Shown in pieces: positions 1 to 63,632 of a stretch of 63,632 nucleotides of DNA. Origin of the DNA: Pseudotamlana agarivorans (GTDB lineage Bacteria > Bacteroidota > Bacteroidia > Flavobacteriales > Flavobacteriaceae); NCBI RefSeq assembly GCF_001642835.1, contig NZ_LXEI01000020.1:1-63632 (forward strand), written 5' to 3'. The notes under the pieces were generated by a model. That model worked only from the letters and a program-made list of their open reading frames with translations, did no database searches and had not been told where the DNA came from. The translations under genes and the position numbers were made by a program. The number at the start of each line of letters is the position of its first letter. Within the stretch, counting starts at the first letter, position 1.

Positions 1-310
1 GAGTTATGCTTTAAGCCATAGGCAGTACGCTGAAGGCTTTAGACTGCACGTCCTAATCTTTATCGCAGTATTCATAGTGCTAAATACTGAACTACAATTT
101 AAATAATAGCTTTAATAAAGATGATTATTAAGAGCTATTAACTATATATACGCCGCATGCATATAGCATAAAGCTTATTGCAAATAGCCAAAACGCTTCA
201 GATGTAACACTGACTAAAAGAAAGTTGGATGCTTGTCTTGGATATTCCTATTATACAGATACCATTACGTTATTGTGGTGCCTTCCGCCGAAGGGCTAAT
301 TAAAAAGAAA
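1..310. other. Gene-free stretch with degenerate GCT/TA-rich words
   Basis: I see no convincing open reading frame, RNA or terminator here. The sequence contains loosely repeated short words such as taagccataggc, gaaggcttt and atagcataaagctt, similar in style to the stretch at 2400-2730 on the other side of the porin gene. This may be decayed repeat DNA. No function is assigned. Confidence 0.4.
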
Positions 311-2305
311 CTAAAGGAAAAAATTCCACACTAAACCAAAACGCACGGTGAAATCGCGGTATGGGTTATAAGGTGCCGAATAAAAGTTATTTCCGGTAAA
401 TGACGAATTGAAGTGTTCGGCTTTTAAGAATAGACGGGTTTGACGAATTTTTACATTTACAAAGTAGTCGAATCTCGGGAAATTCCCAAACTCCCTTTCG
501 TTTTGCACATAGAACTCTGCTAAAACTGGATTATAGGCATTCATGTAATACTTTGTAAAGTAATTAAATGTTAATCCTGTTTGCAAAAACATAGCCTTGT
601 TAAACATATGACTAGAAAAATACAGGGTATTTCTTGTATTGAACTCTGGCACGTTTAAAACCGAATTTTCATCATCTACATTTTGGTATTCTATAGTATT
701 GTTAAGTGCAAACTTCCCTACTTTAAACTCTTTGCCCACTCGAAGTCTTAAGTAGCCAATAGTTTTATCGTTTTGAAATGGAGACACCTGACCTGAAGTT
801 GGATTCTCTTTAAAATAAACATAATTGCTTATGGTAGAATAATCGACTGAGACATTAAGCCATTTATCTGAGTTTATCTTAAAAGCCAATTGTTGGGTTT
901 CGACATTAGAAAAATCGTTTTCCCAATTGTACCCTATATAATTACTTTGATATAATAAGGTATTAAAGCTTGGAGCCTTAGCACTGTGGTTGATGGAAGC
1001 AACTGCCTCAATATCCTTATTCAGTTTAAAAGTGGCTACACCTTTTAAATAATTACCATCGAACTCTCCCGCAACATTCACACCTATATCGCCAACTAAA
1101 TCAAATCCGCGATAATGTTTATGATACTTCCCTCCTATTGCCGTTGTACTACCTTTTAATCTATTAATTATGGTTTCACCGTTAACTACCACCAATTGAT
1201 CGTAACCATAATTATAATAAGTATTACTGGCATTAAACTGAAGATCTCCAATTAGGTTGTTATTATAATTTAACTGTAACTCATTATACAAGGTTTTTAG
1301 AGTGACTTTATCGGACAAATTCGTGGAATTGAAAGCGCTACCAAAGTACTCTGTATTTGCCGTGGTTTGTTGATATTCGTAATATTTGCTTTCGGCAGAT
1401 ATTACATGATTCACCCTTAACTCATTTTTTGCAATAGAATCGTTTTGATTGATAATTTTGTAGTTATGGTCGAAATAATAACGCTTACCTACTACTATAT
1501 TCTCGGCGTCTTCAAAACCGACTTCTAATATGGAACGGTCGGAATACTCGGGGTTGCCACTTTCGAAATTAATGACACTGGCATCGTCTAACCCGCCATT
1601 TTCTTGATTCATTAGATCTTGTGTTACCCAATGTCCGCGTGCATGGTAACGGTTATTTTTTGTCGCATAATTAAAGGTAAATCTGAAATTACCAGTACTG
1701 GTTAATAAATGCTGGTATTTCCCTAGAGAGCGCAAACCTTTATAGGCAATAGAAAAATTAAAGCCAGGCGTCATGTTTGCAGTAAAAAACGAATCAACTA
1801 ACTGTCCTTGCTCGAAAGCTGTTTTCATGAACAATTCTGTAAGCGGCGTAGGCACGCGGTAATAATTAATATCTTCAACTTCCATGTAGTTAAAGTGCCT
1901 CGCCCGCGCACCAAATAATGGCATTAACTGGGTGCTTTCAAAATTATAACTTAAGGTATTATAGGTTTGTCCAAGATTTGAAAAAGGAATCAAACCGAAA
2001 TTATCTTTTCTAAGGTAATTAAACTTATAATCTTTTTGAATACTTAAAGTGGTATCAACAAATGTGGTATCGTTTTCTCGAGATATGATTTGATATTGAT
2101 CGATATCTCCTTTTTTTCTCACTTTTTTTTTATTCCCTGACTCGCCATTAGGATTTAAAGTTCTAATAGAATCCTGGCTTGGGGAGCCCAGACGTTCCAC
2201 TTGAGCCCCAATAACGTTGGCAAACAAAAGAAATATCGAAACTAAAAATATGGTGGTAAATTGTCGGTTCCTTTTTTTAGTATGCACTTTTAACGTTACA
2301 ATCAT
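311..2305 (-). CDS. Putative outer-membrane porin (Porin_10 type)
   Basis: This is a roughly 664-residue secreted beta-barrel protein resembling the putative porin family common in Bacteroidota. The N-terminus has a basic stretch, a hydrophobic signal segment (TIFLVSIFLLFANVIGAQ) and a cleavage-like GAQ. The rest is rich in alternating aromatic and polar residues with many Tyr, Asn and Phe, and it ends in a hydrophobic Phe-rich strand (LVWNFFL), as expected of an outer-membrane barrel. The frame is open upstream to 2368, but a -7-like box TACTTTTG (minus strand, 2366-2373) places the probable transcript start near 2360, inside that extension. I therefore prefer the ATG at 2305, which gives a normal signal peptide. 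The substrate is unknown. Neighbouring rnhB is divergent. Confidence 0.8.
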   Translation of the reverse strand: MIVTLKVHTKKRNRQFTTIFLVSIFLLFANVIGAQVERLGSPSQDSIRTLNPNGESGNKKKVRKKGDIDQYQIISRENDTTFVDTTLSIQKDYKFNYLRKDNFGLIPFSNLGQTYNTLSYNFESTQLMPLFGARARHFNYMEVEDINYYRVPTPLTELFMKTAFEQGQLVDSFFTANMTPGFNFSIAYKGLRSLGKYQHLLTSTGNFRFTFNYATKNNRYHARGHWVTQDLMNQENGGLDDASVINFESGNPEYSDRSILEVGFEDAENIVVGKRYYFDHNYKIINQNDSIAKNELRVNHVISAESKYYEYQQTTANTEYFGSAFNSTNLSDKVTLKTLYNELQLNYNNNLIGDLQFNASNTYYNYGYDQLVVVNGETIINRLKGSTTAIGGKYHKHYRGFDLVGDIGVNVAGEFDGNYLKGVATFKLNKDIEAVASINHSAKAPSFNTLLYQSNYIGYNWENDFSNVETQQLAFKINSDKWLNVSVDYSTISNYVYFKENPTSGQVSPFQNDKTIGYLRLRVGKEFKVGKFALNNTIEYQNVDDENSVLNVPEFNTRNTLYFSSHMFNKAMFLQTGLTFNYFTKYYMNAYNPVLAEFYVQNEREFGNFPRFDYFVNVKIRQTRLFLKAEHFNSSFTGNNFYSAPYNPYRDFTVRFGLVWNFFL

Positions 2306-2365
2306 ATTAAACTTATAGGTAAACGCAACAATATCGCTGAAGCGCTCAAACATTTTTTCTCGAAG

Positions 2366-2373
2366 CAAAAGTA
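2366..2373 (-). promoter_or_regulatory. Probable -7 box of the porin gene
   Basis: On the minus strand this reads TACTTTTG, an exact match to the Bacteroidota TAnnTTTG element. No clear TTG lies about 19 nt upstream, so it is a partial promoter match. It argues for the porin start at 2305 rather than at 2368. Confidence 0.45.
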
Positions 2374-2530
2374 ATTATTTGAACGTAAAGAGCATGAAAT
2401 TATTTTAAATATTGAGAAAGGCCAAGAGCTAGAGACTTTAGACTGTATGCTTATAGCTGAAAGGAGGAAGCTTCAGAGTTGCAAAGTCACATTTTTTCAG
2501 AGATGGCGTTAGGCTGAATGATGTAAGCAA

Positions 2531-2730
2531 TATGCTAGACAGAGCACTATAAAAAACATGGAACTAGTGAGGGAAGGTTAATAATCAATAGGCTATAATA
2601 AATAATAAATGCTGTATACCTTGGGCTGTACGCTATATGCTAGGCTAGCGACTATTGAAAACATGTAACTATAGAGGTAGGATTAATAATAATTAATCAA
2701 TAGGCAATAATAAATATTCAATATTTTAGC
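2531..2730. repeat. Imperfect tandem duplication, period about 105 nt
   Basis: Two diverged copies lie head to tail, at 2531-2635 and from 2636. Both begin with TATGCTAG, then a CACTAT/GACTAT word, then AAAACATG, then a GGTTAATAAT/GATTAATAAT stretch, then ATCAATAGGC followed by AATAATAAAT-like sequence. Identity is partial, with small indels. The second copy ends just before rnhB, so the duplication occupies its upstream region. No coding potential is seen. Confidence 0.6.
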
Positions 2731-2733
2731 CCC

Positions 2734-3333
2734 ATGTTATTAAATAACCATTCCGGTTTAATTTTAGAATGTGGTACCGACGAAGCGGGGCGTGGCTGTT
2801 TAGCAGGACCTGTGACGGCTGCTGCGGTGATATTGCCTGAAAAATTCAATAATGCCATACTAAACGATTCGAAGCAAATTAGCGAAAAAAAACGCATGTT
2901 TTTAAAACCTATTATCGAAGAGCAAGCTTTGAGTTTCGCAGTTTCACATGTGTTTCAAGAAAAAATAGACGACATCAATATTTTAAATGCCTCTATACTT
3001 GCTATGCATGAATCGATTGCCCAACTAACAACAATTCCAGAATTTATTATTGTAGATGGCAACAAATTTAAAGACTATCCCAATATTCCACATGAAACCA
3101 TTATAAAAGGTGACGGTAAATATTTAAGCATTGCTGCAGCTTCCGTTTTAGCAAAAACTTATAGAGACCTTTATATGGATGCCATCCATGAAGAATACCC
3201 CATGTATAATTGGAAAAAAAATAAAGGCTACCCTACCAAAGAACATCGGGAAGCCATAAAAAAATACGGTGTTACTAAATACCACCGAAAATCGTTCAGA
3301 TTATTACCAGAACAGTTAAAGTTAAAGTTATAA
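2734..3333 (+). CDS. rnhB: Ribonuclease HII
   Basis: This enzyme cleaves the RNA strand of RNA-DNA hybrids and removes single ribonucleotides misincorporated in DNA; it acts in the cytoplasm with divalent metal. At 199 residues it is the normal length. The signature GTDEAGRG at residues 14-21 carries the first Asp-Glu catalytic pair. Also visible are the DSK motif (LNDSKQIS), the IVDGNKF block with another acidic ligand, and [13 protein letters not shown] with the last catalytic Asp. The C-terminal [10 protein letters not shown] end is typical of the family. The next gene starts 52 nt downstream with its own -7-like box, so an operon is not certain. Confidence 0.97.
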
Positions 3334-3359
3334 GGTTTTAAAGGCACTAAAAAATATAT

Positions 3360-3367
3360 TAGGTTTG
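3360..3367 (+). promoter_or_regulatory. Probable -7 box before the 3386 lipoprotein gene
   Basis: The sequence TAGGTTTG matches TAnnTTTG exactly and lies 18 nt before the ATG at 3386, implying a very short leader. No TTG is seen at the -33 position. Confidence 0.45.
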
Positions 3368-3385
3368 TAGAAACATTTGCAACCC

Positions 3386-5815
3386 ATGAGATTTTTTTGC
3401 ATCCCCCTACTCCTTACCTTACTAATTAGCTGTACTAATGCTAATACTAAACGTTCTGAACTGCTTGATTTCGCCCCTAAAAACACGGCTATTATCATTA
3501 AAGCCCAAGAACTAAACAGGGCAAAAAGTGGTATTAGGAACAATGATTTTCTAAATAAAATTTCTAAAACGACTGCTTTTACGGACTTAGAAAAGAAATT
3601 AGAGAACATTTCTTATTTAAAACCTCAGGGTGAAGCTTTAATTTGTCTTTCTAAGGATAATCATGACAGTTTGCAATTTTCGGTTGTGACCAAGTACAAC
3701 AAAGCTCTTTTTACAACAGATTCTATTCCTAATTACATTGAAGAGTCTCTTATTTACAAAAATAAAACCATTATTAAATCGACCATTAATGATGCTACTT
3801 TTTATAGCGCCGTGATTGACAGCACCTTTTTTGCATCTTCATCGAAAGCACTGGTTGAAGCTGTTTTTGAAAACGCCCCTAAAGACGAAGCTCTAAATAA
3901 AATATACCGTACAACGGCTAGCGACAAAACATTCTCACTCATAATTAAACCCGAAAACACTTTTCTTAAATCCTTATTTATTCAAGACTCGATTCTTTTT
4001 AATGATTTTTCAGAGTATTTAGCACTGGATGTAGACCTAAATCAGAATAACATTTTATTTAACGGTATTTCAAAAGCCAACGATTCGACTCAGAGTTTGA
4101 TTAATATTTTCAAAGGAACTATACCACAGGAAAATCAAATCCAGCATGTGGCACCATCAAATTGTGATGGTTTTCTAAGCATGACTTTTGATAATTTCAA
4201 AACTTTTGAAAAGAACATGGCTGCGTATAAACATCAAGACTCTATTACTACATCTGCTTTATTTAATGATGTTATTGAAATAGGTTCTATTTATGAAGAC
4301 GACAAACGTGCCATTGTTTTAAACTCTATCGATGTTATTGCCACCAATGATGCGCTCCTAGGAGAACAAACTATTACTGACCAGTATAGAGAAATAAACA
4401 TTTACGATTTTAGTCAGCCAGAGTTATTCAAACAGATGTTTTCCCCACTAATAACTTTTAATCAAGCGACGAAGTATTGTGTTTTAGATCAGTTTTTTGT
4501 GTTTGCTAACAATACCGAGATGCTCCAAAACATCATATCGAATTACCAAAATAAAACCACGCTTGCCGAAAAAGACTTATACCAAAACAGCCATTACGCT
4601 ATAAGTGATGCCGCTTCTATATTACAGTTTAATAATGGTGCGACTTTAAAATCTATTTTAAACCGCAACTTTGAAAACAACGAAAATTTTGATGTTTCTC
4701 AGTACAACGCTTCTTTGGTTCAATTTATTTACGACAATAATTTTGCTCATGTTAATGGCGTTATTCAGAAAAACAAAACAAAGGTATCAGACCATTCTAT
4801 TTCGGAAGAACTTAATATTAAGCTTGATGACCATTTACTAAATCAGCCTCAATTTGTAAAAAACCACATCACGAATCAACAGGAAATTGTAGTACAAGAT
4901 GTTAATAATAACTTGTATTTAATATCTAATGGTGGTAGAATACTTTGGAAAAAACAACTTCAAGGTCCTGTTTTAGGTCGTATTGAGCAAATTGATATGT
5001 ACAAAAACGGTAGACTGCAACTTGCTTTCGCTACACCGAACAGAGTATATGTTTTAGACCGAAACGGAAAAGAAGTTAAACCGTTCGCTTTAAAATTTAA
5101 CGATAAAATCACGCAACCTTTAGCTGTTTTCGATTATGATAACCGTAAAAACTACCGTTTACTAGTGACGCAAGGTAAAAACCTGATTATGTATGATGGA
5201 AAAGGATCGCATGTAAAAGGTTTTACTTATAAATCGGCCAATAACGACATTATTTGCAAACCAGAACACTTTAGAATTTCTGGCAAAGATTATATTGTTT
5301 TTAAAACAAAAACCATATTACATATTTTAAACCGAACAGGAAAAACCCGTGTAAAAACACAAGAATTCCATAGTTTTTCAGATGAACCTGTATTTTTATA
5401 CAACGGCAACTTTACAAGTACTTCCACCGATGGCCATTTAGTTTCCACAGATACCAAAGGAGGCATGTCTAAACAAAACTTAAATCTATCTGAAAATCAC
5501 GGATTACAAACCACAAGTAAAACCCTTGTTGCGCAAAGTGAAAACAAACTTACCATCAAAGACAAAACTACTGAGTTAGATTTCGGACAATACACAAAGC
5601 CTAGTTTGTTTTACATAAACAACAAAATATACGTATCGACCACCGATATACAAGCCCATAAAGTATATCTTTTTGATAGCCAGTCGGAACTTTTACCAAA
5701 TTTCCCTGTTTACGGAAATGGTCCGATAGCATTGGAGCAAATCGACAAAGACAACAAACTGGAATTTGTAACAAAAGGAGATGACAATTCCATCATTATG
5801 TATCAAATTAATTAA
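3386..5815 (+). CDS. Large lipoprotein with C-terminal propeller-like region, function unknown
   Basis: This is an 809-residue predicted lipoprotein. The ATG at 3386 gives a compact signal peptide ending in the lipobox LLISC; an in-frame TTG nine bases upstream is a less likely start. The N-terminal half (about 1-440) has the look of a DUF3352-like periplasmic domain that scores residual accumulation of small helices and strands, but I cannot name it firmly. From about residue 480 to the end there are repeated strands with NGGRILWKKQL-, VYVLDRNGKEV- and DKDNKLEFVTKGDDN-like motifs, typical of a PQQ/VCBS-like beta-propeller. It lies between rnhB and the NdpA-like gene on the same strand. The role is unknown; an outer- or inner-membrane-anchored periplasmic scaffold is an inference. 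Confidence 0.75.
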   Translation: MRFFCIPLLLTLLISCTNANTKRSELLDFAPKNTAIIIKAQELNRAKSGIRNNDFLNKISKTTAFTDLEKKLENISYLKPQGEALICLSKDNHDSLQFSVVTKYNKALFTTDSIPNYIEESLIYKNKTIIKSTINDATFYSAVIDSTFFASSSKALVEAVFENAPKDEALNKIYRTTASDKTFSLIIKPENTFLKSLFIQDSILFNDFSEYLALDVDLNQNNILFNGISKANDSTQSLINIFKGTIPQENQIQHVAPSNCDGFLSMTFDNFKTFEKNMAAYKHQDSITTSALFNDVIEIGSIYEDDKRAIVLNSIDVIATNDALLGEQTITDQYREINIYDFSQPELFKQMFSPLITFNQATKYCVLDQFFVFANNTEMLQNIISNYQNKTTLAEKDLYQNSHYAISDAASILQFNNGATLKSILNRNFENNENFDVSQYNASLVQFIYDNNFAHVNGVIQKNKTKVSDHSISEELNIKLDDHLLNQPQFVKNHITNQQEIVVQDVNNNLYLISNGGRILWKKQLQGPVLGRIEQIDMYKNGRLQLAFATPNRVYVLDRNGKEVKPFALKFNDKITQPLAVFDYDNRKNYRLLVTQGKNLIMYDGKGSHVKGFTYKSANNDIICKPEHFRISGKDYIVFKTKTILHILNRTGKTRVKTQEFHSFSDEPVFLYNGNFTSTSTDGHLVSTDTKGGMSKQNLNLSENHGLQTTSKTLVAQSENKLTIKDKTTELDFGQYTKPSLFYINNKIYVSTTDIQAHKVYLFDSQSELLPNFPVYGNGPIALEQIDKDNKLEFVTKGDDNSIIMYQIN

Positions 5816-5842
5816 TACTATTGCATTCCTAAAAACACACCC

Positions 5843-6892
5843 ATGATTTCTAGAAAAAACGCTTCAATTTCTCAATTTATAATTCATAAAGTTGGTAATA
5901 AATTCAACGATACTAAAAATGCATTTTCCGAGAAAACCGTAGATTTCGATGAAGCTAGTTACGAACTCATGCTTCCTTTTTTGTTAAAACCATTTGGTAG
6001 CGTGGTGCAGAGTTACCGTTTTAATCATCATTCTAATATTTCATTAAATGAAATTAACAGCTATGCGGCACAATTATTTAATGATGAAGAAGCCTTTGTT
6101 GATGTTTCAAAACATATTGTGACTCATTTATATGAACAATCAAACTCTTCACAAATTAAAACCGGTGATGTTTTAGTCGTGATGTTTGAAGGCATCGAAT
6201 TTCAAGATATCACAACCAATGCTGTTGGTATATTTAAAATTGAAAGCAAAGTGAATTTCTTTCAAACTTATTTAGAGGATAACAGTTACGATGTATTGGT
6301 ACAAAAAGGTATCAGTTCTAGAAAGGTTGATAAAGGGTGCTTGATTTTAAATCAAAGTGATGGTGAAGGCAATATCATACTAAGTGTAGACAATAATAGC
6401 TATGATGCTCAGTACTGGATTAACCACTTCCTGAATATTAAATACGCCGATGATGCGAACAACCACACCCAACAATACATAGAACTTTGTAAAGAATTTT
6501 CAACAGAAATAATTCAAACCAGTTATGGTGCTCAGGAAAAAAACAGCTTTTTAGCCAAAACCATCGATTTTTTTAAAGAGAATGAAGTGGTGAATGTTGA
6601 ACGTTTTAAAGAAGAGCTTTTTGAAGAAGACAAGCACAAACAACAGTTTGATGATTACAAAAAGGAGTTTGAAGGCGCCCAAAACCTCATCATTAGAAAT
6701 CAGTTTGACGTCGCTGAAGCCGTTGTAACAAAAGAAAAGCGCAAAATTAAAACCGATATTAAATTGGATACCAATATTCAAATAAAACTCGATATTGATG
6801 CGCCTGATGCTTCTGCTGAATATTTAGAACGCGGATACGACGAGGAGAAAAAAATGCACTACTACAAAGTGTTTTTTAACGCAGAAGACTAA
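5843..6892 (+). CDS. Nucleoid-associated protein, NdpA/YejK (NA37) family
   Basis: This is a 349-residue cytoplasmic protein. The N-terminal pattern ISQFIIHKVGNK and the later LLKPFGS/YRFNHHSNISLNEI blocks, plus the total length, fit the NA37 family of nucleoid-associated proteins. E. coli YejK binds DNA and is found with the nucleoid. No signal peptide or membrane segment is present. The C-terminal third is charged and helical, ending with KIKLDIDAPDASAEYLERGYD, a conserved region in family members. It follows the lipoprotein gene by 27 nt, so they may be cotranscribed, and it is followed by a strong terminator hairpin. Confidence 0.8.
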   Translation: MISRKNASISQFIIHKVGNKFNDTKNAFSEKTVDFDEASYELMLPFLLKPFGSVVQSYRFNHHSNISLNEINSYAAQLFNDEEAFVDVSKHIVTHLYEQSNSSQIKTGDVLVVMFEGIEFQDITTNAVGIFKIESKVNFFQTYLEDNSYDVLVQKGISSRKVDKGCLILNQSDGEGNIILSVDNNSYDAQYWINHFLNIKYADDANNHTQQYIELCKEFSTEIIQTSYGAQEKNSFLAKTIDFFKENEVVNVERFKEELFEEDKHKQQFDDYKKEFEGAQNLIIRNQFDVAEAVVTKEKRKIKTDIKLDTNIQIKLDIDAPDASAEYLERGYDEEKKMHYYKVFFNAED

Positions 6893-6914
6893 TAAATCCC
6901 AATGTTATAAATCA

Positions 6915-6946
6915 AAAAGCCATCTAAATAAATTTAGATGGCTTTT
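6915..6946. terminator. Bidirectional intrinsic terminator
   Basis: A perfect 14-bp stem, AAAAGCCATCTAAA paired with TTTAGATGGCTTTT, is closed by a four-base loop TAAA. It sits between two convergent genes and has A and T runs at both ends, so it can serve both the gene ending at 6892 and the minus-strand gene ending at 6981. Confidence 0.85.
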
Positions 6947-6980
6947 CTCGGTTTAGTTGATAAAGTGTGTGTTATAATGG

Positions 6981-7397
6981 TTATACACCACCTTTTAACA
7001 CATCTTGCCAATTTTTAAGCTCTTCCCACTCACCGTGATCGGCTAGGTTAGCTTGAGCTGGCCAAGTTCTAGTCATACCTCTATGTGTTATAAAAGCAGG
7101 TCCTGCTTCTACTAACATGTTTTCAAGAAACTCAATAGTTGTATTTGAAAGTTGTTTGTAACTGATAATACCTCTATCGTTTAACAAGCCTTCGATTTTT
7201 GGCCCAATACCTTCAACTTTCGTTAAATCTTGTTTTATATAAGTTACTTTTTCTTCTTTTGAACCGCATCCGAAAATCGATTTTAGAAGCCAGCCTAAAA
7301 GAAATCCTAATATAAAAGCTGCTAAAAGCCATAAAAACCATGGCCAAAACACATCAGATCCATCGCAAGCGGTCGTACTTATTTGTAATAATCTCAT
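6981..7397 (-). CDS. Membrane-anchored helix-hairpin-helix protein
   Basis: This 138-residue protein has one strong transmembrane helix (about residues 18-42, FLWLLAAFILGFLLGWLLKSIFG) and then a soluble region with the motif LTKVEGIGPKIEGLLNDRGI (about 58-78), a helix-hairpin-helix signature of the kind found in DUF4332/HhH proteins. The helix has small-residue GxxxG spacing. HhH motifs usually bind DNA non-specifically, but in such membrane-bound proteins they may serve protein contacts instead. It lies 23 nt downstream of the OmpA-family gene on the same strand, which suggests a two-gene operon. The function is not known. Confidence 0.7.
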   Translation of the reverse strand: MRLLQISTTACDGSDVFWPWFLWLLAAFILGFLLGWLLKSIFGCGSKEEKVTYIKQDLTKVEGIGPKIEGLLNDRGIISYKQLSNTTIEFLENMLVEAGPAFITHRGMTRTWPAQANLADHGEWEELKNWQDVLKGGV

Positions 7398-7420
7398 AAT
7401 TTATTTTTTTTGGTTAATTG

Positions 7421-8188
7421 TTATTTGGTGATGTGTACTTCTACACGTCGGTTAAATTTTTTATTTTCTGGAGAATCGTTAGGTTTAATCGGCATGGTTT
7501 CACCTTTAGACTCTACGGTAATTTTATCTTCTGCAACGCCTAAACTTACTAAATGTGATTTATATTCGTTAGCACGTTTAAGTCCAAGATCTTCATTATA
7601 CTCAGCAGCACCATCACTATCGGTATGACCAACTAACTTGATATGATCTCCAGAATCTTTTAAGAATGTTGCTAATTCTTGGAAATAAGCTAAAACACTT
7701 TCGCTTGCTTCTTCTTCGGTAGAATCATATTTATAAAATACCATAGTAGTACCGAAGTGCTCCATTATATCTTCATTGCGAGTTACCCATTTGTATTTAA
7801 GTTCATGAAGCATTTTCACTTTAGTAATTTCACAATCGCTTGCGGCTCGTGCGTCTATTTCAATATCCTCTGCCGGTAATTCGGTAAATAAAGCTTTTAC
7901 TTTATTTGCACGATCAAATCCTGCCTGCTCATCTTCACCTGTAAAATAAGGCCCTACTAAAAGTAATTTTTTACCTGCCACTTGAGCATCTAAAATTTCT
8001 TGTTTTTTTGCTGGCCATTTTTCATTGGTAATAACAGCGCCAGTGGCACAATCAAAAATTAACGGCCCATACTCGACAACCGGTTCGGGTTCCGCACAAC
8101 ACACTACGGTATCTTTATACCAACCCCAGCTAAACCAAGCCAAGAGTAGAAAAAGAATACATAGTAAGAAAGCTAATGTTTTTTTCAT
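7421..8188 (-). CDS. OmpA-family peptidoglycan-binding protein
   Basis: This 255-residue protein has an N-terminal hydrophobic anchor or signal (residues 4-22) followed by a periplasmic region. The C-terminal OmpA domain (about 140-255) contains VGHTDSDGAAEYNEDLGLKR and the closing NKKFNRRVEVHI, which carry the Asp and Arg that contact diaminopimelate in peptidoglycan. An unusual CC pair (VVCC) lies just after the membrane segment and another Cys near residue 50, so a disulfide is possible. The segment at about 60-135 is of unknown fold. It is probably cotranscribed with the HhH membrane protein downstream. The likely role is tethering the envelope to the cell wall. Confidence 0.85.
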   Translation of the reverse strand: MKKTLAFLLCILFLLLAWFSWGWYKDTVVCCAEPEPVVEYGPLIFDCATGAVITNEKWPAKKQEILDAQVAGKKLLLVGPYFTGEDEQAGFDRANKVKALFTELPAEDIEIDARAASDCEITKVKMLHELKYKWVTRNEDIMEHFGTTMVFYKYDSTEEEASESVLAYFQELATFLKDSGDHIKLVGHTDSDGAAEYNEDLGLKRANEYKSHLVSLGVAEDKITVESKGETMPIKPNDSPENKKFNRRVEVHITK

Positions 8189-8399
8189 TTTAATGGTTTT
8201 TAGTATTTCGCATCAATGTACGAAAAAAACGATAAGATATAAACATATTCTTCCGCAAAACGATGAGTAACACCTACGACTCGGATCAAAGAAACACTTC
8301 AATATTAGTATCACTTTATTAAAATTATTATATCACCTAACAACGCTCATGTTTTTCAATTATATTATACTCTAATTTCGCAGCCTAAAAATATCTCTA

Positions 8400-8984
8400 A
8401 TGGAAAACAAAACAACACAAATAATCGATACTACTGCGAACCCAGCACCTTTAGGTTTGTTAGCTTTTGGAATGACTACGGTGCTACTAAATTTACACAA
8501 TATAGGTCTGTTTAAACTAGACGCCATGATATTAGGAATGGGAATTTTTTATGGTGGCTTAGCACAAGTTATTGCAGGGATTATGGAGTGGAAAAAAGGA
8601 AATACTTTCGCTACTACTGCTTTTACATCTTACGGTTTTTTCTGGTTAAGCTTTGCTGCTTTAGTGCTTTTACCTAAAACAGGTTTAACCATAGCTCCAG
8701 AAAATGACTCATTAGTTTCCTATTTAGTCATGTGGGGAATTTTTACTGGAGCCTTATTTATAGGTACTTTAAAAATTAGCAGAGCACTACAATTTGTATT
8801 TGCCTCATTAACACTCTTATTCTTTTTATTAGCAATAGGCGATTACACACATAACGCTTCAATAGCCCTTATTGCCGGTTGTGTTGGTATTATATGTGGA
8901 TTTTCGGCCATCTATACAGGAATGGCGCAAGTAATAAATGAATTATATAAAAAGGTGATACTTCCTATTGGACCGATAGACTAG
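8400..8984 (+). CDS. satP: Acetate uptake transporter, SatP/YaaH (GPR1/FUN34) family
   Basis: This 194-residue inner-membrane protein has six predicted transmembrane segments. The family signature NPAPLGL is at residues 14-20 and is followed by the first membrane helix [16 protein letters not shown]. The second helix region [35 protein letters not shown] also matches closely. Members import acetate and succinate with protons. It stands alone on the plus strand: the upstream neighbour is divergent and a strong terminator follows. A -7-like TAATTTCG (8373-8380) lies 20 nt before the start codon. The substrate is inferred from the family. Confidence 0.9.
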
Positions 8985-9013
8985 ATAATAAGTATTATTT
9001 TAGCCATACTAAG

Positions 9014-9049
9014 AACCATTTTTTAATCTCTTTTAAAAATGGTTTTTTT
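9014..9049 (+). terminator. Intrinsic terminator after the SatP gene
   Basis: The 10-bp stem AACCATTTTT / AAAAATGGTT is followed by five more T residues. It separates the acetate carrier gene from the SBF transporter gene. Confidence 0.8.
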
Positions 9050-9069
9050 ATGACAAACCTTTGCACTAA

Positions 9070-10023
9070 ATGAAAATTGATCGTTTTGTATTGGCTATAA
9101 TAGCCACCATTATCACCGCATATTTTTTTCCGCAATTAGGAAGTTCTTCAAGTCCTGTCCCTTTGGACTTGATAGGCTCTATAGGTGTTTCTTTAATTTT
9201 CTTTTTTTACGGATTAAAATTAAGTCCGGATAAGATTAAATCTGGTTTAAAAAACTGGAAGCTACACTTAGTTGTACAGGCTTCTACCTTTTTACTGTTT
9301 CCCTTAATTATTCTCACGGCAAAACCATTTATTTATTCTGAAGAAGCTGAAAATTTATGGCTTTCGTTTCTGTTTCTAGGTGCTTTACCTTCTACGGTAT
9401 CCTCATCGGTGGTTATGGTATCCATTGCTAAAGGCAATGTGCCTGCGGCTATTTTTAATGCTAGTATTTCTGGACTTATCGGTATTATGATTACACCGCT
9501 TTGGATGGAGCTTTTTATTCCTCCAAGTACGTCGGATTTCGATTTAACAGAAATTTACACCAAATTAATTATCACCATCATTGCCCCCGTTTTTTTAGGG
9601 ATCCTTCTACAGCGTTTTGGAAGACATTTTGCAGCAAAATACAAGAGCCAATTAACCACATTCGATAAACTTGTTATTCTTTTAATTATTTACAAGAGCT
9701 TTGTGCACTCCTTTGAAGACAATATTTTTAGCAGTATGAGTTTAATCGATTTGTTAATCATTGCCGCGCTTCTTATTTTGCTTTTTTACACGATCTATTT
9801 CCTTATCGGATTTATTTCTAAAACCTTAAAATTTAATAGAGAAGATCAAATTACAGCGCAATTTTGTGGTACTAAAAAATCCTTGGTTCATGGAACGGTT
9901 TTCGCCGAAATATTATTTCCTGCAACATTCCCTATAGGTATGATGTTACTACCGCTTATGCTTTTTCATGCTTTCCAGATTTTTATAATTAGCATAATTG
10001 CGTCGCGATTAGGTAACGAATAG
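9070..10023 (+). CDS. SBF-like transporter (bile acid:sodium symporter superfamily)
   Basis: This 317-residue inner-membrane protein has about nine or ten predicted helices. The blocks GVSLIFFFYGLKLS and GALPSTVSSSVVMVSIAKGNVPAAIFNA are typical of the SBF_like (YfeH-type) branch of the bile acid:sodium symporter superfamily, including the conserved crossover region with small polar residues. The true substrate of these bacterial members is rarely known; organic anion or metabolite transport with sodium is a family-based guess. The ATG follows a terminator by 20 nt, so the gene needs its own promoter; AACCTTTG just upstream is only a near match. It ends convergent to lipB, 16 nt away. Confidence 0.85.
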   Translation: MKIDRFVLAIIATIITAYFFPQLGSSSSPVPLDLIGSIGVSLIFFFYGLKLSPDKIKSGLKNWKLHLVVQASTFLLFPLIILTAKPFIYSEEAENLWLSFLFLGALPSTVSSSVVMVSIAKGNVPAAIFNASISGLIGIMITPLWMELFIPPSTSDFDLTEIYTKLIITIIAPVFLGILLQRFGRHFAAKYKSQLTTFDKLVILLIIYKSFVHSFEDNIFSSMSLIDLLIIAALLILLFYTIYFLIGFISKTLKFNREDQITAQFCGTKKSLVHGTVFAEILFPATFPIGMMLLPLMLFHAFQIFIISIIASRLGNE

Positions 10024-10039
10024 AAGTATAATAGGCGGT

Positions 10040-10744
10040 TTAAAACGCTACCAACTCTGCTTCAAAAAGGGTTTTGAAATGTTTTCGTAATTTTTCTTTT
10101 ACTTCAGCTTCGTCTACTTTAGATTTCCCTAATTCTACATTTAAAGAGGTTACGGCTTTACCTCGTATTCCACAGGGAATGATATTATCGAAATAGCCTA
10201 AATCGGCATTGACGTTTAAAGCGAAGCCATGCATGGTAACCCAGCGGCTGGCACGTACACCCATAGCACAAATTTTACGTGCAAACGGTGTACCTACATC
10301 TAACCATACTCCTGTTTCACCAGGGCTACGTTCAGATTTTAATCCGTAATCGGCCAGTGTTAGAATAATCATTTCCTCTAACAATCGTAGATACTTATGG
10401 ATATCGGTAAAAAAGTTTTCTAAATCTAAAATGGGATAGCCCACAATTTGTCCGGGACCATGATATGTAATATCGCCTCCTCTATTTATTTTATAAAAAG
10501 CAGCACCTTTTTCGGTAAGTTGTGCTTCACTTAAAAGTAAGTTAGACATATCGCCGCTCTTTCCTAGAGTGTACACATGAGGATGTTCTACAAACAACAA
10601 ATAATTGGGCGTAGCTAAGGCGGTATCTTCTCTTCTATTTTTAATTTTTAAATCGACAATCTCTTTAAAAATAGCTTCTTGATAATCCCAAGTTTCCTTG
10701 TAATCTTTAACACCTAATTCTTGAACTTTAACTTCCTTATTCAC
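10040..10744 (-). CDS. lipB: Octanoyl-[acyl-carrier-protein]:protein N-octanoyltransferase
   Basis: This enzyme moves octanoate from acyl carrier protein to the lipoyl domains of 2-oxoacid dehydrogenases, the first step of endogenous lipoate synthesis. It has 234 residues, a usual length. The motif RGGDITYHGPGQIVGYPI, the ARKICAMGVRASRWVTMHGFALN block with the catalytic Lys, and IPCGIRGKAVTSL with the acyl-accepting Cys are all present. The gene is monocistronic on the minus strand. About 110 nt upstream is a TACCTTTG box, and the leader begins with a stem-loop that may affect expression. Confidence 0.97.
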   Translation of the reverse strand: MNKEVKVQELGVKDYKETWDYQEAIFKEIVDLKIKNRREDTALATPNYLLFVEHPHVYTLGKSGDMSNLLLSEAQLTEKGAAFYKINRGGDITYHGPGQIVGYPILDLENFFTDIHKYLRLLEEMIILTLADYGLKSERSPGETGVWLDVGTPFARKICAMGVRASRWVTMHGFALNVNADLGYFDNIIPCGIRGKAVTSLNVELGKSKVDEAEVKEKLRKHFKTLFEAELVAF

Positions 10745-10825
10745 TTGCTTTTTCTAATTATTACCCTGAGCCTTCTAAAAAACAACACTATACTTTAGAC
10801 CTTAATAGGATAACTGTTTGACGAT

Positions 10826-10862
10826 TCCAAAGCATCTCTACTCGATGCTTGGCGCAAAGGTA
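10826..10862 (-). promoter_or_regulatory. lipB -7 box and leader hairpin
   Basis: The minus strand reads TACCTTTG at 10855-10862, an exact TAnnTTTG match. It is followed directly by a stem-loop, CCAAGCATC / GATGCTTTGG with a seven-base loop, at 10826-10852, placed at the predicted 5' end of the lipB transcript. The hairpin lacks a U run, so it is not a normal terminator. mRNA protection or a translation effect is possible. Confidence 0.45.
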
Positions 10863-10952
10863 ATTATTAAAAACCAATAAAAGCAGATTGGCAAAACAGG
10901 TGTTTTGACAGAAAAACTGTCAAAAGTCAGTTTAGCCAGTTTATAAAATACT

Positions 10953-10960
10953 TACCTTTG
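10953..10960 (+). promoter_or_regulatory. Probable -7 box of the gene at 10985
   Basis: TACCTTTG matches TAnnTTTG exactly, 25 nt before the chosen ATG. It falls partly inside an in-frame upstream extension of the gene, which supports the later start. Confidence 0.5.
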
Positions 10961-10984
10961 ATTTGTAATTTAAATACTATTAAA

Positions 10985-11683
10985 ATGAAAAGTATATTTA
11001 AAAAACTAAGTACAACCCTTTTATTTTTTGGCGTTCTTACATCAACAACCGTAATCAACGCGCAAAGTTGTAGCGATTATTATCCTACAAAAAAAGGCAC
11101 AAAGTATGAAATCACACATTATGACAAAAAAAACAAGCTAGCTTCCAAAGATGCTTATGAAATTATAGGAACTTCTGGAAATACAACAACAATTCATGTG
11201 ATAATGACCGATGAAAAAGGCAAAGAAACTATTAACGACAGTTACGATATGATTTGTACTGGAGACGCCGTTGAAATTGATGTGAACTCTATGATTAGCA
11301 AAAAGATGGCTTCAGAACTTGCTGGAAAGGATATCGATCTAGATATTAACGGCACAAAAATGGTTATCCCTAATAATTTAAGCGTTGGTAAAACCCTTCC
11401 TGACAATAATTTAGAAATGGATATCAAAGCAGGGAGCATGGACATGAAATTTAAAGTAAAAACCTATAATCGTAAAGTAACAGGAAAAGAAAAAGTAACT
11501 GTCCCAGCTGGAACTTTTGATTGTTTTGTTTTAGAGCAAGAAACAGAAATGCATATGCTCATTACAAAACACACCAAATCAAAACAATGGATTGCTGAAG
11601 GTGTTGGACTTGTAAAACAAGAAACATACAACAAAAAAGGAAAGTTTCAAGGAAAAGAAGAATTAACAGCTTTCTCAAAATAA
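10985..11683 (+). CDS. Secreted protein, DUF3108/TapB-like, function unknown
   Basis: This is a 232-residue exported protein. The ATG at 10985 starts a clear signal peptide (MKSIFKKLSTTLLFFGVLTSTTVINAQ); an in-frame start nine codons upstream would overlap the -7 box and is rejected. The mature part is a beta-rich single domain with a YYPTKKGTKYEITHYDKKNK opening, a VPAGTFDCFVLEQET motif and an IAEGVGLVKQETYNKKGK closing strand. These features recur in DUF3108-like periplasmic proteins of Bacteroidota. It has a single mature-domain Cys pair (SCSDYYP and FDCFV). It stands alone with its own promoter and terminator. Confidence 0.7.
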   Translation: MKSIFKKLSTTLLFFGVLTSTTVINAQSCSDYYPTKKGTKYEITHYDKKNKLASKDAYEIIGTSGNTTTIHVIMTDEKGKETINDSYDMICTGDAVEIDVNSMISKKMASELAGKDIDLDINGTKMVIPNNLSVGKTLPDNNLEMDIKAGSMDMKFKVKTYNRKVTGKEKVTVPAGTFDCFVLEQETEMHMLITKHTKSKQWIAEGVGLVKQETYNKKGKFQGKEELTAFSK

Positions 11684-11711
11684 TTGAGAATGTAATTCAT
11701 TTAATTCAATA

Positions 11712-11750
11712 AAAAAGTCTGAAATGTGATTAACATGTTTCAGACTTTTT
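11712..11750. terminator. Intrinsic terminator
   Basis: The stem AAAAAGTCTGAAA / TTTCAGACTTTTT is closed by a bulged loop. It lies between convergent genes and can serve the 10985 gene and the small minus-strand gene ending at 11758. Confidence 0.75.
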
Positions 11751-11757
11751 TATGCCA

Positions 11758-11922
11758 TTAGTTTGTGTACTTCGGATTGTTTAGAATAACCAAAGCTGCA
11801 ATAACACCAGGTACCCAACCGCAAAGCCATAATAAAAATACGATTAATACCGAGCCACAACCTTTGCCTATAACGGCTAATGGCGGACATATAATTGACA
11901 ATAAAACTCTCCAAAAACTCAT
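11758..11922 (-). CDS. YqaE/Pmp3-family small membrane protein
   Basis: I translated this 54-residue gene by hand. It opens with MSFWRVLLSIICPPLAVI, continues with GKGCGSVLIVFLLWLCGWVPG and ends VIAALVILNNPKYTN. The CPPLAV motif, the two hydrophobic helices and the LCGWVPGVIAA segment are diagnostic of the YqaE/Pmp3 (UPF0057) family. Members are tiny inner-membrane proteins that help maintain membrane potential under salt or cold stress in yeast and plants; the bacterial role is unclear. The gene is easily missed because of its length. It is transcribed towards the terminator at 11712. Confidence 0.93.
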   Translation of the reverse strand: MSFWRVLLSIICPPLAVIGKGCGSVLIVFLLWLCGWVPGVIAALVILNNPKYTN

Positions 11923-12005
11923 GTGTTGTTATTCTTTTGATTGACGACTACCTTTATGACGCTTAAAACGTTTAAACGTTACATTAAATTTCCTAAAAAA
12001 CGACG

Positions 12006-12110
12006 GCGCTGCGTTAGGGATAGCAGCGGAAATCCTTTTTGTGAGGTACGAATAAAAAGATTGCAGCGTATAGCCCGACCTCCCGATTGGGATCGGGAGT
12101 GTAACGCCCT
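12006..12110 (+). ncRNA. Structured RNA element, possibly Flavo-1-type
   Basis: The stretch can fold compactly: GCGTTA (12011-12016) pairs with TAACGC (12102-12107), CTTTTT (12035-12040) with AAAAAG (12054-12059), and CTCCCGAT (12080-12087) with ATCGGGAG (12092-12099). It has conserved-looking single-stranded words GATAGCAGCGGAAATCC and GCAGCGTATAGCCCGAC that I recall from many Flavobacteriia intergenic regions. Reading frames cross it on both strands, but they look like translated RNA, not proteins. I suspect the Flavo-1 RNA family, from memory only. It lies upstream of lysS. The strand is inferred from the direction of lysS. Confidence 0.5.
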
Positions 12111-12193
12111 TAAAATTCATAAATCATAAAGTGTAAATCGGAAATCAAATGATTATATTTGTGCCTTAAAAATTTTCACATCATATTTAAAGT

Positions 12194-13885
12194 ATGGCAC
12201 AATTATCTGAACAAGAGCTTGTAAGAAGAGAGAAATTAGCAAAACTGCGTGAGTTAGGAATCAATCCTTATCCAGCAGATTTATATCCTGTAAATCATAC
12301 TTCTAGAGAAGTTAAAAACGATTTTGAAGAAGGCAAACCTGTTACGATTGCAGGACGTTTAATGATGATAAAGGTGCAAGGAAAGGCTAGTTTTGCACAG
12401 TTACAAGATGCTGAAGGTAAAATACAGGTCTATTTTAACCGTGATGAAATTTGCCCTGGTGAAGACAAAGTTAAATACAACGAAGTTTTTAAAAAGCTTC
12501 TAGATTTTGGTGATTTTGTTGGTATTGAAGGCGAATTATTTAAAACCAAAGTTGGAGAAAAATCGGTTAGAGTAAAAGATTTTACTCTGTTGAGTAAGGC
12601 TTTAAAACCGCTTCCTCTTCCTAAAGAAAAGGACGGTGTTGTTTACGATGCTTTTACCGATCCTGAACAACGTTACAGACAACGTTATGCCGATTTAGTG
12701 GTAAACCCGCATGTTAAAGAAGTGTTTATGAAACGTACCAAGTTGTTTAATGCGATGCGTTCGTTTTTTAATAATTCTGGGTATTTTGAAGTTGAAACAC
12801 CAGTATTACAACCTATTCCTGGAGGTGCTGCTGCAAGACCATTTATAACACATCACAATGCTTTAGATGTGCCTTTATACATGCGAATTGCCAATGAATT
12901 GTATTTAAAAAGATTGATTGTTGGTGGTTTTGATGGTGTTTACGAATTTTCTAAGAACTTTAGAAACGAAGGTATGGACCGCACGCATAATCCAGAATTT
13001 ACGGCTATGGAAATTTACGTAGCTTATAAGGATTACAACTGGATGATGGATTTCTGTGAGCGTTTATTAGAGTACTGCGCTATGGTTGTTAACGAGTCAA
13101 CTACCGTAAAATTTGGTGAGCATGAAATAAACTTTAAAGCCCCTTATGCGCGTGTCACTATGGCCGATTCGATTAAAGAATTTACTGGCTTTGACATTAC
13201 AGGAAAAACAGAAGACGAAATTAGACAAGCCGCAAAAGACCTTGGTATTGAAGTGGACGAGACTATGGGTAAAGGGAAGTTAATTGATGAAATTTTTGGA
13301 GAGAAATGTGAGGGTAACTATATTCAACCAACTTTCATTACCGACTACCCTAAAGAAATGAGTCCGCTATGTAAAGAACACCGCGACAACCCTGAGTTAA
13401 CCGAGCGTTTTGAACTTATGGTTTGTGGTAAAGAAATTGCAAATGCCTACTCGGAGTTAAACGACCCTATTGATCAGCGTGAGCGTTTTGAACACCAATT
13501 AAAACTTGCTGAAAAGGGTGATGATGAAGCTACCGAATTTATAGACCACGACTTTTTACGTGCTTTAGAATACGGTATGCCTCCTACTTCTGGAATGGGT
13601 ATTGGCATGGACCGATTAATTATGTTTTTAACCAATAATCAATCGATTCAAGAAGTTTTATTCTTCCCTCAAATGCGACCAGAGAAAAAGGCGGTTGCTT
13701 TAAGTGATGAAGGTAAAGCTGTTTTAGATCTTTTAAAGAAAGCTGAAAAATTAGCGTTAACAGATTTAAAAACACAATCTGGTTTATCGAATAAAAAATG
13801 GGATAAAACCATTAAGGAATTAACAAAAAACAAATTAGCTAAAGTAGAAAATACCGATGATGGCTTGTTTGTGGAACTACTATAA
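12194..13885 (+). CDS. lysS: Lysyl-tRNA synthetase (class II)
   Basis: This enzyme charges tRNA-Lys in the cytoplasm. It has 563 residues. An OB-fold anticodon-binding domain (about 55-155, with [21 protein letters not shown]) is followed by the class II catalytic domain. Motif 2 is [20 protein letters not shown] and motif 3 is [16 protein letters not shown]. The catalytic part ends near residue 497; a further 65 residues ([15 protein letters not shown]... ending [13 protein letters not shown]) form an extra helical domain, seen in other Bacteroidota enzymes. A -7-like TATATTTG is at 12154-12161, 33 nt before the ATG. A strong terminator follows. Confidence 0.98.
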
Positions 13886-13905
13886 GTTCTATAACCATAT
13901 AAAAT

Positions 13906-13935
13906 AAAAAAGCCGGGAACCACCCCGGCTTTTTT
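13906..13935 (+). terminator. Intrinsic terminator after lysS
   Basis: A GC-rich stem AGCCGGG / CCCGGCT has a six-base loop (AACCAC) and is flanked by A5 and T5. This is a classical rho-independent terminator. Confidence 0.9.
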
Positions 13936-14257
13936 GTTAACTAACTAACAACTAAACATAATTCTTAAACCAATATATTTTAAATTAAAAAGTCGTTTTA
14001 GGAGGAACTTTTTAATATTATTTTGTTTTAAACTAATTACTCTACAAAGAGAAGAAATATCTAGGATGTGGTTAAGGAATTTAGAAATGTTTAACAGCAT
14101 TGTTAGCTAACTTTATACTTTCATTAAGATTACATAATAACTTTGTTAATTTTTTTAATAAAACCTCACATTCAAACTTAAATTAGTTTAAACCTACACC
14201 GTTTAATCTTAAAACCAAACCTAATATTCTTTTATATTTGTTTATCGACAAGTAATT
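13936..14257. other. Intergenic region upstream of the DUF2914 gene
   Basis: About 320 nt of AT-rich sequence without a coding frame. The only sign of function is TATATTTG at 14233-14240, an exact -7 box 17 nt before the ATG at 14258. The -33 element is not evident. Confidence 0.4.
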
Positions 14258-15373
14258 ATGAAACGAAAATTAGTTAGGCTAAAAAACAGCCCTCTGCCAC
14301 AATTTCTTCAAAAACATAAGAAATACGCGCCACTCCTTTTCTTTATAGGCGGTTTTATTTTTGACACCCTAACACTTGGTCGCATCGATAGGCTTTATGA
14401 CCTTACCGTCTTATGCTTACACATGTCTGCCTTAACCATAACCCTTTACTTATTTAACTTGGCAGACGATGGCAAATGGAAAAACACTTTTTTAGAACGT
14501 ATTGAAGCTTATTTCCCTCTAGCCATTCAGTTTTTTTTCGGAGGACTATCTAGTGCTTTTGTTATTTACTTTTCTAGAAGTGTTTCCATTTCTAAAACCG
14601 CTTCTTTCTTTACTATTTTAGTGGTATTACTTTTAGCAAACGAACTTTTAAAAAAGCGTATTTCTAATAAATATTTACAGTTCAGCATCTATTATTTTAT
14701 CAGTTTCACCTTTTTTACTTTTATGATCCCTGTATTTTTAAGACAAATGGGGCATCTTATTTTTATCTGCTCGGGTTTAGTTAGCCTGGGAATTACGCTA
14801 ACCTTAATTACAGTGATTTATAGAAGGAGTCCGAGTACGCGCTCTGAAATCCATTTAGGCAAGCTTATCACTTTAATCGTTTCCATTTACTTGGCAATAA
14901 ATCTTTTTTACCATTTTAAGCTTATCCCTCCTGTACCTCTTGCTTTACAGACAGGCATTGTCGCTCACGATATTCAGGTAAAAAATAATGAATACATTGT
15001 CACCTACGAAAAGAAGAAACCCTTCGTTTTTTGGAGAGACCACCGATCTAAATTTGTGCGTTCTAATAACAAACCTGTTTATATTTTCTCTTCGATTTTT
15101 GCACCTACTGCGTTAAAAAAATCAATTATTCATCGCTGGCAGTGGTTTGATGTTACTAAAGACGACTGGGTAACTTACGATGATATTAGCTTCAATATTA
15201 CTGGTGGCCGTAATGACGGTTTTCGAGGGTACACCTATAAGAACAATGTAAAACCTGGGCTTTGGCGCGTTGAAGTAATCACTCAAGAAGAACTTGTTCT
15301 TGGGATTATAGAATTTGAAATCATTATGGATGCTAACCAAGCTCCTAAACGTTTAGTAAAAAAAGCTTTTTAA
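14258..15373 (+). CDS. DUF2914-family membrane protein
   Basis: This is a 371-residue integral membrane protein with about eight predicted helices in the first 235 residues, followed by a soluble domain. The soluble part (about 245-360) contains IIHRWQWFDVTKDDWVTYDD and RGYTYKNNVKPGLWRVEV, the hallmark HRW...G.W.V pattern of DUF2914. The gene stands alone with a weak promoter. The function of this family is unknown; export or sensing at the inner membrane is only a guess. No motif for catalysis is visible. Confidence 0.8.
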   Translation: MKRKLVRLKNSPLPQFLQKHKKYAPLLFFIGGFIFDTLTLGRIDRLYDLTVLCLHMSALTITLYLFNLADDGKWKNTFLERIEAYFPLAIQFFFGGLSSAFVIYFSRSVSISKTASFFTILVVLLLANELLKKRISNKYLQFSIYYFISFTFFTFMIPVFLRQMGHLIFICSGLVSLGITLTLITVIYRRSPSTRSEIHLGKLITLIVSIYLAINLFYHFKLIPPVPLALQTGIVAHDIQVKNNEYIVTYEKKKPFVFWRDHRSKFVRSNNKPVYIFSSIFAPTALKKSIIHRWQWFDVTKDDWVTYDDISFNITGGRNDGFRGYTYKNNVKPGLWRVEVITQEELVLGIIEFEIIMDANQAPKRLVKKAF

Positions 15374-15444
15374 ACATTTTCGTAGTACATCAAAATTTTA
15401 TTTGATTTAAAGTTTTAAAACGGACTAAAAAAGCTGTGAATTTC

Positions 15445-15491
15445 TTGTGATTTTAAATACAATTTCTCCCTATATTTAGCGAAACTAACCA
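15445..15491 (+). promoter_or_regulatory. Promoter and AACTAACC leader of gene 15513
   Basis: TTG (15445-15447) is followed after 23 nt by TATATTTA (15471-15478), one base off TAnnTTTG, placing the start near 15484. The leader begins with AAACTAACCA (15482-15491) and also contains TAAACTAAAC (15498-15507). The first is complementary to the linker of the three-copy sRNA, the second to the candidate sRNA at 26435-26498. Confidence 0.4.
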
Positions 15492-15512
15492 CCCCAATAA
15501 ACTAAACTGAAG

Positions 15513-17978
15513 ATGATTAAAAAATTAATCGTTGGAATTGCTTTGCTAACATGCCTATCATTTAGTGTTACAAATCATTTTCGTGCTTTGGTCTTACAGA
15601 AAATAGACCATTACGCATCAAACAACTATCCCGAAAAAATATATGTACATACTGATAAGCCCTATTATGCTTTAGGCGACGATATATGGTTTACAGCCTA
15701 TTTAGTAAATGGTGTAACACACAAAAAATCTGAAAAAAGCAACATCATTTACGTCGAACTTATAGATGAGGAAGATACTATCATTTCAAAAAAACAACTA
15801 TATACGAATTCCCTAAGTGTCGCTGGTGATTTTAAGATTAGAAAAAACATTAAGCCCGGAAAATACATACTTCGAGCCTACACCAATTACATGAGAAATG
15901 CGAACGAAAACGACCTCTTTCAGAAGGAAATTTCAATCATTGATCATAATTCCAATACCGTTCCTTTACATTTAAAAGAAGTAAGTAGCTCTAAAAGTTT
16001 ACAAGCAAGCAAACTTAATAAACCAGAAATTAGCTTTTTTCCCGAAGGCGGCAACCTTGTAAACAACTTATCGTCTAAAATAGCCATCGAAGTAAGGCAT
16101 CATAATGGCATGAACATACAAGGACAGATTAAAGATTCGGAAAATAACATCATTTCTAATTTTAAAACCTCTCAATATGGCATAGGCATCACCACCTTAA
16201 CTCCTAAAGAAAACACCTCGTTCCATGCCAGCGTCATGATTAATAATGAAGAATTAAAATACCCACTCCCCAAGGCACTTCCCTCCGGCCACACGCTATC
16301 CTTAGTGAATTCTGGGGATAAAATCACCATTAAGGCCGCTTCTAACAGTTCAATTGGCTTGAAAAACACGTTTCTAGTGGGACATCAACGCGGTAAATTA
16401 GTATATGAAAAATTTGAAACTACACATACTAATGAATACACAGTTAGCCTAAACACCGAACTTTTATTAGATGGTGTAGCTAGTTTTACGCTTTTCGACA
16501 ATAACGGCAACCCCGTTTGTGAGCGATTAGTTTTTATAGACACCTCGAAAAACGATGTAGATTTACAATTAAACCTTAACAATAACAAGCCCAAACCAAG
16601 AGAAAAAGTTGCTATGCAGCTAAGTTTAAAGGATAAAAATGGCTTACCGTTAAAAGGACAAGTTTCTATGTCTATTACCGACTTGGACGCCATAGATCAA
16701 AAAACAACCGACGAGAACATTAAAACCTACCTTTTACTGAATTCTGATATTAGAGGTTCCATAGAAAATCCTGGATATTTTTTTGAAAAAGAAAACGACC
16801 CAAGACGCCGTTACTTGCTGGACCTAATCATGTTAACTCATGGATGGAGACGATTCAAGTGGACAGATTTACTTTACGAAAAATCTCTAAAACCAAAATT
16901 TAGTGAAGAAAAAGGCATTTACATTTCAGGATATACCACTACCCTTGAAGGCACAAAATCAAGACTAGCCACCAGTACAAGAATGACCTTAATGGGAAGC
17001 ATACCGCATCAGGAATATCAAAAAACAACACCGTTTGGAACATTTAAATATGGTCCTTTTGTTTTCAATGACTCTTTAAAGGTTTTATTAGAAGCTAGAG
17101 TTCATGATTTTAAGTCGGATGATGATCCCAACAACCGAAAGGTTTCTATATACCTTGATGAACCATATTATGATAGCCCTAAAATTATTAAAGAAGAGGT
17201 TCTAAAACTCTTATTAAACGACACTACCAAGGTCTCTTCCTTTATAAAACAAGCTAAAACTATTTCGGCCATAGATTCCATTTACTTAGAAAATGCTACG
17301 AGATTAGATGAGATCGTTATTACAGCAAAAAAGGAGTCTGAAGCAGCCAAAAGAACTGCCGAACTAAATAGTAGAACAAATTATGGTTCTGCATCACGAC
17401 GACTTGATATGGCTGACTATAAAAACCAAAGCCATTTAAGCGTTTTTCAATTATTAAGAAACATACACGGAATTACTACCTTCGGAGATTCCATCTATAT
17501 GAGAAACAAACCTGTTACTAGAATTCTGGTTGATGATTTTCCTGTAGATGTGCTAGATGTCTCCCACATGACTGGTAATGAAGTAGATTTTATTGATGTC
17601 TTAACAGGCGCTCAAGCCTCATTCCATAGCAATTCGGGTGTAGGTGTTATAGCTATTTACACGAAAACCGGAGAATTTGAAAGAAATATTAACATTAAAA
17701 ACAAACCGGGTATTATTAATTTTACCACCAAAGGATTTTATACCGCAAGGGAATATTATGCCCCGAATTACGATGATGAGTTCACCAATCTTGCAAAACA
17801 AGATCTTAGAACAACTTTACACTGGGAGCCATCGATAACGTTTTCTGATGATCAAATAAACACCAAAGAAATATCTTTTTTCACTAGTGACACTAGAAGT
17901 AAGTACGGTATAAGAATAGAGGGGATTACTGAAACAGGCACCCCAATTTATTACGTAACCACTTTAGATGTCGACTAA
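15513..17978 (+). CDS. Secreted MG2-like protein with C-terminal TonB plug domain
   Basis: This 821-residue exported protein starts with a signal segment (MIKKLIVGIALLTCLSF). An N-terminal macroglobulin-like strand region (about 40-130) contains KIYVHTDKPYYALGDDIWF and PGKYILRAYTNYMRN. Further beta-sandwich repeats follow. Near residue 610 comes DEIVITAKK and then a TonB-receptor plug-like domain (about 625-730: FQLLRNIHGI, RILVDDFPVDVL, GVGVIAIYTKTG). No 22-strand barrel follows, so it is not a transporter by itself. Similar hybrids are common in Flavobacteriaceae. They may partner with a barrel or act as envelope adaptors; that is an inference. Monocistronic as far as can be seen. Confidence 0.75.
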   Translation: MIKKLIVGIALLTCLSFSVTNHFRALVLQKIDHYASNNYPEKIYVHTDKPYYALGDDIWFTAYLVNGVTHKKSEKSNIIYVELIDEEDTIISKKQLYTNSLSVAGDFKIRKNIKPGKYILRAYTNYMRNANENDLFQKEISIIDHNSNTVPLHLKEVSSSKSLQASKLNKPEISFFPEGGNLVNNLSSKIAIEVRHHNGMNIQGQIKDSENNIISNFKTSQYGIGITTLTPKENTSFHASVMINNEELKYPLPKALPSGHTLSLVNSGDKITIKAASNSSIGLKNTFLVGHQRGKLVYEKFETTHTNEYTVSLNTELLLDGVASFTLFDNNGNPVCERLVFIDTSKNDVDLQLNLNNNKPKPREKVAMQLSLKDKNGLPLKGQVSMSITDLDAIDQKTTDENIKTYLLLNSDIRGSIENPGYFFEKENDPRRRYLLDLIMLTHGWRRFKWTDLLYEKSLKPKFSEEKGIYISGYTTTLEGTKSRLATSTRMTLMGSIPHQEYQKTTPFGTFKYGPFVFNDSLKVLLEARVHDFKSDDDPNNRKVSIYLDEPYYDSPKIIKEEVLKLLLNDTTKVSSFIKQAKTISAIDSIYLENATRLDEIVITAKKESEAAKRTAELNSRTNYGSASRRLDMADYKNQSHLSVFQLLRNIHGITTFGDSIYMRNKPVTRILVDDFPVDVLDVSHMTGNEVDFIDVLTGAQASFHSNSGVGVIAIYTKTGEFERNINIKNKPGIINFTTKGFYTAREYYAPNYDDEFTNLAKQDLRTTLHWEPSITFSDDQINTKEISFFTSDTRSKYGIRIEGITETGTPIYYVTTLDVD

Positions 17979-18103
17979 TCAACATTATTTTTTCTGAAAA
18001 CGACTCTTAAAGGATATCGTTAACATTTAGTTAAAAAGCAAGACGTCTTTAAACCTTTTTGAAATGTGGAAGTCCTAAGAGTATAATTTTAAAAACATTA
18101 AAG

Positions 18104-18574
18104 ATGAAAAAAATAATATTAATTGCAATTGCGCTTATAGGATTACAAGGAATTGCACAAGAACAAGGTAGAGAAGGTAGAAAACACCAAAAAGGAGATC
18201 ATTCAAAAATGGATTTGACTGCAGAGCAAATGGCAACGCTTCAAACCAAAAGAATGACATTAGCTTTAGATTTAAATGCTTCTCAGCAAACCGACATACA
18301 AGCTTTAAACTTAGAAAAAGCTACGAAACGTAAAGCTATGAAGGCCGAACGCCAAGCGAATAAAGACAAAGAAGCTCCTAAAAAATTAACGAGCGAAGAA
18401 CGTTATAACAAACAAATCGCCATGTTAGATGCCAGAATTGCTGAAAAAGCAAAATTGCAGAAAATTTTAAACAAAGAGCAGTTTGAAAAGTTTGAAAAAA
18501 TGATGAAACATAAGCAAAGAGCCGGTAAAAAAGGTAAACATGGTGACCGAAAAGGGAAATACCAAAATGGTTAA
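18104..18574 (+). CDS. Small exported basic helical protein (Spy/CpxP- or DUF4890-like)
   Basis: This 156-residue protein has a signal peptide (MKKIILIAIALIGLQGIAQ). The mature part is strongly charged and helical, with LTAEQMATLQTKRMTLALDL and NASQQTDIQALN segments resembling the LTxxQ motifs of Spy/CpxP-type periplasmic chaperones. It ends in a Lys/Gly-rich tail (KQRAGKKGKHGDRKGKYQNG). An in-frame TTG at 18059 would add 15 residues before the signal and is less likely than the ATG at 18104. It ends at a strong shared terminator. A stress-related periplasmic role is an inference. Confidence 0.7.
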   Translation: MKKIILIAIALIGLQGIAQEQGREGRKHQKGDHSKMDLTAEQMATLQTKRMTLALDLNASQQTDIQALNLEKATKRKAMKAERQANKDKEAPKKLTSEERYNKQIAMLDARIAEKAKLQKILNKEQFEKFEKMMKHKQRAGKKGKHGDRKGKYQNG

Positions 18575-18609
18575 ATAATAGAAGTTCGTTTATATTGGTT
18601 AGTTTAATT

Positions 18610-18647
18610 AAAAAGCCGCTTTTCTCCATGGAGAAAAGCGGCTTTTT
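18610..18647. terminator. Perfect palindromic bidirectional terminator
   Basis: A perfect 38-nt palindrome with half-site AAAAAGCCGCTTTTCTCCA lies between the convergent genes ending at 18574 and 18669. It has A and T runs at both ends and a GC-rich middle, so it should terminate both transcripts. Confidence 0.9.
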
Positions 18648-18668
18648 GCGTGAATCATATATGCCAAA

Positions 18669-19181
18669 TTACAAGCTTTTAAATTGCTCTATATTTGTAG
18701 CTTTCATAACCGCATCTAAATTATTCGTGTCGATACCAGAAATAAAGTCGGCCGGAACTACAACAACTCGAAACAACTGATTATCGGTCCATTCTGGAGT
18801 TAAATTTGCCAAATCAAAAGTACCATTAGAATCTAGAAAAATCCGAACATCACCCTGAGTAAAATCGAAGTTATAAGTTAAAATAGCATTATTTTGTAAA
18901 AATGCCGTTTGCGGTAATAACCGCCAGATTTCAGTCCCATTATCCGTTTCCCAAGAGATGTATGTTAAAACTACATCGGAAGGCAGTACATCGAAACCAT
19001 AAGGCTCAATATGTTCAAAATTATTAGCTTGATCAAAATCTATTTCAATCTCAAAAGCTAGGCCTACTAAACCATCTTCTCCGGGAGGCCCAACAGGTCC
19101 CGGAGGTCCTTGGTCGCCTTCACAAGCGGAAAACAGTATGGCTAAACAAAATACGGCTAGAATGTGTTTCATGTTTTTCAT
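18669..19181 (-). CDS. Lipoprotein with short collagen-like tract
   Basis: This 170-residue lipoprotein has the signal and lipobox HILAVFCLAILFSAC. Directly after the Cys comes a short Gly-X-Y stretch, GDQGPPGPVGPPGEDG, which is collagen-like but too short to form a stable triple helix alone. The remaining 130 residues form an unknown domain with many Asp, Asn and aromatic residues and no Cys. Such collagen-prefixed lipoproteins recur in Flavobacteriaceae, where the tract may trimerise or space the domain from the membrane. The start could also be three codons later. The gene upstream is another lipoprotein. Confidence 0.75.
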   Translation of the reverse strand: MKNMKHILAVFCLAILFSACEGDQGPPGPVGPPGEDGLVGLAFEIEIDFDQANNFEHIEPYGFDVLPSDVVLTYISWETDNGTEIWRLLPQTAFLQNNAILTYNFDFTQGDVRIFLDSNGTFDLANLTPEWTDNQLFRVVVVPADFISGIDTNNLDAVMKATNIEQFKSL

Positions 19182-19346
19182 TTTTATTAAACGTTTTTAT
19201 CGCTATTTTTATTAAAAATAAGCTTAATAAGTGAAATCAGCAATTTTTATTGCCAAATCATAAGATTTAGAGACCTTGCTTTCATTTTAAATACCAACAG
19301 AGTAACCTCCTTTATTTTTACTTAAACCTAGCTATGAATCCCTATA

Positions 19347-20147
19347 TTAATTATCCTTTTGTACAATTTCACCACCGTTTAACTCGGTAAAGTTTTCTTG
19401 GTTAGGAGTTCCTTGGTAATAGATGCGTGTGCCATTATCGGCGGTAGCCTCAAGGTAATTTGAAGCTTGCACCCAACCATTTCCGCCATCATCGGCTGTG
19501 ATGGTACAGTTAACCCCTTGTATAGGATTTGTTGCTTCCCATTCGTTGTAAGGGAAGTCTAAGTTTAAACGACAACCATTTATTAATGATATATATTGAT
19601 CGGTTGCAAAACCTTCTAAGGTACAGCGACTACCATCTTGTAAATCAACATACAATTCATCGGCATCTAAATCCAAAAGTGCCATTTTAGCAGCATTTTC
19701 TAAACGCACATCAAGTATACTAACCCGCATGGTGTACTCATTATAAATTTCAGCAGCATCGAAACCTACAATATTTAACTCGTCGAAAGAGGTTTCAAAG
19801 GCATTATCAAAATTTAAAATACCATTATTTTCAACTACAATGCTATTGATATTCGGACTTTCGACTATCACGACAACATTACTGGCATCGTTGCTAAGAT
19901 CAGACACAAATAACACATCGTTATCCACAAACAAATCAACCGCATTTAAATTACCATCACCTGTTAACTCGACTTCTTGGTTTTCACCATAACGCAAAAC
20001 TAAATTTATATTGTCACCAACATTTAATGCGGTAAAGGAGTCTAGATCAATGATTCCTCCTCCATTATTAATCCCGTCATCGTCTGAAGAACAGGACATG
20101 AATTGCATCATAAGTAATAAGGCTAATACTGAACTAATCTTTTTCAT
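19347..20147 (-). CDS. GIN-domain lipoprotein
   Basis: This 266-residue protein has the lipobox LLLMMQFMSC and then an Asp/Gly-rich linker. The bulk resembles the GIN (head-domain, N-terminal) family: FTALNVGDNINLVLRYGENQEVELTGDGN at the start, and repeated right-handed beta-helix-like strands. Members are putative auto-transporting adhesin-like or envelope proteins of Bacteroidota, but no function is established. A partial promoter, TTG then 20 nt then TATTTTAA, lies upstream on the minus strand. It stands apart from the hemL run by a terminator. Confidence 0.75.
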   Translation of the reverse strand: MKKISSVLALLLMMQFMSCSSDDDGINNGGGIIDLDSFTALNVGDNINLVLRYGENQEVELTGDGNLNAVDLFVDNDVLFVSDLSNDASNVVVIVESPNINSIVVENNGILNFDNAFETSFDELNIVGFDAAEIYNEYTMRVSILDVRLENAAKMALLDLDADELYVDLQDGSRCTLEGFATDQYISLINGCRLNLDFPYNEWEATNPIQGVNCTITADDGGNGWVQASNYLEATADNGTRIYYQGTPNQENFTELNGGEIVQKDN

Positions 20148-20267
20148 ACTATGTTTATTTTTTTAATTTTCTTTAAAATACCAATTATTCTATGGCTGAG
20201 CAAAAAAAATCTGCAATAACAACTTTCTGACATCCCATTACATAAGGAATAAAACATGCTAAACTAA

Positions 20268-20299
20268 AAAAGGTCTACCTTGATATTGGTAGACCTTTT
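20268..20299 (-). terminator. Intrinsic terminator after hemL
   Basis: The 12-bp stem AAAAGGTCTACC / GGTAGACCTTTT has an eight-base loop, and on the minus strand it ends in a run of six U. It lies 33 nt beyond the hemL stop codon. Confidence 0.85.
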
Positions 20300-20331
20300 A
20301 GGTGTCATTATTATACTATAAGCACAAGTCG

Positions 20332-21618
20332 TTACAGACTCTTTGAAACTTTATTTATCGCTTCAATAGTAAAATCTAAATCTTCATAACTCAAAGCATC
20401 AGTAATAAACCAAGTTTCAAAAGCGCTTGGTGCGATGTAAACCCCTTCGTTTAACAATCCGTGAAAAAACTTTTTAAACGATTCGTTATTTCCTTTTGCT
20501 GCGGTTTCAAAATCGACCACTTCAGATTCATCAAAATGCACTGAAATCATGGAACCCACTCTATTAATAGTATGGGTTACTTTGTTCTCGATTAATACTT
20601 TGGCTATACCTTCGTGTAAATATTTTGTCTTGGCTTCTAATCTTTCAAATATTTCAGCATCTTCATTTAGTGTTTTCAACATGGCTAAACCTGCAGCCAT
20701 CGCTAATGGATTTCCACTTAAGGTTCCCGCCTGATATACCGGACCTAATGGCGCCAAATGATTCATAATTTCTGCTCTAGCTGCAAAAGCGCCAACAGGT
20801 AATCCGCCACCAATCACTTTTCCGAAGCAAGCAATATCGGCATTTACACCATAAAGCTCTTGTGCCCCACCTTTTGCGAGTCTAAATCCAGACATCACCT
20901 CATCGAAAATCAGTAATATATTATGTTCGTCGCAAAGCGTTCTTAAATTTTCAAGAAAATTATTTATAGGAGGAATGCAGCCCATATTTCCAGGAACCGG
21001 CTCAACAATAACACAAGCTATTTCATTTTTATTCGCCTCCATTAATGCTTTTACATTATCAATATCATTGTAGTTTGCTAACAAGGTATCCTTAGCCGTC
21101 CCTTGGGTTACCCCAGGGCTATTAGGCGTACCAAAAGTACTTAGACCACTCCCCGCCTGTATTAAAAACGAATCGGAATGCCCGTGGTAACAACCAGCAA
21201 ACTTGATAATTTTATCTTTCCCTGTAAAACCACGAGCCAAACGTACGGCACTCATACAAGCTTCGGTTCCGGAATTTACGAATCTAATTTTATCAATATT
21301 AGGCACCATAGAAACAGCTAATTGCGCAATTTCAGTTTCAATTTCTGTAGGCATCCCAAAGGACGTACCTTTTTTAGCTTTCTCAACTACAGCATCAACA
21401 ACAGGTTGAAAAGCGTGCCCTAAAATCATAGGCCCCCAAGAATTGATGTAATCTATTAATCGGTTACCATCCTCGTCGTACAAATAAGCACCTTTGGCTT
21501 CTTTTACAAAAATTGGTGTTCCTCCAACACCTTTAAAAGCTCTTACTGGTGAATTTACACCACCTGGAATTACTTTTTCTGCTTCAGCAAATAATGCGCT
21601 GCTTCTTTTATAAATCAT
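20332..21618 (-). CDS. hemL: Glutamate-1-semialdehyde 2,1-aminomutase
   Basis: This PLP enzyme converts glutamate-1-semialdehyde to 5-aminolevulinate in C5-pathway haem synthesis. It has 428 residues from the ATG at 21618; an in-frame TTG eight codons upstream overlaps the preceding gene and is less likely. Visible are [15 protein letters not shown] near the N-terminus, [20 protein letters not shown], the [12 protein letters not shown] block with the PLP-ring Asp, and [16 protein letters not shown] with the Schiff-base Lys. It ends a minus-strand run with the glucosaminidase, ACC-deaminase-like and HERIH-containing genes, followed by a strong terminator. Confidence 0.97.
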
Positions 21619-21631
21619 AACTCTTATTTTA

Positions 21632-22441
21632 TTACGGTTCAACGACTAGAACCTGCCCTATACTTAAAGCGGTCCCTCGTAAACCATTTATTTTTTGAAG
21701 TTGTTCAACAGTCAAATTAAAGCGCTTAGAAATACCATAAAGGGTATCGCCTTTTTCAACAGTATAGGTATGACCAGACTGAACCGTAGGCATTTCGTAT
21801 TTCACATACTTATCACCCAAAACGGCCTCATCATACAAATACAGTTTATAGCGTTCTATAAGACTAATTAATTTATCTGGATACTTTCTATCGGTGGCAT
21901 AACCTGCGGCTTTCAATCCTTTTGCCCAGCCTTTGTAGTCTTCCTTTTTTAAATCGAATAATTTGGAATAACGTGATCTTTCACTTAAAAATAAAGAGTG
22001 GTCTCTAAACGAATATTTAGCATCTTTATATTTTCTAAAACATTCTTGATCGGCATCGTCATCATGATAAATTTTAGCACCTTTCCATCCATGGCATTTA
22101 ATTCCGAAATGATTATTGGCTTCTACGGAAAGTCGGCCTTTACCAGAGCCCGATTCTAAAATTCCTTGAGCCAAGGTAATACTTGCAGGAATGCCATAAA
22201 GTGCCATTTCCTGCTGAGCCGTTTCATGATAATTATAAATATATTCCTCTGTACTGCTAGCAAAAACTTTAGGAGCTGGCTTAGCGACTTCTGGCTCTTG
22301 GTGTTTTTCAACTTCAGCTGGTTCTTGCTTTCTTGCAACATGTTCAGTGCGTTTGTGAGGCTTTTTAGTAACCACATGTTTTTTAGATTTACAACTAAAA
22401 ACCACAACGGCCAAACAAAACACTAGTACTATTTTTCTCAT
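21632..22441 (-). CDS. Glucosaminidase/LysM lipoprotein (peptidoglycan hydrolase)
   Basis: This 269-residue lipoprotein (lipobox LAVVVFSC) has a Lys/His-rich linker. The mannosyl-glycoprotein endo-beta-N-acetylglucosaminidase-like domain (about 75-205) shows [18 protein letters not shown], with the catalytic Glu of ILES, and [15 protein letters not shown]-terminal LysM domain (about 222-268, [20 protein letters not shown]) binds peptidoglycan. It should cleave glycan strands in the periplasm from a membrane anchor. It starts one base after the ACC-deaminase-like gene ends and stops 13 nt before hemL, so cotranscription is very likely. Confidence 0.92.
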
Positions 22442-22442
22442 T

Positions 22443-23354
22443 TCACAACATAATTAATGGTAAGTTCTTCTTTTTCAATAGGGCGTTCATACCTTCAATA
22501 CCTTGTAAGCCTCCAGTATGAATGGCTAAAATTTTCGATCCTTTAGGGAAAAACCCTTTTTCTATTAAATCGAAAATCCCAAACAGCATTTTACCTGTAT
22601 AAACGGGGTCCAAGGGAATTTTATAATCAGATTTAAACTGATTGATAAACGCAACCAATTCTTCATTTATTTTGGCATAGCCTCCAAAATGATAGTCGGT
22701 AATCAATTCCCAATTGGATTGTTTTGCAAATTTACTAATATCTGATTTTAAAAAGTCCCCTTTTAGAGCAGGAAAACCTAAAACTTGTTGACCGGGTTTT
22801 GAACAATTTATAAGTCCTGAAATGGTTCCGCCAGTCCCTACAGCCGAGCAAATGTAATCGAACTCCTTATCGGATTCGGTTAAAATTTCTTCACAGCCCT
22901 TTACCGCTAAGGCATTGGTTCCACCTTCAGGAACATGATAGTAATCGCCAAATTCATCTTTTAAAGCTGCAATAAAATCTGCCGAAGTTTTTCGTCTATA
23001 TGCCTCGCGCGTCACAAATTTAAATCGCATGCCATGTTGTTGTGCAAAACTTAAGGTTGGGTTTTTATCTATTTCAGTCCACAATTCTTCACCGCGAATT
23101 ATACCAACGGTTTTAAATCCGAATAACTGTCCTGCCGCTGCAACGGCTGCAATATGGTTGGAATAAGCTCCGCCAAAAGTCACAAGCGTTTTAATCCCTT
23201 TTTTTTGAGCCTCTAATACGTTATATTTTAATTTTCGGTATTTATTTCCAGATACAAACGGATGAATGACATCCTCTCGTTTCACGTACAATTCAACGTT
23301 TTTATGATGAAGATCAACTTGCTGGTTAACGCTATTTTCAAGCTTAAATATCAT
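22443..23354 (-). CDS. PLP enzyme of the ACC deaminase/D-cysteine desulfhydrase family
   Basis: This is a 303-residue fold-type II PLP protein. KREDVIHPFVSGNKYRKLKYN carries the PLP Lys (SGNK), GGAYSNHIAAVAAAG is the substrate-carboxylate-binding loop, and SAVGTGGTISGL binds the PLP phosphate. Members deaminate 1-aminocyclopropane-1-carboxylate or degrade D-cysteine; the Flavobacteriaceae forms are usually thought to be D-cysteine desulfhydrase-like, and the substrate cannot be told from the motifs alone. It overlaps the upstream gene by 11 nt and is tightly followed by the glucosaminidase gene. Confidence 0.88.
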   Translation of the reverse strand: MIFKLENSVNQQVDLHHKNVELYVKREDVIHPFVSGNKYRKLKYNVLEAQKKGIKTLVTFGGAYSNHIAAVAAAGQLFGFKTVGIIRGEELWTEIDKNPTLSFAQQHGMRFKFVTREAYRRKTSADFIAALKDEFGDYYHVPEGGTNALAVKGCEEILTESDKEFDYICSAVGTGGTISGLINCSKPGQQVLGFPALKGDFLKSDISKFAKQSNWELITDYHFGGYAKINEELVAFINQFKSDYKIPLDPVYTGKMLFGIFDLIEKGFFPKGSKILAIHTGGLQGIEGMNALLKKKNLPLIML

Positions 23355-23733
23355 AGTTGCGAAGATACTTTAAAAATGCCCAAAACTGGCGTGATTTTAA
23401 ATATTCTAAATCTGTTTCATGAGCATAAGCTTCGCGTTCGAAAGAAATATTCCGATAAGCCTTTTTCCAATTTAAACACCACAACCATCGCCATAAAAAC
23501 TCCAATACATAAAACACATAAAAGGGCAGCACCAGCATTTCGAGCTGTTGTTTAAGATGAATACGCTCATGATTTAATAGCACCTTATCTTCTAAAAGTT
23601 GTTTCTTTTTTAAAATGATAAAAGGGTAAAGAGTTAGTCCCAAATACCCTTTTGGAATCAAATATTTAGAGATAAAAACCATGGATTTCTGAATTTCGGA
23701 TAAGTTACAAAAGATATAAATCTCTTCCATCAT
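23344..23733 (-). CDS. Small membrane-associated protein with HExxH motif
   Basis: This protein of up to 129 residues is of no named family that I recognise. The motif NHERIHLKQQ contains HERIH, an HExxH zinc-peptidase-like sequence. It is followed by a hydrophobic segment (LEMLVLPFYVFYVLEFLWRWLWCL) and then FEREAYAHETDLEYL, which could supply a third ligand from an acidic residue. The layout recalls minimal M48/M56-type peptidases, but it is very short. A box reading TATCTTTTG inside the first codons suggests that the true start may be a later Met (MVFISKYL, at 23682). It overlaps the next gene by 11 nt and heads the hemL run. Confidence 0.6.
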   Translation of the reverse strand: MMEEIYIFCNLSEIQKSMVFISKYLIPKGYLGLTLYPFIILKKKQLLEDKVLLNHERIHLKQQLEMLVLPFYVFYVLEFLWRWLWCLNWKKAYRNISFEREAYAHETDLEYLKSRQFWAFLKYLRNYDI

Positions 23734-23747
23734 AAACCGTATTACAC

Positions 23748-23755
23748 TATCTTTG
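23748..23755 (+). promoter_or_regulatory. Probable -7 box of the DUF5522 gene
   Basis: TATCTTTG matches TAnnTTTG exactly and lies only six bases before the ATG at 23762, implying a nearly leaderless transcript if used. Confidence 0.45.
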
Positions 23756-23761
23756 TTTATA

Positions 23762-23926
23762 ATGAAAAAGATAATACCTCTTGAAGAAGGCGATTATTAC
23801 CTCACACCAGAAGGGTATCGCTGTTTTACGGAAAAATACCATTTAAGACGTGGTTATTGTTGTCAAAATGGTTGTCGCCATTGTCCTTACGGTTACGATA
23901 AAAATAGACAAACTACAAACCCCTAA
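23762..23926 (+). CDS. DUF5522 cysteine-rich small protein
   Basis: I translated this 54-residue gene directly. It begins MKKIIPLEEGDYYLTPEGYR and continues CFTEKYHLRRGYCCQNGCRH, then CPYGYDKNRQTTNP. The RGYCCxxGCRHCPYGY motif with five closely spaced Cys and a His is typical of DUF5522 and suggests a metal site, probably zinc or iron-sulfur. It is transcribed away from the hemL run and lies alone before the DUF4136 gene. The function is unknown. Confidence 0.9.
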   Translation: MKKIIPLEEGDYYLTPEGYRCFTEKYHLRRGYCCQNGCRHCPYGYDKNRQTTNP

Positions 23927-24014
23927 ATTGTAAACGGCAGTTCAAAAAAACACTTAACTGGTACAATTCTTGATGCTTAAGAAAGAAATATGTTCATTTT
24001 AAATCAACTGTCCT

Positions 24015-24587
24015 ATGAAACACCTTTTTAAAATATTACCTGTAGTACTTATAGCTGTTGTATTGACTTCATGCAACTCGATTAAAGTCGCTACTGATTA
24101 CGACCAGAACAAAGATTTCAGCAAATACAAAACCTTTGCATTCTTTAAAAACGGTATTGATAAAGCCGAAATTAGCGATTTAGATAAGCGCCGTATTCTT
24201 AGAGCCATTGAGGCCGAACTTTTAAGCAAAGGAATGACTAAATCTGAAAATCCAGATATCCTCATTAGTTTATTTACTAAATCCAACCAACGCGTAGACG
24301 TTTACAACAACACTTGGGGCTATGGCGCCTGGGGTTGGGGCGGTTGGGGTCCTGGCTGGGGCATGGGACCTGGTTGGGGTTGGGGCTGGGATCAGCCTAG
24401 TGTTTCAACAAGCACCGAAGGCCAGTTATACATAGACCTTATTGATGCTCAAAGTCATGAATTGGTATGGCAAGGTTTAGGCACCGGATTCCTCACCCAA
24501 AATATGGAGAAAAAAGAAGCCCTAATTAAGGAATTTGTTGCTAAAATTATGGCAGAGTATCCTCCAGGAATGGAACAAAAGAAATAA
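24015..24587 (+). CDS. DUF4136 lipoprotein with Trp/Gly-rich loop
   Basis: This 190-residue lipoprotein has a signal and lipobox VVLIAVVLTSC. The DUF4136 domain opens with VATDYDQNKDFSKYKTFAF and closes with HELVWQGLGTGFL. Between them, at about residues 97-126, is a striking low-complexity stretch of Trp, Gly and Pro (GYGAWGWGGWGPGWGMGPG and neighbours). Members are common envelope lipoproteins of unknown role. A related design appears in the protein at 46391. It ends at a shared palindromic terminator. Confidence 0.88.
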   Translation: MKHLFKILPVVLIAVVLTSCNSIKVATDYDQNKDFSKYKTFAFFKNGIDKAEISDLDKRRILRAIEAELLSKGMTKSENPDILISLFTKSNQRVDVYNNTWGYGAWGWGGWGPGWGMGPGWGWGWDQPSVSTSTEGQLYIDLIDAQSHELVWQGLGTGFLTQNMEKKEALIKEFVAKIMAEYPPGMEQKK

Positions 24588-24591
24588 TTAT

Positions 24592-24629
24592 AAAAAAAGA
24601 CTGTTTAAAATTTTAAACAGTCTTTTTTT
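24592..24629. terminator. Perfect palindromic bidirectional terminator
   Basis: A perfect 38-nt palindrome with half-site AAAAAAAGACTGTTTAAAA lies between convergent genes ending at 24587 and 24632. Seven A and seven T flank it. Confidence 0.9.
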
Positions 24630-24631
24630 AT

Positions 24632-25381
24632 TTAACGGAAACGTTTCAACGTCTTTTTTGTAAACTTACTTAAAACTAATCGACCACTAATTTCGGCGCG
24701 TTCGACTAAAAGAGCATCCCAGTGATCGGTTGCTTCCCAGAAAACCGCCTTCATTTCTTTTAACGCTTCAGGGTTGTAGCTTGCCAGTTTTTCTGTGAGA
24801 CTTGACACAGCTAAGTCTAATTCTTCTGCGGTATTAAAAACCTCTCCGTATAAGCCTTTATCTTTAGCAAACTCGGCAGAGAAAAACTCCTCGGCATTAA
24901 TCGTCATTTGCGACATGGCTGTTTTACCTATTTTTCTAGTAACTGCAGGTTCTATAACAAAGGGACCAATTCCTATACTTAACTCACTTAACTTTACAGA
25001 GGCATATTGCGTCGCCAAGCAATAATCGGCAGCCGCAGCAATACCAACACCTCCCCCAACAGCCTTACCTTGTACACGCCCTATAATAAGTTTAGGACAA
25101 GTACGCATGGCATTTATAACCTTAGCGAAGCCCGAAAAAAATTGCTGTCCTGTTTCGGCATCTTCAATCTCTATCAACTCATTAAAACTAGCTCCAGCAC
25201 AAAACGTGCGGTCTCCCCCACTTTTTAAAACAATCACTTTAATGTCTGGATGATTTCCTGCTGTGGTTATGGTTTCAGAGAGTTTCTGTAAAACATCACT
25301 GGGCATAGAATTTCTATTAGGATGAAAAAACTCAATGTGTCCCACTTTATTTTCTATATTTAAGCTTACGTAGGCTTCCAT
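24632..25381 (-). CDS. Enoyl-CoA hydratase/isomerase (crotonase) family protein
   Basis: This 249-residue protein starts at the ATG at 25381 (MEAYVSLNIENKVGHIEF); an upstream start with a hydrophobic extension at 25429 is not typical of the family. The oxyanion-hole segments are visible as RTFCAGASFNEL (about 68) and GKAVGGGVGIAAAADYCLAT (about 103-122). The crotonase fold acts on acyl-CoA thioesters. At the usual catalytic region it reads ELSIGIGPFVIEPAV; the hydratase pattern with two Glu is not fully clear, so isomerase or hydrolase activity is equally possible. Monocistronic, ending at the shared terminator. Confidence 0.85.
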   Translation of the reverse strand: MEAYVSLNIENKVGHIEFFHPNRNSMPSDVLQKLSETITTAGNHPDIKVIVLKSGGDRTFCAGASFNELIEIEDAETGQQFFSGFAKVINAMRTCPKLIIGRVQGKAVGGGVGIAAAADYCLATQYASVKLSELSIGIGPFVIEPAVTRKIGKTAMSQMTINAEEFFSAEFAKDKGLYGEVFNTAEELDLAVSSLTEKLASYNPEALKEMKAVFWEATDHWDALLVERAEISGRLVLSKFTKKTLKRFR

Positions 25382-25486
25382 AAATTCAGAATAATTTGGG
25401 TTGAATATACATAAAAAAAACAGTAACACTTGTTACCTTCGTTTTAATTAAAGGGAAATATATTTACAGAAAAACAATCATAACTT

Positions 25487-25798
25487 ATGGGCATATTTAG
25501 TTTTCTATTCGGTAACAAAAACGAAAAAATCAAGGATTTTAAATCACGAAATGCTATTGTTTTAGATGTTAGAACCGTTTCGGAATACGAACAGAGTGCT
25601 ATTCCTGGATCGAAAAATGTACCATTACAAACGCTTAATTCTAACATTGAAAGTATCAAGAAACTTCAAAGACCTGTAATTACTTGCTGTGCGAGTGGTG
25701 TACGATCGGCAAGTGCTGCTGCTATTTTAAAATCTAATGGTATTGAAGCCATCAACGGAGGCGGCTGGATGTCCTTGTATAAAAAACTAGAGCTTTAA
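25487..25798 (+). CDS. Single-domain rhodanese
   Basis: This is a 103-residue rhodanese domain without other parts. AIVLDVRTVSEYEQSAIPGSKNVPL carries the usual opening, and the active loop is CASGVR with the sulfur-accepting Cys at residue 68, preceded by another Cys (CCASG). The closing NGGGWMSL is typical. It probably carries persulfide sulfur in the cytoplasm. It lacks a signal peptide, although the N-terminus is hydrophobic (MGIFSFLFG). It overlaps the convergent DUF4230 gene by 12 nt. Confidence 0.9.
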   Translation: MGIFSFLFGNKNEKIKDFKSRNAIVLDVRTVSEYEQSAIPGSKNVPLQTLNSNIESIKKLQRPVITCCASGVRSASAAAILKSNGIEAINGGGWMSLYKKLEL

Positions 25799-26401
25799 AC
25801 CTTTAAAATCATCGACTTGATCAATAGTCGTTTGGTTGTATTCTAAAGTCCAACCTAAAGAATTGGTTAGAATATAAAATTTAGACAACTCACTAATCAA
25901 ACGGTTTTTAGCATTGGTTTTTAATTGCGATTGATTTATCTTTTTCTTTAAAGACGCATTAACAATGTTTTTAATCTTATTGTAATCATGGGCCTCAAAA
26001 GGATTTAAAAAATCGGCTTGCACATCGTAGTATTCAAAATCGGGACTAATGGTGATTTCTTCTTCGGGAATCTTTAAAATCGATAGTGTTTTTGTGGCTT
26101 CATCAAGTTTAAATTCAATTTTACTTAAATCGTAGGCCACAGTAACGTCGGCATTGACTACCACTAAAGCTTTCTTTTCAAAGGTGAGATAGTTTCCTAA
26201 AAGGTCTTTTGAATTTTGATAATTAAAAACTTGACTAAAATGGCCTTCGGTAACCACCAGTTTCCCAACATTATTAATTTGCTGTTGAATAAGTGCCGTG
26301 TTTTCTACAAGCCTAGTTTTTTCAGCTTTTTGTGTTTCACAAGACTTGGCTGCGTAGAGCACAACCAAAGTAATAACAACACCAATTAAAATTTTTCGCA
26401 T
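25787..26401 (-). CDS. DUF4230 membrane-anchored protein
   Basis: This 204-residue protein has a single N-terminal hydrophobic anchor (residues 3-19) and then an extracytoplasmic DUF4230 domain (about 45-180), with KLVVTEGHFSQVFNY, the FEKKALVVVNADVTVAYDLSK strands and the KEEITISPDFEYYDVQ-like block. Bacterial members are of unknown function. The 3' end overlaps the rhodanese gene by 12 nt in convergent orientation, so the two mRNAs share complementary ends. Confidence 0.8.
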   Translation of the reverse strand: MRKILIGVVITLVVLYAAKSCETQKAEKTRLVENTALIQQQINNVGKLVVTEGHFSQVFNYQNSKDLLGNYLTFEKKALVVVNADVTVAYDLSKIEFKLDEATKTLSILKIPEEEITISPDFEYYDVQADFLNPFEAHDYNKIKNIVNASLKKKINQSQLKTNAKNRLISELSKFYILTNSLGWTLEYNQTTIDQVDDFKGLKL

Positions 26402-26434
26402 GTACTAAGTTAGAAAAATTTTCATTCTTAAAAC

Positions 26435-26498
26435 AAAAAAACATCGGTTCCTTCGACAGATGAAGTCTACCAATGTTATTAAGTTGTCTAAACTAAAC
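26435..26498 (-). ncRNA. Candidate small RNA A (26.4 kb pair)
   Basis: On the minus strand an exact -7 box TATCTTTG (26503-26510) is followed after about 5 nt by a 60-odd-nt region. It can form a small 5' hairpin (TTGT / ACAA with loop TTAGTTTAG) and ends in an intrinsic terminator: AACATTGGT pairs with ACCGATGTT over an inner stem CTTC/GAAG, followed by seven U. There is no reading frame of note. It could instead be a late part of a longer transcript. See the upstream element entry for its GTTAAA site. Confidence 0.5.
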
Positions 26499-26502
26499 AA
26501 TT

Positions 26503-26569
26503 CAAAGATACAGGAGATTTAGAGGTTAAGTATTACCGAATCGTTAAACAAACCTTATGTTATGTTAAA
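26503..26569 (-). promoter_or_regulatory. Promoter region of candidate small RNA A
   Basis: It contains the -7 box TATCTTTG (26503-26510), the imperfect inverted repeat TTACCGAATCGTTAA (26533-26547), centred 37 nt from the box edge, and GTTAAA hexamers at 26543 and 26564. The second hexamer lies exactly 61 nt from the box edge, the same distance as in the three-copy sRNA units. No TTG occurs at -33. Confidence 0.45.
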
Positions 26570-26596
26570 CCTCACGGATAACAAAATTAGGCACAA

Positions 26597-26663
26597 AAAA
26601 AGCACCAATGGCCCCCTTTTAAACTTGGCTCATGATGCTTTTTGGATAAACTGATTAATAGCA
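26597..26663 (-). ncRNA. Candidate small RNA B (26.4 kb pair) or GSCFA terminator
   Basis: The minus strand has TTG (26694-26696), 18 nt, then TACCTTTA (26668-26675), followed by a possible 5' hairpin (AAACTG / CAGTTT) and an intrinsic terminator with stem AAAAAGCA / TGCTTTTT plus an inner GCC/GGC stem, ending in seven U. The terminator may also simply end the GSCFA transcript, whose stop codon is 140 nt upstream. An internal promoter with good spacing makes an independent RNA plausible. Confidence 0.42.
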
Positions 26664-26667
26664 GTTT

Positions 26668-26734
26668 TAAAGGTACAACTATTCATAGAGGAACAAGCAT
26701 GTTTTTCGATAAAATGTGATTAAAAGAAGTTAAA
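26668..26734 (-). promoter_or_regulatory. Promoter region of candidate small RNA B
   Basis: TTG-N18-TACCTTTA, one base off the -7 consensus. A GTTAAA hexamer at 26729-26734 starts exactly 61 nt from the -7 box edge, as in the other small RNA units. No clear palindrome is seen at -41. Confidence 0.4.
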
Positions 26735-26781
26735 AGGTTGCATTAATCCGTTCTTTAGCCAAGGATAAAAAAACAACATTC

Positions 26782-27750
26782 CTATTTAAATGTCATATGC
26801 CGAAAACGATCTTGAATCTCGGCTATTTTAGAGTCTAATTGTTGAAGAAACTTTTGATGGGCTTCCGATTTTTCGTTGAAGGGACGATGCTGTAGACCTT
26901 TTTGAATACCATCCACAACATCCATAGTTTTTAAAGCCTCATTTGAAATCCAATTACTAGCAAAAGTATTCCAAATGTATTGAACAGCCAAAGCATTGGG
27001 ATGCACCATATCTTCAGCATAAAAACGGTAATCCCTAAGCTCGTCCATCATGATTTCGTAAGAAGGAAAGTAAAATGAGTTCGACTGTTTGAGAGATGCC
27101 TTTTCTTCTAAAAGTTGATGTATAGCCGATGTTAAATGTGCTTTACTCCTATTATTTTCTACAAAACCATCCTTTAAATGCCGAACAGGTGAAACCGTAT
27201 AAATGATGGATATTTCTTCATTAAGACCTCTTACTTGAGCCTCAATAGACTTCAAAACCTCACAAATCTCCTGAACTGACAATAAAGATTTTGAAAATTG
27301 TTTCTGCGGAATTTTATGGCAATTCGCCACAACCTGATTCGTTTCATTATAACGATACACCCAAGCGGTTCCTAGGGTAATAACCAGATGTGAAGCTGAT
27401 TTTAAATCGTTATATGTTTCTTTTAAACGGGTATTTAAAGTTTGTAGAAGTTGCTCTTTTGAGACGTTACTCAATTTAGAATGAGCATCAAAACCATGCC
27501 ATTGTTCATTATGAAATACCACATCGGCATCGGTATAATGTTCCTTAGAAATCGCTCGACTAATAAGCGTTTTAATAGCTAGGGGATGAAAAAGAATCCC
27601 GAATGGGTTTTGTTCTGTTTGAAACTTAAAATAAGCGAGTTTATCTCCTATATTTTCAGAAAAACAAGAGCCTACTAAAAACACTTTAGAACTATAATCT
27701 ATTAAATGACTAGAGCTTTTTTTTAAAGATATTTTAGTTTGAAGGTTCAT
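26782..27750 (-). CDS. GSCFA-domain protein (SGNH-like)
   Basis: This 322-residue protein has the naming motif LVGSCFSENIGDKL near residue 26. The later blocks LVITLGTAWVYRYNET and TVSPVRHLKDGFVENNRSKAHL fit the GSCFA family, and YAEDMVHPNALAVQYIW resembles the terminal D-x-x-H block of SGNH hydrolases. A hydrolase or acyltransferase activity is inferred from the fold; the substrate is unknown. There is no signal peptide, so it is probably cytoplasmic. It is downstream of alaS on the same strand, separated by a 134-nt region with a long hairpin. Confidence 0.88.
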   Translation of the reverse strand: MNLQTKISLKKSSSHLIDYSSKVFLVGSCFSENIGDKLAYFKFQTEQNPFGILFHPLAIKTLISRAISKEHYTDADVVFHNEQWHGFDAHSKLSNVSKEQLLQTLNTRLKETYNDLKSASHLVITLGTAWVYRYNETNQVVANCHKIPQKQFSKSLLSVQEICEVLKSIEAQVRGLNEEISIIYTVSPVRHLKDGFVENNRSKAHLTSAIHQLLEEKASLKQSNSFYFPSYEIMMDELRDYRFYAEDMVHPNALAVQYIWNTFASNWISNEALKTMDVVDGIQKGLQHRPFNEKSEAHQKFLQQLDSKIAEIQDRFRHMTFK

Positions 27751-27804
27751 TTTTCTTTAAGTTTCAGAGATACAAAGTTACAAAGTCTCGGTGTTTATAA
27801 ATTT

Positions 27805-27858
27805 CAAAGCTGCAAAGCTTCAGAGGTACTAATCTACTTTTGAAACTTTGCAGCTTTG
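27805..27858. repeat. Long inverted repeat between alaS and GSCFA genes
   Basis: CAAAGCTGCAAAG (27805-27817) is perfectly complementary in inverse to CTTTGCAGCTTTG (27846-27858), with a 28-nt loop. The surrounding DNA is built of loosely repeated CAAAG words (atacaaag, ttacaaag, ttcaaag). Related words (gaagcttcagag, ttgcaaag) occur near 2470. It may reduce read-through from alaS, but there is no U run next to the stem. Confidence 0.6.
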
Positions 27859-27884
27859 TTACTTTATGACTTTTCAACTATGTT

Positions 27885-30497
27885 TTACTCCACATACTTC
27901 TTTGCTTCCGCTAAAGCTTGGGTAATCCCTTCTGGATTTTTCCCGCCTGCAGTTGCGAAAAATGGTTGTCCGCCACCGCCGCCTTGAATAAATTTACCCA
28001 GCTCACGAACGACCTGTCCTGCATTTAAGCCTTTACTAGCCACTAAATCTTTAGAAATATAACACGATAACAAGGCTTTACCTTCATTTTCGGTAGCAAA
28101 TAACAAGAATAAATTCTCTACTTCGCCCCCTAATTCAAAAGCCACATCTTTTAATCCTGCTGCGTCTAAATCCAATTTCTTAGCTAAAAACTGAATACCG
28201 TTAATCTCTGTAAGTTCACTTTTAAGTTCGCCTTTTATATTTTTAGCTTTATCTTTTAACAAAGCTTCAATTTGCTTTTTAAGGCTTGTATTTTCTTCTT
28301 GTAAATTCTGAAGTGCTTTTATAGGCTCTTTAGCATTATTAAGCAGTCCTTTCATTTCAAAAAACAAACGGTTATTTTCTGAATAGAAATCTTTTACAGC
28401 ATCGCTGGTAATAGCTTCAATTCGTCTGATTCCTGCAGCAACAGCGCCTTCGGAAACAATTTTAAAATGCCAGATATCGGCTGTATTTTTAACATGCGTT
28501 CCACCACAAAGTTCGATAGATTGTCCGAACTGAATAGAACGAACCGTATCGCCATATTTCTCGCCAAACAAACTCATTGCTCCAGCAGCGATGGCTTCTT
28601 CTTTAGGAATGTTACGTTTTTCAACTAAAGGAATTTTCCCATTAATTCTTGCATTTACGAAACTTTCCACATCACGAATTTCATCTTCCGTTAATTTAGA
28701 AAAATGCGAGAAATCGAATCTTAAATATTTTGAATGTACCGCACTACCTTTTTGCTCCACATGCGTTCCTAAAATAGAACGCAACGCTTGATGTAACAAG
28801 TGTGTTGCTGTATGGTTACATTCAGTTCTGTGACGTTGTTTTTCATCAACCACCACTTTAAAGCCCTCGTTTAAATGCTTTGGTAAGGTTTCTGTAAAGT
28901 GAATGATGACATTGTTTTCCTTCTTAGTATTTAAAATATAAATCACATCGCCATAAGCATCTTCCAAATACCCTTTATCTCCAACTTGTCCACCACCTTC
29001 AGGATAAAACGGTGTTAAATTAAATACCAACTGATACATATCACCGTCCTTTTTAGAACTCACTTTTCGGTATCGCGTTAGTTTAACATTAGCCTGAAGT
29101 GCATCGTAACCAATAAATTCTTCAACATCATCCTCTATTAAAATGGTCCAATCACCTGTAGAGCTTTCACTCGCTGCACGCGAACGGTCTTTTTGTTTTT
29201 GAAGCTCTTCATTAAAACCAGCTTCATCTAATTTTAAATCTTTTTCAGAAAGAATTAAAGCCGTTAAATCAATTGGGAAACCGTAAGTATCGTATAATTC
29301 GAAAGCTTTTGCTCCCGTAACAGTATCACCTTTAGTCTCTTCAACAATTCGATTTAAAAGCACCAAACCTTGATCTAGGGTTCTTAAAAAAGACTGTTCT
29401 TCTTCTTTAATAACATTCTCAACCAATTGTTTTTGGGCCTTTAGCTCAGGGAAGGCTTTACCCATTTTTTTATCTAAAACGTCTACAAGTCTGTAAATAA
29501 AAGGTTCTTTTTTATCTAAAAACGTAAAACCGTAACGTACGGCACGACGTAAAATTCTACGAATTACATACCCAGCACCAGTATTACTTGGCAGTTGCCC
29601 ATCGGCAATGGAAAAAGCCACGGCACGCACGTGATCGGCAATCACTCGAATAGCAACGTCTACTTTTTCGTCTTTTCTATAGGTTTTATTGGTAATGGTT
29701 TCAATTTCCTTAATTATAGGCGTGAAAACATCGGTATCATAATTAGACTGTACGCCTTGTAAAACCATACATAAACGCTCAAAGCCCATTCCGGTATCAA
29801 TGTGTTTATTCGGTAAGGACTCTAAAGAACCGTTTGCCTTACGGTTGTACTGCATGAAAACCAAGTTCCATATTTCAACCACCTGCGGATGATCTTGATT
29901 AACAAGATCTTTTCCAGGCACTTTAGCTTTTTCTTCCGCCGAACGGATATCTACATGTATTTCACTACAAGGTCCACAAGGTCCTTGATCGCCCATTTCC
30001 CAGAAGTTATCTTTTTTATCACCCGTTAGAATACGATCTTCCGAGATGTATTTTTTCCAAATATCAAAAGCTTCGGTATCCATCTCAAGACCATCTTCTT
30101 TATTCCCTTCAAATACGGAAACGTAAAGCATATCTTTATCGATACCAAAAACTTCGGTTAACAGTTCCCAAGACCAAGCGATGGCTTCTTCTTTAAAGTA
30201 ATCGCCAAAACTCCAGTTCCCTAACATCTCGAATAAGGTATGGTGATAAGTATCATACCCTACTTCTTCAAGGTCATTATGTTTTCCAGAAACACGTAAA
30301 CATTTTTGACTATCTGTAATACGTTTATTTTTAGGCTCGGCATTCCCTAAAAAGTATTCTTTAAAAGGTGCCATACCTGCATTAACGAACATTAAAGTTG
30401 GATCATCTTTTAGAACCATGGGTGCCGATGGCACAATACTATGTTGTTTTTCTTCAAAAAAACTTAAAAACTTAGCGCGAATGTCTTGTGATTTCAT
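27885..30497 (-). CDS. alaS: Alanyl-tRNA synthetase
   Basis: This is a 870-residue cytoplasmic enzyme that charges and edits tRNA-Ala. The N-terminus [39 protein letters not shown] and [18 protein letters not shown] belong to the class II catalytic domain. The editing domain shows [13 protein letters not shown] and CGGTHVKNT, which carry the metal-binding His and Cys residues. The C-terminal glycine-rich [14 protein letters not shown] segment belongs to the C-Ala domain. The length is normal. A TAGCTTTG box on the minus strand at 30602-30609 is a possible promoter about 100 nt upstream. Confidence 0.98.
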
Positions 30498-30621
30498 GTA
30501 ATATTTTTAAACACCTTGTTTCGAAACTATTAGCGATAATGCGAAACAATTTTTATATTTATGCTACAAATTTATTTTAAATTTGGTTCAGCATTAAACT
30601 TCAAAGCTACTATTATTAAAA

Positions 30622-30649
30622 TTGTTTATAATAATTTTTTGTAGGTTTG
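30622..30649 (+). promoter_or_regulatory. Promoter of the M23 peptidase operon
   Basis: TTG (30622-30624), 17 nt, then TAGGTTTG (30642-30649), an exact -7 match. The predicted leader is about 65 nt. It is divergent from the alaS promoter region. Confidence 0.6.
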
Positions 30650-30718
30650 TCCGTTTACTGCATGATTGAAGATGAAAAACCACCTTCAATGCGCTGCAAA
30701 AATAGCATAATTTAAGAA

Positions 30719-31690
30719 ATGAGTAAGGTAAAATATTATTACGATCCTGATACGCTTTCCTACAGGAAAATACAGCGTAAAAAACGCACCACTTTTAAGT
30801 ATGCCTTTTTCTTTATTTTAGGAACTGCTTTTTTCGCTTTTATATTCGTTTTTATTGGTAGTCAATATGTTGAGTCTCCAAAAGAACGCGCCTTAAAAAG
30901 AGAGCTTCAAAACACGCAATTACAATTTGAGTTACTAAACAAAAAAATGGAACACGCCGAAACGGTTTTGGCGAATGTTGCCGAGCGTGATAATAATATT
31001 TATCGCGTGTATTTTGAAGCCAACCCCATTCCAGAAGAACAACGCCGTGCTGGTTTTGGCGGGATTAACCGTTATAAAAGCTTAGAAGGGTTTGACAACT
31101 CAAAGTTAATTATTGAAAGCAATAAGCGTTTAGACATCCTACAAAAGCAAATTGTAGTGCAATCTAAATCCTTAGATGAAATTACAAAACTGGCCGAAGA
31201 CAAAGAGAAGTTATTGGCAGCGATACCTGCTATTCAACCTGTAAACAACAAAGATTTAACCCGTATGGCCTCTGGATATGGTATGCGAACAGACCCGTTT
31301 ACAAAGGTTAGAAAAATGCACCGTGGCATGGACTTTTCAGCGCCTCGAGGCACGCCTGTTTACGCTTCTGGTGACGGTATTGTTACGCGTGCCGATTCTA
31401 GATCGACAGGTTACGGTAACCATATTAGAATAGATCATGGCTATGGGTACGTTAGTTTATATGCCCATTTATACAAATATAACGTTAGAAAAAACCAAAA
31501 GGTAAAACGAGGAGACCTTATCGGATTTGTGGGTAGTACAGGTCGATCGCAAGGACCGCATTTGCACTATGAGATTTTTAAAGACGATGAACGTATTAAC
31601 CCTATTAACTTCTATTACGGCAGTTTAACCGCAGAAGAATTTAATAAACTATTGGAGCATGCTTCTTTAGAAAACCAATCATTAGATTAA
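30719..31690 (+). CDS. M23 family metallopeptidase
   Basis: This 323-residue membrane-anchored cell-wall endopeptidase has a short cytoplasmic head (residues 1-24), one transmembrane helix (about 25-47), a coiled-coil (about 55-90) and a LytM/M23 domain (about 190-300). The zinc ligands appear as HRGMDFSAPRG (His and Asp) and GPHLHYEIF (the second HxH). It should cut peptide cross-links in peptidoglycan. Its stop codon overlaps the start of the MerR gene (TAATG), so the two are translationally coupled. A good promoter lies upstream. Confidence 0.93.
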   Translation: MSKVKYYYDPDTLSYRKIQRKKRTTFKYAFFFILGTAFFAFIFVFIGSQYVESPKERALKRELQNTQLQFELLNKKMEHAETVLANVAERDNNIYRVYFEANPIPEEQRRAGFGGINRYKSLEGFDNSKLIIESNKRLDILQKQIVVQSKSLDEITKLAEDKEKLLAAIPAIQPVNNKDLTRMASGYGMRTDPFTKVRKMHRGMDFSAPRGTPVYASGDGIVTRADSRSTGYGNHIRIDHGYGYVSLYAHLYKYNVRKNQKVKRGDLIGFVGSTGRSQGPHLHYEIFKDDERINPINFYYGSLTAEEFNKLLEHASLENQSLD

Positions 31691-32019
31691 TGCATATCGA
31701 CCTCCCGGAAAAACGCTATTATAGTATTGGTGAAGTCGCCAAAGCATTCGATGTAAACACCTCTTTAATACGTTTTTGGGAAAAAGAATTTGATGTTCTT
31801 AAACCTAAAAAAAACGCTAAAGGCAATAGAAAGTTTACCCCAGAAGACATTAAAAACTTAAAGTTTATTTATCATTTGGTAAAAGAGCGTGGTTTTACTC
31901 TTGATGGAGCTAAAACGCACTTGAAAGAAGAAAAAAAACAAGCTCTAAACACTTTTGAAATTGTTAGCAAGCTAGAAAGCATAAAAAATCAACTCATTAA
32001 AATAAAACAACACCTTTAA
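31690..32019 (+). CDS. MerR-family transcriptional regulator
   Basis: This 109-residue protein has an N-terminal MerR HTH domain (about 10-78): YYSIGEVAKAFDVNTSLIRFWEKEF matches the winged-helix signature. It has no Cys and only a short coiled-coil tail, so it does not look like a metal sensor. It overlaps the M23 gene by one base and precedes lemA by 11 nt, so it belongs to this operon and may regulate cell-wall or stress genes; that is an inference. This small MerR protein next to an M23 peptidase and LemA is a usual layout in Flavobacteriaceae. Confidence 0.9.
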   Translation: MHIDLPEKRYYSIGEVAKAFDVNTSLIRFWEKEFDVLKPKKNAKGNRKFTPEDIKNLKFIYHLVKERGFTLDGAKTHLKEEKKQALNTFEIVSKLESIKNQLIKIKQHL

Positions 32020-32030
32020 ACTAGAACATC

Positions 32031-32618
32031 ATGAAGAAATTTTTACCATGGATTATCGTCGCTATTGTTGTCATTGGAATTTACTCTTGGGCTAAAAACT
32101 TTAACAACACCGCCGTTGAATATGAAGCTGATGCCAAAACAGCTTGGTCTAATGTTGAAAGCTCGTACCAGCGTCGTGCCGATTTAATTCCAAATTTAGT
32201 ATCGACAGTAAAAGGTTATGCCGCGCATGAAAGAGAAACTCTAGAAGGCGTTATTAAGGCTCGTTCGGAAGCTACAAAAACAACTATTGATGCCAACAAC
32301 CTGACACCAGAAAAAATGGCACAATTCCAACAAGCTCAACAAGGGTTAAGCGGGGCGCTTTCTAAACTTTTAGTAACGGTAGAGCGCTACCCAGAATTGA
32401 AAGCCGATAAAAACTTCTTAGAACTACAATCGCAGTTAGAAGGCACCGAAAATCGTATCAATGTAACTAGAGATCGCTACAACGAAAAGGTTAATATTTA
32501 CGACAAATTCATTAAAAAATTCCCTGCTAAATTATTAGCTGGACTTTTTGGTTTTGAAGAAATGGCACGTTTTAAAAGTGCACCAGGTAGTGAAAACGCA
32601 CCAACAGTAGAGTTTTAA
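32031..32618 (+). CDS. LemA family protein
   Basis: This 195-residue protein has an N-terminal membrane helix (about 5-20, LPWIIVAIVVIGIYSW) and a long helical domain. The motif AWSNVESSYQRRADLIPNLVSTVKGYAAHE is the family hallmark, and RYPELKADKNFLELQSQLEGTENRI is the second. LemA proteins are membrane-anchored four-helix bundles of unknown function, often coded with TPM proteins as here. It is in an operon with two TPM-domain genes (gaps of 3 and 6 nt). Confidence 0.95.
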   Translation: MKKFLPWIIVAIVVIGIYSWAKNFNNTAVEYEADAKTAWSNVESSYQRRADLIPNLVSTVKGYAAHERETLEGVIKARSEATKTTIDANNLTPEKMAQFQQAQQGLSGALSKLLVTVERYPELKADKNFLELQSQLEGTENRINVTRDRYNEKVNIYDKFIKKFPAKLLAGLFGFEEMARFKSAPGSENAPTVEF

Positions 32619-32621
32619 AAC

Positions 32622-33059
32622 ATGTCTAAAACAGAAGATTTTTTAACCGCAAAAGAGGAACAAGAAATTGTTGACGCCATCCAAAGGGCTGAGTTAAACA
32701 CCTCTGGAGAAATACGTGTGCACATTGAAAAATCGGCAAATGGCGACCCCACAAATAGGGCTTTAGAAGTTTTTCATCATTTGAAAATGGATAACACGAA
32801 GCTTCAAAATGCGGTATTAATTTATGTTGCCGTTGGAGATAAATCTTTTGTTATTTATGGTGATGAAGGCATCAATAAGGTGGTGGAACCTGATTTTTGG
32901 GATTGTACTAAAGACATTATGCAAGCCCACTTTAAGAAAGGCCATTTTAAACAAGGTTTGGTTGATGGTATTTTAAGGTCTGGTGATAGGCTTCAAAAGT
33001 ATTTCCCTTATGAAACGGACGACATCAACGAGCTTTCTAACGACATCTCAAAAGGCTAA
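32622..33059 (+). CDS. TPM-domain protein without signal peptide
   Basis: This 145-residue protein consists of the TPM (YgcG-type, formerly DUF477) phosphatase-like domain: EIVDAIQRAELNTSGEIRVHIEKSANGDP opens it and FVIYGDEGINKVVEPDFW follows. There is no signal peptide and only a weak hydrophobic core, unlike its neighbour. In the LemA-TPM-TPM arrangement one TPM protein is often cytoplasmic or peripheral and the other exported. The function is unknown. Confidence 0.88.
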   Translation: MSKTEDFLTAKEEQEIVDAIQRAELNTSGEIRVHIEKSANGDPTNRALEVFHHLKMDNTKLQNAVLIYVAVGDKSFVIYGDEGINKVVEPDFWDCTKDIMQAHFKKGHFKQGLVDGILRSGDRLQKYFPYETDDINELSNDISKG

Positions 33060-33065
33060 AACTTT

Positions 33066-33908
33066 ATGACCCATTTAAAACACAAAACAACATCTATATT
33101 TAACTTTAAAAGTTTAGGCTTAGGCGTTGTTTTGATGCTTTTCAGCATGAGTATTTCTTTTGCTCAATTTAAAATTCCTGAAAAGCCCAAATTCCAAACT
33201 AGTGTTTACGATTATGTGAACTTACTTTCTAGTGGCGAAAAACAAAATTTAGAACAAAAACTGGTTCGGTATTCCGACACGACCTCAACGCAAATTGTTG
33301 TCGCTATTATTCGTTCTACCGAAGGCGAAAACATCAACTTTTTAGGCGCCCAATGGGGTGAAGCTTGGGGAATTGGTCAAGCCGAAGAAGACAATGGCAT
33401 ATTAATTCTTCTAGCGAATGATGACCGCAGAATTGCTATAAACACAGGCTATGGTGTAGAGCACCTTTTAACCGATGCCATGTCCAGACGTATTATTGAA
33501 AACGACATCCTTCCATATTTTAGAAAAGGTGATTTTCCTGGCGGATTAAACAGAGGTGCTGATGCTATCTTTGAAGTCTTACAGGGGGAATACAAAGGTT
33601 CTCGCCCTACTTCGGGCAACCCCGAAAATTCGGTAATCCCATTTCTTGTTTTCGGATTTATTGCTTTAATGTTTATTCTATCCTATATTAAAAACAAACG
33701 CGGCGGTGGCGGTGGACGTAACGGAGGCAATAACTCTGGAGGTTTTGATATCTGGGACGCTATCATATTAAGCAATATGGGACGCGGCAATTACAGTCGA
33801 GGTTCTAGTGGCTGGGGCGGAAGCTCTGGTGGCGGCTTTGGCGGTGGTTTCGGAGGAGGCTTTGGTGGCGGTGGTTTTGGCGGTGGTGGTGCTTCTGGAG
33901 GTTGGTAA
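33066..33908 (+). CDS. Exported TPM-domain protein with Gly-rich tail (YgcG-like)
   Basis: This 280-residue protein has an N-terminal signal (about 18-37), a TPM domain (about 48-175, VYDYVNLLSSGEKQNLEQKL and IAINTGYGVEHLLTDAMSRRII), a transmembrane helix (about 193-212) and a tail of almost only Gly, Ser and Phe. The tail repeats GGG-F units and is low complexity. The protein is likely anchored in the inner membrane with the TPM domain in the periplasm. It is the last gene of the operon; a modest hairpin follows. Confidence 0.88.
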   Translation: MTHLKHKTTSIFNFKSLGLGVVLMLFSMSISFAQFKIPEKPKFQTSVYDYVNLLSSGEKQNLEQKLVRYSDTTSTQIVVAIIRSTEGENINFLGAQWGEAWGIGQAEEDNGILILLANDDRRIAINTGYGVEHLLTDAMSRRIIENDILPYFRKGDFPGGLNRGADAIFEVLQGEYKGSRPTSGNPENSVIPFLVFGFIALMFILSYIKNKRGGGGGRNGGNNSGGFDIWDAIILSNMGRGNYSRGSSGWGGSSGGGFGGGFGGGFGGGGFGGGGASGGW

Positions 33909-33952
33909 TCCTAGACTTTTCAATTTAAAATAATCCTCTTAAAGATTTAAGG

Positions 33953-33977
33953 CCGCTTCAGCAGAAGCGGTTCTTCT
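33953..33977 (+). terminator. Possible terminator after the TPM operon
   Basis: CCGCTTC / GAAGCGG with loop AGCA is a stable 7-bp stem, followed by TTCTTCT instead of a clean T run. Confidence 0.5.
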
Positions 33978-34131
33978 ATTAATTATCCACCCTTTTTTTA
34001 TTACCCTTAACCACATTTATTATCCCTTTAACATTTTATTCAATTAACGAAAAAGTATAATCTTAAAATAGCTCCATAAAAGTTAAGAGAGGCTAGATTG
34101 TATAATTATTACCAACCCAACTAACCTCAAC

Positions 34132-35346
34132 ATGAAAACAAAATTTTTAAGTATTCTTATTACCGTTTTATGCACCATTTGTTATTCTCAAATCTCCTAT
34201 GAACCAGGATATTTTATTGACAACAACAATGAAAAAACGGATTGCTTAATCAAAAATATGGATTGGAAAAATAACCCTACGGAGTTCGAATACAAACTTA
34301 CAGAAGAAGGAGAATCACAAAAAGCAACAATACATTCTGTAAAAGAATTTGAAGTTACCAACATGTCTCAATATGTAAGATTTACTGTAAATATTGATAG
34401 ATCTAGTGAAGCTTTAAGTAAAATTAGTCACGATAAAAACCCTGCATTTAAAGAGGAAGTTCTTTTTCTAAAAACCATACTTGTTGGAAAAGCTAATTTA
34501 TACGAATACAACGATGGAAATTTAAAGCGCTTTTTTACCAAACAGATCAATCTAGCTTACAACAATTAGTTTTTAAAGGCTATTTAGACGATAAAAATAT
34601 ACTTAGAGAAAACAACAGTTTTAAAGAACAATTATGGGATAATTTAAAATGCCCAACTTTCGAAATAAAAGATTTCACAGAACTTAACTATGATAAAAAA
34701 GATTTGACTGATTTGTTTATAGCCTATAATGAATGTCACAATGAAACAGTTAAATATCTAGAACGGAAACAAAAAAGAGACCTGTTTAATTTAAATATTC
34801 GTCCGCGATACGTTTACACTTCTTTAAATAAAAGTTCAAATACCGAGATTAGAAATTTCGATTTTGATAACAAAAGTAGCTTTGGTCTTGGCGTTGAAGC
34901 AGAGTTTATATTGCCATTCAATAAAAATAAATGGGCTTTCACCATAGAACCTACATATCCAACATATAAATAATAAAAAAACAAATGATAATTCTGACAA
35001 CAACTTTGGAAGACCACTAACAGCAATAGTTGAATATACTTCTATAGAATTCCCTGTCGGAATTAGATATTACATGTTTCTAAATGAAAAATCTAAAGTT
35101 TTTATAAATGCATCATTTATTATGGACTACAGTTTTGATTCAGCAGTGAGTTATGAAGGTGAAAACCTTAATGCCTTAGAAATAGAATCTGGAAACAATT
35201 TTGCTTTTGGCTTAGGATATAAGTACAATGATAAAATCAGTTTAGAGGTTAGACAGCAAACCGGTAGAGAGTTAATAAACACTCATCGCTTAGCTTCTAC
35301 AAAATACAAATCGCTATCGATAGTACTTGGTTATAGCTTGTTTTAA
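34132..35346 (+). pseudogene. Frameshifted envelope protein gene (barrel-type, conserved in Bacteroidota)
   Basis: Three adjacent open segments (34132-34569, 34704-34973, 35074-35346) are one decayed gene. The first encodes a signal peptide and YEPGYFIDNNNEKTDCLIKN; the frame is lost in a run of six T near 34532, and adding one T restores FFYQTDQSSLQQLVFKGYL in frame. The second loss is at an A run near 34969, after which the frame continues NNKKTNDNSDNNFGRPLTAI to the end. The original protein would be about 400 residues, with an N-terminal DUF-like domain and a C-terminal outer-membrane barrel that ends in SLSIVLGYSLF. The family name is uncertain to me. The leader contains AACTAACC (34119-34126). 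Confidence 0.85.
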
Positions 35347-35366
35347 ACTGTCTAAAATAATAACAT

Positions 35367-35402
35367 AAAAAAAACTCAGATTATAAAAATCTGAGTTTTT
35401 TT
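35367..35402. terminator. Bidirectional intrinsic terminator
   Basis: CTCAGATT / AATCTGAG with A8 on one side and T7 on the other. It lies between the pseudogene and the convergent sugar kinase gene. Confidence 0.85.
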
Positions 35403-35423
35403 ATATCAATCAATCTGTTACGA

Positions 35424-36428
35424 TTATCTATTAAATCGTCCAGAAACGTTTCCGTCTAAAATTCTAGTAACCTCATCGATGGTAGCATAATTAACATCAC
35501 CTTCATACGTATGTTTTAAAGCACAGGCTGCACTAGCATAATCCATCGACTTATAATCATCAAAATGTTGTAAGCCATAGATAAGTCCGGCAGCGAAAGC
35601 ATCGCCAGTACCAATACGGTCTACAATGTGGGTGATATCAAAATCTTGAGTTTCTCTAAACTCTTCGCCATTCCACATTCTAGCTCTAATTTTATGCCAA
35701 GAGGCATTAATTGAGGTTCTTATCTTATCAAATACTTTTTCGATGGAAGGAAAGGTTTCCATAAGTAATTTACTAGCTTCAATAAACTCTTCGTTAGTAT
35801 AACCGTATTCGGTACCTAAAACTTCATTCATTTCATTAATACCACCAATAAAAATGGTAGAACAATGCAATAATTCTATTAAAGCATCCTTAGCGTTTAC
35901 TCCGTATTTCCATAACCCACTTCTGTAGGTTGGATCGGCAGAAACTTGCATCCCTTTTTTCTTTGCTAATTTTAAGCCTTCTTTTAAAGTATCGAAACTC
36001 CCTTGTGTTAATCCAGGAGTAATTCCGGTCCAGTGAAACCAAGAACCATCAGCTAAAGCCGATTCCCAATCAACCATATCAGGTTGAATACTTGAAAAGG
36101 CAGAGTGCGATCGGTTATAAGAAATAGAGCTTGGACGCATTACGGCACCAACTTCCAAAAAGTACACACCTAGAGGACGTCCAGAACGCACAATAGCAGT
36201 TGTATCTAAATCAAATTTATTTAAATAAGAAATGGCTGTGTCTCCAATAAAATCGTCTGAAATACAGGTAATATGCTTAACATTACCACCAAAATTAGCG
36301 ATAGAAAGCCCCACATTTAATTCGGTGCCTCCAAAATAGAATTCTAAGGTATTGGCTTGAATAAACTTTTTATTTCCAAAAGGAGATAAACGCATTAGAA
36401 CTTCACCGAAGGTAATAATCTGACTCAT
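35424..36428 (-). CDS. kdgK: PfkB-family sugar kinase, probable 2-dehydro-3-deoxygluconokinase
   Basis: This 334-residue ribokinase-fold enzyme phosphorylates a sugar acid. ITFGEVLMRLSP at the start, FGGTELNVGLSIANFGG (substrate site), RSGRPLGVYFLEVGAVMRPS and DRIGTGDAFAAGLIYGL with the catalytic Asp are visible. The first and second motifs favour KDG kinase, which acts in uronic-acid (pectin, alginate) breakdown to KDPG. No KDPG aldolase or uronate isomerase gene lies beside it, which is unusual. The gene is monocistronic, and the exact substrate is inferred. Confidence 0.8.
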   Translation of the reverse strand: MSQIITFGEVLMRLSPFGNKKFIQANTLEFYFGGTELNVGLSIANFGGNVKHITCISDDFIGDTAISYLNKFDLDTTAIVRSGRPLGVYFLEVGAVMRPSSISYNRSHSAFSSIQPDMVDWESALADGSWFHWTGITPGLTQGSFDTLKEGLKLAKKKGMQVSADPTYRSGLWKYGVNAKDALIELLHCSTIFIGGINEMNEVLGTEYGYTNEEFIEASKLLMETFPSIEKVFDKIRTSINASWHKIRARMWNGEEFRETQDFDITHIVDRIGTGDAFAAGLIYGLQHFDDYKSMDYASAACALKHTYEGDVNYATIDEVTRILDGNVSGRFNR

Positions 36429-36602
36429 AAATATTGTTTTGAAGTGCTAAAAATAACCAATATCTACGATAAAAATATTTGTTTTAGGGAAATTTTATAA
36501 AAATGAAAATTCCCCAATTTTTAACAATTATACTGCATCTTTTATAACAAAATTCAGCAAATGCCATTTTTTATTCAACCACCTACCGTAAGTGTTCAAA
36601 TA

Positions 36603-37907
36603 CTACTTTTTACGCATATAAACACTAATTGGAACCCCGTTAAACCCAAAATGTTCGCGCAATTTGTTTTCTAAAAAGCGTCTGTACGGGTCTTTGATAT
36701 ACTGTGGTAAATTACAGAAAAAAGCAAACTGTGGTTGCGGTGTTGGCAACTGCATGATGTACTTAATTTTAACAAACTTCCCTTTATATGCTGGTGGTGG
36801 GTAGTTTTCTATAATAGGTAGTAAAACTTCGTTAAGCTGACTTGTTTTTATCTTCTTAGATCGGTTTTGGTATACCTCAACAGCCGTTTCAATGGCTTTG
36901 TAAATACGCTGTTTTGTTAATGCTGAAATAAATACGATAGGTACATCGGTAAAAGGTTGCATTTGTAATCGGATAGCTTTTTCGTATTCCTTAACCGATT
37001 TATGATCTTTTTCCACCAAATCCCATTTGTTTACTAAAACCACAATACCTTTTCTGTTGCGCTCGGCTAGCCAAAAAATGTTTTGTACTTGTCCGTCAAA
37101 GCCGCGATTAGCATCTAAAACCAGAATACAAACATCGGCATGCTCAATAGCTCGAACACTTCGCATTACCGAATAGAATTCTAAATCTTCTTTAACTTTA
37201 GATTTTCTTCTAATCCCAGCAGTATCCACTAGATTAAATTCAAATCCGAAGCGGTTATATTTCGTATCTATGGAGTCTCTTGTTGTTCCAGCAATATCGG
37301 TCACGATATAACGATCTTCACCAATTAAGGCATTGATAAAAGAGGATTTCCCTGCATTTGGACGCCCAACTACAGCAAAACGAGGTAGCTCATCTTCAAC
37401 TACTTCTTCCTTTTCTGGTAAAGCTTTTATAAGCGCATCAAGCAAATCACCTGTACCACTACCATTAATACTGGCTACGGTGTAGTATTCTCCAAGACCT
37501 AAAGCATAAAACTCTACGGCATCTTCGGCACGTTTCGCATTATCAACTTTATTAACAACTAAAAAAACAGGCTTGTTAATACGTCTTAAAAGTTTAGCTA
37601 CATCTTCATCCATTCCAGTTACGCCAGATTCCACATCTACCATAAAAATAATAGCATCAGCTTCTTCAATAGCCAACTCCACTTGTTTATCTATTTCTTC
37701 TTCGAAGATATCATCACTTCCTACTACATAACCTCCTGTATCGATTAATGAAAACTCCTTACCATTCCAATCACATTTTCCGTAATGACGGTCGCGTGTT
37801 ACTCCACTAACGGCATCAACAATGGCTTCACGTCTTTGAATCAATCTATTAAAAAACGTTGATTTTCCAACATTTGGTCTCCCTACAATGGCTACTATAT
37901 TACTCAT
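36603..37907 (-). CDS. der: Ribosome-associated GTPase Der (EngA)
   Basis: This 434-residue GTPase has two G domains in tandem and acts in 50S subunit maturation. G1 motifs are [10 protein letters not shown] (about 8-17) and [10 protein letters not shown] (about 181-190), with DTGG and DTAG G3 motifs and NKVD and NKWD G4 motifs. The C-terminal KH-like domain follows (about 350-434, ending [13 protein letters not shown]). The length is normal. A -7 box TATTTTTG (minus strand, 37969-37976) lies about 60 nt upstream. Confidence 0.98.
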
Positions 37908-37968
37908 AATCTCGATTTAAGGTTAACAGGTTAAAAGCGATTAAATTAAGCTGTCCTGAAAACTTGTG

Positions 37969-37976
37969 CAAAAATA
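37969..37976 (-). promoter_or_regulatory. Probable -7 box of der
   Basis: TATTTTTG on the minus strand matches TAnnTTTG exactly. No TTG is evident at -33. Confidence 0.45.
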
Positions 37977-38072
37977 GGAAATATACGCTTTGTCTCATCT
38001 TTTTTATGAAAAGAATAAAATTTAAGCCGTATCAAAAAAAATAGTATTTTACTATCCCAAAACCACTGCTCT

Positions 38073-38576
38073 ATGGCTTTATCCAACGACATTGTTTTAC
38101 GTCCGAGATTCAAAATTGAAATTCCTCAATACAATGAAGTCATTTTAAGTGATTTTAAAAATGCTAAAACCACGCAATCCGATTTTATTGTATCTGTAAT
38201 CGACGAGCATGTTTTTATTAAATTCCCCAAGGCGAAACAAACCTATTGGTCGCCCCAACTCCACCTAGAAATAAATGCTATAGATGAAAACTCGAGTCGT
38301 ATTTATGGCTTATTTGGTCCGAGTCCTACGGTATGGACATTATTTATGTTTTTACACTTTGTAGTAGCCAGCATATTTATTGGCTTCGGAATTTGGGCCT
38401 ACTCCAATTGGTCGCTAGAACAAGATTATGCCATTCAGTTTAGCATTGTCCTTTTTATGATTATAATTTGGATCGCTTTATATTTTGCAGGAAGTATAGG
38501 TAAAGCCTCTAGTATTAAGGAAATGCATTTGCTAAACGATTTTATGTACGAGGTTCTAAAAAAAGAAAAGCCTTAA
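38073..38576 (+). CDS. Two-helix membrane protein, function unknown
   Basis: This 167-residue protein has an N-terminal soluble part (about 1-85), two transmembrane helices (about 92-112 and 122-142) and a short cytoplasmic tail. The first part is beta-rich, with DEHVFIKFPKAKQTYWSPQLHLEI. I do not recognise a family beyond similarity to hypothetical Flavobacteriaceae proteins. It is alone on the plus strand between der and era, which run the other way, and its 3' end overlaps a terminator hairpin. Confidence 0.65.
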   Translation: MALSNDIVLRPRFKIEIPQYNEVILSDFKNAKTTQSDFIVSVIDEHVFIKFPKAKQTYWSPQLHLEINAIDENSSRIYGLFGPSPTVWTLFMFLHFVVASIFIGFGIWAYSNWSLEQDYAIQFSIVLFMIIIWIALYFAGSIGKASSIKEMHLLNDFMYEVLKKEKP

Positions 38577-38600
38577 TTGCAGAAACAATTAAAGCTTTTT
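38566..38600 (+). terminator. Intrinsic terminator overlapping the stop codon
   Basis: AAAAGC-TTAATTG pairs with CAATTAA-GCTTTT around a single C/A mismatch, with T5 at the end. The stem starts inside the last codons of the gene ending at 38576. Confidence 0.7.
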
Positions 38601-38738
38601 AAACCAACTAACTCAAACCTATTTTTTATACTTACGCATGATTAAAATCAACTAGTACCTATGAAATAGAATTCTGAGGCAAACTTACAGTCTATATATT
38701 ACCCAAGTGTTACCTAATTAACAAGTTAGCATTAGTTT

Positions 38739-39620
38739 TTAGTTGTTATAGCCAAAACGTTTTAACTGATTCGCGTTACTACGCCAGTTTTTATTGACTT
38801 TAACATATAATTCGATGTGAATTTGTTTTCCAAAAAAGGTTTCTAAATCTTTTCGGGCTTCAACACCTACACGTTTTAATGCACTGCCTTTATGCCCAAT
38901 AATAATACCTTTTTGAGTTTCGCGTTCAACCATAATAACCGAACGTACTCTAATAATGTTTTCCTCTTCAAAAAATTCCTCTGTATCTACTTCTACAGCA
39001 TAGGGAATTTCTTTTTTATAGTGTAAAAGTATTTTTTCACGAATAATTTCATTCACAAAAAAACGCTCTGGCTTATCGGTTAATTGATCTTTAGGATAAA
39101 ACGGTGGTGATTCTGGAAGTAATTCTATAATTCTATTAAATACTTCATTTACATTAAAACCTTCAAGCGCTGAAATGGGATAAATTTCGGCATTTGGCAC
39201 TTTAGCAGTCCATGATTGCACTTGTTCTTCTAATTGTGATTGATCTGACTTATCTATTTTATTTAGTAATAGAAGTACAGGAATTTTAGAGCTTTTAATT
39301 TTATTGAAAAAGGCTTCATCTTTTAAAGCTTGCTCGCCTATTTCTACCATATAAATAAGCACATCGGCGTCTTCGAAGGCAGATTTAACGAAATCCATCA
39401 TCGACGCCTGAAGCTCGTAAGCTGGTTTTATAATACCAGGGGTGTCACTTAAAACCACTTGAAAATCTTCGCCATTAACGATACCTAAAATACGATGCCT
39501 TGTGGTTTGTGCTTTGGAGGTGATAATAGATAATTTTTCACCTACAAAGGCATTCATTAAAGTGGATTTACCCACATTAGGATTCCCTATAATATTTACA
39601 AAACCTGCTTTATGGCTCAT
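38739..39620 (-). CDS. era: GTPase Era
   Basis: This 293-residue GTPase binds 16S rRNA 3' end and helps 30S maturation. The G1 motif GNPNVGKSTLMNAF is at residues 12-25, G3 is DTPGI, G4 is NKID, and the C-terminal KH domain shows IIGHKGSALKRVGVEARKDLE. Length and order are standard. A TAACTTTG box (minus strand 39641-39648) is just upstream of the start. Confidence 0.98.
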   Translation of the reverse strand: MSHKAGFVNIIGNPNVGKSTLMNAFVGEKLSIITSKAQTTRHRILGIVNGEDFQVVLSDTPGIIKPAYELQASMMDFVKSAFEDADVLIYMVEIGEQALKDEAFFNKIKSSKIPVLLLLNKIDKSDQSQLEEQVQSWTAKVPNAEIYPISALEGFNVNEVFNRIIELLPESPPFYPKDQLTDKPERFFVNEIIREKILLHYKKEIPYAVEVDTEEFFEEENIIRVRSVIMVERETQKGIIIGHKGSALKRVGVEARKDLETFFGKQIHIELYVKVNKNWRSNANQLKRFGYNN

Positions 39621-39640
39621 ACGATTCTTATTTTAAGCTA

Positions 39641-39648
39641 CAAAGTTA
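39641..39648 (-). promoter_or_regulatory. Probable -7 box of era
   Basis: TAACTTTG on the minus strand matches TAnnTTTG exactly, 20 nt before the start codon; no -33 TTG at proper spacing. Confidence 0.4.
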
Positions 39649-39756
39649 CAACTTGCACGGCTTATTCTGTGTAAAATATAGTTACAAAAAAATTTGATCT
39701 ATTAAAGGGCCATTCTCAAAACTTTAGAAATTAACAGACTTAGGAGCTGGATGACA

Positions 39757-40422
39757 CTATAAAATCTCGAGTAATTCAACTTCAAAAATTAGAGTTGCAT
39801 AAGGTTTTATGGGGCCTCCTGGTCTTGGGTTCGCACCATAAGCCAAGTCATGAGGAATAAAAAATATGTATTTCGACCCTTCAGGCATGAGCTGCAAACC
39901 TTCGGTCCAGCCTTTAATAACTTGTGAAACTTCAAATTCTATGGGATCACCACGATTTACCGAACTATCAAAAACAGTTCCATCGATTAAGGTACCATGG
40001 TAGTGTACCTTAACTTTAGAGTCTTTAGTTGGCCTTGCTCCTGTGCTTTCTTTTAAAATCTTGTACTGCAAACCTGACGTCGTGGTATAAACCCCTTCTT
40101 TAGTTTTATTAGCCTTTAAAAAAGTGGTCCCTGGTTCTGATAGCTTCTCTTCCTCTGCTTTTTGTTTTTTTAGAAAATAATTTCTAATAACGTTCTTTGC
40201 AGCCGCTTCATCAATTAAAGTGTTCCCATCATTTAAACTGGCAACAAAGGCTTCAAAAAAGACATCACTATTAAATTCATCAAAGCTTGATTTTACATTT
40301 TTTGCAACATCAATTCCAATGGCATAACTCACAGAATCTACGGCTGTTTTTATTTGACTTTGCCCCTGGGTAAGCGAACAAACACACAGGAAAACTCCGA
40401 TTTTTATTTTAAGATAATTCAT
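39757..40422 (-). CDS. FKBP-type peptidyl-prolyl isomerase, signal-peptide form
   Basis: This 221-residue exported protein has a signal peptide (MNYLKIKIGVFLCVCSLTQGQ), an N-terminal helical dimerisation-like domain (about 25-105) with VSYAIGIDVAKNVKSSFDEF, and the FKBP catalytic domain (about 115-221). [39 protein letters not shown] and [23 protein letters not shown] are visible, with the active-site Tyr, Asp, Trp and Phe. It is a paralogue of the gene upstream and lacks the lipobox. The two form a tandem pair separated by a terminator, so they are not a single transcript. Confidence 0.92.
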   Translation of the reverse strand: MNYLKIKIGVFLCVCSLTQGQSQIKTAVDSVSYAIGIDVAKNVKSSFDEFNSDVFFEAFVASLNDGNTLIDEAAAKNVIRNYFLKKQKAEEEKLSEPGTTFLKANKTKEGVYTTTSGLQYKILKESTGARPTKDSKVKVHYHGTLIDGTVFDSSVNRGDPIEFEVSQVIKGWTEGLQLMPEGSKYIFFIPHDLAYGANPRPGGPIKPYATLIFEVELLEIL

Positions 40423-40477
40423 TTTAAATATTTAAATAGGTTAGGCAAAATAAAGAAATAATATGGTTTTAAAGCAA

Positions 40478-40506
40478 AAAAACAGGAAGCTAAGCTTCCT
40501 GTTTTT
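40478..40506 (-). terminator. Intrinsic terminator between the FKBP paralogues
   Basis: A 13-bp stem AAAAACAGGAAGC / GCTTCCTGTTTTT with a three-base loop. On the minus strand it ends in seven U and follows the upstream FKBP gene. Confidence 0.9.
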
Positions 40507-40531
40507 CTATATATTTAAGTATCTAAATCTC

Positions 40532-41236
40532 TTATTTAACTTCTAAAAGCTCAACATCAAAAATTAATGTAGCATAAGGTTTAATTGGTCCTCCTGGTCT
40601 TGGGTTCGCACCATAAGCCAATTCTTGAGGAATGAAGAACTTATACTTAGCGCCTTCAGACATTAATTGTAAACCTTCTGTCCATCCTTTAATAACTTGA
40701 GTTACTCCAAATTCAGCAGGCTCTCCTCTATCAACTGAACTATCAAAAACAGTTCCGTCAATTAAAGTACCATGATAATGAACTTTTACTTTCGAATCTT
40801 TTGTAGGCTTAGCTCCTGTACCTTCTTTTAATACGATATATTGTAAACCACTAGCTGTAGTTTGCACACCTTCTTTAGATTTGTTTGACTCTAAAAATGC
40901 AACACCTTCTTCTTTGTTTTTCTCACCTTCTTCAGCACGCTTAGCAGCTTCTTCTTGTTGTTTCTTTTGGAAAAAAGCTCTAACAACCTTTTGTGCCGTT
41001 GCTTCATCCAACAATATGTTTGTTGAATCTAAAACATTCGTAAAACCTTGAACGAACAATTCATTATCAAAATCATCAAAACTCATTTTTACATTCTTTG
41101 CAACATCCATACCTATAGCATAGGATACAGAATCCAACTCGGTTTTAATAGGTTTATTTGAAACCGCAGACTGATTATTACAAGATACCACTAGTAAAAC
41201 TAAAGTCAAAAGACTTAAACATTTCATTATTTTCAT
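40532..41236 (-). CDS. FKBP-type peptidyl-prolyl isomerase, lipoprotein form
   Basis: This 234-residue lipoprotein has the lipobox [11 protein letters not shown]. The dimerisation-like helical domain and the FKBP domain are as in its paralogue 39757: [31 protein letters not shown] and [23 protein letters not shown]. It differs by an extra charged insertion ([15 protein letters not shown]) between the domains. It catalyses prolyl isomerisation during folding of envelope proteins. The close similarity of the two genes points to local duplication. A TACATTTG -7 box lies 27 nt upstream (41263-41270). Confidence 0.93.
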
Positions 41237-41262
41237 TTTAACATTTTTTGTTATTCGAAGCC

Positions 41263-41270
41263 AAATGTAA
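41263..41270 (-). promoter_or_regulatory. Probable -7 box of the lipoprotein FKBP gene
   Basis: TACATTTG on the minus strand matches TAnnTTTG exactly. A TTG lies 15 nt upstream, a little too close for the standard spacing. Confidence 0.5.
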
Positions 41271-41342
41271 CAAAATTATAGGGACAAAAAAAAGAAATTA
41301 ATCGGGACCAAAACTCGTAATCTAGCTTTTCAAAATAAGCAC

Positions 41343-41432
41343 AAAAAAAACTGTTCAGCTTTCTCGGAAACTGAACAGTTTTAAACTAACCAAACATTTT
41401 ATATGAAAAACGAACCACTGTTTTACATTAAC
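41343..41432 (-). ncRNA. Three-copy small RNA, copy 1
   Basis: The minus strand gives a compact unit of about 90 nt. It has a 5' hairpin CTGTT-N7-AACAG (complement of 41418-41434), an unpaired linker with GGTTAGTTT, and an intrinsic terminator AAAACTGTTCAG / CTGAACAGTTTT with a 12-base loop and eight U. From the hairpin foot to the -7 box it is identical to the two other copies over about 70 nt. There is no coding sense on this strand. It lies upstream of the FKBP gene on the same strand, and its terminator should keep it separate. The exact 5' end is not known; 41431-41434 is likely. Confidence 0.75.
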
Positions 41433-41436
41433 AGGA

Positions 41437-41514
41437 CAAAGTTCCGAATAAAGTGAGATCCATTTTATGATAATTGTCATAAACCCACACCAGTGCTGTT
41501 AAACATCTGTTAAA
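41437..41514 (-). promoter_or_regulatory. Regulatory region of small RNA copy 1
   Basis: The -7 box is GAACTTTG (41437-41444), one base off consensus, and no TTG occurs at -33. The palindrome TTATGATAATTGTCATAA (41465-41482) is centred 36.5 nt from the box edge, about -41.5 from the start. Two GTTAAA hexamers begin at 41498 and 41509, 11 bp apart. The weak core elements suggest that an activator is required, with a CRP/FNR-type site being the most natural reading of the palindrome. Confidence 0.65.
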
Positions 41515-41634
41515 CGACTCTTAAAAATTACTAAAACACAAGCTGAAAGCTACTTTTTGGGGGCCTCTTACGAATGATTTCATTTCTTTTAGAATGGTAT
41601 TCAGCACCCATTTTTAAGTTCTAAAAATCGAAGC

Positions 41635-41724
41635 AAAAAAAACTGTTCAGCTTTCTCGGAGGCTGAACAGTTCTAAACTAACCAAACATTTTATATGAAA
41701 AACGAACCACTGTTTTACATTAAC
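41635..41724 (-). ncRNA. Three-copy small RNA, copy 2
   Basis: Same architecture as copy 1, on the minus strand: 5' hairpin, identical linker and a terminator with eight U. In the terminator loop two bases differ from copy 1 (GGAGGC against GGAAAC), which extends the stem by one C-G pair rather than disturbing it; one T near the stem foot is C. It lies about 290 nt from copy 1 in the same orientation. Confidence 0.75.
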
Positions 41725-41728
41725 AGGA

Positions 41729-41806
41729 CAAAGTTCCGAATAAACCAAAGTGTATATTATGATAAATATCATAAACCTTCGCCAGTGCTGTTAAACATCT
41801 GTTAAA
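41729..41806 (-). promoter_or_regulatory. Regulatory region of small RNA copy 2
   Basis: GAACTTTG (41729-41736), palindrome TTATGATAAATATCATAA (41757-41774) centred 36.5 nt from the box edge, GTTAAA at 41790 and 41801. Spacing is identical to copy 1 although the bases between the sites differ widely. Confidence 0.65.
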
Positions 41807-41936
41807 TACACAAAGGACTAATTATGGCAACCGGACAACTCTGAGTGAGAATTTCAAATTAAATACACTAATTCATTTTTTGTCCGAAAACAGCTATAAT
41901 CCTATCGTTTTATTAGGGTTAATCACATTTTATTAA

Positions 41937-41951
41937 TGTTAAATTTTAACA
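41937..41951. promoter_or_regulatory. Perfect palindrome TGTTAAATTTTAACA upstream of the esterase
   Basis: A 15-bp inverted repeat with one central base. Its half-site GTTAAA is the same hexamer seen twice upstream of each small RNA copy. It lies about 190 nt before the esterase ATG and faces small RNA copy 2, so it could act on either side. The protein that binds is unknown. Confidence 0.4.
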
Positions 41952-42141
41952 TAACATTAGGGAATTTAATGAAAATACGTATTTTTCAGCCAAAATAACA
42001 CCATAACCGATCTCAAAAATATTCCATGAATATTTTAAAAGGTTAAAAGCCCAAATCAACTAACCGTAGTTCTTTGCATTTTTCAACACTTCTCCCTCAA
42101 TATAGTTGAAGTTGCCTTGAGCTCGAACTAAAATTGACATC

Positions 42142-43095
42142 ATGAACTTATTATCCAAAATTAGTAGTCTACTATTATTTATATTATGCTGTACTCCTAA
42201 TTGGACTATCGGACAAACAAGTGAAAGCACCTACAATTTGGTAGATATTTATAAGGCAACCAAACAGAATTACGATTCTGCTAAAATGATTACACCTTTA
42301 AATACCGATGACATTAAATATAATGAGGACATTGTATATAAGAAAACCCGTTATAAAAAATTAGAATTAGACGTCTACTGTCCTTCTAAAAAACCTAAAA
42401 AACTTATGCCCGCGGTCATACTCGTTCATGGAGGCGGTTGGCTTACTGGTCAAAAAGAAAACCAACGTGTTATGGCACAACACCTGGCACAAAACGGTTT
42501 TGTTGGTGTTTCAATTGCCTATAGTTTGAGTTTAGAAGCGCGATATCCTGCTGCCGTTTTCGACGTGAAGGATGCCGTAAGGTGGGTTAGAAAAAACGCT
42601 AAGAAATACAAAATAAATCCAAACCAGATTGCTGTAATGGGTGCCGATTCTGGAGGTTTATTAGCCACTTTGGCAGGAGTAACATCTCACCTTAAAATTT
42701 TTAGCACAGATGATGAACCTTCTGATAAAATTCAAGCAGTTATAAATATAGATGGCATTGTGTCGTTCGTTCATCAAAACGCCCCCGCTGAAAATAGCAT
42801 GGCCAGCATTTGGTTAAACGGTTCAAGAAATAAAAATGAAAATGCCTGGAAGGAAGCTTCTCCTCTGCAATACGTTGGAGAACACACCCCTCCTATACTC
42901 TTCATTAACGGCTCGAACCCAGAAATTAATGCTGGAAAAAGCGATATGACAACTTTATTAAAAATATTTCAAACCTACACCGAAACTCGTACCATCCCAA
43001 ACGCTCCGCCAGCATTTTGGTTAATGGATCCTTGGTTTGATACGACCTTGAATTATAGTGTAGACTTTCTAAATAAAGTATTTGGACAATCGTAA
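42142..43095 (+). CDS. Exported alpha/beta-hydrolase (esterase-like), catalytic His apparently lost
   Basis: This 317-residue secreted protein has a signal peptide (MNLLSKISSLLLFILCCTPNWTIGQ). It belongs to the HSL/BD-FAE-like alpha/beta-hydrolases: VILVHGGGWLTG is the oxyanion-hole motif (about residues 94-105), and MGADSGGLLATLAG holds the nucleophile Ser in GxSxG-like form. In relatives the terminal His stands before FW in a PHxFW block; here the sequence is NAPPAFWLMDPWF, with Pro instead of His, so the triad looks incomplete. The gene lies between sRNA copies 2 and 3 and near a CE12-like remnant. The leader contains AACTAACC (42058-42065). Probably a decaying saccharide esterase; activity doubtful. 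Confidence 0.75.
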   Translation: MNLLSKISSLLLFILCCTPNWTIGQTSESTYNLVDIYKATKQNYDSAKMITPLNTDDIKYNEDIVYKKTRYKKLELDVYCPSKKPKKLMPAVILVHGGGWLTGQKENQRVMAQHLAQNGFVGVSIAYSLSLEARYPAAVFDVKDAVRWVRKNAKKYKINPNQIAVMGADSGGLLATLAGVTSHLKIFSTDDEPSDKIQAVINIDGIVSFVHQNAPAENSMASIWLNGSRNKNENAWKEASPLQYVGEHTPPILFINGSNPEINAGKSDMTTLLKIFQTYTETRTIPNAPPAFWLMDPWFDTTLNYSVDFLNKVFGQS

Positions 43096-43124
43096 TACTT
43101 ACCGACTAGCATTAAGGTTGGTGC

Positions 43125-43214
43125 AAAAAAAAACTGTTCAGCATTCTCGGAAACTGAACAGTTCTAAACTAACCAAACATTTTATATGAAAAACGAACCA
43201 CTGTTTTACATTAA
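43125..43214 (-). ncRNA. Three-copy small RNA, copy 3
   Basis: The third copy on the minus strand has the same 5' hairpin, linker and terminator, with nine U and one loop change (GCATTC against GCTTTC). The body outside the hairpin is identical to copies 1 and 2. It lies 30 nt after the esterase stop codon, antisense to any esterase read-through, so its terminator hairpin may also end that transcript. Confidence 0.75.
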
Positions 43215-43219
43215 CAGGA

Positions 43220-43297
43220 CAAAGTTCCGTATAAAGTAAGATGCATTTTATGACAAATGTCATGAACCCATATTCCCCGTGTTAAAATGACGTTAAA
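43220..43297 (-). promoter_or_regulatory. Regulatory region of small RNA copy 3
   Basis: GAACTTTG (43220-43227), palindrome TTATGACAAATGTCATGA (43248-43265) whose core ATGACA/TGTCAT is a perfect inverted repeat, centred 36.5 nt from the box edge, and GTTAAA at 43281 and 43292. The last two are part of an exact 11-bp tandem repeat GTTAAAATGAC. Confidence 0.65.
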
Positions 43298-43328
43298 ATG
43301 ACTGTTGTGAGTCAGAAACTTGGGTTGT

Positions 43329-43439
43329 TTATTTTAATAATTTTGACATATCAGGTACGTTTTTCTTTAGTTCAGCAACAGCCAATTTGGCTACTTCTGT
43401 GGCGCCTAACTTAGATAAATGGGTGTCATCATTATTAAT
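43329..43439 (-). pseudogene. C-terminal remnant of a CE12-like (rhamnogalacturonan acetylesterase) gene
   Basis: On the minus strand 36 codons are open before a stop: they read INNDDTHLSKLGATEVAKLA, then VAELKKNVPDMSKLLK. The DDTHLSKLGA core matches the D-x-x-H block V of SGNH-fold acetylesterases of family CE12, followed by the usual closing helix. An in-frame TAA stands just before the segment and no more of the gene is present, so this is the tail of a deleted gene. It suggests that a pectin-related esterase was once encoded here. Confidence 0.7.
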
Positions 43440-43515
43440 TTATCTCTGATTTAATTTTACTATTCATTGTACAAATCCATTTTACCTTTTGAAACAATAA
43501 ATTTAAATTAACGCT

Positions 43516-43530
43516 CGAAAATAAATTTCG
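43516..43530. promoter_or_regulatory. Inverted repeat upstream of the LacI-family gene
   Basis: CGAAAATAAATTTCG (CGAAA, five bases, TTTCG) lies 46 nt before the start of the regulator gene, a natural place for autoregulation. It lacks the central CG usual in LacI-family operators, so the assignment is uncertain. Confidence 0.3.
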
Positions 43531-43576
43531 TGATTTTTTATATTTAATTTTATGTCGAAAATTCACCTACTAGATA

Positions 43577-44611
43577 ATGAATAAAAAAACCACAATTTAT
43601 GACATTGCCAAGAGGTTAGACATTACTGCAGCTACTGTTTCTCGTGCATTAAATGACAACCCAAAAATTAGTGTCGCTACCAGAAAACTAGTATTAGAGA
43701 CAGCTCGAGACATGAATTATGAGCAGAACAGACTCGCTAAGGCCTTAAAAAGTGGTAAAAGTTATAACGTTGGCGTTGTAGTACCCCGAATTAATACGAA
43801 CTTTTTTGGTTCGGTAATTAGAGGTATCGAAGAAGCGCTCTACCCAGAAGGATATCACATTATTATATGTCAGACTCATGACGATGAACGTATAGAAACG
43901 AGTAACATTAACTCTTTACTCAATCTACAAGTTGACGGTATTCTTATGTCGACACCAAATATTCAACGTGACAATAACGACCTTTATTATAGTGTTTTAA
44001 AGGAGAATATTCCTTTAATTTTTTTTGATAGAAAGAAAGACATAAACGGAGTTAGTTCTGTAACTATAGACGATTTCAAGGGAGCCTATGAAGCCACGCA
44101 GCACTTAATAGATCAGGGCTATAAGCGCATTGCGCATATTTCGAATGACAGACGACTACAAATATTTAATAAAAGGTATTTAGGCTATAAACAGGCTATC
44201 ATAGATAATGGTTTAGAATTTGATGAAAATTTAGTTATAGAAGCATTGAGTAAAGTTGAAGAAGGCCGAAGAGTTGTTAAAACGTTTTTAAAAATGGATA
44301 ATCCGCCAGATGGCGTATTTTCTTCCAGTGATTTCTCTGCCTTAGGTGCCATTAAAGAATTTAAGGATCATGGTTTGCGAGTACCTGAAGACATCGGTGT
44401 TATCGGGTTTAGTAATGAACCATTTACGGAGCTCCTGGAACTATCCATTTCAACCGTAGATCAATCCCCAATTGAAATGGGTAAATTAGCTGCAGAAGTG
44501 TTTTTAGAGGAAGTTAATAACTCTAAAAATACTCGTTCTCAAAAGAAAGTAGTACTCAATCCACAATTAATTATCAGACAATCTTCTTCAAACAAGGTCA
44601 CTCAGCACTAA
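43577..44611 (+). CDS. LacI-family transcriptional regulator
   Basis: This 344-residue protein has an N-terminal HTH (residues 4-50, TIYDIAKRLDITAATVSRALND) followed by a hinge (YEQNRLAKALKSGKS) and a periplasmic-binding-protein-like sensor domain (about 60-335) with NVGVVVPRINTNFFGSVIRGIE and GVIGFSNEPFTELLELSISTVDQ. Such regulators sense a sugar or sugar-phosphate. The neighbours (esterase, CE12 remnant) suggest a saccharide-utilisation locus, but intact enzyme genes are missing, so its present targets are unknown. Confidence 0.93.
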   Translation: MNKKTTIYDIAKRLDITAATVSRALNDNPKISVATRKLVLETARDMNYEQNRLAKALKSGKSYNVGVVVPRINTNFFGSVIRGIEEALYPEGYHIIICQTHDDERIETSNINSLLNLQVDGILMSTPNIQRDNNDLYYSVLKENIPLIFFDRKKDINGVSSVTIDDFKGAYEATQHLIDQGYKRIAHISNDRRLQIFNKRYLGYKQAIIDNGLEFDENLVIEALSKVEEGRRVVKTFLKMDNPPDGVFSSSDFSALGAIKEFKDHGLRVPEDIGVIGFSNEPFTELLELSISTVDQSPIEMGKLAAEVFLEEVNNSKNTRSQKKVVLNPQLIIRQSSSNKVTQH

Positions 44612-44839
44612 AAATCAAATTACCAAATCTAACACTAAACTTCATTTTTGCCCTTAATTCACCTACGTTTTTGATACCAATCAAGAACTCATGTACCGAA
44701 ACATTTGTAATATAACCCAACTAATTTATTAAACTTTATCCCAGTAATTCCCAATCCTAAGTCAAAATAATGTACTAATTTTAACCATTCCATAATTTAT
44801 GATGTATCTTTAATTTACCCTTACAAAATCGTGATTATT

Positions 44840-45559
44840 ATGAAATATATTTTTACACTGCTATGCGTTAGCGCTTTTTCACTTATTTGTAACGCACAAA
44901 AAAGTCGTCCTGTAAAAGCAAATGAAATTGCCTTTCTTGCCACCGACCTTATTGATGGCACCTTTCAGTTTAAATACGAACGCTTAATAAGCGATCATTT
45001 CTCTGTTGATTTAGGTATTGGATATAAAGGTACCCAAGGACTTGTAAAACTATCAGGTTTAGACACCGATAAAATTAAAACCAGTGATATCACTTACTCC
45101 GGAATTAAATTAGTTCCAGAAGGGAGATACTACCTTAACAACATAAGACAAACAGGAATGATTGGCTTTTACATTGGAGCCTATGTAAAATATTCTGGTT
45201 TTAATTCTGATTTAGATGGTATTTACATTAACGATTCTGGAACTACTTTCGAACTTGAATTTGAAGCCAAAATAGGGGTGACTTCTGTAGGGCTCATGGT
45301 TGGGTACAAACTACCTATTTCAAAAAGGTTTGCTGTAGACTTTCTTATTGCAGGACCTGGAGCTGGTTTTTACAACTTTTCTTTAGATAATAAAAAAGAT
45401 TTACCCGATGAGTTTTACGATGATTTTAATGAAGCTTTAGAGAAGTATAGTCTTTTCGATTTTTTAGAAGGCGATTTTAGATTTAGTCAAGTAAAGCGTA
45501 AATCAGACCTTAGATTACCTTCATTTCGATATAGCATATCCTTAACTTATGCTTTCTAA
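44840..45559 (+). CDS. Outer-membrane beta-barrel protein
   Basis: This 239-residue protein starts at the ATG at 44840 with a clear signal peptide (MKYIFTLLCVSAFSLICNAQ); a GTG three codons upstream is less likely. The body alternates aromatic and small residues (FKYERLISDHFSVDLGIGYKGT, VGLMVGYKLPISKRFAVDFLIAGPG) and ends with FRYSISLTYAF, a terminal strand of the OMP type. It resembles the DUF3575/OmpW-like eight-stranded barrels of Bacteroidota. A weak -7 box TATCTTTA is at 44805-44812. Function unknown. Confidence 0.72.
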   Translation: MKYIFTLLCVSAFSLICNAQKSRPVKANEIAFLATDLIDGTFQFKYERLISDHFSVDLGIGYKGTQGLVKLSGLDTDKIKTSDITYSGIKLVPEGRYYLNNIRQTGMIGFYIGAYVKYSGFNSDLDGIYINDSGTTFELEFEAKIGVTSVGLMVGYKLPISKRFAVDFLIAGPGAGFYNFSLDNKKDLPDEFYDDFNEALEKYSLFDFLEGDFRFSQVKRKSDLRLPSFRYSISLTYAF

Positions 45560-45631
45560 TACCAACAGAAATCAGTTAAATTATTTTGATCGTATTCCTT
45601 CAAGAACCAGTATAGCATTACACTTTAAATT

Positions 45632-46369
45632 ATGAAAAAAACATTTCTATTAGGCTTTATATTTTTTGCTTTATCAACATCCTTACAAGCCCAAGCAGCA
45701 TTATTTGCCCTGCTTTTTGGAGATAAAGTAGCCACCGAAAATTTCAATGTAAGTCTGGAAGCTGGTGGAACATTTATGAGCTATTCTAACCTAGAAGATC
45801 ACGGCAGATCTAAAATGGGTATCAATTTTGGTATTGGAGGTAATATTAAGTTAAACGACAACTGGTATGTTTGTCCAAATATCTACTTCATGGCCAAACG
45901 TAACTTATTTCTAAACCATTATTCCTTAAATTCTGGAAACGCAGAATTGGACCTTCTTTATACAGATGTCCCAACACGAATAAAACTAGACTATATTGAC
46001 GTTCCAATATTTTTTTCCTACCAAACTAACAACAAAAGATACCGCTTCAGTTTAGCGCCTCAGGTTTCATTTCTTCAAAAATCACGAGCTGAGTTCCAAC
46101 GACCAGAAGGCGATTTTACTCAGAATTTCGATGGCTACACAAGAGATGTTGACTATGGTATGATGGCAGATATTGGATACATACTTGGGAAAGCCCATAA
46201 AGGTAAAGGCCTTCACATTCATCTAAGATATTATTTTGGGTTTACCGATATTTTAAATGACCAAATTAGCACAGCTTTTAATCGTTCTAATTACCTATCT
46301 TTACACCTTAGTTTGCCCTTTATTACTGATGAATTGGCAGAAAAAAACCTAGAATCATATTCCGATTAA
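45632..46369 (+). CDS. Outer-membrane beta-barrel protein (PorT-like)
   Basis: This 245-residue protein has a signal peptide (MKKTFLLGFIFFALSTSLQAQ). It shows the layout of the PorT/outer-membrane-beta-barrel family: NVSLEAGGTFMSYSNL early, KLDYIDVPIFFSYQTNNKRYRFSLAPQVSFL in the middle, and GLHIHLRYYFGFTDI near the end. These small barrels are common in Flavobacteriaceae and mostly of unknown function. The next gene begins 21 nt downstream on the same strand, so they may form an operon. Confidence 0.78.
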   Translation: MKKTFLLGFIFFALSTSLQAQAALFALLFGDKVATENFNVSLEAGGTFMSYSNLEDHGRSKMGINFGIGGNIKLNDNWYVCPNIYFMAKRNLFLNHYSLNSGNAELDLLYTDVPTRIKLDYIDVPIFFSYQTNNKRYRFSLAPQVSFLQKSRAEFQRPEGDFTQNFDGYTRDVDYGMMADIGYILGKAHKGKGLHIHLRYYFGFTDILNDQISTAFNRSNYLSLHLSLPFITDELAEKNLESYSD

Positions 46370-46390
46370 TTAAAAACAACTTATTACCTA

Positions 46391-47071
46391 ATGAAAAAAA
46401 TCAATACGTTAACTTTTATCCTTGCTGCTCTATTTTTAGTACAAGCTTGTAAACCAGCCAAAGTCGTTAATTCTTGGAAAGCCGATGGTTCTATCGTAGA
46501 CCTTTTCAAAACTAAAAACGTACTGGTTATAGGCAGAACAGCGAACAATCAGGGACGTATCGCTTTTGAAATGGAAATCGCCAATGCCTTAAGAGCAAAA
46601 GGCATTAAAGCCACCGAAAGTTATACAAAAGCCCCACAAATACACCCAGAATTAGAAATGAGTGAAGAGCGTGTTGCGTTTATTAAAAGTTTAATGGATA
46701 GCGAAGGCTATAATGCTGTAGTTTTAACGGTTATTAAGGATAAAAAACAAACGGTTACCCAATCGACAAATGGTATTTATATGGGTATGGGCTATGGCGG
46801 ATACCCTGGATATTACGGAGGATTCTATGACTATTACATGCAACCTTACGCCTACGGATCGTATTATGGGTCGTTTGGTGGATATATTCCAACCTCAACC
46901 TCAACTTCGGTAAGTACCGACTATATTTTAGAAACTGTAGCCTATAATTTAGATGAACCAGCCGACAAACAATTGGTAGCTGTAGTGACAACCAGCCTTG
47001 GAGACCCTAATGATGCACACAAAGCTGCTGAAAAATTAATTCCAAAAATCATGGAAAGTTTAGAAGACTAA
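46391..47071 (+). CDS. Lipoprotein with Tyr/Gly-rich segment, DUF4136-like layout
   Basis: This 226-residue lipoprotein has the lipobox ILAALFLVQAC. A domain at about 25-125 (KPAKVVNSWKADGSIVDLFKTKNVLVI) is followed by a low-complexity stretch rich in Tyr and Gly (about 130-165, GMGYGGYPGYYGGFYDYY and neighbours), then STSTSTSVSTDYILETVAYN. The order, a domain, an aromatic/Gly loop, a Ser/Thr motif and closing strands with LVAVVTT, mirrors the DUF4136 protein at 24015, though the sequences differ. Function unknown. It ends before a terminator. Confidence 0.7.
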   Translation: MKKINTLTFILAALFLVQACKPAKVVNSWKADGSIVDLFKTKNVLVIGRTANNQGRIAFEMEIANALRAKGIKATESYTKAPQIHPELEMSEERVAFIKSLMDSEGYNAVVLTVIKDKKQTVTQSTNGIYMGMGYGGYPGYYGGFYDYYMQPYAYGSYYGSFGGYIPTSTSTSVSTDYILETVAYNLDEPADKQLVAVVTTSLGDPNDAHKAAEKLIPKIMESLED

Positions 47072-47102
47072 ACTCATAGATCACTCTAACTTATAAAAAC
47101 CT

Positions 47103-47134
47103 AGTCCGTTGAATATTTTCATCGGACTTTTTTT
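47103..47134 (+). terminator. Intrinsic terminator
   Basis: AGTCCG / CGGACT with inner TGAA/TTCA pairing is followed by a run of T beginning at 47128. It follows the 46391 gene. Confidence 0.8.
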
Positions 47135-47276
47135 ATGCTTTTTATTGGCGTTTTATACTTTAATCAAACTACATAATTCATAAGTTGGAAATCAGAACAA
47201 ATATTTTTAAAAAATCTTAATTTCCTTTGAATCATTTTTTTCTGTATCTTCATCCTAATTAATTAACCTAATACGT

Positions 47277-48323
47277 ATGAATACTAAAAAAACCCTTCAG
47301 GCATTACTATTTGCCTTTATTTTAGTTGTAATTTCAAGCTGTAATTCTAAAAAAGAATCGGAGACCATTCTAGCTCCGGAACCTGAAACTGAAATTACAG
47401 ACCCACTTCCTTCTTGGAATGATGGTGCTACAAAAGAAGCTATTACATCCTATGTCAAAGACGTCATTACTAGTGGAAGCCCTAATTTTATTCCAATCTC
47501 CGACCGCATCGCTACTTTCGATAATGACGGTACTCTTTGGAGTGAGCAACCTGCATATTTTCAGCTTTTCTTCGCCATGTATCGCATCAAAGCCTTAGCT
47601 CCAGAACATCCAGAGTGGAAAAACAAACAACCTTTTAAAGCCGTTTTAGAAAACGATATGAAAGCTTTAATGGCCTCAGGAGAAAAAGGACTTGTAGAAC
47701 TGGTTATGACTTCACATTCTGGTATGACTGCTGAAGCATTTGAAGACCTTGTAAAAGATTGGTTAGCCCATGAAACGCATCCACGCTTTAAAAAACCGTT
47801 TAATGAAGTCATTTTTAAACCCATGCTTGAACTCTTAGATTATTTAAGAGCTAATAACTTCAAAACTTATATTGTTTCTGGTGGCGGTGTTGAATTTATG
47901 CGACCTTGGACCGAAGAAACCTATGGCATTCCAAAGGATCAAGTTGTTGGAAGTAGTGTTAAAACTGAATTTACGTTTGAAGACGGTAAAGCACAGATAA
48001 AGAGATTACCTCAAATCGATTTTATCGACGATAAAGCAGGAAAACCTGTTGGTATTAATAAGTTTATTGGTAAAAAACCTGTGTTTGCAGCTGGAAATTC
48101 CGATGGTGATTTACAAATGCTTCAATATTCGGCTTCTAGTAAATATAAATCTTTTCAACTATATGTACATCATACCGACGCTGACAGAGAATGGGCTTAC
48201 GATAGAGAATCTCATATAGGTACTTTTGATAAAGGTTTAGATTATGCCCAAGAAAATAGCTGGACTATTATCGATATGAAAAACGATTGGAAGGTGATTT
48301 ACCCTTTTGAGACAAACAACTAA
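47277..48323 (+). CDS. Exported HAD-superfamily phosphatase-like lipoprotein
   Basis: This 348-residue lipoprotein has the lipobox ILVVISSC. The HAD motif I is ATFDNDGTLWSEQ (residues about 85-97) with DxDxT, motif II is TYIVSGGG, and the motif III/IV region is PVFAAGNSDGDLQML with GNSDGD. It should be a phosphatase or phosphotransferase in the periplasm, which is unusual because most HAD enzymes are cytoplasmic; exported ones include the acid phosphatase type. It lies 10 nt before moxR on the same strand and may be cotranscribed with the Bat operon. Substrate unknown. Confidence 0.85.
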   Translation: MNTKKTLQALLFAFILVVISSCNSKKESETILAPEPETEITDPLPSWNDGATKEAITSYVKDVITSGSPNFIPISDRIATFDNDGTLWSEQPAYFQLFFAMYRIKALAPEHPEWKNKQPFKAVLENDMKALMASGEKGLVELVMTSHSGMTAEAFEDLVKDWLAHETHPRFKKPFNEVIFKPMLELLDYLRANNFKTYIVSGGGVEFMRPWTEETYGIPKDQVVGSSVKTEFTFEDGKAQIKRLPQIDFIDDKAGKPVGINKFIGKKPVFAAGNSDGDLQMLQYSASSKYKSFQLYVHHTDADREWAYDRESHIGTFDKGLDYAQENSWTIIDMKNDWKVIYPFETNN

Positions 48324-48333
48324 AACTATACTT

Positions 48334-49302
48334 ATGACGCCATTTGAATCTGTTTCCACTTTAAAAGAACAAATGTCTAAATCGATCATCGGACAAGCAA
48401 AGTTAATTGACACCATCATATTAGTTTTACTTGCCGATGGTAATATGCTGTTAGAAGGATTACCTGGTTTAGCCAAAACAAGAGCGATAAACGCGCTATC
48501 CAAAAACTTAGACTGCGGGTTAAGCCGCATACAATTTACGCCCGATTTATTGCCATCGGACATTACTGGAACTGAAATTTATCTCCCTAATGAAACTGAA
48601 AAATTCATGTTTCAACAAGGCCCTATTTTTAGTAATTTAATTTTGGCTGATGAAATTAACAGAGCGCCAGCAAAAGTTCAATCGGCATTATTAGAAGCTA
48701 TGGAAGAACGCCAAGTCACCGTTTCTGGGAAAACCTATAAAATGGAAGACCTATTTATGGTTATGGCGACGCAAAACCCTATAGAGCAGGAAGGGACTTA
48801 CCCCCTACCTGAGGCTCAAATGGATCGATTCTTAGTACATACTATTATTGATTATCCAGATGATAATGCAGAACTAGAAATCATGCGCCTCAACAAAAGA
48901 GAAGCGGCTCCCGAAACCACTAAAGAAGTTTTAAAAACCATTCCACAACAAGCCATTTTTGATGCTCGAAAAGAAATATCAAAAATTAAGGTTTCCGAAG
49001 ACATGGAAAAATATATGGTGAGCTTGATTTCCGCCAGCCGATACCCTGAAAAATATGATGCCGAATTGGATAAACTTATTGATTTTGGAGCTAGTCCAAG
49101 AGGCACTATTGCTTTAGACCGCTGTAGTCGAGTTCATGCCTGGATGGAAAATCGTGATTTTGTAACACCTGAAGATATTCATAGTGTCATTAAAGATGTA
49201 TTACGCCACCGTATCGCCATTAGCTACAAAGGTCGAGCTGAAGGTATTTCGGCCGATCAAATTATCGATAAATTGATAGAAGTTGTGGCTGTTGTAGCTT
49301 AA
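48334..49302 (+). CDS. MoxR-family AAA+ ATPase
   Basis: This 322-residue ATPase begins at the ATG at 48334 (MTPFESVSTLKEQMSKSIIG); an in-frame start at 48307 overlaps the upstream gene and is less likely. Walker A is EGLPGLAKTRA, Walker B is LILADEINRAP, and sensor/Arg regions follow (MATQNPIEQEGTYPLPEAQMDRF). MoxR proteins act as chaperone-like ATPases together with vWA-domain proteins, here the Bat proteins encoded directly downstream. It is the first gene of the MoxR-DUF58-DUF4381-BatA-BatB/C-BatD run. Confidence 0.95.
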   Translation: MTPFESVSTLKEQMSKSIIGQAKLIDTIILVLLADGNMLLEGLPGLAKTRAINALSKNLDCGLSRIQFTPDLLPSDITGTEIYLPNETEKFMFQQGPIFSNLILADEINRAPAKVQSALLEAMEERQVTVSGKTYKMEDLFMVMATQNPIEQEGTYPLPEAQMDRFLVHTIIDYPDDNAELEIMRLNKREAAPETTKEVLKTIPQQAIFDARKEISKIKVSEDMEKYMVSLISASRYPEKYDAELDKLIDFGASPRGTIALDRCSRVHAWMENRDFVTPEDIHSVIKDVLRHRIAISYKGRAEGISADQIIDKLIEVVAVVA

Positions 49303-49314
49303 AAAACACCCTTT

Positions 49315-50265
49315 ATGAAAGCGTCCAAGTCTGATAAAAACCCAAATGTATTTCTTACCCTCGAGCAGCTATTAAAGTTCGAACTTATAAGTACTATCAT
49401 TAATTTGGGTTCAGGAAAACAAAAATCAAACAGTGTTTTATCGGGACGTTATGCCTCAAGATTACGAGGTCGCGGATTGGATTTCGAAGAATCCAGACCT
49501 TATGTTTTAGGAGATGATATAAGAAAAATTGACTGGAATGTTACCGCTAAAATTGGTAAAACACACACTAAAGTATTCACCGAAGAAAAAGAAAAGCCGG
49601 CTTTTATTTATGTGGATCAATCGGCTAGCATGGGATTTGGATCTACCAAAAAGACCAAATCTGTAGTTGCTGGAGAACTGGCTTCTATTTTAGCTCATAA
49701 GATAAAAAAAGGAGGCGATCGTGTTGGCGGTATGGTCAATTCTGGAAAAACATATGAGGTCGTTACCCCGAAAAGGGATCCAAGAAACATCATTTATTTT
49801 TTACAGAAAATAGTTGAGGCCAATCATAAGATTTACCAACCTGAACCTTTTGAATTTGAAAGTACCTTAACCGAAATCATTTCAAAAATAAATAATATTG
49901 TAACCCACGATTATGTGGTTTATATCATTAGCGATTTTCGAAGATACAGCGCTTCAGTAGTGCAATACCTAAGTCAGCTAGCCCTTCATAATGATTTAGT
50001 ACTCATCAAAGTTTACGATGAACTTGAAGAGCATATTCCTCAAGAAAAGCTGACTATTACAAACACCAAATATCAAATTAATCTTAACGGAAAAAATAAA
50101 AAATTAAATAACACGCTTAATAAGGCCTTTGAATACGATTACAAAAACTTCCAATCTGAACTCGAAAAATATCAAATAAACATTTTTAAAATAAACACCC
50201 ACGAACCTGTAGAAGACCAACTCATTGAGGTTTTCAGTAATTATAACACGAATGCAGCAAGATAA
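49315..50265 (+). CDS. DUF58 (vWA-like) protein of the Bat operon
   Basis: This 316-residue protein has the DUF58 core FEESRPYVLGDDIRKIDWNVTAK and the MIDAS-like IYVDQSASMGFGS. DUF58 proteins couple MoxR ATPases to membrane vWA partners. It starts 12 nt after moxR and overlaps the DUF4381-like gene by 14 nt, consistent with translational coupling. Confidence 0.93.
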   Translation: MKASKSDKNPNVFLTLEQLLKFELISTIINLGSGKQKSNSVLSGRYASRLRGRGLDFEESRPYVLGDDIRKIDWNVTAKIGKTHTKVFTEEKEKPAFIYVDQSASMGFGSTKKTKSVVAGELASILAHKIKKGGDRVGGMVNSGKTYEVVTPKRDPRNIIYFLQKIVEANHKIYQPEPFEFESTLTEIISKINNIVTHDYVVYIISDFRRYSASVVQYLSQLALHNDLVLIKVYDELEEHIPQEKLTITNTKYQINLNGKNKKLNNTLNKAFEYDYKNFQSELEKYQINIFKINTHEPVEDQLIEVFSNYNTNAAR

Positions 50266-50725
50266 TAATAGCACATTAAGCCCGATTATTGAAGCGCCCC
50301 CTATTCCTTTCACCATGGAAACCTTGGGGTGGAAAATTGTGTTTTTTCTCTTGGCATTGGGGCTACTGTTTTTGATATACAAATTCTATTTAAAATACAA
50401 ACACAACGCATACCGAAGAGCAGCGGTGTCTCAAATAGAAGCCTTAAAATCTCAAAACACCACAGCAAACGATACGTTAATACCTCAAATTATGTTTATC
50501 ATCAAGCAAACAGCCCTACAAACGTATGATAGAAAAGAGGTCGCTGCTTTACATGGCGCATCTTGGCTAAATTTTTTAGATGAAAAACTTAAAAAACCCT
50601 TTTACACCAATCATAGCAACGTCATCACTGATGCGATATATAAAAATGAATTAAAAAATGCCGATTCGTTTAATTTCAATGAATTTGTAGAAACCAGTAT
50701 AACTTGGATTAAAAAACATGCCTGA
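50252..50725 (+). CDS. DUF4381-like membrane protein of the Bat operon
   Basis: This 157-residue protein begins at the ATG at 50252 (MQQDNNSTLSPIIEAPPIPF). One transmembrane helix (about 28-46, VFFLLALGLLFLIYKFYL) is followed by a cytoplasmic helical domain. The N-terminal PIIEAPPIPFTMETLGWKIV pattern is the mark of DUF4381. It lies between DUF58 and BatA with overlaps of 14 and 8 nt, so it is part of the same translationally coupled operon. Function unknown beyond the complex. Confidence 0.82.
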   Translation: MQQDNNSTLSPIIEAPPIPFTMETLGWKIVFFLLALGLLFLIYKFYLKYKHNAYRRAAVSQIEALKSQNTTANDTLIPQIMFIIKQTALQTYDRKEVAALHGASWLNFLDEKLKKPFYTNHSNVITDAIYKNELKNADSFNFNEFVETSITWIKKHA

Positions 50726-51710
50726 TAATTTTCATTTTGCATACCCATACATGGCTGTATTAGCCATATTACCTTTTTTAGTGTATTGGCTTTTGCCTAG
50801 CATTAAAAATAGAAGCACGGCATTAATCTACCCCTATTTTAAATCCAGTGCTAATGTTTCAAAACAAAAGCCCAAACGCGCTTCTTATGTAAAAAAACGC
50901 TCTTGGGTAGCTTCTTTTTTAATGTATGTGATATGGCTCCTATTAATTGTAGCCATGGCTTCGCCCGAGCTCGTAGGAAAACCTGAAAAGAAAATTAAGA
51001 CCTCCCGTAATTTTTTAATTCTAGCCGATTTATCCTTCAGTATGGCTAACACCGACTGGTTTATAGATCAAAAAAGAGTCACCCGCTGGGCTGCTGTTAA
51101 AAACATCATGCAGGATTTTATTGTTAAGCGAGAAAGTGACAAAATGGGCCTAATCTTTTTTGCTAGTAACGCCTATATTCAAACACCATTTACAACCGAT
51201 TTAGAAACTGTAAAAACCATGCTTGACGAAGCCGATGTGGGTATGGCCGGACAAATGACAAACATCGGTAAAGCCATTGTAAAAGGCATGGATATGTTCG
51301 AGCGCGATACCATTTCAAACAAAGTGATGCTGCTTTTAACGGATGGCGTCGATAGTGGTATGGACATACTTCCACTTGATGCCGCCAACATGGCCAAGAA
51401 AGATTCTACGATCATTTACACCATTGGAATTGGTGACCCAGGAAGTAGTTCTTCAGATCTTGACGAGCGCACCTTAACCGAAATTTCAGAATTAACCCAA
51501 GGCAAATATTTTAGAGCCAAAGATGCCGCAGAACTCGAAAAAATTTATGCCGAGTTAGATAAATTAGAACCTATAGAGTATGAAGAAGAGAGTTTTACCC
51601 CAAAAACACTTCTCTACTACTACCCTTTAGGCATCGCTTTAATTTTAGGGTTTGCTTTAGTTTTTATAAATAATCTCATTGTAATTTTTAAACGTCTTAC
51701 TGCTTCCTAA
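50718..51710 (+). CDS. batA: BatA, vWA-domain membrane protein
   Basis: This 330-residue inner-membrane protein has helices near the N-terminus (residues 8-26 and about 65-82) and at the C-terminus (about 300-322), and between them a vWA domain (about 90-285). The MIDAS motif is LILADLSFSMANTDW and TDGVDSGMDILPLD gives the later metal ligand. It should display the vWA domain in the periplasm. It overlaps BatB by one base. Bat proteins were named for aerotolerance in Bacteroides. Confidence 0.92.
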   Translation: MPDNFHFAYPYMAVLAILPFLVYWLLPSIKNRSTALIYPYFKSSANVSKQKPKRASYVKKRSWVASFLMYVIWLLLIVAMASPELVGKPEKKIKTSRNFLILADLSFSMANTDWFIDQKRVTRWAAVKNIMQDFIVKRESDKMGLIFFASNAYIQTPFTTDLETVKTMLDEADVGMAGQMTNIGKAIVKGMDMFERDTISNKVMLLLTDGVDSGMDILPLDAANMAKKDSTIIYTIGIGDPGSSSSDLDERTLTEISELTQGKYFRAKDAAELEKIYAELDKLEPIEYEEESFTPKTLLYYYPLGIALILGFALVFINNLIVIFKRLTAS

Positions 51711-53410
51711 TGCTAGAAGAAATAAAACATATCGATTGGAATAAATTCCATTTTTTAAGAGCGGAACACCTTTGGTATGGTATCATAGCAATATCAATTC
51801 TGTGCGTTGGTTTTCTATTTTATAAGGAAACTTTTACATGGAAAAAACAAATTGCGAAACATTTAAGACCGTATGTGATTCAAAAAGGAACGGTTTGGAA
51901 AACCGTACTTATTCGGCTTTCGGTAATTATCATGTTTGGCATCGGCCTTATTGCTTATTTGGGTCCTACTTGGAGCCAGTTTAAAGCGCCTGCAAAAAAA
52001 GTAAAATCGCAATTTGTAATAGCTTTAGACATGTCTCAAAGCATGCTAACCACCGATGTGTCACCCAATCGTTTAGAGCGAGCTAAGTTTAAAATTCACG
52101 ATTTATTAGAAGCCAATCCCAAAGCAGAAACCAATTTATTACTTTTTTCAGGCTCTACACATGTCGCCATCCCCTTTACAACGGATTACAAAATCATTCT
52201 CGATCAAATAGACGGCCTACAACCAAGAATGATGCCGCATAGTGGTACCTCGTTCAACTTACTATTTGATAGAATGAATACTTTTTTTACCGATAACAAA
52301 GCAGAAGGTAAAATTCTTTTAATTACCGATGATTTAGATGAATTATCAATAGAATTGTTAAGCTCTTTTTTACAAGAAAATCACGTTAGAATTTACATTT
52401 ATCCCTTTGCAACACCAAGTGGGGCAAGCATTCCGGGACATAAAAAACAAGTTTCAGCCCTGAACAGTAATAAACTTAATACCCTAGCAGAACTCGATCA
52501 AGTAGAAATTGTAGAGATGACCTTAGACAATAGTGATGTTAAAGATTTGGCTAAAGCCATAAGTGATCATATTATATTCGAAGACGTAACCAGTAGAGAA
52601 GATGAAAATTGGAAAGATAACGGCTATTGGTTGGTTTTTCCTTTAGCTTTTATTTTCTTGTTTAGTTTCCGTAAGGGTTGGTCGATAAACCTTATAATAA
52701 TCATGCTGTGTTTATCATCTTGCTCGAAAGAAAAAAAGAGCGATTTCAAATTCAAAGATTTGTGGTACACACAACAATACCAAGCCCAACAAGAGTATGA
52801 TGCTAAAAATTACGCAAAAGCTGCTGTAAAGTTCAAAGACCCCATGCATAAAGGTGTGGCTTATTACAAGGCTGGTGACTTCCTAAGTGCAGAAACAGCA
52901 TTTAAACAAGATTCCACAGTAAATGGCATGTATAATTTAGGCTTAACCTATGCTAAATTAGGACGACTAGAAGAATCGAAAGAGATCTTCGAAAAAGTTA
53001 TTCAAAAGGACCCTAACAATGCCAATGCCAAAGGAAACCTACAGCATATCGTGCAAACCATGAACGATAAGGAAAACCTTAAGCCTGAAGATTTAGCGGT
53101 AGGAGAAGACAAGCCACAAGCCAAAAACAAGCAGAACAAATCACCTGAAGATTTGAGTGGTGGCGGACAAAAAGCCACTAAAAAAGACATGCAGAAAAAA
53201 AGGCTGGAAGAAAACGTTGAAACTGGAAAGCGTAAAGGCAAAGAATTGGATGAACTCCCCGACAACTTTAAATCTGGAAAAGGAGATATACCAAAAAATA
53301 TTTTGATGCGTAAAGTAGATGACGATCCTGCCCTATTTTTAACGAAAAAGTTTCGATATCAAATAAAAAAAGGCATGGTTAAAACCGAAAAAACAGATAA
53401 CTCATGGTAA
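51710..53410 (+). CDS. batB: BatB-BatC fusion: vWA domain plus TPR region
   Basis: This 566-residue protein joins parts that are separate genes in the classical Bat operon. Residues 1-330 are BatB-like: two N-terminal helices, VIALDMSQSMLTTDVSPNRL with the MIDAS motif, and a helix near residue 310-330. Residues about 345-480 are BatC-like, with TPR units (AVKFKDPMHKGVAYYKAGDF, MYNLGLTYAKLGRLEESKEI) and a Lys-rich tail. LCLSSCSKEKKS before the TPR part looks like a lost lipobox, a sign that BatC was once a separate lipoprotein. It overlaps BatA by one base and BatD by seven. Confidence 0.92.
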   Translation: MLEEIKHIDWNKFHFLRAEHLWYGIIAISILCVGFLFYKETFTWKKQIAKHLRPYVIQKGTVWKTVLIRLSVIIMFGIGLIAYLGPTWSQFKAPAKKVKSQFVIALDMSQSMLTTDVSPNRLERAKFKIHDLLEANPKAETNLLLFSGSTHVAIPFTTDYKIILDQIDGLQPRMMPHSGTSFNLLFDRMNTFFTDNKAEGKILLITDDLDELSIELLSSFLQENHVRIYIYPFATPSGASIPGHKKQVSALNSNKLNTLAELDQVEIVEMTLDNSDVKDLAKAISDHIIFEDVTSREDENWKDNGYWLVFPLAFIFLFSFRKGWSINLIIIMLCLSSCSKEKKSDFKFKDLWYTQQYQAQQEYDAKNYAKAAVKFKDPMHKGVAYYKAGDFLSAETAFKQDSTVNGMYNLGLTYAKLGRLEESKEIFEKVIQKDPNNANAKGNLQHIVQTMNDKENLKPEDLAVGEDKPQAKNKQNKSPEDLSGGGQKATKKDMQKKRLEENVETGKRKGKELDELPDNFKSGKGDIPKNILMRKVDDDPALFLTKKFRYQIKKGMVKTEKTDNSW

Positions 53411-54756
53411 AAAAGATCTTTGTACATATGGTTTTTGGTTTGCTTTCGGTTGCTGCTTTTGGCCAAAACCTTATCAGTTATATAACGACAAATACCACTG
53501 AAGCTTATATTGGACAACCGATCCATTTAACGGTGTCGGTATATAGTTCTACCTGGTTTACCTCGGGTATAGACGTGGGTAATATTCAAATTGATGGCGC
53601 ATTAACCGTATATTTTCGTTCGGTAAGTAACTCTAGAACTTTTAGTGGTAAAAACTACTCTGGCGTAAGTTTTTATTATAATGTATTCCCTACCAAACAA
53701 GGAGATATTACCATTCCCAGTTTATCCATTCACGTAGAATCTCCAAAAGTTGGTGGGTTTAAAGGCATTAAACATGTCGTGAAAACGAAACCCAAAACCA
53801 TTCATGTTAAAGACATTCCTTTAGGCTATAGTTTAAATAACTGGTTAGTTTCAAACTCATTAAACATTAACCAAAAATGGTCCATGCCCTTATCCGACAT
53901 TAAAGTAGGTGATGTACTTCAGCGTACCATTCATCGATCGGCTGCAGGTACGGTTTCCGAATTCCTCCCAGCAACCACATGGGACAGTATTCCCGGAGTA
54001 AGCACTTACCCGAAACGCGCCAAGGTAAACACAACTAAATCTAAAACATCGGTTTCGGCCAGTCGTACTGAAACCGTAAGTTACCTATTTGAAAAAGAAG
54101 GTGACGTTATGATTCCCACTTTAGAATACGTGTATTGGAACCCAAACAGTAAGCGTTTCTACAGAAAACATATAGATTCTGTAATGATTTCTGTTAAACC
54201 AAATGCCGATTTAAAAATGCTGGCGACCATTAAAAAGTCATTGCAAAAAGAAGCTGAGGGTACCGCTGAAGCAGAAGAAAAGCCTTTTTTAATTTTCGGT
54301 CTCACTCCCAAAACCTTCATAGAATATCTGGTTGGTATTTTACTTATTATTTTTATACTTATTAAAGGTATTAAATACAGTATTCCTGTTTACAAGCGTA
54401 GACGACGAGCTTATTTAAATTCTGAAAATTACGCTTTCGCGGAAGTCAAAAAAACATTAAAACAAAAACACTACTACGAGTTTATCGCTGCGAGTCATGT
54501 GTGGATTAAAAAGCTACAACCAAAATTTGAATCGCTTCATGACTTGGGAACCCTTCCCATGTTTAAAAACCTAAACGAAACATTAAATAAAATAAACCGT
54601 GAAACCTTTAATAAAAACCAAGTCAATAGTAAACTCTATCAAGATTTATTGTCACAATTAATTACGGGAAGAAAAAACTATTTAAAGTACTTAAAAGCTT
54701 CTCAAAAAGCCTCCGTTAAAAGCGACAAATGGTTAAACCCTACGACTACTGATTAG
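53404..54756 (+). CDS. batD: BatD-family protein
   Basis: This 450-residue exported protein has a signal peptide (MVKKIFVHMVFGLLSVAAFGQ), immunoglobulin-like beta domains (about 25-280, YITTNTTEAYIGQPIHLTV and VNTTKSKTSVSASRTETVSYLFE) and a transmembrane helix (about 308-326), then a cytoplasmic helical tail. It is shorter than many BatD proteins (500-600), apparently missing one Ig-like unit. It begins within the last codons of the upstream gene, so it is translated in a coupled manner. Its 3' end overlaps the convergent cytochrome gene by 11 nt. Confidence 0.88.
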   Translation: MVKKIFVHMVFGLLSVAAFGQNLISYITTNTTEAYIGQPIHLTVSVYSSTWFTSGIDVGNIQIDGALTVYFRSVSNSRTFSGKNYSGVSFYYNVFPTKQGDITIPSLSIHVESPKVGGFKGIKHVVKTKPKTIHVKDIPLGYSLNNWLVSNSLNINQKWSMPLSDIKVGDVLQRTIHRSAAGTVSEFLPATTWDSIPGVSTYPKRAKVNTTKSKTSVSASRTETVSYLFEKEGDVMIPTLEYVYWNPNSKRFYRKHIDSVMISVKPNADLKMLATIKKSLQKEAEGTAEAEEKPFLIFGLTPKTFIEYLVGILLIIFILIKGIKYSIPVYKRRRRAYLNSENYAFAEVKKTLKQKHYYEFIAASHVWIKKLQPKFESLHDLGTLPMFKNLNETLNKINRETFNKNQVNSKLYQDLLSQLITGRKNYLKYLKASQKASVKSDKWLNPTTTD

Positions 54757-56923
54757 TCTGTAATCGTGAAATTATACGCTGGGCCTTTTCATTTTCACCT
54801 AAATTCTGATAAATTAAAGCCAGTAAATATTCATAATTTGGGTTTCCTGGTTCCACTTTTAAGGCTTGGTTAATATGTTTTTTTGCAGCACTTAAATCTT
54901 TACTATCTTGATAATAGTAGGTTGCCAAATTATACATGGATCGTCCATCCTTCGGATTAAGTTGAATCGCTTTTTTCAATTCTGAAACTGCTTCAACTGG
55001 CTTATCCATCTCAAAAAACAATAAGGCTTTTAAAAAGTGTGGTCGTCCTTGTTTCGGTTCTAATTCAACCCAAGTATTTAAAGTGCTTAAAGCTTTATCA
55101 TAGTTCTTCACTAGCGAATACGTTGTCGCTAAATTAGGATATACTGGAATTAACAAACTATCCATTTTTATGGCCATATTATATTGTTCAATGGCTTGGG
55201 TATAATCTTGTTTCTGCAAGTAAAAATCCCCCAATTGCATACGTCCGTTAGAAAAATCGGCACTACTATACAACATGATGTTATATTCTTCATTAGCTTT
55301 TATAAGCGCTGTTTTATGAGGTTCGGCAAAGGTTTCTGGATCCATATCACCTACTAACTGAGCTGCCCCAATACGTACTAACTTTTTAGAATCATTTAGC
55401 ATTTTTTCGGCAATGGCTTTACGATTTTCAGCGGGCAATGGTCTAAATTTCAAAATCGCACTATACCGTACAAGTGCTGCTTCGTCATCTAATGCCGTAA
55501 AAAATGCAGCGTATTGTGATTGATTTACAAATGGTAAATTATCAATAACTGTTGCTCTTGCTATTTCAGGATAACTCAGATCATTAATAAAAGATTCCAG
55601 TTTAGCCCTTTCAGCCACCGTTAACTCCGATTTTGTACTTAACAACAAATTTTCCGAAAAATGATCAGGACGTTCAGTGCCGTACCAAGTTTCAACCATA
55701 TTAGCGGCCCAAGCATCCGTTTTATCAGCATGACATCCTGTACAGGCATTTGGCGTACCATGTTTAACCGATTGATCTGGTCGTGGCACTCTAAAACTAT
55801 GATCCCTTCTAAAATCATTCCCCATATACACTTCACCTGTCATATGGCAATTTATACATAAGGCCGATTCGGTACCTTGTTTATGAAAGTGATGTTTTTC
55901 TGTGTTGTATTTTGCAGGAACATGACATTGCAAGCACAATTGATTTCCATCGAATTTTAATTCCATGGAGTGCGGATTGTGACAATCGGTACACTTTACA
56001 CCATTCATGTACATCTTACTTTGTAAAAATGATCCATAAACATAATCTTCTTCATCGATTTGACCATCACCATGATAAAAGTTGGTCGATAACTTTTGAA
56101 GCAAGTATTGATCTTCGAAAGATTTGCCAGGTTCTAAATTAGGGGTTAGCTTACTTCTTCTGGAATGACAAGGCGCACAAAGGGTAAGTTGTTCTTCTTG
56201 CGTGTGCCCTTTTAAAATTTTATCCGGGTATTGCCCACCTTCCTTATTTGAGGTCCATTTCACATGCTGGCTAGCAGGTCCATGACAACTTTCGCAGGTC
56301 ACATTAATTTCGTCGTAAGTGGTATGGAATTCATCCCTTTCAGCATTATAATTCTTCTGAAGGTTTGTAGAATGACATTCGGCACACATGGTATTCCAGT
56401 TTTGAGCACCTTCAGTCCAATGCAGCCAATCGTTTGGAACAATCGTTTCTCCTGGATATTGATGAAACCACTTCTTGTTTTCAGTATCCCAAGTCACTCT
56501 TAACACTTGCTTTCTACCCTTATCAAAATCTACTAAATACTGTTGCAAGGGTGTAAAACCAAAAGTAAAACTGGCTTCATACTCTTTAACAGATTTATCC
56601 ACTTCTTTTACAGAAACTATAAATTTGTTATCGCGTTTAAAAAAGTGATAAGAAACCCCGTCAATAGTCGTTTTATGATCATTAAAATCACCAAGCACTG
56701 TAGCATCATTAGCCACTTGCATGGCTAAATCGTGATGAGACCCTTGCCATTCTTGAAAAGCTTCATTATGACATTCTACACAAGTTTTAGAGCCAATATA
56801 GGTTGCAGCCTCATCGTGCACTATAGCCTTAGTGTCCGTTTTGTCTTTATAAACATCTTTTTTACATGATGTACAAACTATCAAAAATAAAACGATACCA
56901 TAAAAAAAATTAAAACGATTCAT
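54746..56923 (-). CDS. Eight-haem c-type cytochrome with TPR domain, lipoprotein
   Basis: This 725-residue lipoprotein (lipobox VLFLIVCTSC) has eight CxxCH motifs: CVECH, CAECH, CESCH, CAPCH, CTDCH, CLQCH, CINCH and CTGCH in order, all in the first 400 residues. It resembles the cytochrome c554-type or octahaem multihaem family. A HEAT-like helical region (about 440-560) follows, then TPRs (about 570-725: ADFSNGRMQLGDFYLQKQDY, PNLATTYSLVKNYDKAL, GRSMYNLATYYYQDSK). It should carry electrons at the outer face of the inner membrane or on the outer membrane. Donor and acceptor are unknown; no known nitrite or sulfite reductase signature is clear. Confidence 0.9.
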   Translation of the reverse strand: MNRFNFFYGIVLFLIVCTSCKKDVYKDKTDTKAIVHDEAATYIGSKTCVECHNEAFQEWQGSHHDLAMQVANDATVLGDFNDHKTTIDGVSYHFFKRDNKFIVSVKEVDKSVKEYEASFTFGFTPLQQYLVDFDKGRKQVLRVTWDTENKKWFHQYPGETIVPNDWLHWTEGAQNWNTMCAECHSTNLQKNYNAERDEFHTTYDEINVTCESCHGPASQHVKWTSNKEGGQYPDKILKGHTQEEQLTLCAPCHSRRSKLTPNLEPGKSFEDQYLLQKLSTNFYHGDGQIDEEDYVYGSFLQSKMYMNGVKCTDCHNPHSMELKFDGNQLCLQCHVPAKYNTEKHHFHKQGTESALCINCHMTGEVYMGNDFRRDHSFRVPRPDQSVKHGTPNACTGCHADKTDAWAANMVETWYGTERPDHFSENLLLSTKSELTVAERAKLESFINDLSYPEIARATVIDNLPFVNQSQYAAFFTALDDEAALVRYSAILKFRPLPAENRKAIAEKMLNDSKKLVRIGAAQLVGDMDPETFAEPHKTALIKANEEYNIMLYSSADFSNGRMQLGDFYLQKQDYTQAIEQYNMAIKMDSLLIPVYPNLATTYSLVKNYDKALSTLNTWVELEPKQGRPHFLKALLFFEMDKPVEAVSELKKAIQLNPKDGRSMYNLATYYYQDSKDLSAAKKHINQALKVEPGNPNYEYLLALIYQNLGENEKAQRIISRLQTNQ

Positions 56924-56941
56924 AAGCTAAGTTTCTCAAAA

Positions 56942-56949
56942 CAAACTTA
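56942..56949 (-). promoter_or_regulatory. Probable -7 box of the multihaem cytochrome gene
   Basis: TAAGTTTG on the minus strand matches TAnnTTTG exactly, 18 nt before the start codon. There is no clear -33 TTG. Confidence 0.45.
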
Positions 56950-57076
56950 AATAAATCCACCGAAAAGCTCCCCTGTTTTGGAATAAAATCCTTCAATATT
57001 TTATTTAATTTTCAATTATTATTAAATTGCAAACTGATGTTTTTACATTTTAATTAACTAACCATTTTCCCTTCAT

Positions 57077-58108
57077 ATGATTGCATTTCTACTCAAAAAA
57101 AAATTGACATATCTATTCTTATTTTGCTTACCTTTCTTAGGTATCTCACAAGCAGACACCCTCAAACTTAAAGATAAAACACTACTTATTGGAGAGGTGA
57201 AACTTTTAAAACAAGGGGTTATTACTATAGAAACAGATTATAGTGATAGTGATTTTAAGGTAGAATTTGATAAAGTCGATTACATCCATTTAAAAAAGAA
57301 AACACTCGTTATTTTAACCGAAGGCCGTAGACGCTTTGGAAATTTAACTACAAATAAAAAAGGTCTTGGTCAAGTGATTACCGAAGATGGAAAAATTCAC
57401 ACTTTTACACTAAGTGAAATGGTGGCTTTAAATGAAATTGATGATGAATTTTGGGAACGTTTTATGGGATCTATAGATCTAGGATATAACATATCTAAAG
57501 CCAACAATTTGCATCAATTCACGGCAAGTGGCGCATTACATTATATTGATAAAATGTGGCTCATGGATGGATCAATAAGTATTTTAAATTCCATACAAGA
57601 TGATGCCGACAAGACTAAGCGTACAGATGCCAAGCTTGACATATATCGTATTATTATAGATGGCAAGTGGTATTTATTAGCAAACACCTCATTTTTATCC
57701 AATACAGAACAGGCGCTTGACGCCAGGATTAGCCCGAGTTTAGGTGCTGGTAAATTCATAAAAAACAACAATAAACTGTATTGGGGTCTTACTTTAGGTT
57801 TTTCATACAATATTGAAAATTATGTGGACTCAAGCCTGGATAAAACATCCTCGGAAGCGTTTATTGGCTCCGTACTCAATTTGTTTAATTTTGAAGATAT
57901 CAGCCTAACAGCGGAAGCAAGGTTATTGCCTAGTTTATCTCAAAAAGGCAGGATAAGATCGGATGTTGACACTACGGTAAAATATGACTTACCATCAGAT
58001 TTTTATATTAAAGCAGGGTTCTCAATAAACTATGATAATCAACCCGCTATCGAGGGTAACGATACCGATTACGTCCTTACCACTGGTGTAGGCTGGAAAT
58101 TTGACTAA
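57077..58108 (+). CDS. DUF481-family outer-membrane protein
   Basis: This 343-residue protein has a signal (LTYLFLFCLPFLGISQAD) and starts with a small all-beta domain (about 25-125, DTLKLKDKTLLIGEVKLLKQG) before the DUF481 barrel region (about 130-343): GSIDLGYNISKANNLHQFTASG and GVGWKFD at the end. DUF481 members are YdiY-like outer-membrane proteins induced by salt or acid in some bacteria; the function here is unknown. The leader contains AACTAACCA (57056-57064), just at the predicted transcript start. Confidence 0.85.
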   Translation: MIAFLLKKKLTYLFLFCLPFLGISQADTLKLKDKTLLIGEVKLLKQGVITIETDYSDSDFKVEFDKVDYIHLKKKTLVILTEGRRRFGNLTTNKKGLGQVITEDGKIHTFTLSEMVALNEIDDEFWERFMGSIDLGYNISKANNLHQFTASGALHYIDKMWLMDGSISILNSIQDDADKTKRTDAKLDIYRIIIDGKWYLLANTSFLSNTEQALDARISPSLGAGKFIKNNNKLYWGLTLGFSYNIENYVDSSLDKTSSEAFIGSVLNLFNFEDISLTAEARLLPSLSQKGRIRSDVDTTVKYDLPSDFYIKAGFSINYDNQPAIEGNDTDYVLTTGVGWKFD

Positions 58109-58234
58109 GCTTTTAGCTCCCTTTATTGATAAGATTCTGACTACAAAACATACACACTTCAACGAATAAAATAGTTTTTCATCTATTTTTACCCTATTTT
58201 GGTTGCAAATTAAAACCAACATATAATTTAAATT

Positions 58235-59062
58235 ATGAATTCCCTAAAACTAATTTTAATCTGTTTACTTATTTCAACCAGTGCCTTCGCTAATATTAGT
58301 CCAGAAGAAAAGGAAGGTTTAATAGCATTATACCAAGCTACTAATGGAGACAATTGGAACGCCTCATGGGATATTGATGGGTCTGTTGAAAATTGGTATG
58401 GGGTAAAAATTAAAAATGATCAGGTTGTAGAAATTAATTTAGAATTTAATAATCTTAAGGGTGAACTTCCTGAGGCTATTGGCAACTTAGTACATCTAAA
58501 AAAAATAAATTTAGGCTTTAACAAAATAAAAGGAAGTGTACCTACTACCATTGGAAACCTTACAGAATTAGTTTCTTTAGAATTGTTTATGAATGAAATT
58601 GAAGGCCCAATACCTGCCGAAATTGGGTCATTAAAAAAGTTAGAAACTTTAAAATTATATAAAAACAACATATCTGGTGAAATCCCGGTAGAATTAATGT
58701 CATTAACCAATTTAAAAGAGCTTTTATTGGGTAGCAATACACTAACAGGAACCATCCCTGTTGAGATTGCTGCTTTAACAAAGTTAGAAAAGTTGAGTTT
58801 AATGAATAATAAAATGGAAGGCGAAATTCCTTTAGAAATGGCTCAATTAACAAGCCTTGAAGAATTGTTGCTTTCGAAAAACCAGTTTACTGGTGATTTA
58901 CCATACGAATTTATAAACTTGAAAAATTTAAATACCATAATGGTAAGTAACAATAAATTGAATCAAGAATACATTAGTATTTCTGGGAAAAAACCTGAAG
59001 CTTTACGAAAATTACAATTACAAAATTCTACTGAAAGTGTGAATGTAGATAGCGCACAGTAG
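58235..59062 (+). CDS. Secreted leucine-rich-repeat protein
   Basis: This 275-residue protein has a signal peptide (MNSLKLILICLLISTSAFA), an N-cap with EGLIALYQATNGDNWNASWD, and about seven LRRs of roughly 24 residues with the plant-type consensus LxxLxxLxLxxNxLxGxIPxxIGxL (for example LVSLELFMNEIEGPIPAEIG). It has no transmembrane helix or sorting domain, so it is free in the periplasm or exported. Secreted LRR proteins of this kind occur widely in Bacteroidota and probably mediate protein binding. A terminator follows. Confidence 0.88.
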   Translation: MNSLKLILICLLISTSAFANISPEEKEGLIALYQATNGDNWNASWDIDGSVENWYGVKIKNDQVVEINLEFNNLKGELPEAIGNLVHLKKINLGFNKIKGSVPTTIGNLTELVSLELFMNEIEGPIPAEIGSLKKLETLKLYKNNISGEIPVELMSLTNLKELLLGSNTLTGTIPVEIAALTKLEKLSLMNNKMEGEIPLEMAQLTSLEELLLSKNQFTGDLPYEFINLKNLNTIMVSNNKLNQEYISISGKKPEALRKLQLQNSTESVNVDSAQ

Positions 59063-59084
59063 TCTATTCTTAACTTACTTATAT

Positions 59085-59112
59085 AAAAGCCATCTATTAA
59101 TGGCTTTTTTTT
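59085..59112 (+). terminator. Intrinsic terminator after the LRR gene
   Basis: AAAAGCCAT / ATGGCTTTT with a six-base loop, followed by four further T. It ends 10 nt before the CPXCG gene ATG. Confidence 0.85.
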
Positions 59113-59122
59113 ATTTAATAAT

Positions 59123-59305
59123 ATGATTGAATACCCATTTAACTGTCCATATTGCTGGGAAAGTATATCCGTTTTAATTGACAGCTCAATTAAAACACAA
59201 AAATATATTGAAGACTGTGAAGTTTGTTGTAACCCTATAGAAATTTCTTTGAAAATAATGGATAGCCAAATAATAGATTTTCAAGCACATAGCGTTGAAC
59301 AGTGA
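59123..59305 (+). CDS. CPXCG-motif small zinc-ribbon-like protein
   Basis: This 60-residue protein starts MIEYPFNCPYCWESISVLID; CPYC is the family's naming motif and DCEVCCNP supplies the second Cys pair. Together they should form a zinc ribbon. It is compact, cytoplasmic and of unknown function, found widely in bacteria. It lies between the LRR terminator and the tRNA-fMet promoter, so its own transcription must begin in the short gap or come from read-through. Confidence 0.9.
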   Translation: MIEYPFNCPYCWESISVLIDSSIKTQKYIEDCEVCCNPIEISLKIMDSQIIDFQAHSVEQ

Positions 59306-59323
59306 TTTTTTTAAAAATAAAAC

Positions 59324-59353
59324 TTGCAGAATCTAAAAAGGGTTGTATATTTG
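59324..59353 (+). promoter_or_regulatory. Consensus promoter of the tRNA-fMet gene
   Basis: TTG (59324-59326), exactly 19 nt, then TATATTTG (59346-59353). This is a full match to the Bacteroidota primary sigma factor promoter. It puts the transcript start near 59359, about 68 nt before the tRNA. Confidence 0.85.
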
Positions 59354-59426
59354 CAGTCCGAAACAACTAGGTCGGCATTATGAACCGAAAGTTAAAAGCT
59401 AAGTTAGTCGTTTTAGGATTAAATAT

Positions 59427-59500
<74 letters not shown>

Positions 59501-59506
59501 AAAGTA

Positions 59507-59538
59507 AGAGTAATCAGAAATGATTACTCTTTTTTTTT
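59507..59538 (+). terminator. Intrinsic terminator after tRNA-fMet
   Basis: AGAGTAATCA / TGATTACTCT with GAAA tetraloop and eight T. Confidence 0.92.
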
Positions 59539-59643
59539 GGATACTATTTTAGTGTTAATTGGGATCAAACGGAATCAATCCTAATTGTTGTGTTTATGCA
59601 AAAATTGTGGTTAATCTAAAAAGGAAGAATTCTCATTATATAT

Positions 59644-59765
59644 TCACCTTTCTAAATTAACTTCTGGACGTTTAATTATACCGTTGAAAGCTTTATTAAA
59701 GTATTTTACTACTATGTTCTCTGGACTATTATATTCCAATTTCCTTAAGCCACTTCACTACTAGG
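59644..59765 (-). pseudogene. Possible short remnant of a decayed gene
   Basis: On the minus strand, codons reading SLVVKWLKEIGI stop, and a one-base shift continues NSPENIVVKYFNKAFNGI then IKRPEVNLER and a stop codon. The amino-acid composition is protein-like, so it may be the tail of a lost gene, but no family can be named. The rest of the gap from 59540 to 60093 shows no gene or RNA that I can support. Confidence 0.25.
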
Positions 59766-60093
59766 CTAATATAATTACAATATTTATAAGTTTTTTTAAT
59801 TTATATTATACTTGTTGTTTATTAATATTATTATACAAGACAGAACTAAAATTCTTGTCATTAAGTTATTAATCAAAAAATAATTACTCATAAATGAAAA
59901 TCTTAAGGGTTCCCCCCTCACTACTTTTATTTTTATTGTTCATGCTTTAAGGCTTCTAGTCCACGGAAGTTAAAGTCATAAATAAAATGAGTGTTAAAAT
60001 GAAATCATTGTATTATATTGTACGTGTCATAAAAACTACAAGTTGGCAGTAATTAAAAAATTCTTGATATTACTTCCGTACTAAAAAGCAAGC

Positions 60094-60516
60094 ATGAAAA
60101 TTAAATTCAAGAAAAAAAGGCTCATAGCAAATCTAATTATAAGTATTATATGGATAGCCTTCGGAACTTATAATGTGATGGCAGAAGACCATTTAAGATG
60201 GACGGATTACGGATACTTGGTTATTGGAGTTCTATACTTCGGACAATACTTACATGATTTGACCTATCAATACCTCACTATTCAGGATGGCATAATCAAA
60301 AAAAATGGACTATACGGCTATTGGAAAACAATAAATCTGAATGACATCACATGGATTAAAAAATTTGCCGGAGACTATACCCTAAAAACTAAAAAAAAGG
60401 AACTAAAAATTAATACCGATTTAATTGATAAAGATGTCTTGGCTGAATTAAATAAAATACTGGCTGCACTTAACTTACCTAACGATAGAACACCATTTAC
60501 CAATCAGATACCATAA
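60094..60516 (+). CDS. Two-helix membrane protein, function unknown
   Basis: This 140-residue protein has two N-terminal helices (about 10-30 and 42-56, LIANLIISIIWIAFGTYNV and YGYLVIGVLYFGQYLHDL), then a cytoplasmic beta-rich part (YLTIQDGIIKKNGLYGYWKT, and LKTKKKELKINTD), reminiscent of the small PH-like domains attached to membrane helices. The family is not certain. It follows a 550-nt gap without genes and converges with the flavoprotein gene. Confidence 0.6.
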   Translation: MKIKFKKKRLIANLIISIIWIAFGTYNVMAEDHLRWTDYGYLVIGVLYFGQYLHDLTYQYLTIQDGIIKKNGLYGYWKTINLNDITWIKKFAGDYTLKTKKKELKINTDLIDKDVLAELNKILAALNLPNDRTPFTNQIP

Positions 60517-60578
60517 ACATTACTTAAATTGATATATGCCGTTAATAATTTTAAGTGAGACGAATAACCTTCTGGCTC

Positions 60579-61922
60579 TTATAACATCTTTTTAATATCA
60601 CTTCCCCAAGTCGGGTACACAAATGCCATACTTTTAAGCGCATCAACTTTTATTTTCTGATGAATTGCTAAAGTGAATAAGTTAATCGTTTCAGCAGCAC
60701 ACGATCCTAATATATGTGCACCAAGGACCTCATTAGTAGCTTCATTAATTAACACTTTATAGGCATATGATTTTTCATTCGACCGTTTGGCATTGTACCA
60801 GTGTCCAACGCGATCTTGTCTTACAATAACATTACTATATTGTTTTTTCGCTTCCTTTTCAGATAAACCAACTGAAGCTAAATTAGGCAAAGTAAATACC
60901 GCAGATGGTACTGTATGCACGTCTATTTGCGTTTTATTATTGTTTATAATATTTTCGGCAACAATTTTAGCCTCCATACCCGAAAGCGGTGTAAGCGGCA
61001 CACTGTAGGAAGACACATCGCCACAGGCATACACACTTGTATTTGTAGTATTTTGCAAATAAGCATTTACCATAACTCCTGCATCTGAGTAAGCGACATT
61101 TCCTTGATCTAATCCAAGTTCGCTAATCGCTGGAACACGTCCTGCTGTATTGAAAATTATGCGTGCTTTTAGCGAGCTACTTTTGCCATCGACCGTGTAA
61201 TTTAAACGGTGATTTTTACGAAGTTTTTCTACGGAATCCACTTCAGCGTTGAAAATAAATTTAATACCTAATGCTTTTGAAACTTGAAGCAAGTCGGCGG
61301 CTAAGTCATTATCAAACGCTTTTAGAATGCCATCGTTTCGTTCTATTAGCGTAACCTCACAACCATATCGTGCTGCCATATGAGCAAGCTCCATACCTAC
61401 ATAACCACCACCTATAAAGATCATACTTTTAGGAAGCTTTTTTAGCTTCAAAAAATCGTCACTTGTATGTAAGTAATTTGCACCTTCAAAAGTTAGAACC
61501 CTAGGGACAAGCCCTGTAGCAATAACTATTTTTTTTGCTTTAACAGTTTTTCCCTCTACAGAAAGTGTATTAATATCTAAAAATTTAGGGGATTGATGAA
61601 ACAAGGTTACTCTCAAGTCTTTTAATTGCCCTTCGGTTCCTGCGGGAACATTATAGGTAAACTCTCGTTTAAATTTTTGATTTTTTTCCCAGTTTAACTC
61701 CGGCAACACCGAAACTCCTTTACCTTGTAAATTACTAGCCATTTCAAACACCTCTGTAGGACCTAAAATAACTTTTTTAGGATCACAGCCTCTATTCGCA
61801 CAAGTACCACCAAAAGCTCTATTATCAGCTATAGCCACTTTTAAGCCTTCTCTAGCACATAATTTGGCTACCAGTCGTCCTGCAACACCACTACCTATAA
61901 CAAATACATCAAATTCTTCCAT
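60579..61922 (-). CDS. FAD/NAD(P)-dependent disulfide oxidoreductase-like protein
   Basis: This 447-residue flavoprotein of the pyridine nucleotide-disulfide family has the FAD-binding GSGVAGRLVAKLCAREG (residues 9-25), the redox motif GGTCANRGCDPKK (about 38-50, CxxxxC), the NAD(P) motif FIGGGYVGMELAHMAARYG (about 169-187) and the closing YACGDVSSY block. The C-terminal dimerisation domain ends AFVYPTWGSDIKKML, with Tyr where glutathione or lipoamide reductases have the catalytic His (HPT). The substrate is therefore unclear. It is cytoplasmic, on the minus strand, single gene. Confidence 0.88.
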   Translation of the reverse strand: MEEFDVFVIGSGVAGRLVAKLCAREGLKVAIADNRAFGGTCANRGCDPKKVILGPTEVFEMASNLQGKGVSVLPELNWEKNQKFKREFTYNVPAGTEGQLKDLRVTLFHQSPKFLDINTLSVEGKTVKAKKIVIATGLVPRVLTFEGANYLHTSDDFLKLKKLPKSMIFIGGGYVGMELAHMAARYGCEVTLIERNDGILKAFDNDLAADLLQVSKALGIKFIFNAEVDSVEKLRKNHRLNYTVDGKSSSLKARIIFNTAGRVPAISELGLDQGNVAYSDAGVMVNAYLQNTTNTSVYACGDVSSYSVPLTPLSGMEAKIVAENIINNNKTQIDVHTVPSAVFTLPNLASVGLSEKEAKKQYSNVIVRQDRVGHWYNAKRSNEKSYAYKVLINEATNEVLGAHILGSCAAETINLFTLAIHQKIKVDALKSMAFVYPTWGSDIKKML

Positions 61923-61999
61923 AGTTCAATGTAGCACTTCGAACAATGCTACATGACCTTTTTCACAAAATTGTTTAACCTTAAAAAATCTATACAGGA

Positions 62000-62446
62000 T
62001 TACCTGAGATACTGTCGAGCAGCCCAACTTTCATATTGTTCAAATTGGTCATCGTCTAGAATAGCTTTTAGAATGGTTTTTTCAATTTCAGTCTTTTCAT
62101 CCACCTCTAGTAGCGCATAAGCATTTTCTTCATGATCGGCATGCCATTGTTTTAATGAAGATTCATATTGATTTATTTGGTCTGGGCTCATGTTAAATCG
62201 CGCATAAAGTTTCTCACGACGCTCCGGATTATCTAAATTCCAATTTTCATTAACGCTATCAGACTCCACCTCAATAGCAGCCTCGTTTGCTTCAAAATTG
62301 CCAGAAGATTTATAATTAGTAGTATTACCCAACGCATCATTTTCGATACTTTGAGTTTTGTTGACGTTTTCATGAGAGGTTTCGTTTTTACAAGCACTAA
62401 ATGCTAAAACACATAAACCTAAAAAAAATATTCTTACAGGTATCAT
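62000..62446 (-). CDS. Small charged lipoprotein, function unknown
   Basis: This 148-residue protein has the lipobox FLGLCVLAFSAC. The first half after the Cys is low-complexity and rich in Glu, Asn and Ser; the second half is helical (ERREKLYARFNMSPDQINQY, ILDDDQFEQYESWAARQYLR) with MSPDQ and DDDQFEQYE words like the LTxxQ motifs of Spy/CpxP-like proteins. It may be a lipid-anchored relative of such periplasmic chaperones, as an inference. The gene lies 77 nt upstream of the flavoprotein on the same strand, without a terminator in between. Confidence 0.65.
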   Translation of the reverse strand: MIPVRIFFLGLCVLAFSACKNETSHENVNKTQSIENDALGNTTNYKSSGNFEANEAAIEVESDSVNENWNLDNPERREKLYARFNMSPDQINQYESSLKQWHADHEENAYALLEVDEKTEIEKTILKAILDDDQFEQYESWAARQYLR

Positions 62447-62615
62447 AATATTAGTTTTTAAATGAACACCTTAATATTAAAGGATACAGACCATATTTAT
62501 TAGCTGAAATAAAGGAGTTTTTGACTGAAAAAAAACACATAACAAAACATAATAAACTAGTATACTGAATATTATAAATAAAATTCGAAGGTGAAACCTC
62601 AAAATAAAGCATAAA

Positions 62616-62648
62616 AAAAAACGTCTAAGTAAGACTTAGACGTTTTTT
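62616..62648 (-). terminator. Intrinsic terminator after the barrel-protein gene
   Basis: The 14-bp stem AAAAAACGTCTAAG / CTTAGACGTTTTTT with a five-base loop is placed 30 nt after the stop codon of the gene at 62678 on the minus strand, and ends in a U run. Confidence 0.88.
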
Positions 62649-62677
62649 GTTTATTTAATGATTAGATATCTAAATCA

Positions 62678-63328
62678 TTAGAATTTATATAATAAACCAA
62701 ATTGAGGTTGTGCAAATGGGTTATTAAATAAGTTAAAGTTAAATTCAAACCTATTACTTGAATCACCATCTTCAGGGTTTGCATTATTGTACTCTAAAAT
62801 ATCAGCTAATACAAAAGTAGCAGCGAAATTTTTAGTGAAGAAATAATTAATACCCAAAGTAAGGTTAGCTTTAATATCATTATTTGTATTATCATAACGT
62901 GATCCATCTACATTTAAACCTCTAATACGAGAATGACCATACCCAATACCAACATCACCATAAGCTTTAAAACGTTTTTGAGATAGTTCTAAGAAATAAT
63001 ATCTTGCGAAACCACCAATCCCAAAAAAGTTCTCTTTATCTTCTCCATCTTTACTTCCTCCAAAGTCAATATCAGCACCAACAGCGATTTTATCACTTAA
63101 TAAGTATCCAAACTTAGGATTAATACCATAAGATGTGTTATCACCTTCTGTTGTAACAGATACACCGCCTTCTACGAACATGTCTCCTTGTTCAAATGAC
63201 ACACCTTTAGCAGATCTCATTTCTTGACGCACTTGACTTTCTGAAAGCTCTTTATCTGGTAAATTTTGGGCTTGTGCAAATCCAAATGCAAATAAAGCTA
63301 ATGCTGTTCCAATAATTCTTTTTTTCAT
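62678..63328 (-). CDS. Outer-membrane beta-barrel protein
   Basis: This 216-residue protein starts at the ATG at 63328 (MKKRIIGTALALFAFGFAQAQ, a typical signal peptide); the frame is open 33 codons upstream, into the leader, but that part has no signal-like character. The mature protein is a small barrel: VEGGVSVTTEGDNTSYGINPKF, KIAVGADIDFGGS, LTLGINYFFTKNFAATFVL and FGLLYKF at the end. It is a relative of OmpX/OprF-like eight-stranded barrels. Full promoter and terminator match suggests high expression. Confidence 0.85.
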   Translation of the reverse strand: MKKRIIGTALALFAFGFAQAQNLPDKELSESQVRQEMRSAKGVSFEQGDMFVEGGVSVTTEGDNTSYGINPKFGYLLSDKIAVGADIDFGGSKDGEDKENFFGIGGFARYYFLELSQKRFKAYGDVGIGYGHSRIRGLNVDGSRYDNTNNDIKANLTLGINYFFTKNFAATFVLADILEYNNANPEDGDSSNRFEFNFNLFNNPFAQPQFGLLYKF

Positions 63329-63424
63329 AATTAAGTTGTTTTTAAGTTTAATAAAAATCAACAAGTCGAAAAGCCATTGTTTATATTTTTTAATGCTTTT
63401 CTTTCTTGAGGGATTAATTTCAAG

Positions 63425-63455
63425 CAAAAATAGATAGAAAAAAACTTACGTGCAA
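63425..63455 (-). promoter_or_regulatory. Consensus promoter of the barrel-protein gene
   Basis: On the minus strand TTG (63453-63455), 20 nt, TATTTTTG (63425-63432). It predicts a start near 63419 and thus a leader of about 90 nt, which also explains the open frame upstream of the chosen ATG. Confidence 0.75.
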
Positions 63456-63632
63456 CTTGCATGATTTAAATTTTAATTGTTCTAATCATTACCATAATAG
63501 CATCTAATATGTGTATAAGTACCTATTTTAAACTTTATAAATTCAAAAACAATAACAGATTTATGATCAACAAATTGAGATAAAAAGGTTATGAAAATTT
63601 GGTTGTTAATGATAAGTTAGGAACTAATTCCA

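Follow-up and report, generated by a model that had tools for sequence, protein, structure and literature searches.

Three near-identical units lie on the minus strand within 2 kb of the window, the whole 63,632-nt stretch of DNA analysed here, which is contig C12 of the 3.83-Mb genome of a marine bacterium assigned to Tamlana. The question they raise is whether each unit is a small RNA (sRNA) gene of its own and, if so, what switches it on and which mRNAs it would act on. The initial annotation had placed there a multi-copy family of regulatory RNAs of about 90 nt around an esterase and an FKBP gene. A repeat search recovered all three copies where they had been placed, as a single repeat family (Table 1), and because the repeat is 188 nt long, the homology reaches upstream of the units into the promoter region. 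A fourth copy, absent from the initial annotation, is present on contig C33, and the esterase, FKBP and LacI genes were not found in the 3.1 kb around it. The genome holds four near-identical copies plus two of another subfamily.

As had been claimed, the minus strand has no coding frame over the units: no ORF of at least 50 aa is listed there, and the ATG codons within the predicted RNAs run into a stop after 1 and 3 codons. The esterase gene also adjoins copies in two relatives (G084, Tamlana sp. 2_MG-2023, and G291, Tamlana haliotis) and the FKBP gene in one (G084), but the two genes are not evidently targets. Among 955 terminator-like sites in 864 kb of the genome, TTTTTCAT..GTTAGTT stands upstream of the terminator in these three copies only, and the same test on 40 Markov-resampled sets gave a mean of 0.0 and a maximum of 0, placing the three copies above chance. 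A general 3'UTR habit of the genome was rejected, since the seed pair occurs at only 3 of the 955 sites. Given the fixed promoter geometry, the conserved linker, the covarying terminator and the copies of relatives, the units are best read as several copies of one family of regulatory RNAs of about 90 nt, and the evidence supports the prediction of an intergenic sRNA that has a promoter and a terminator of its own.

Table 1. Features of the three repeat copies in the window; RNA boundaries are predicted.
Feature	Coordinates	Strand	Basis or remark
Repeat family, 188 nt	41327-41514, 41619-41806, 43110-43297	-	Identity 100/88/82%
sRNA copy 1, predicted 90 nt	41343..41432	-	Start placed 5 nt after TTTG; best Rfam match FopS, 22.9 bits (cut-off 56)
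sRNA copy 2, predicted 90 nt	41635..41724	-	FopS 25.7 bits
sRNA copy 3, predicted 91 nt	43125..43215	-	FopS 23.6 bits
Intrinsic terminator copy 1, stem-loop and U run	41343..41382	-	Fold, covariation
Intrinsic terminator copy 2	41635..41674	-	Fold, covariation
Intrinsic terminator copy 3	43125..43165	-	Fold, covariation
Antisense seed copy 1, GTTTTTCATATAAAATGTTTGGTTAGTTT, reverse complement of SusC-type start region	41383..41411	-	Sequence comparison
Antisense seed copy 2	41675..41703	-	Pairing computation
Antisense seed copy 3	43166..43194	-	Pairing computation
-7-like box AACTTTG copy 1	41437..41443	-	99% mean majority identity, 13 copies
-7-like box AACTTTG copy 2	41729..41735	-	Comparison of 13 copies
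-7-like box AACTTTG copy 3	43220..43226	-	Comparison of 13 copies
FNR-type palindrome ATGATAATTGTCAT copy 1	41467..41480	.	Centre at -41.5 from the assigned start
FNR-type palindrome ATGATAAATATCAT copy 2	41759..41772	.	Conserved spacing
FNR-type palindrome ATGACAAATGTCAT copy 3	43250..43263	.	Conserved spacing
Direct repeat TTTAAC-N5-TTTAAC copy 1	41498..41514	-	Possible second regulator site
Direct repeat TTTAAC-N5-TTTAAC copy 2	41790..41806	-	Possible second regulator site
Direct repeat TTTAAC-N5-TTTAAC copy 3	43281..43297	-	Possible second regulator site

Every copy ends in a terminator hairpin followed by 8-9 T, and where the copies differ, the substitutions lie in the loop of the terminator or at the base of its stem, both in agreement with the initial annotation. 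In an alignment of 32 sequences, 7 of the 10 pairs of the terminator stem have a two-sided compensatory change. The three predicted RNAs are more stably folded than shuffled sequences (z values of -2.4, -3.4 and -2.4), an excess to which the terminator contributes most, and the linker is partly open in the predicted fold (UUUUUCAU 33%, AUAAAAU 68% and GUUUGGUUAGUUU 79% unpaired). The 5' end was set 5 nt after TTTG because the loci of FopS, a Bacteroides sRNA family, read TTTG-N4-GTG and the Rfam model starts at GTG. The 5' hairpin that had been annotated (CTGTT/AACAG) fared less well. The full set of five pairs can form in 4 of 13 Tamlana copies, whereas the other 9 allow four, some of them via G-U and one via a two-sided change, and in other genera the hairpin lies outside the conserved core of the consensus structure. 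The helix probability is about 0.47 if all five bases are transcribed, but the first arm begins before the assigned 5' end, which in copy 1 trims it to GTT. The pairs are partly kept within Tamlana, where the hairpin would be conserved weakly at best, and it was dropped as a defining feature given these pair counts and the trimmed arm.

Upstream of the seed, [AT]TTAAC-N5-TTTAAC, ATGAYNNNNRTCAT and CTTTG follow one another with identical spacing in all 13 copies, which come from five Tamlana genomes. Majority identity is 97% in the motif columns versus 72% in the spacers, a comparison among related genomes whose statistics are not independent of phylogeny. The direct repeat reads TTTAAC-N5-TTTAAC in 10 copies and ATTAAC-N5-TTTAAC in 3, and the -7 box is without the TA of TAnnTTTG. 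The palindrome ATGAYNNNNRTCAT is centred at -41.5 in all 13 copies, counted from the start placed by means of the FopS loci. Within an 864-kb sample of the genome it occurs at 10 intergenic and 2 coding sites, while five control motifs have 0-2 intergenic sites each. Three of the ten intergenic palindromes are those of sRNA copies 1-3, four others precede the genes for hemE (PF01208), a nitronate monooxygenase, a cytochrome c and a thioredoxin-like protein, and the remaining three are unassigned. Outside the sample, the palindrome adjoins hemN (TIGR00538, 430 bits) and an FNR-like gene on contig C5. Next to the C5 gene is one with similarity to the N-terminal portion of a copper P-type ATPase, at scores below the family cut-offs. 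For the palindrome to lie upstream of hemN and of the C5 FNR-like gene, translation would have to begin at an internal methionine, since the longest ORFs overlap the site; in hemN the TIGR00538 match starts at residue 36, near the internal start.

The genome encodes two proteins with the Crp helix-turn-helix (PF00325). No palindrome was found within 3.1 kb around the gene of the second one, not on C5, and this protein, the one covered by NCBIfam scoring, matches Fnr below the NCBIfam cut-off. Since the same palindrome adjoins hemN, hemE, a cytochrome c gene and an FNR-like gene, it is a candidate site at which an FNR-type activator likely drives the copies. Class II activation and the FNR response are known behaviour of the Crp/FNR family, and our reading of the site draws on that behaviour.

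Reverse-complementing the linker GUUUUUCAUAUAAAAUGUUUGGUUAGUUU gives a SusC-type start region (AACUAACCAAAC...AUGAAAAAC), and the linker reads as the reverse complement of AAACTAACCAAACATTTTATATGAAAAAC. In Flavobacterium limi (G127), the sRNA query matches at 93% over 29 nt, antisense to the start of a SusC-type receptor gene. For pairing within the own genome, the SusC set comprised all 18 genes above the TIGR04056 cut-off with predicted start codons (L059 was omitted because L059 and L060 are one gene), and 523 background genes came from the genome sample. Median pairing was -15.5 kcal/mol for SusC starts (n = 18) versus -12.4 kcal/mol for the other genes (n = 523; p = 3.1e-5), and the preference held against the genes starting with ATGAAA (n = 145; p = 6e-4). 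The enrichment is moderate. The upstream part of the seed alone gave p = 0.016 (0.03 against ATGAAA genes), a longer version of the seed gave p = 0.0018, and the seed of the second subfamily gave p = 4e-5 (p = 0.006 against ATGAAA genes). Of 150 shuffled seeds, none equalled the real one (120 of the 523 background genes used). CTAAC occurs within 35 nt upstream of 6 of 18 SusC starts versus 2 of 145 ATGAAA genes. As a specificity control, the FopS seed had no preference for the same SusC starts (p = 0.44, 300 background genes). The Bacteroidaceae counterpart, underpowered with two SusC genes in 400 kb, gave a preference for SusC starts with the FopS seed (p = 0.025) and none with the Tamlana seed (p = 0.28).

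The strongest partner in the own genome is the SusC gene at C1:410521 (-33.5 kcal/mol), which is flanked by genes for a hybrid regulator and a SusD protein, with a GH3 gene nearby. The exact seed pattern has no SusC match in the own genome, and many single non-SusC starts pair as strongly as typical SusC starts. Besides sRNA-type places, a looser exact pattern matches two gene starts there, neither of them SusC: one of a thioredoxin-like secreted protein (judged by eye) and one of another secreted protein. As far as they are described in PMC6847099, Flavobacterium start sites have no Shine-Dalgarno sequence and instead need adenines ahead of the start codon, at -3, -6, -12 and -13; the predicted pairing between seed and SusC mRNA would cover such adenines.

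The seed-core pattern was found in 92 stretches from named genomes as well as in 7 viral contigs, at 112 places, which a script sorted into 38 sRNA-type places (5 viral), 68 antisense to the start of an ORF of at least 80 aa and 6 others; two sorted as sRNA-type (L275, L279) and one sorted as other (L332) are probably SusC genes cut by the end of the stretch. The antisense places comprise 62 SusC-like genes and 6 that are not. Sixty-one of the 62 form one Flavobacterium-type ortholog family (three subclusters at 80%), the remaining one being a Pedobacter gene, and because the 61 belong to one family the SusC hits are not independent. The sRNA-type places in genomes are mostly in Tamlana, Algibacter and Aestuariibaculum, with 8-13 model matches per genome in three Algibacter genomes and T. 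fucoidanivorans. The sRNA model R1 matched 138 of 299 genomes of the family at E<=0.01 and 8 of 299 below 1e-8; among 395 genomes of the phylum it matched 2 at E<=0.001, and nothing outside Flavobacteriaceae. Its use as a wide detector was rejected because weak matches lean on generic terminators, and the matches relied on here are those below 1e-8.

Two further subfamilies in the genus have the same seed behind other promoters: a TAnnTTTG box stands 23-26 nt ahead of the seed in each of the 10 distinct units read, and CGACA-N5-TGTCG is present exactly at 3 loci and in near form in a further repeat unit. We also read 83 weaker matches in the family (23 with their loci and 60 of the further ones listed). 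Eight follow the end of clpB (one checked, the rest assigned by shared C-terminal sequence; L167 is without the CAT part) and three follow an hsp20 gene (one checked). Eight others have a near-identical element in common, and in six of these a TAnnTTTG box precedes it by 36-37 nt. Segments of the GGTTAGTT type recur ahead of the terminators of unrelated genes. Six phage contigs carry TATCTTTG, 9 nt and the seed, followed by a terminator in the five uncut ones, and one of the six is a tailed phage by its portal and endolysin matches. In a wider scan, 16 of 119 places among the matches listed have a terminator but face no ORF on the other strand; a TAnnTTTG box is present at 12, and some of the 16 are near-identical to each other. 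The seeds in the clpB and hsp20 3'UTRs and in phage contigs may be wider echoes of the family, a less secure assignment. A shallow literature survey, thin on subscription papers, found no report of such an sRNA in Flavobacteriaceae.

On balance, we think that the copies are probably free-standing, FNR-activated sRNA genes that block susC initiation at low oxygen. Each unit would be a gene of its own, at which a Crp/FNR-family activator would bind ATGAYNNNNRTCAT at the class II position, and all copies would be switched on together upon oxygen scarcity. The favoured candidate of the two Crp/FNR proteins would be the one from C5, whose gene adjoins both the palindrome and a copper-ATPase-like gene. 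The RNA of about 90 nt would end at the intrinsic terminator. On several susC mRNAs its linker would base-pair with a stretch that spans the start codon and the A-rich segment ahead of it, and would thereby block initiation. Synthesis of glycan importers would then be lowered when respiration is limited, and the number of copies may serve as dosage.

A real sRNA might also have its main targets among other secreted or outer-membrane mRNAs that start with ATGAAAAA(C), or GUUUGGUUAGUUU might be mainly a site for an RNA-binding protein and the SusC match incidental. This appears unlikely, though it is the reading that would accommodate the two non-SusC starts matched by the looser pattern, the 6 of 68 antisense places at non-SusC genes elsewhere and the GGTTAGTT-type segments before unrelated terminators; the stronger pairing of SusC starts than of other ATGAAA genes and the distribution of upstream CTAAC argue against it. 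The trigger, too, might be something other than oxygen, with another Crp-family or an unrelated protein on the palindrome, or the OmpR-like direct repeat as the main input. Two Crp/FNR proteins in the genome and the fixed place of the direct repeat in 13 of 13 copies point that way, but the genes with the palindrome include the oxygen-independent hemN, hemE, the cytochrome c gene and the C5 FNR-like gene, and we regard such a trigger as rather improbable.

That the units are a non-functional or mobile repeat, or are transcribed only within longer mRNAs, fits their tandem, multi-copy occurrence. It is very improbable in view of conservation restricted to the motifs, fixed spacing in 13 copies, compensatory stem changes, the units' own promoter and terminator, and the different surroundings of the fourth copy. 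Function of the plus strand, as a leader hairpin ahead of a start region or a short MKN peptide, is scarcely credible: ATGAAAAAC is kept on that strand, but it is the minus strand that carries the T run and the -7 box, and no T run follows the plus-strand hairpin. At the sRNA-type places the ORFs are of 7-57 aa and have no common continuation; the homologues thus do not keep a plus-strand frame, and a plus-strand peptide was rejected.

In Bacteroidota, glycan feeding depends centrally on SusC importers. Tentatively, and with more reserve than we attach to FNR-activated susC silencing here, the family might belong to a Bacteroidota-wide class of start-codon antisense sRNAs whose seeds track the SusC start consensus of each lineage and whose inputs vary: the FNR-type promoter here, CGACA-N5-TGTCG in sister copies, clpB and hsp20 3'UTRs (heat shock), and phages. 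A marine Flavobacteriaceae family that is unseen by the FopS model, yet follows the same start-codon logic under an oxygen-type regulator, would make the start-codon strategy a general one, with a seed evolving together with the host's SusC leaders. Such a family predicts that low oxygen leads to less SusC translation. Phage copies, if true, could lower SusC-type receptors used by other phages, and RNA receptor silencing would become testable.

FnrS of Escherichia coli is a single-copy, Hfq-dependent sRNA turned on by FNR at low oxygen. The proposed likeness is that of an sRNA under FNR at low oxygen, with an FNR-type site at -41.5 from the predicted start in 13 of 13 copies; the sequence of FnrS is unrelated and its targets are other ones.

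The initial annotation had recognised no named family; all three copies best-match FopS (RF04319), but at scores far below the gathering cut-off (Table 1; E 0.4-1.4 in a 2.1-kb search). An Rfam search found no FopS match at the fourth copy or at 18 loci of relatives, and of the 395 genomes of the phylum 5 have FopS matches over the cut-off, none of them in Flavobacteriaceae. As far as it is described in PMC11697453, FopS is a paralogous sRNA family of Bacteroides thetaiotaomicron that controls SusC post-transcriptionally; like the family here, it is multi-copy and mostly intergenic, has a single-stranded seed followed by an intrinsic terminator (here with UUUUUCAU just 33% unpaired) and aims that seed at SusC starts, as the Tamlana seed does in silico, with UUUUUCAU antisense to AUGAAAAA. 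Only UUUUUCAU and a GGUUA segment are common to the Tamlana seed and the R1' seed of FopS; the rest is unlike and fits the SusC starts of its own lineage. The Tamlana copies further differ in their FNR-type palindrome and in a predicted length of about 90 nt versus the 65-70 nt given for FopS in that source. A search for RRM proteins (PF00076), the type of the FopS partner RbpB, gave 0 matches in the genome at E<=0.001, with a positive Bacteroides control. Membership in FopS was rejected because the scores are under the cut-off, the relatives' loci are without a match, model R1 is bound to the family and the RRM gene is missing.

GibS of B. thetaiotaomicron likewise binds translation initiation regions, and is set apart by its description in PMC11697453, with its own two seeds R1 and R2 and the promoter motif PM2. 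Rfp18 of Flavobacterium psychrophilum is an sRNA of the same bacterial family whose third stem-loop is predicted to act on metalloprotease mRNAs; it was set apart by this description in PMC9723704. The comparison suggests that the mode of action may be that of FopS, the closest known system, and judged from sequence our verdict is a separate, putatively FNR-wired, FopS-like sRNA family.

Upstream of the sRNA copies in the window, a direct repeat with an 11-nt period was found, and its position was fixed in all 13 sRNA loci that share the FNR-type palindrome promoter in five Tamlana genomes, with A as its first base in three. Direct repeats with this period are used by OmpR-type regulators. The second sRNA subfamily of the same genome has two copies, which carry the same type of seed as the window copies. 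They also have a TAAATTTG box and, upstream, a CGACA-N5-TGTCG palindrome whose centre lies 38 nt ahead of the final G.

Six phage contigs from IMG/VR (L364-L369) each had a compact anti-SusC-type sRNA gene in which TATCTTTG was followed by 9 nt and then the seed; a terminator followed the seed in all five contigs that were not cut off. A wider scan showed box, seed and terminator at at least 12 places on other contigs. Judged from sequence, phages may possibly silence SusC receptors by such genes.

Variants of the TTTTTTCATA..GTTAGTTAGTT element with a terminator were also found at the 3'UTR ends of clpB and hsp20 in several genera, one of them (L167, after clpB) without the CAT part. Their sequences suggest sRNAs from the 3'UTRs of heat-shock genes, whose seeds would work in the way of the anti-SusC sRNAs. 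Another sRNA-like element, TTTAAGTATTGGTTTTTCATAATTTAAAGTTTGGTTGGTTATTTAG, was near-identical across eight genomes of different genera, and in five of them a putative hppD gene lay 117-147 nt ahead of it.

Locations of the repeats, RNA elements and genes
Feature	Location	Detail
Direct repeat	41498-41514, 41790-41806, 43281-43297	TTTAAC-N5-TTTAAC
Flavo-1 RNA (RF01705)	12009-12084 of the window	54.3 bits
Adjacent FKBP-type genes	39757-40422, 40532-41236	
Second sRNA subfamily	contig C11, ~11.1 kb and ~35.6 kb	L020, L021
clpB 3'UTR element	L158, L159, L164, L165, L167, L201, L234, L249	
hsp20 3'UTR element	L151, L168, L199	
TTTAAGTATTGGTTTTTCATAATTTAAAGTTTGGTTGGTTATTTAG element	L215, L221, L233, L237, L247, L248, L250, L251	

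Parts of the two FKBP-type genes form a DNA repeat of 71-72% identity; the Pfam scan of this pair covered the second gene. Near the fourth sRNA copy there is a further Flavo-1 RNA (L004:1846-1995), ~240 nt downstream. Finally, a locus elsewhere in the window genome (L265, C47:167847-167915) matched the Bacteroides sRNA family FopS weakly (35.6 bits), with a higher score than the window sRNA copies.
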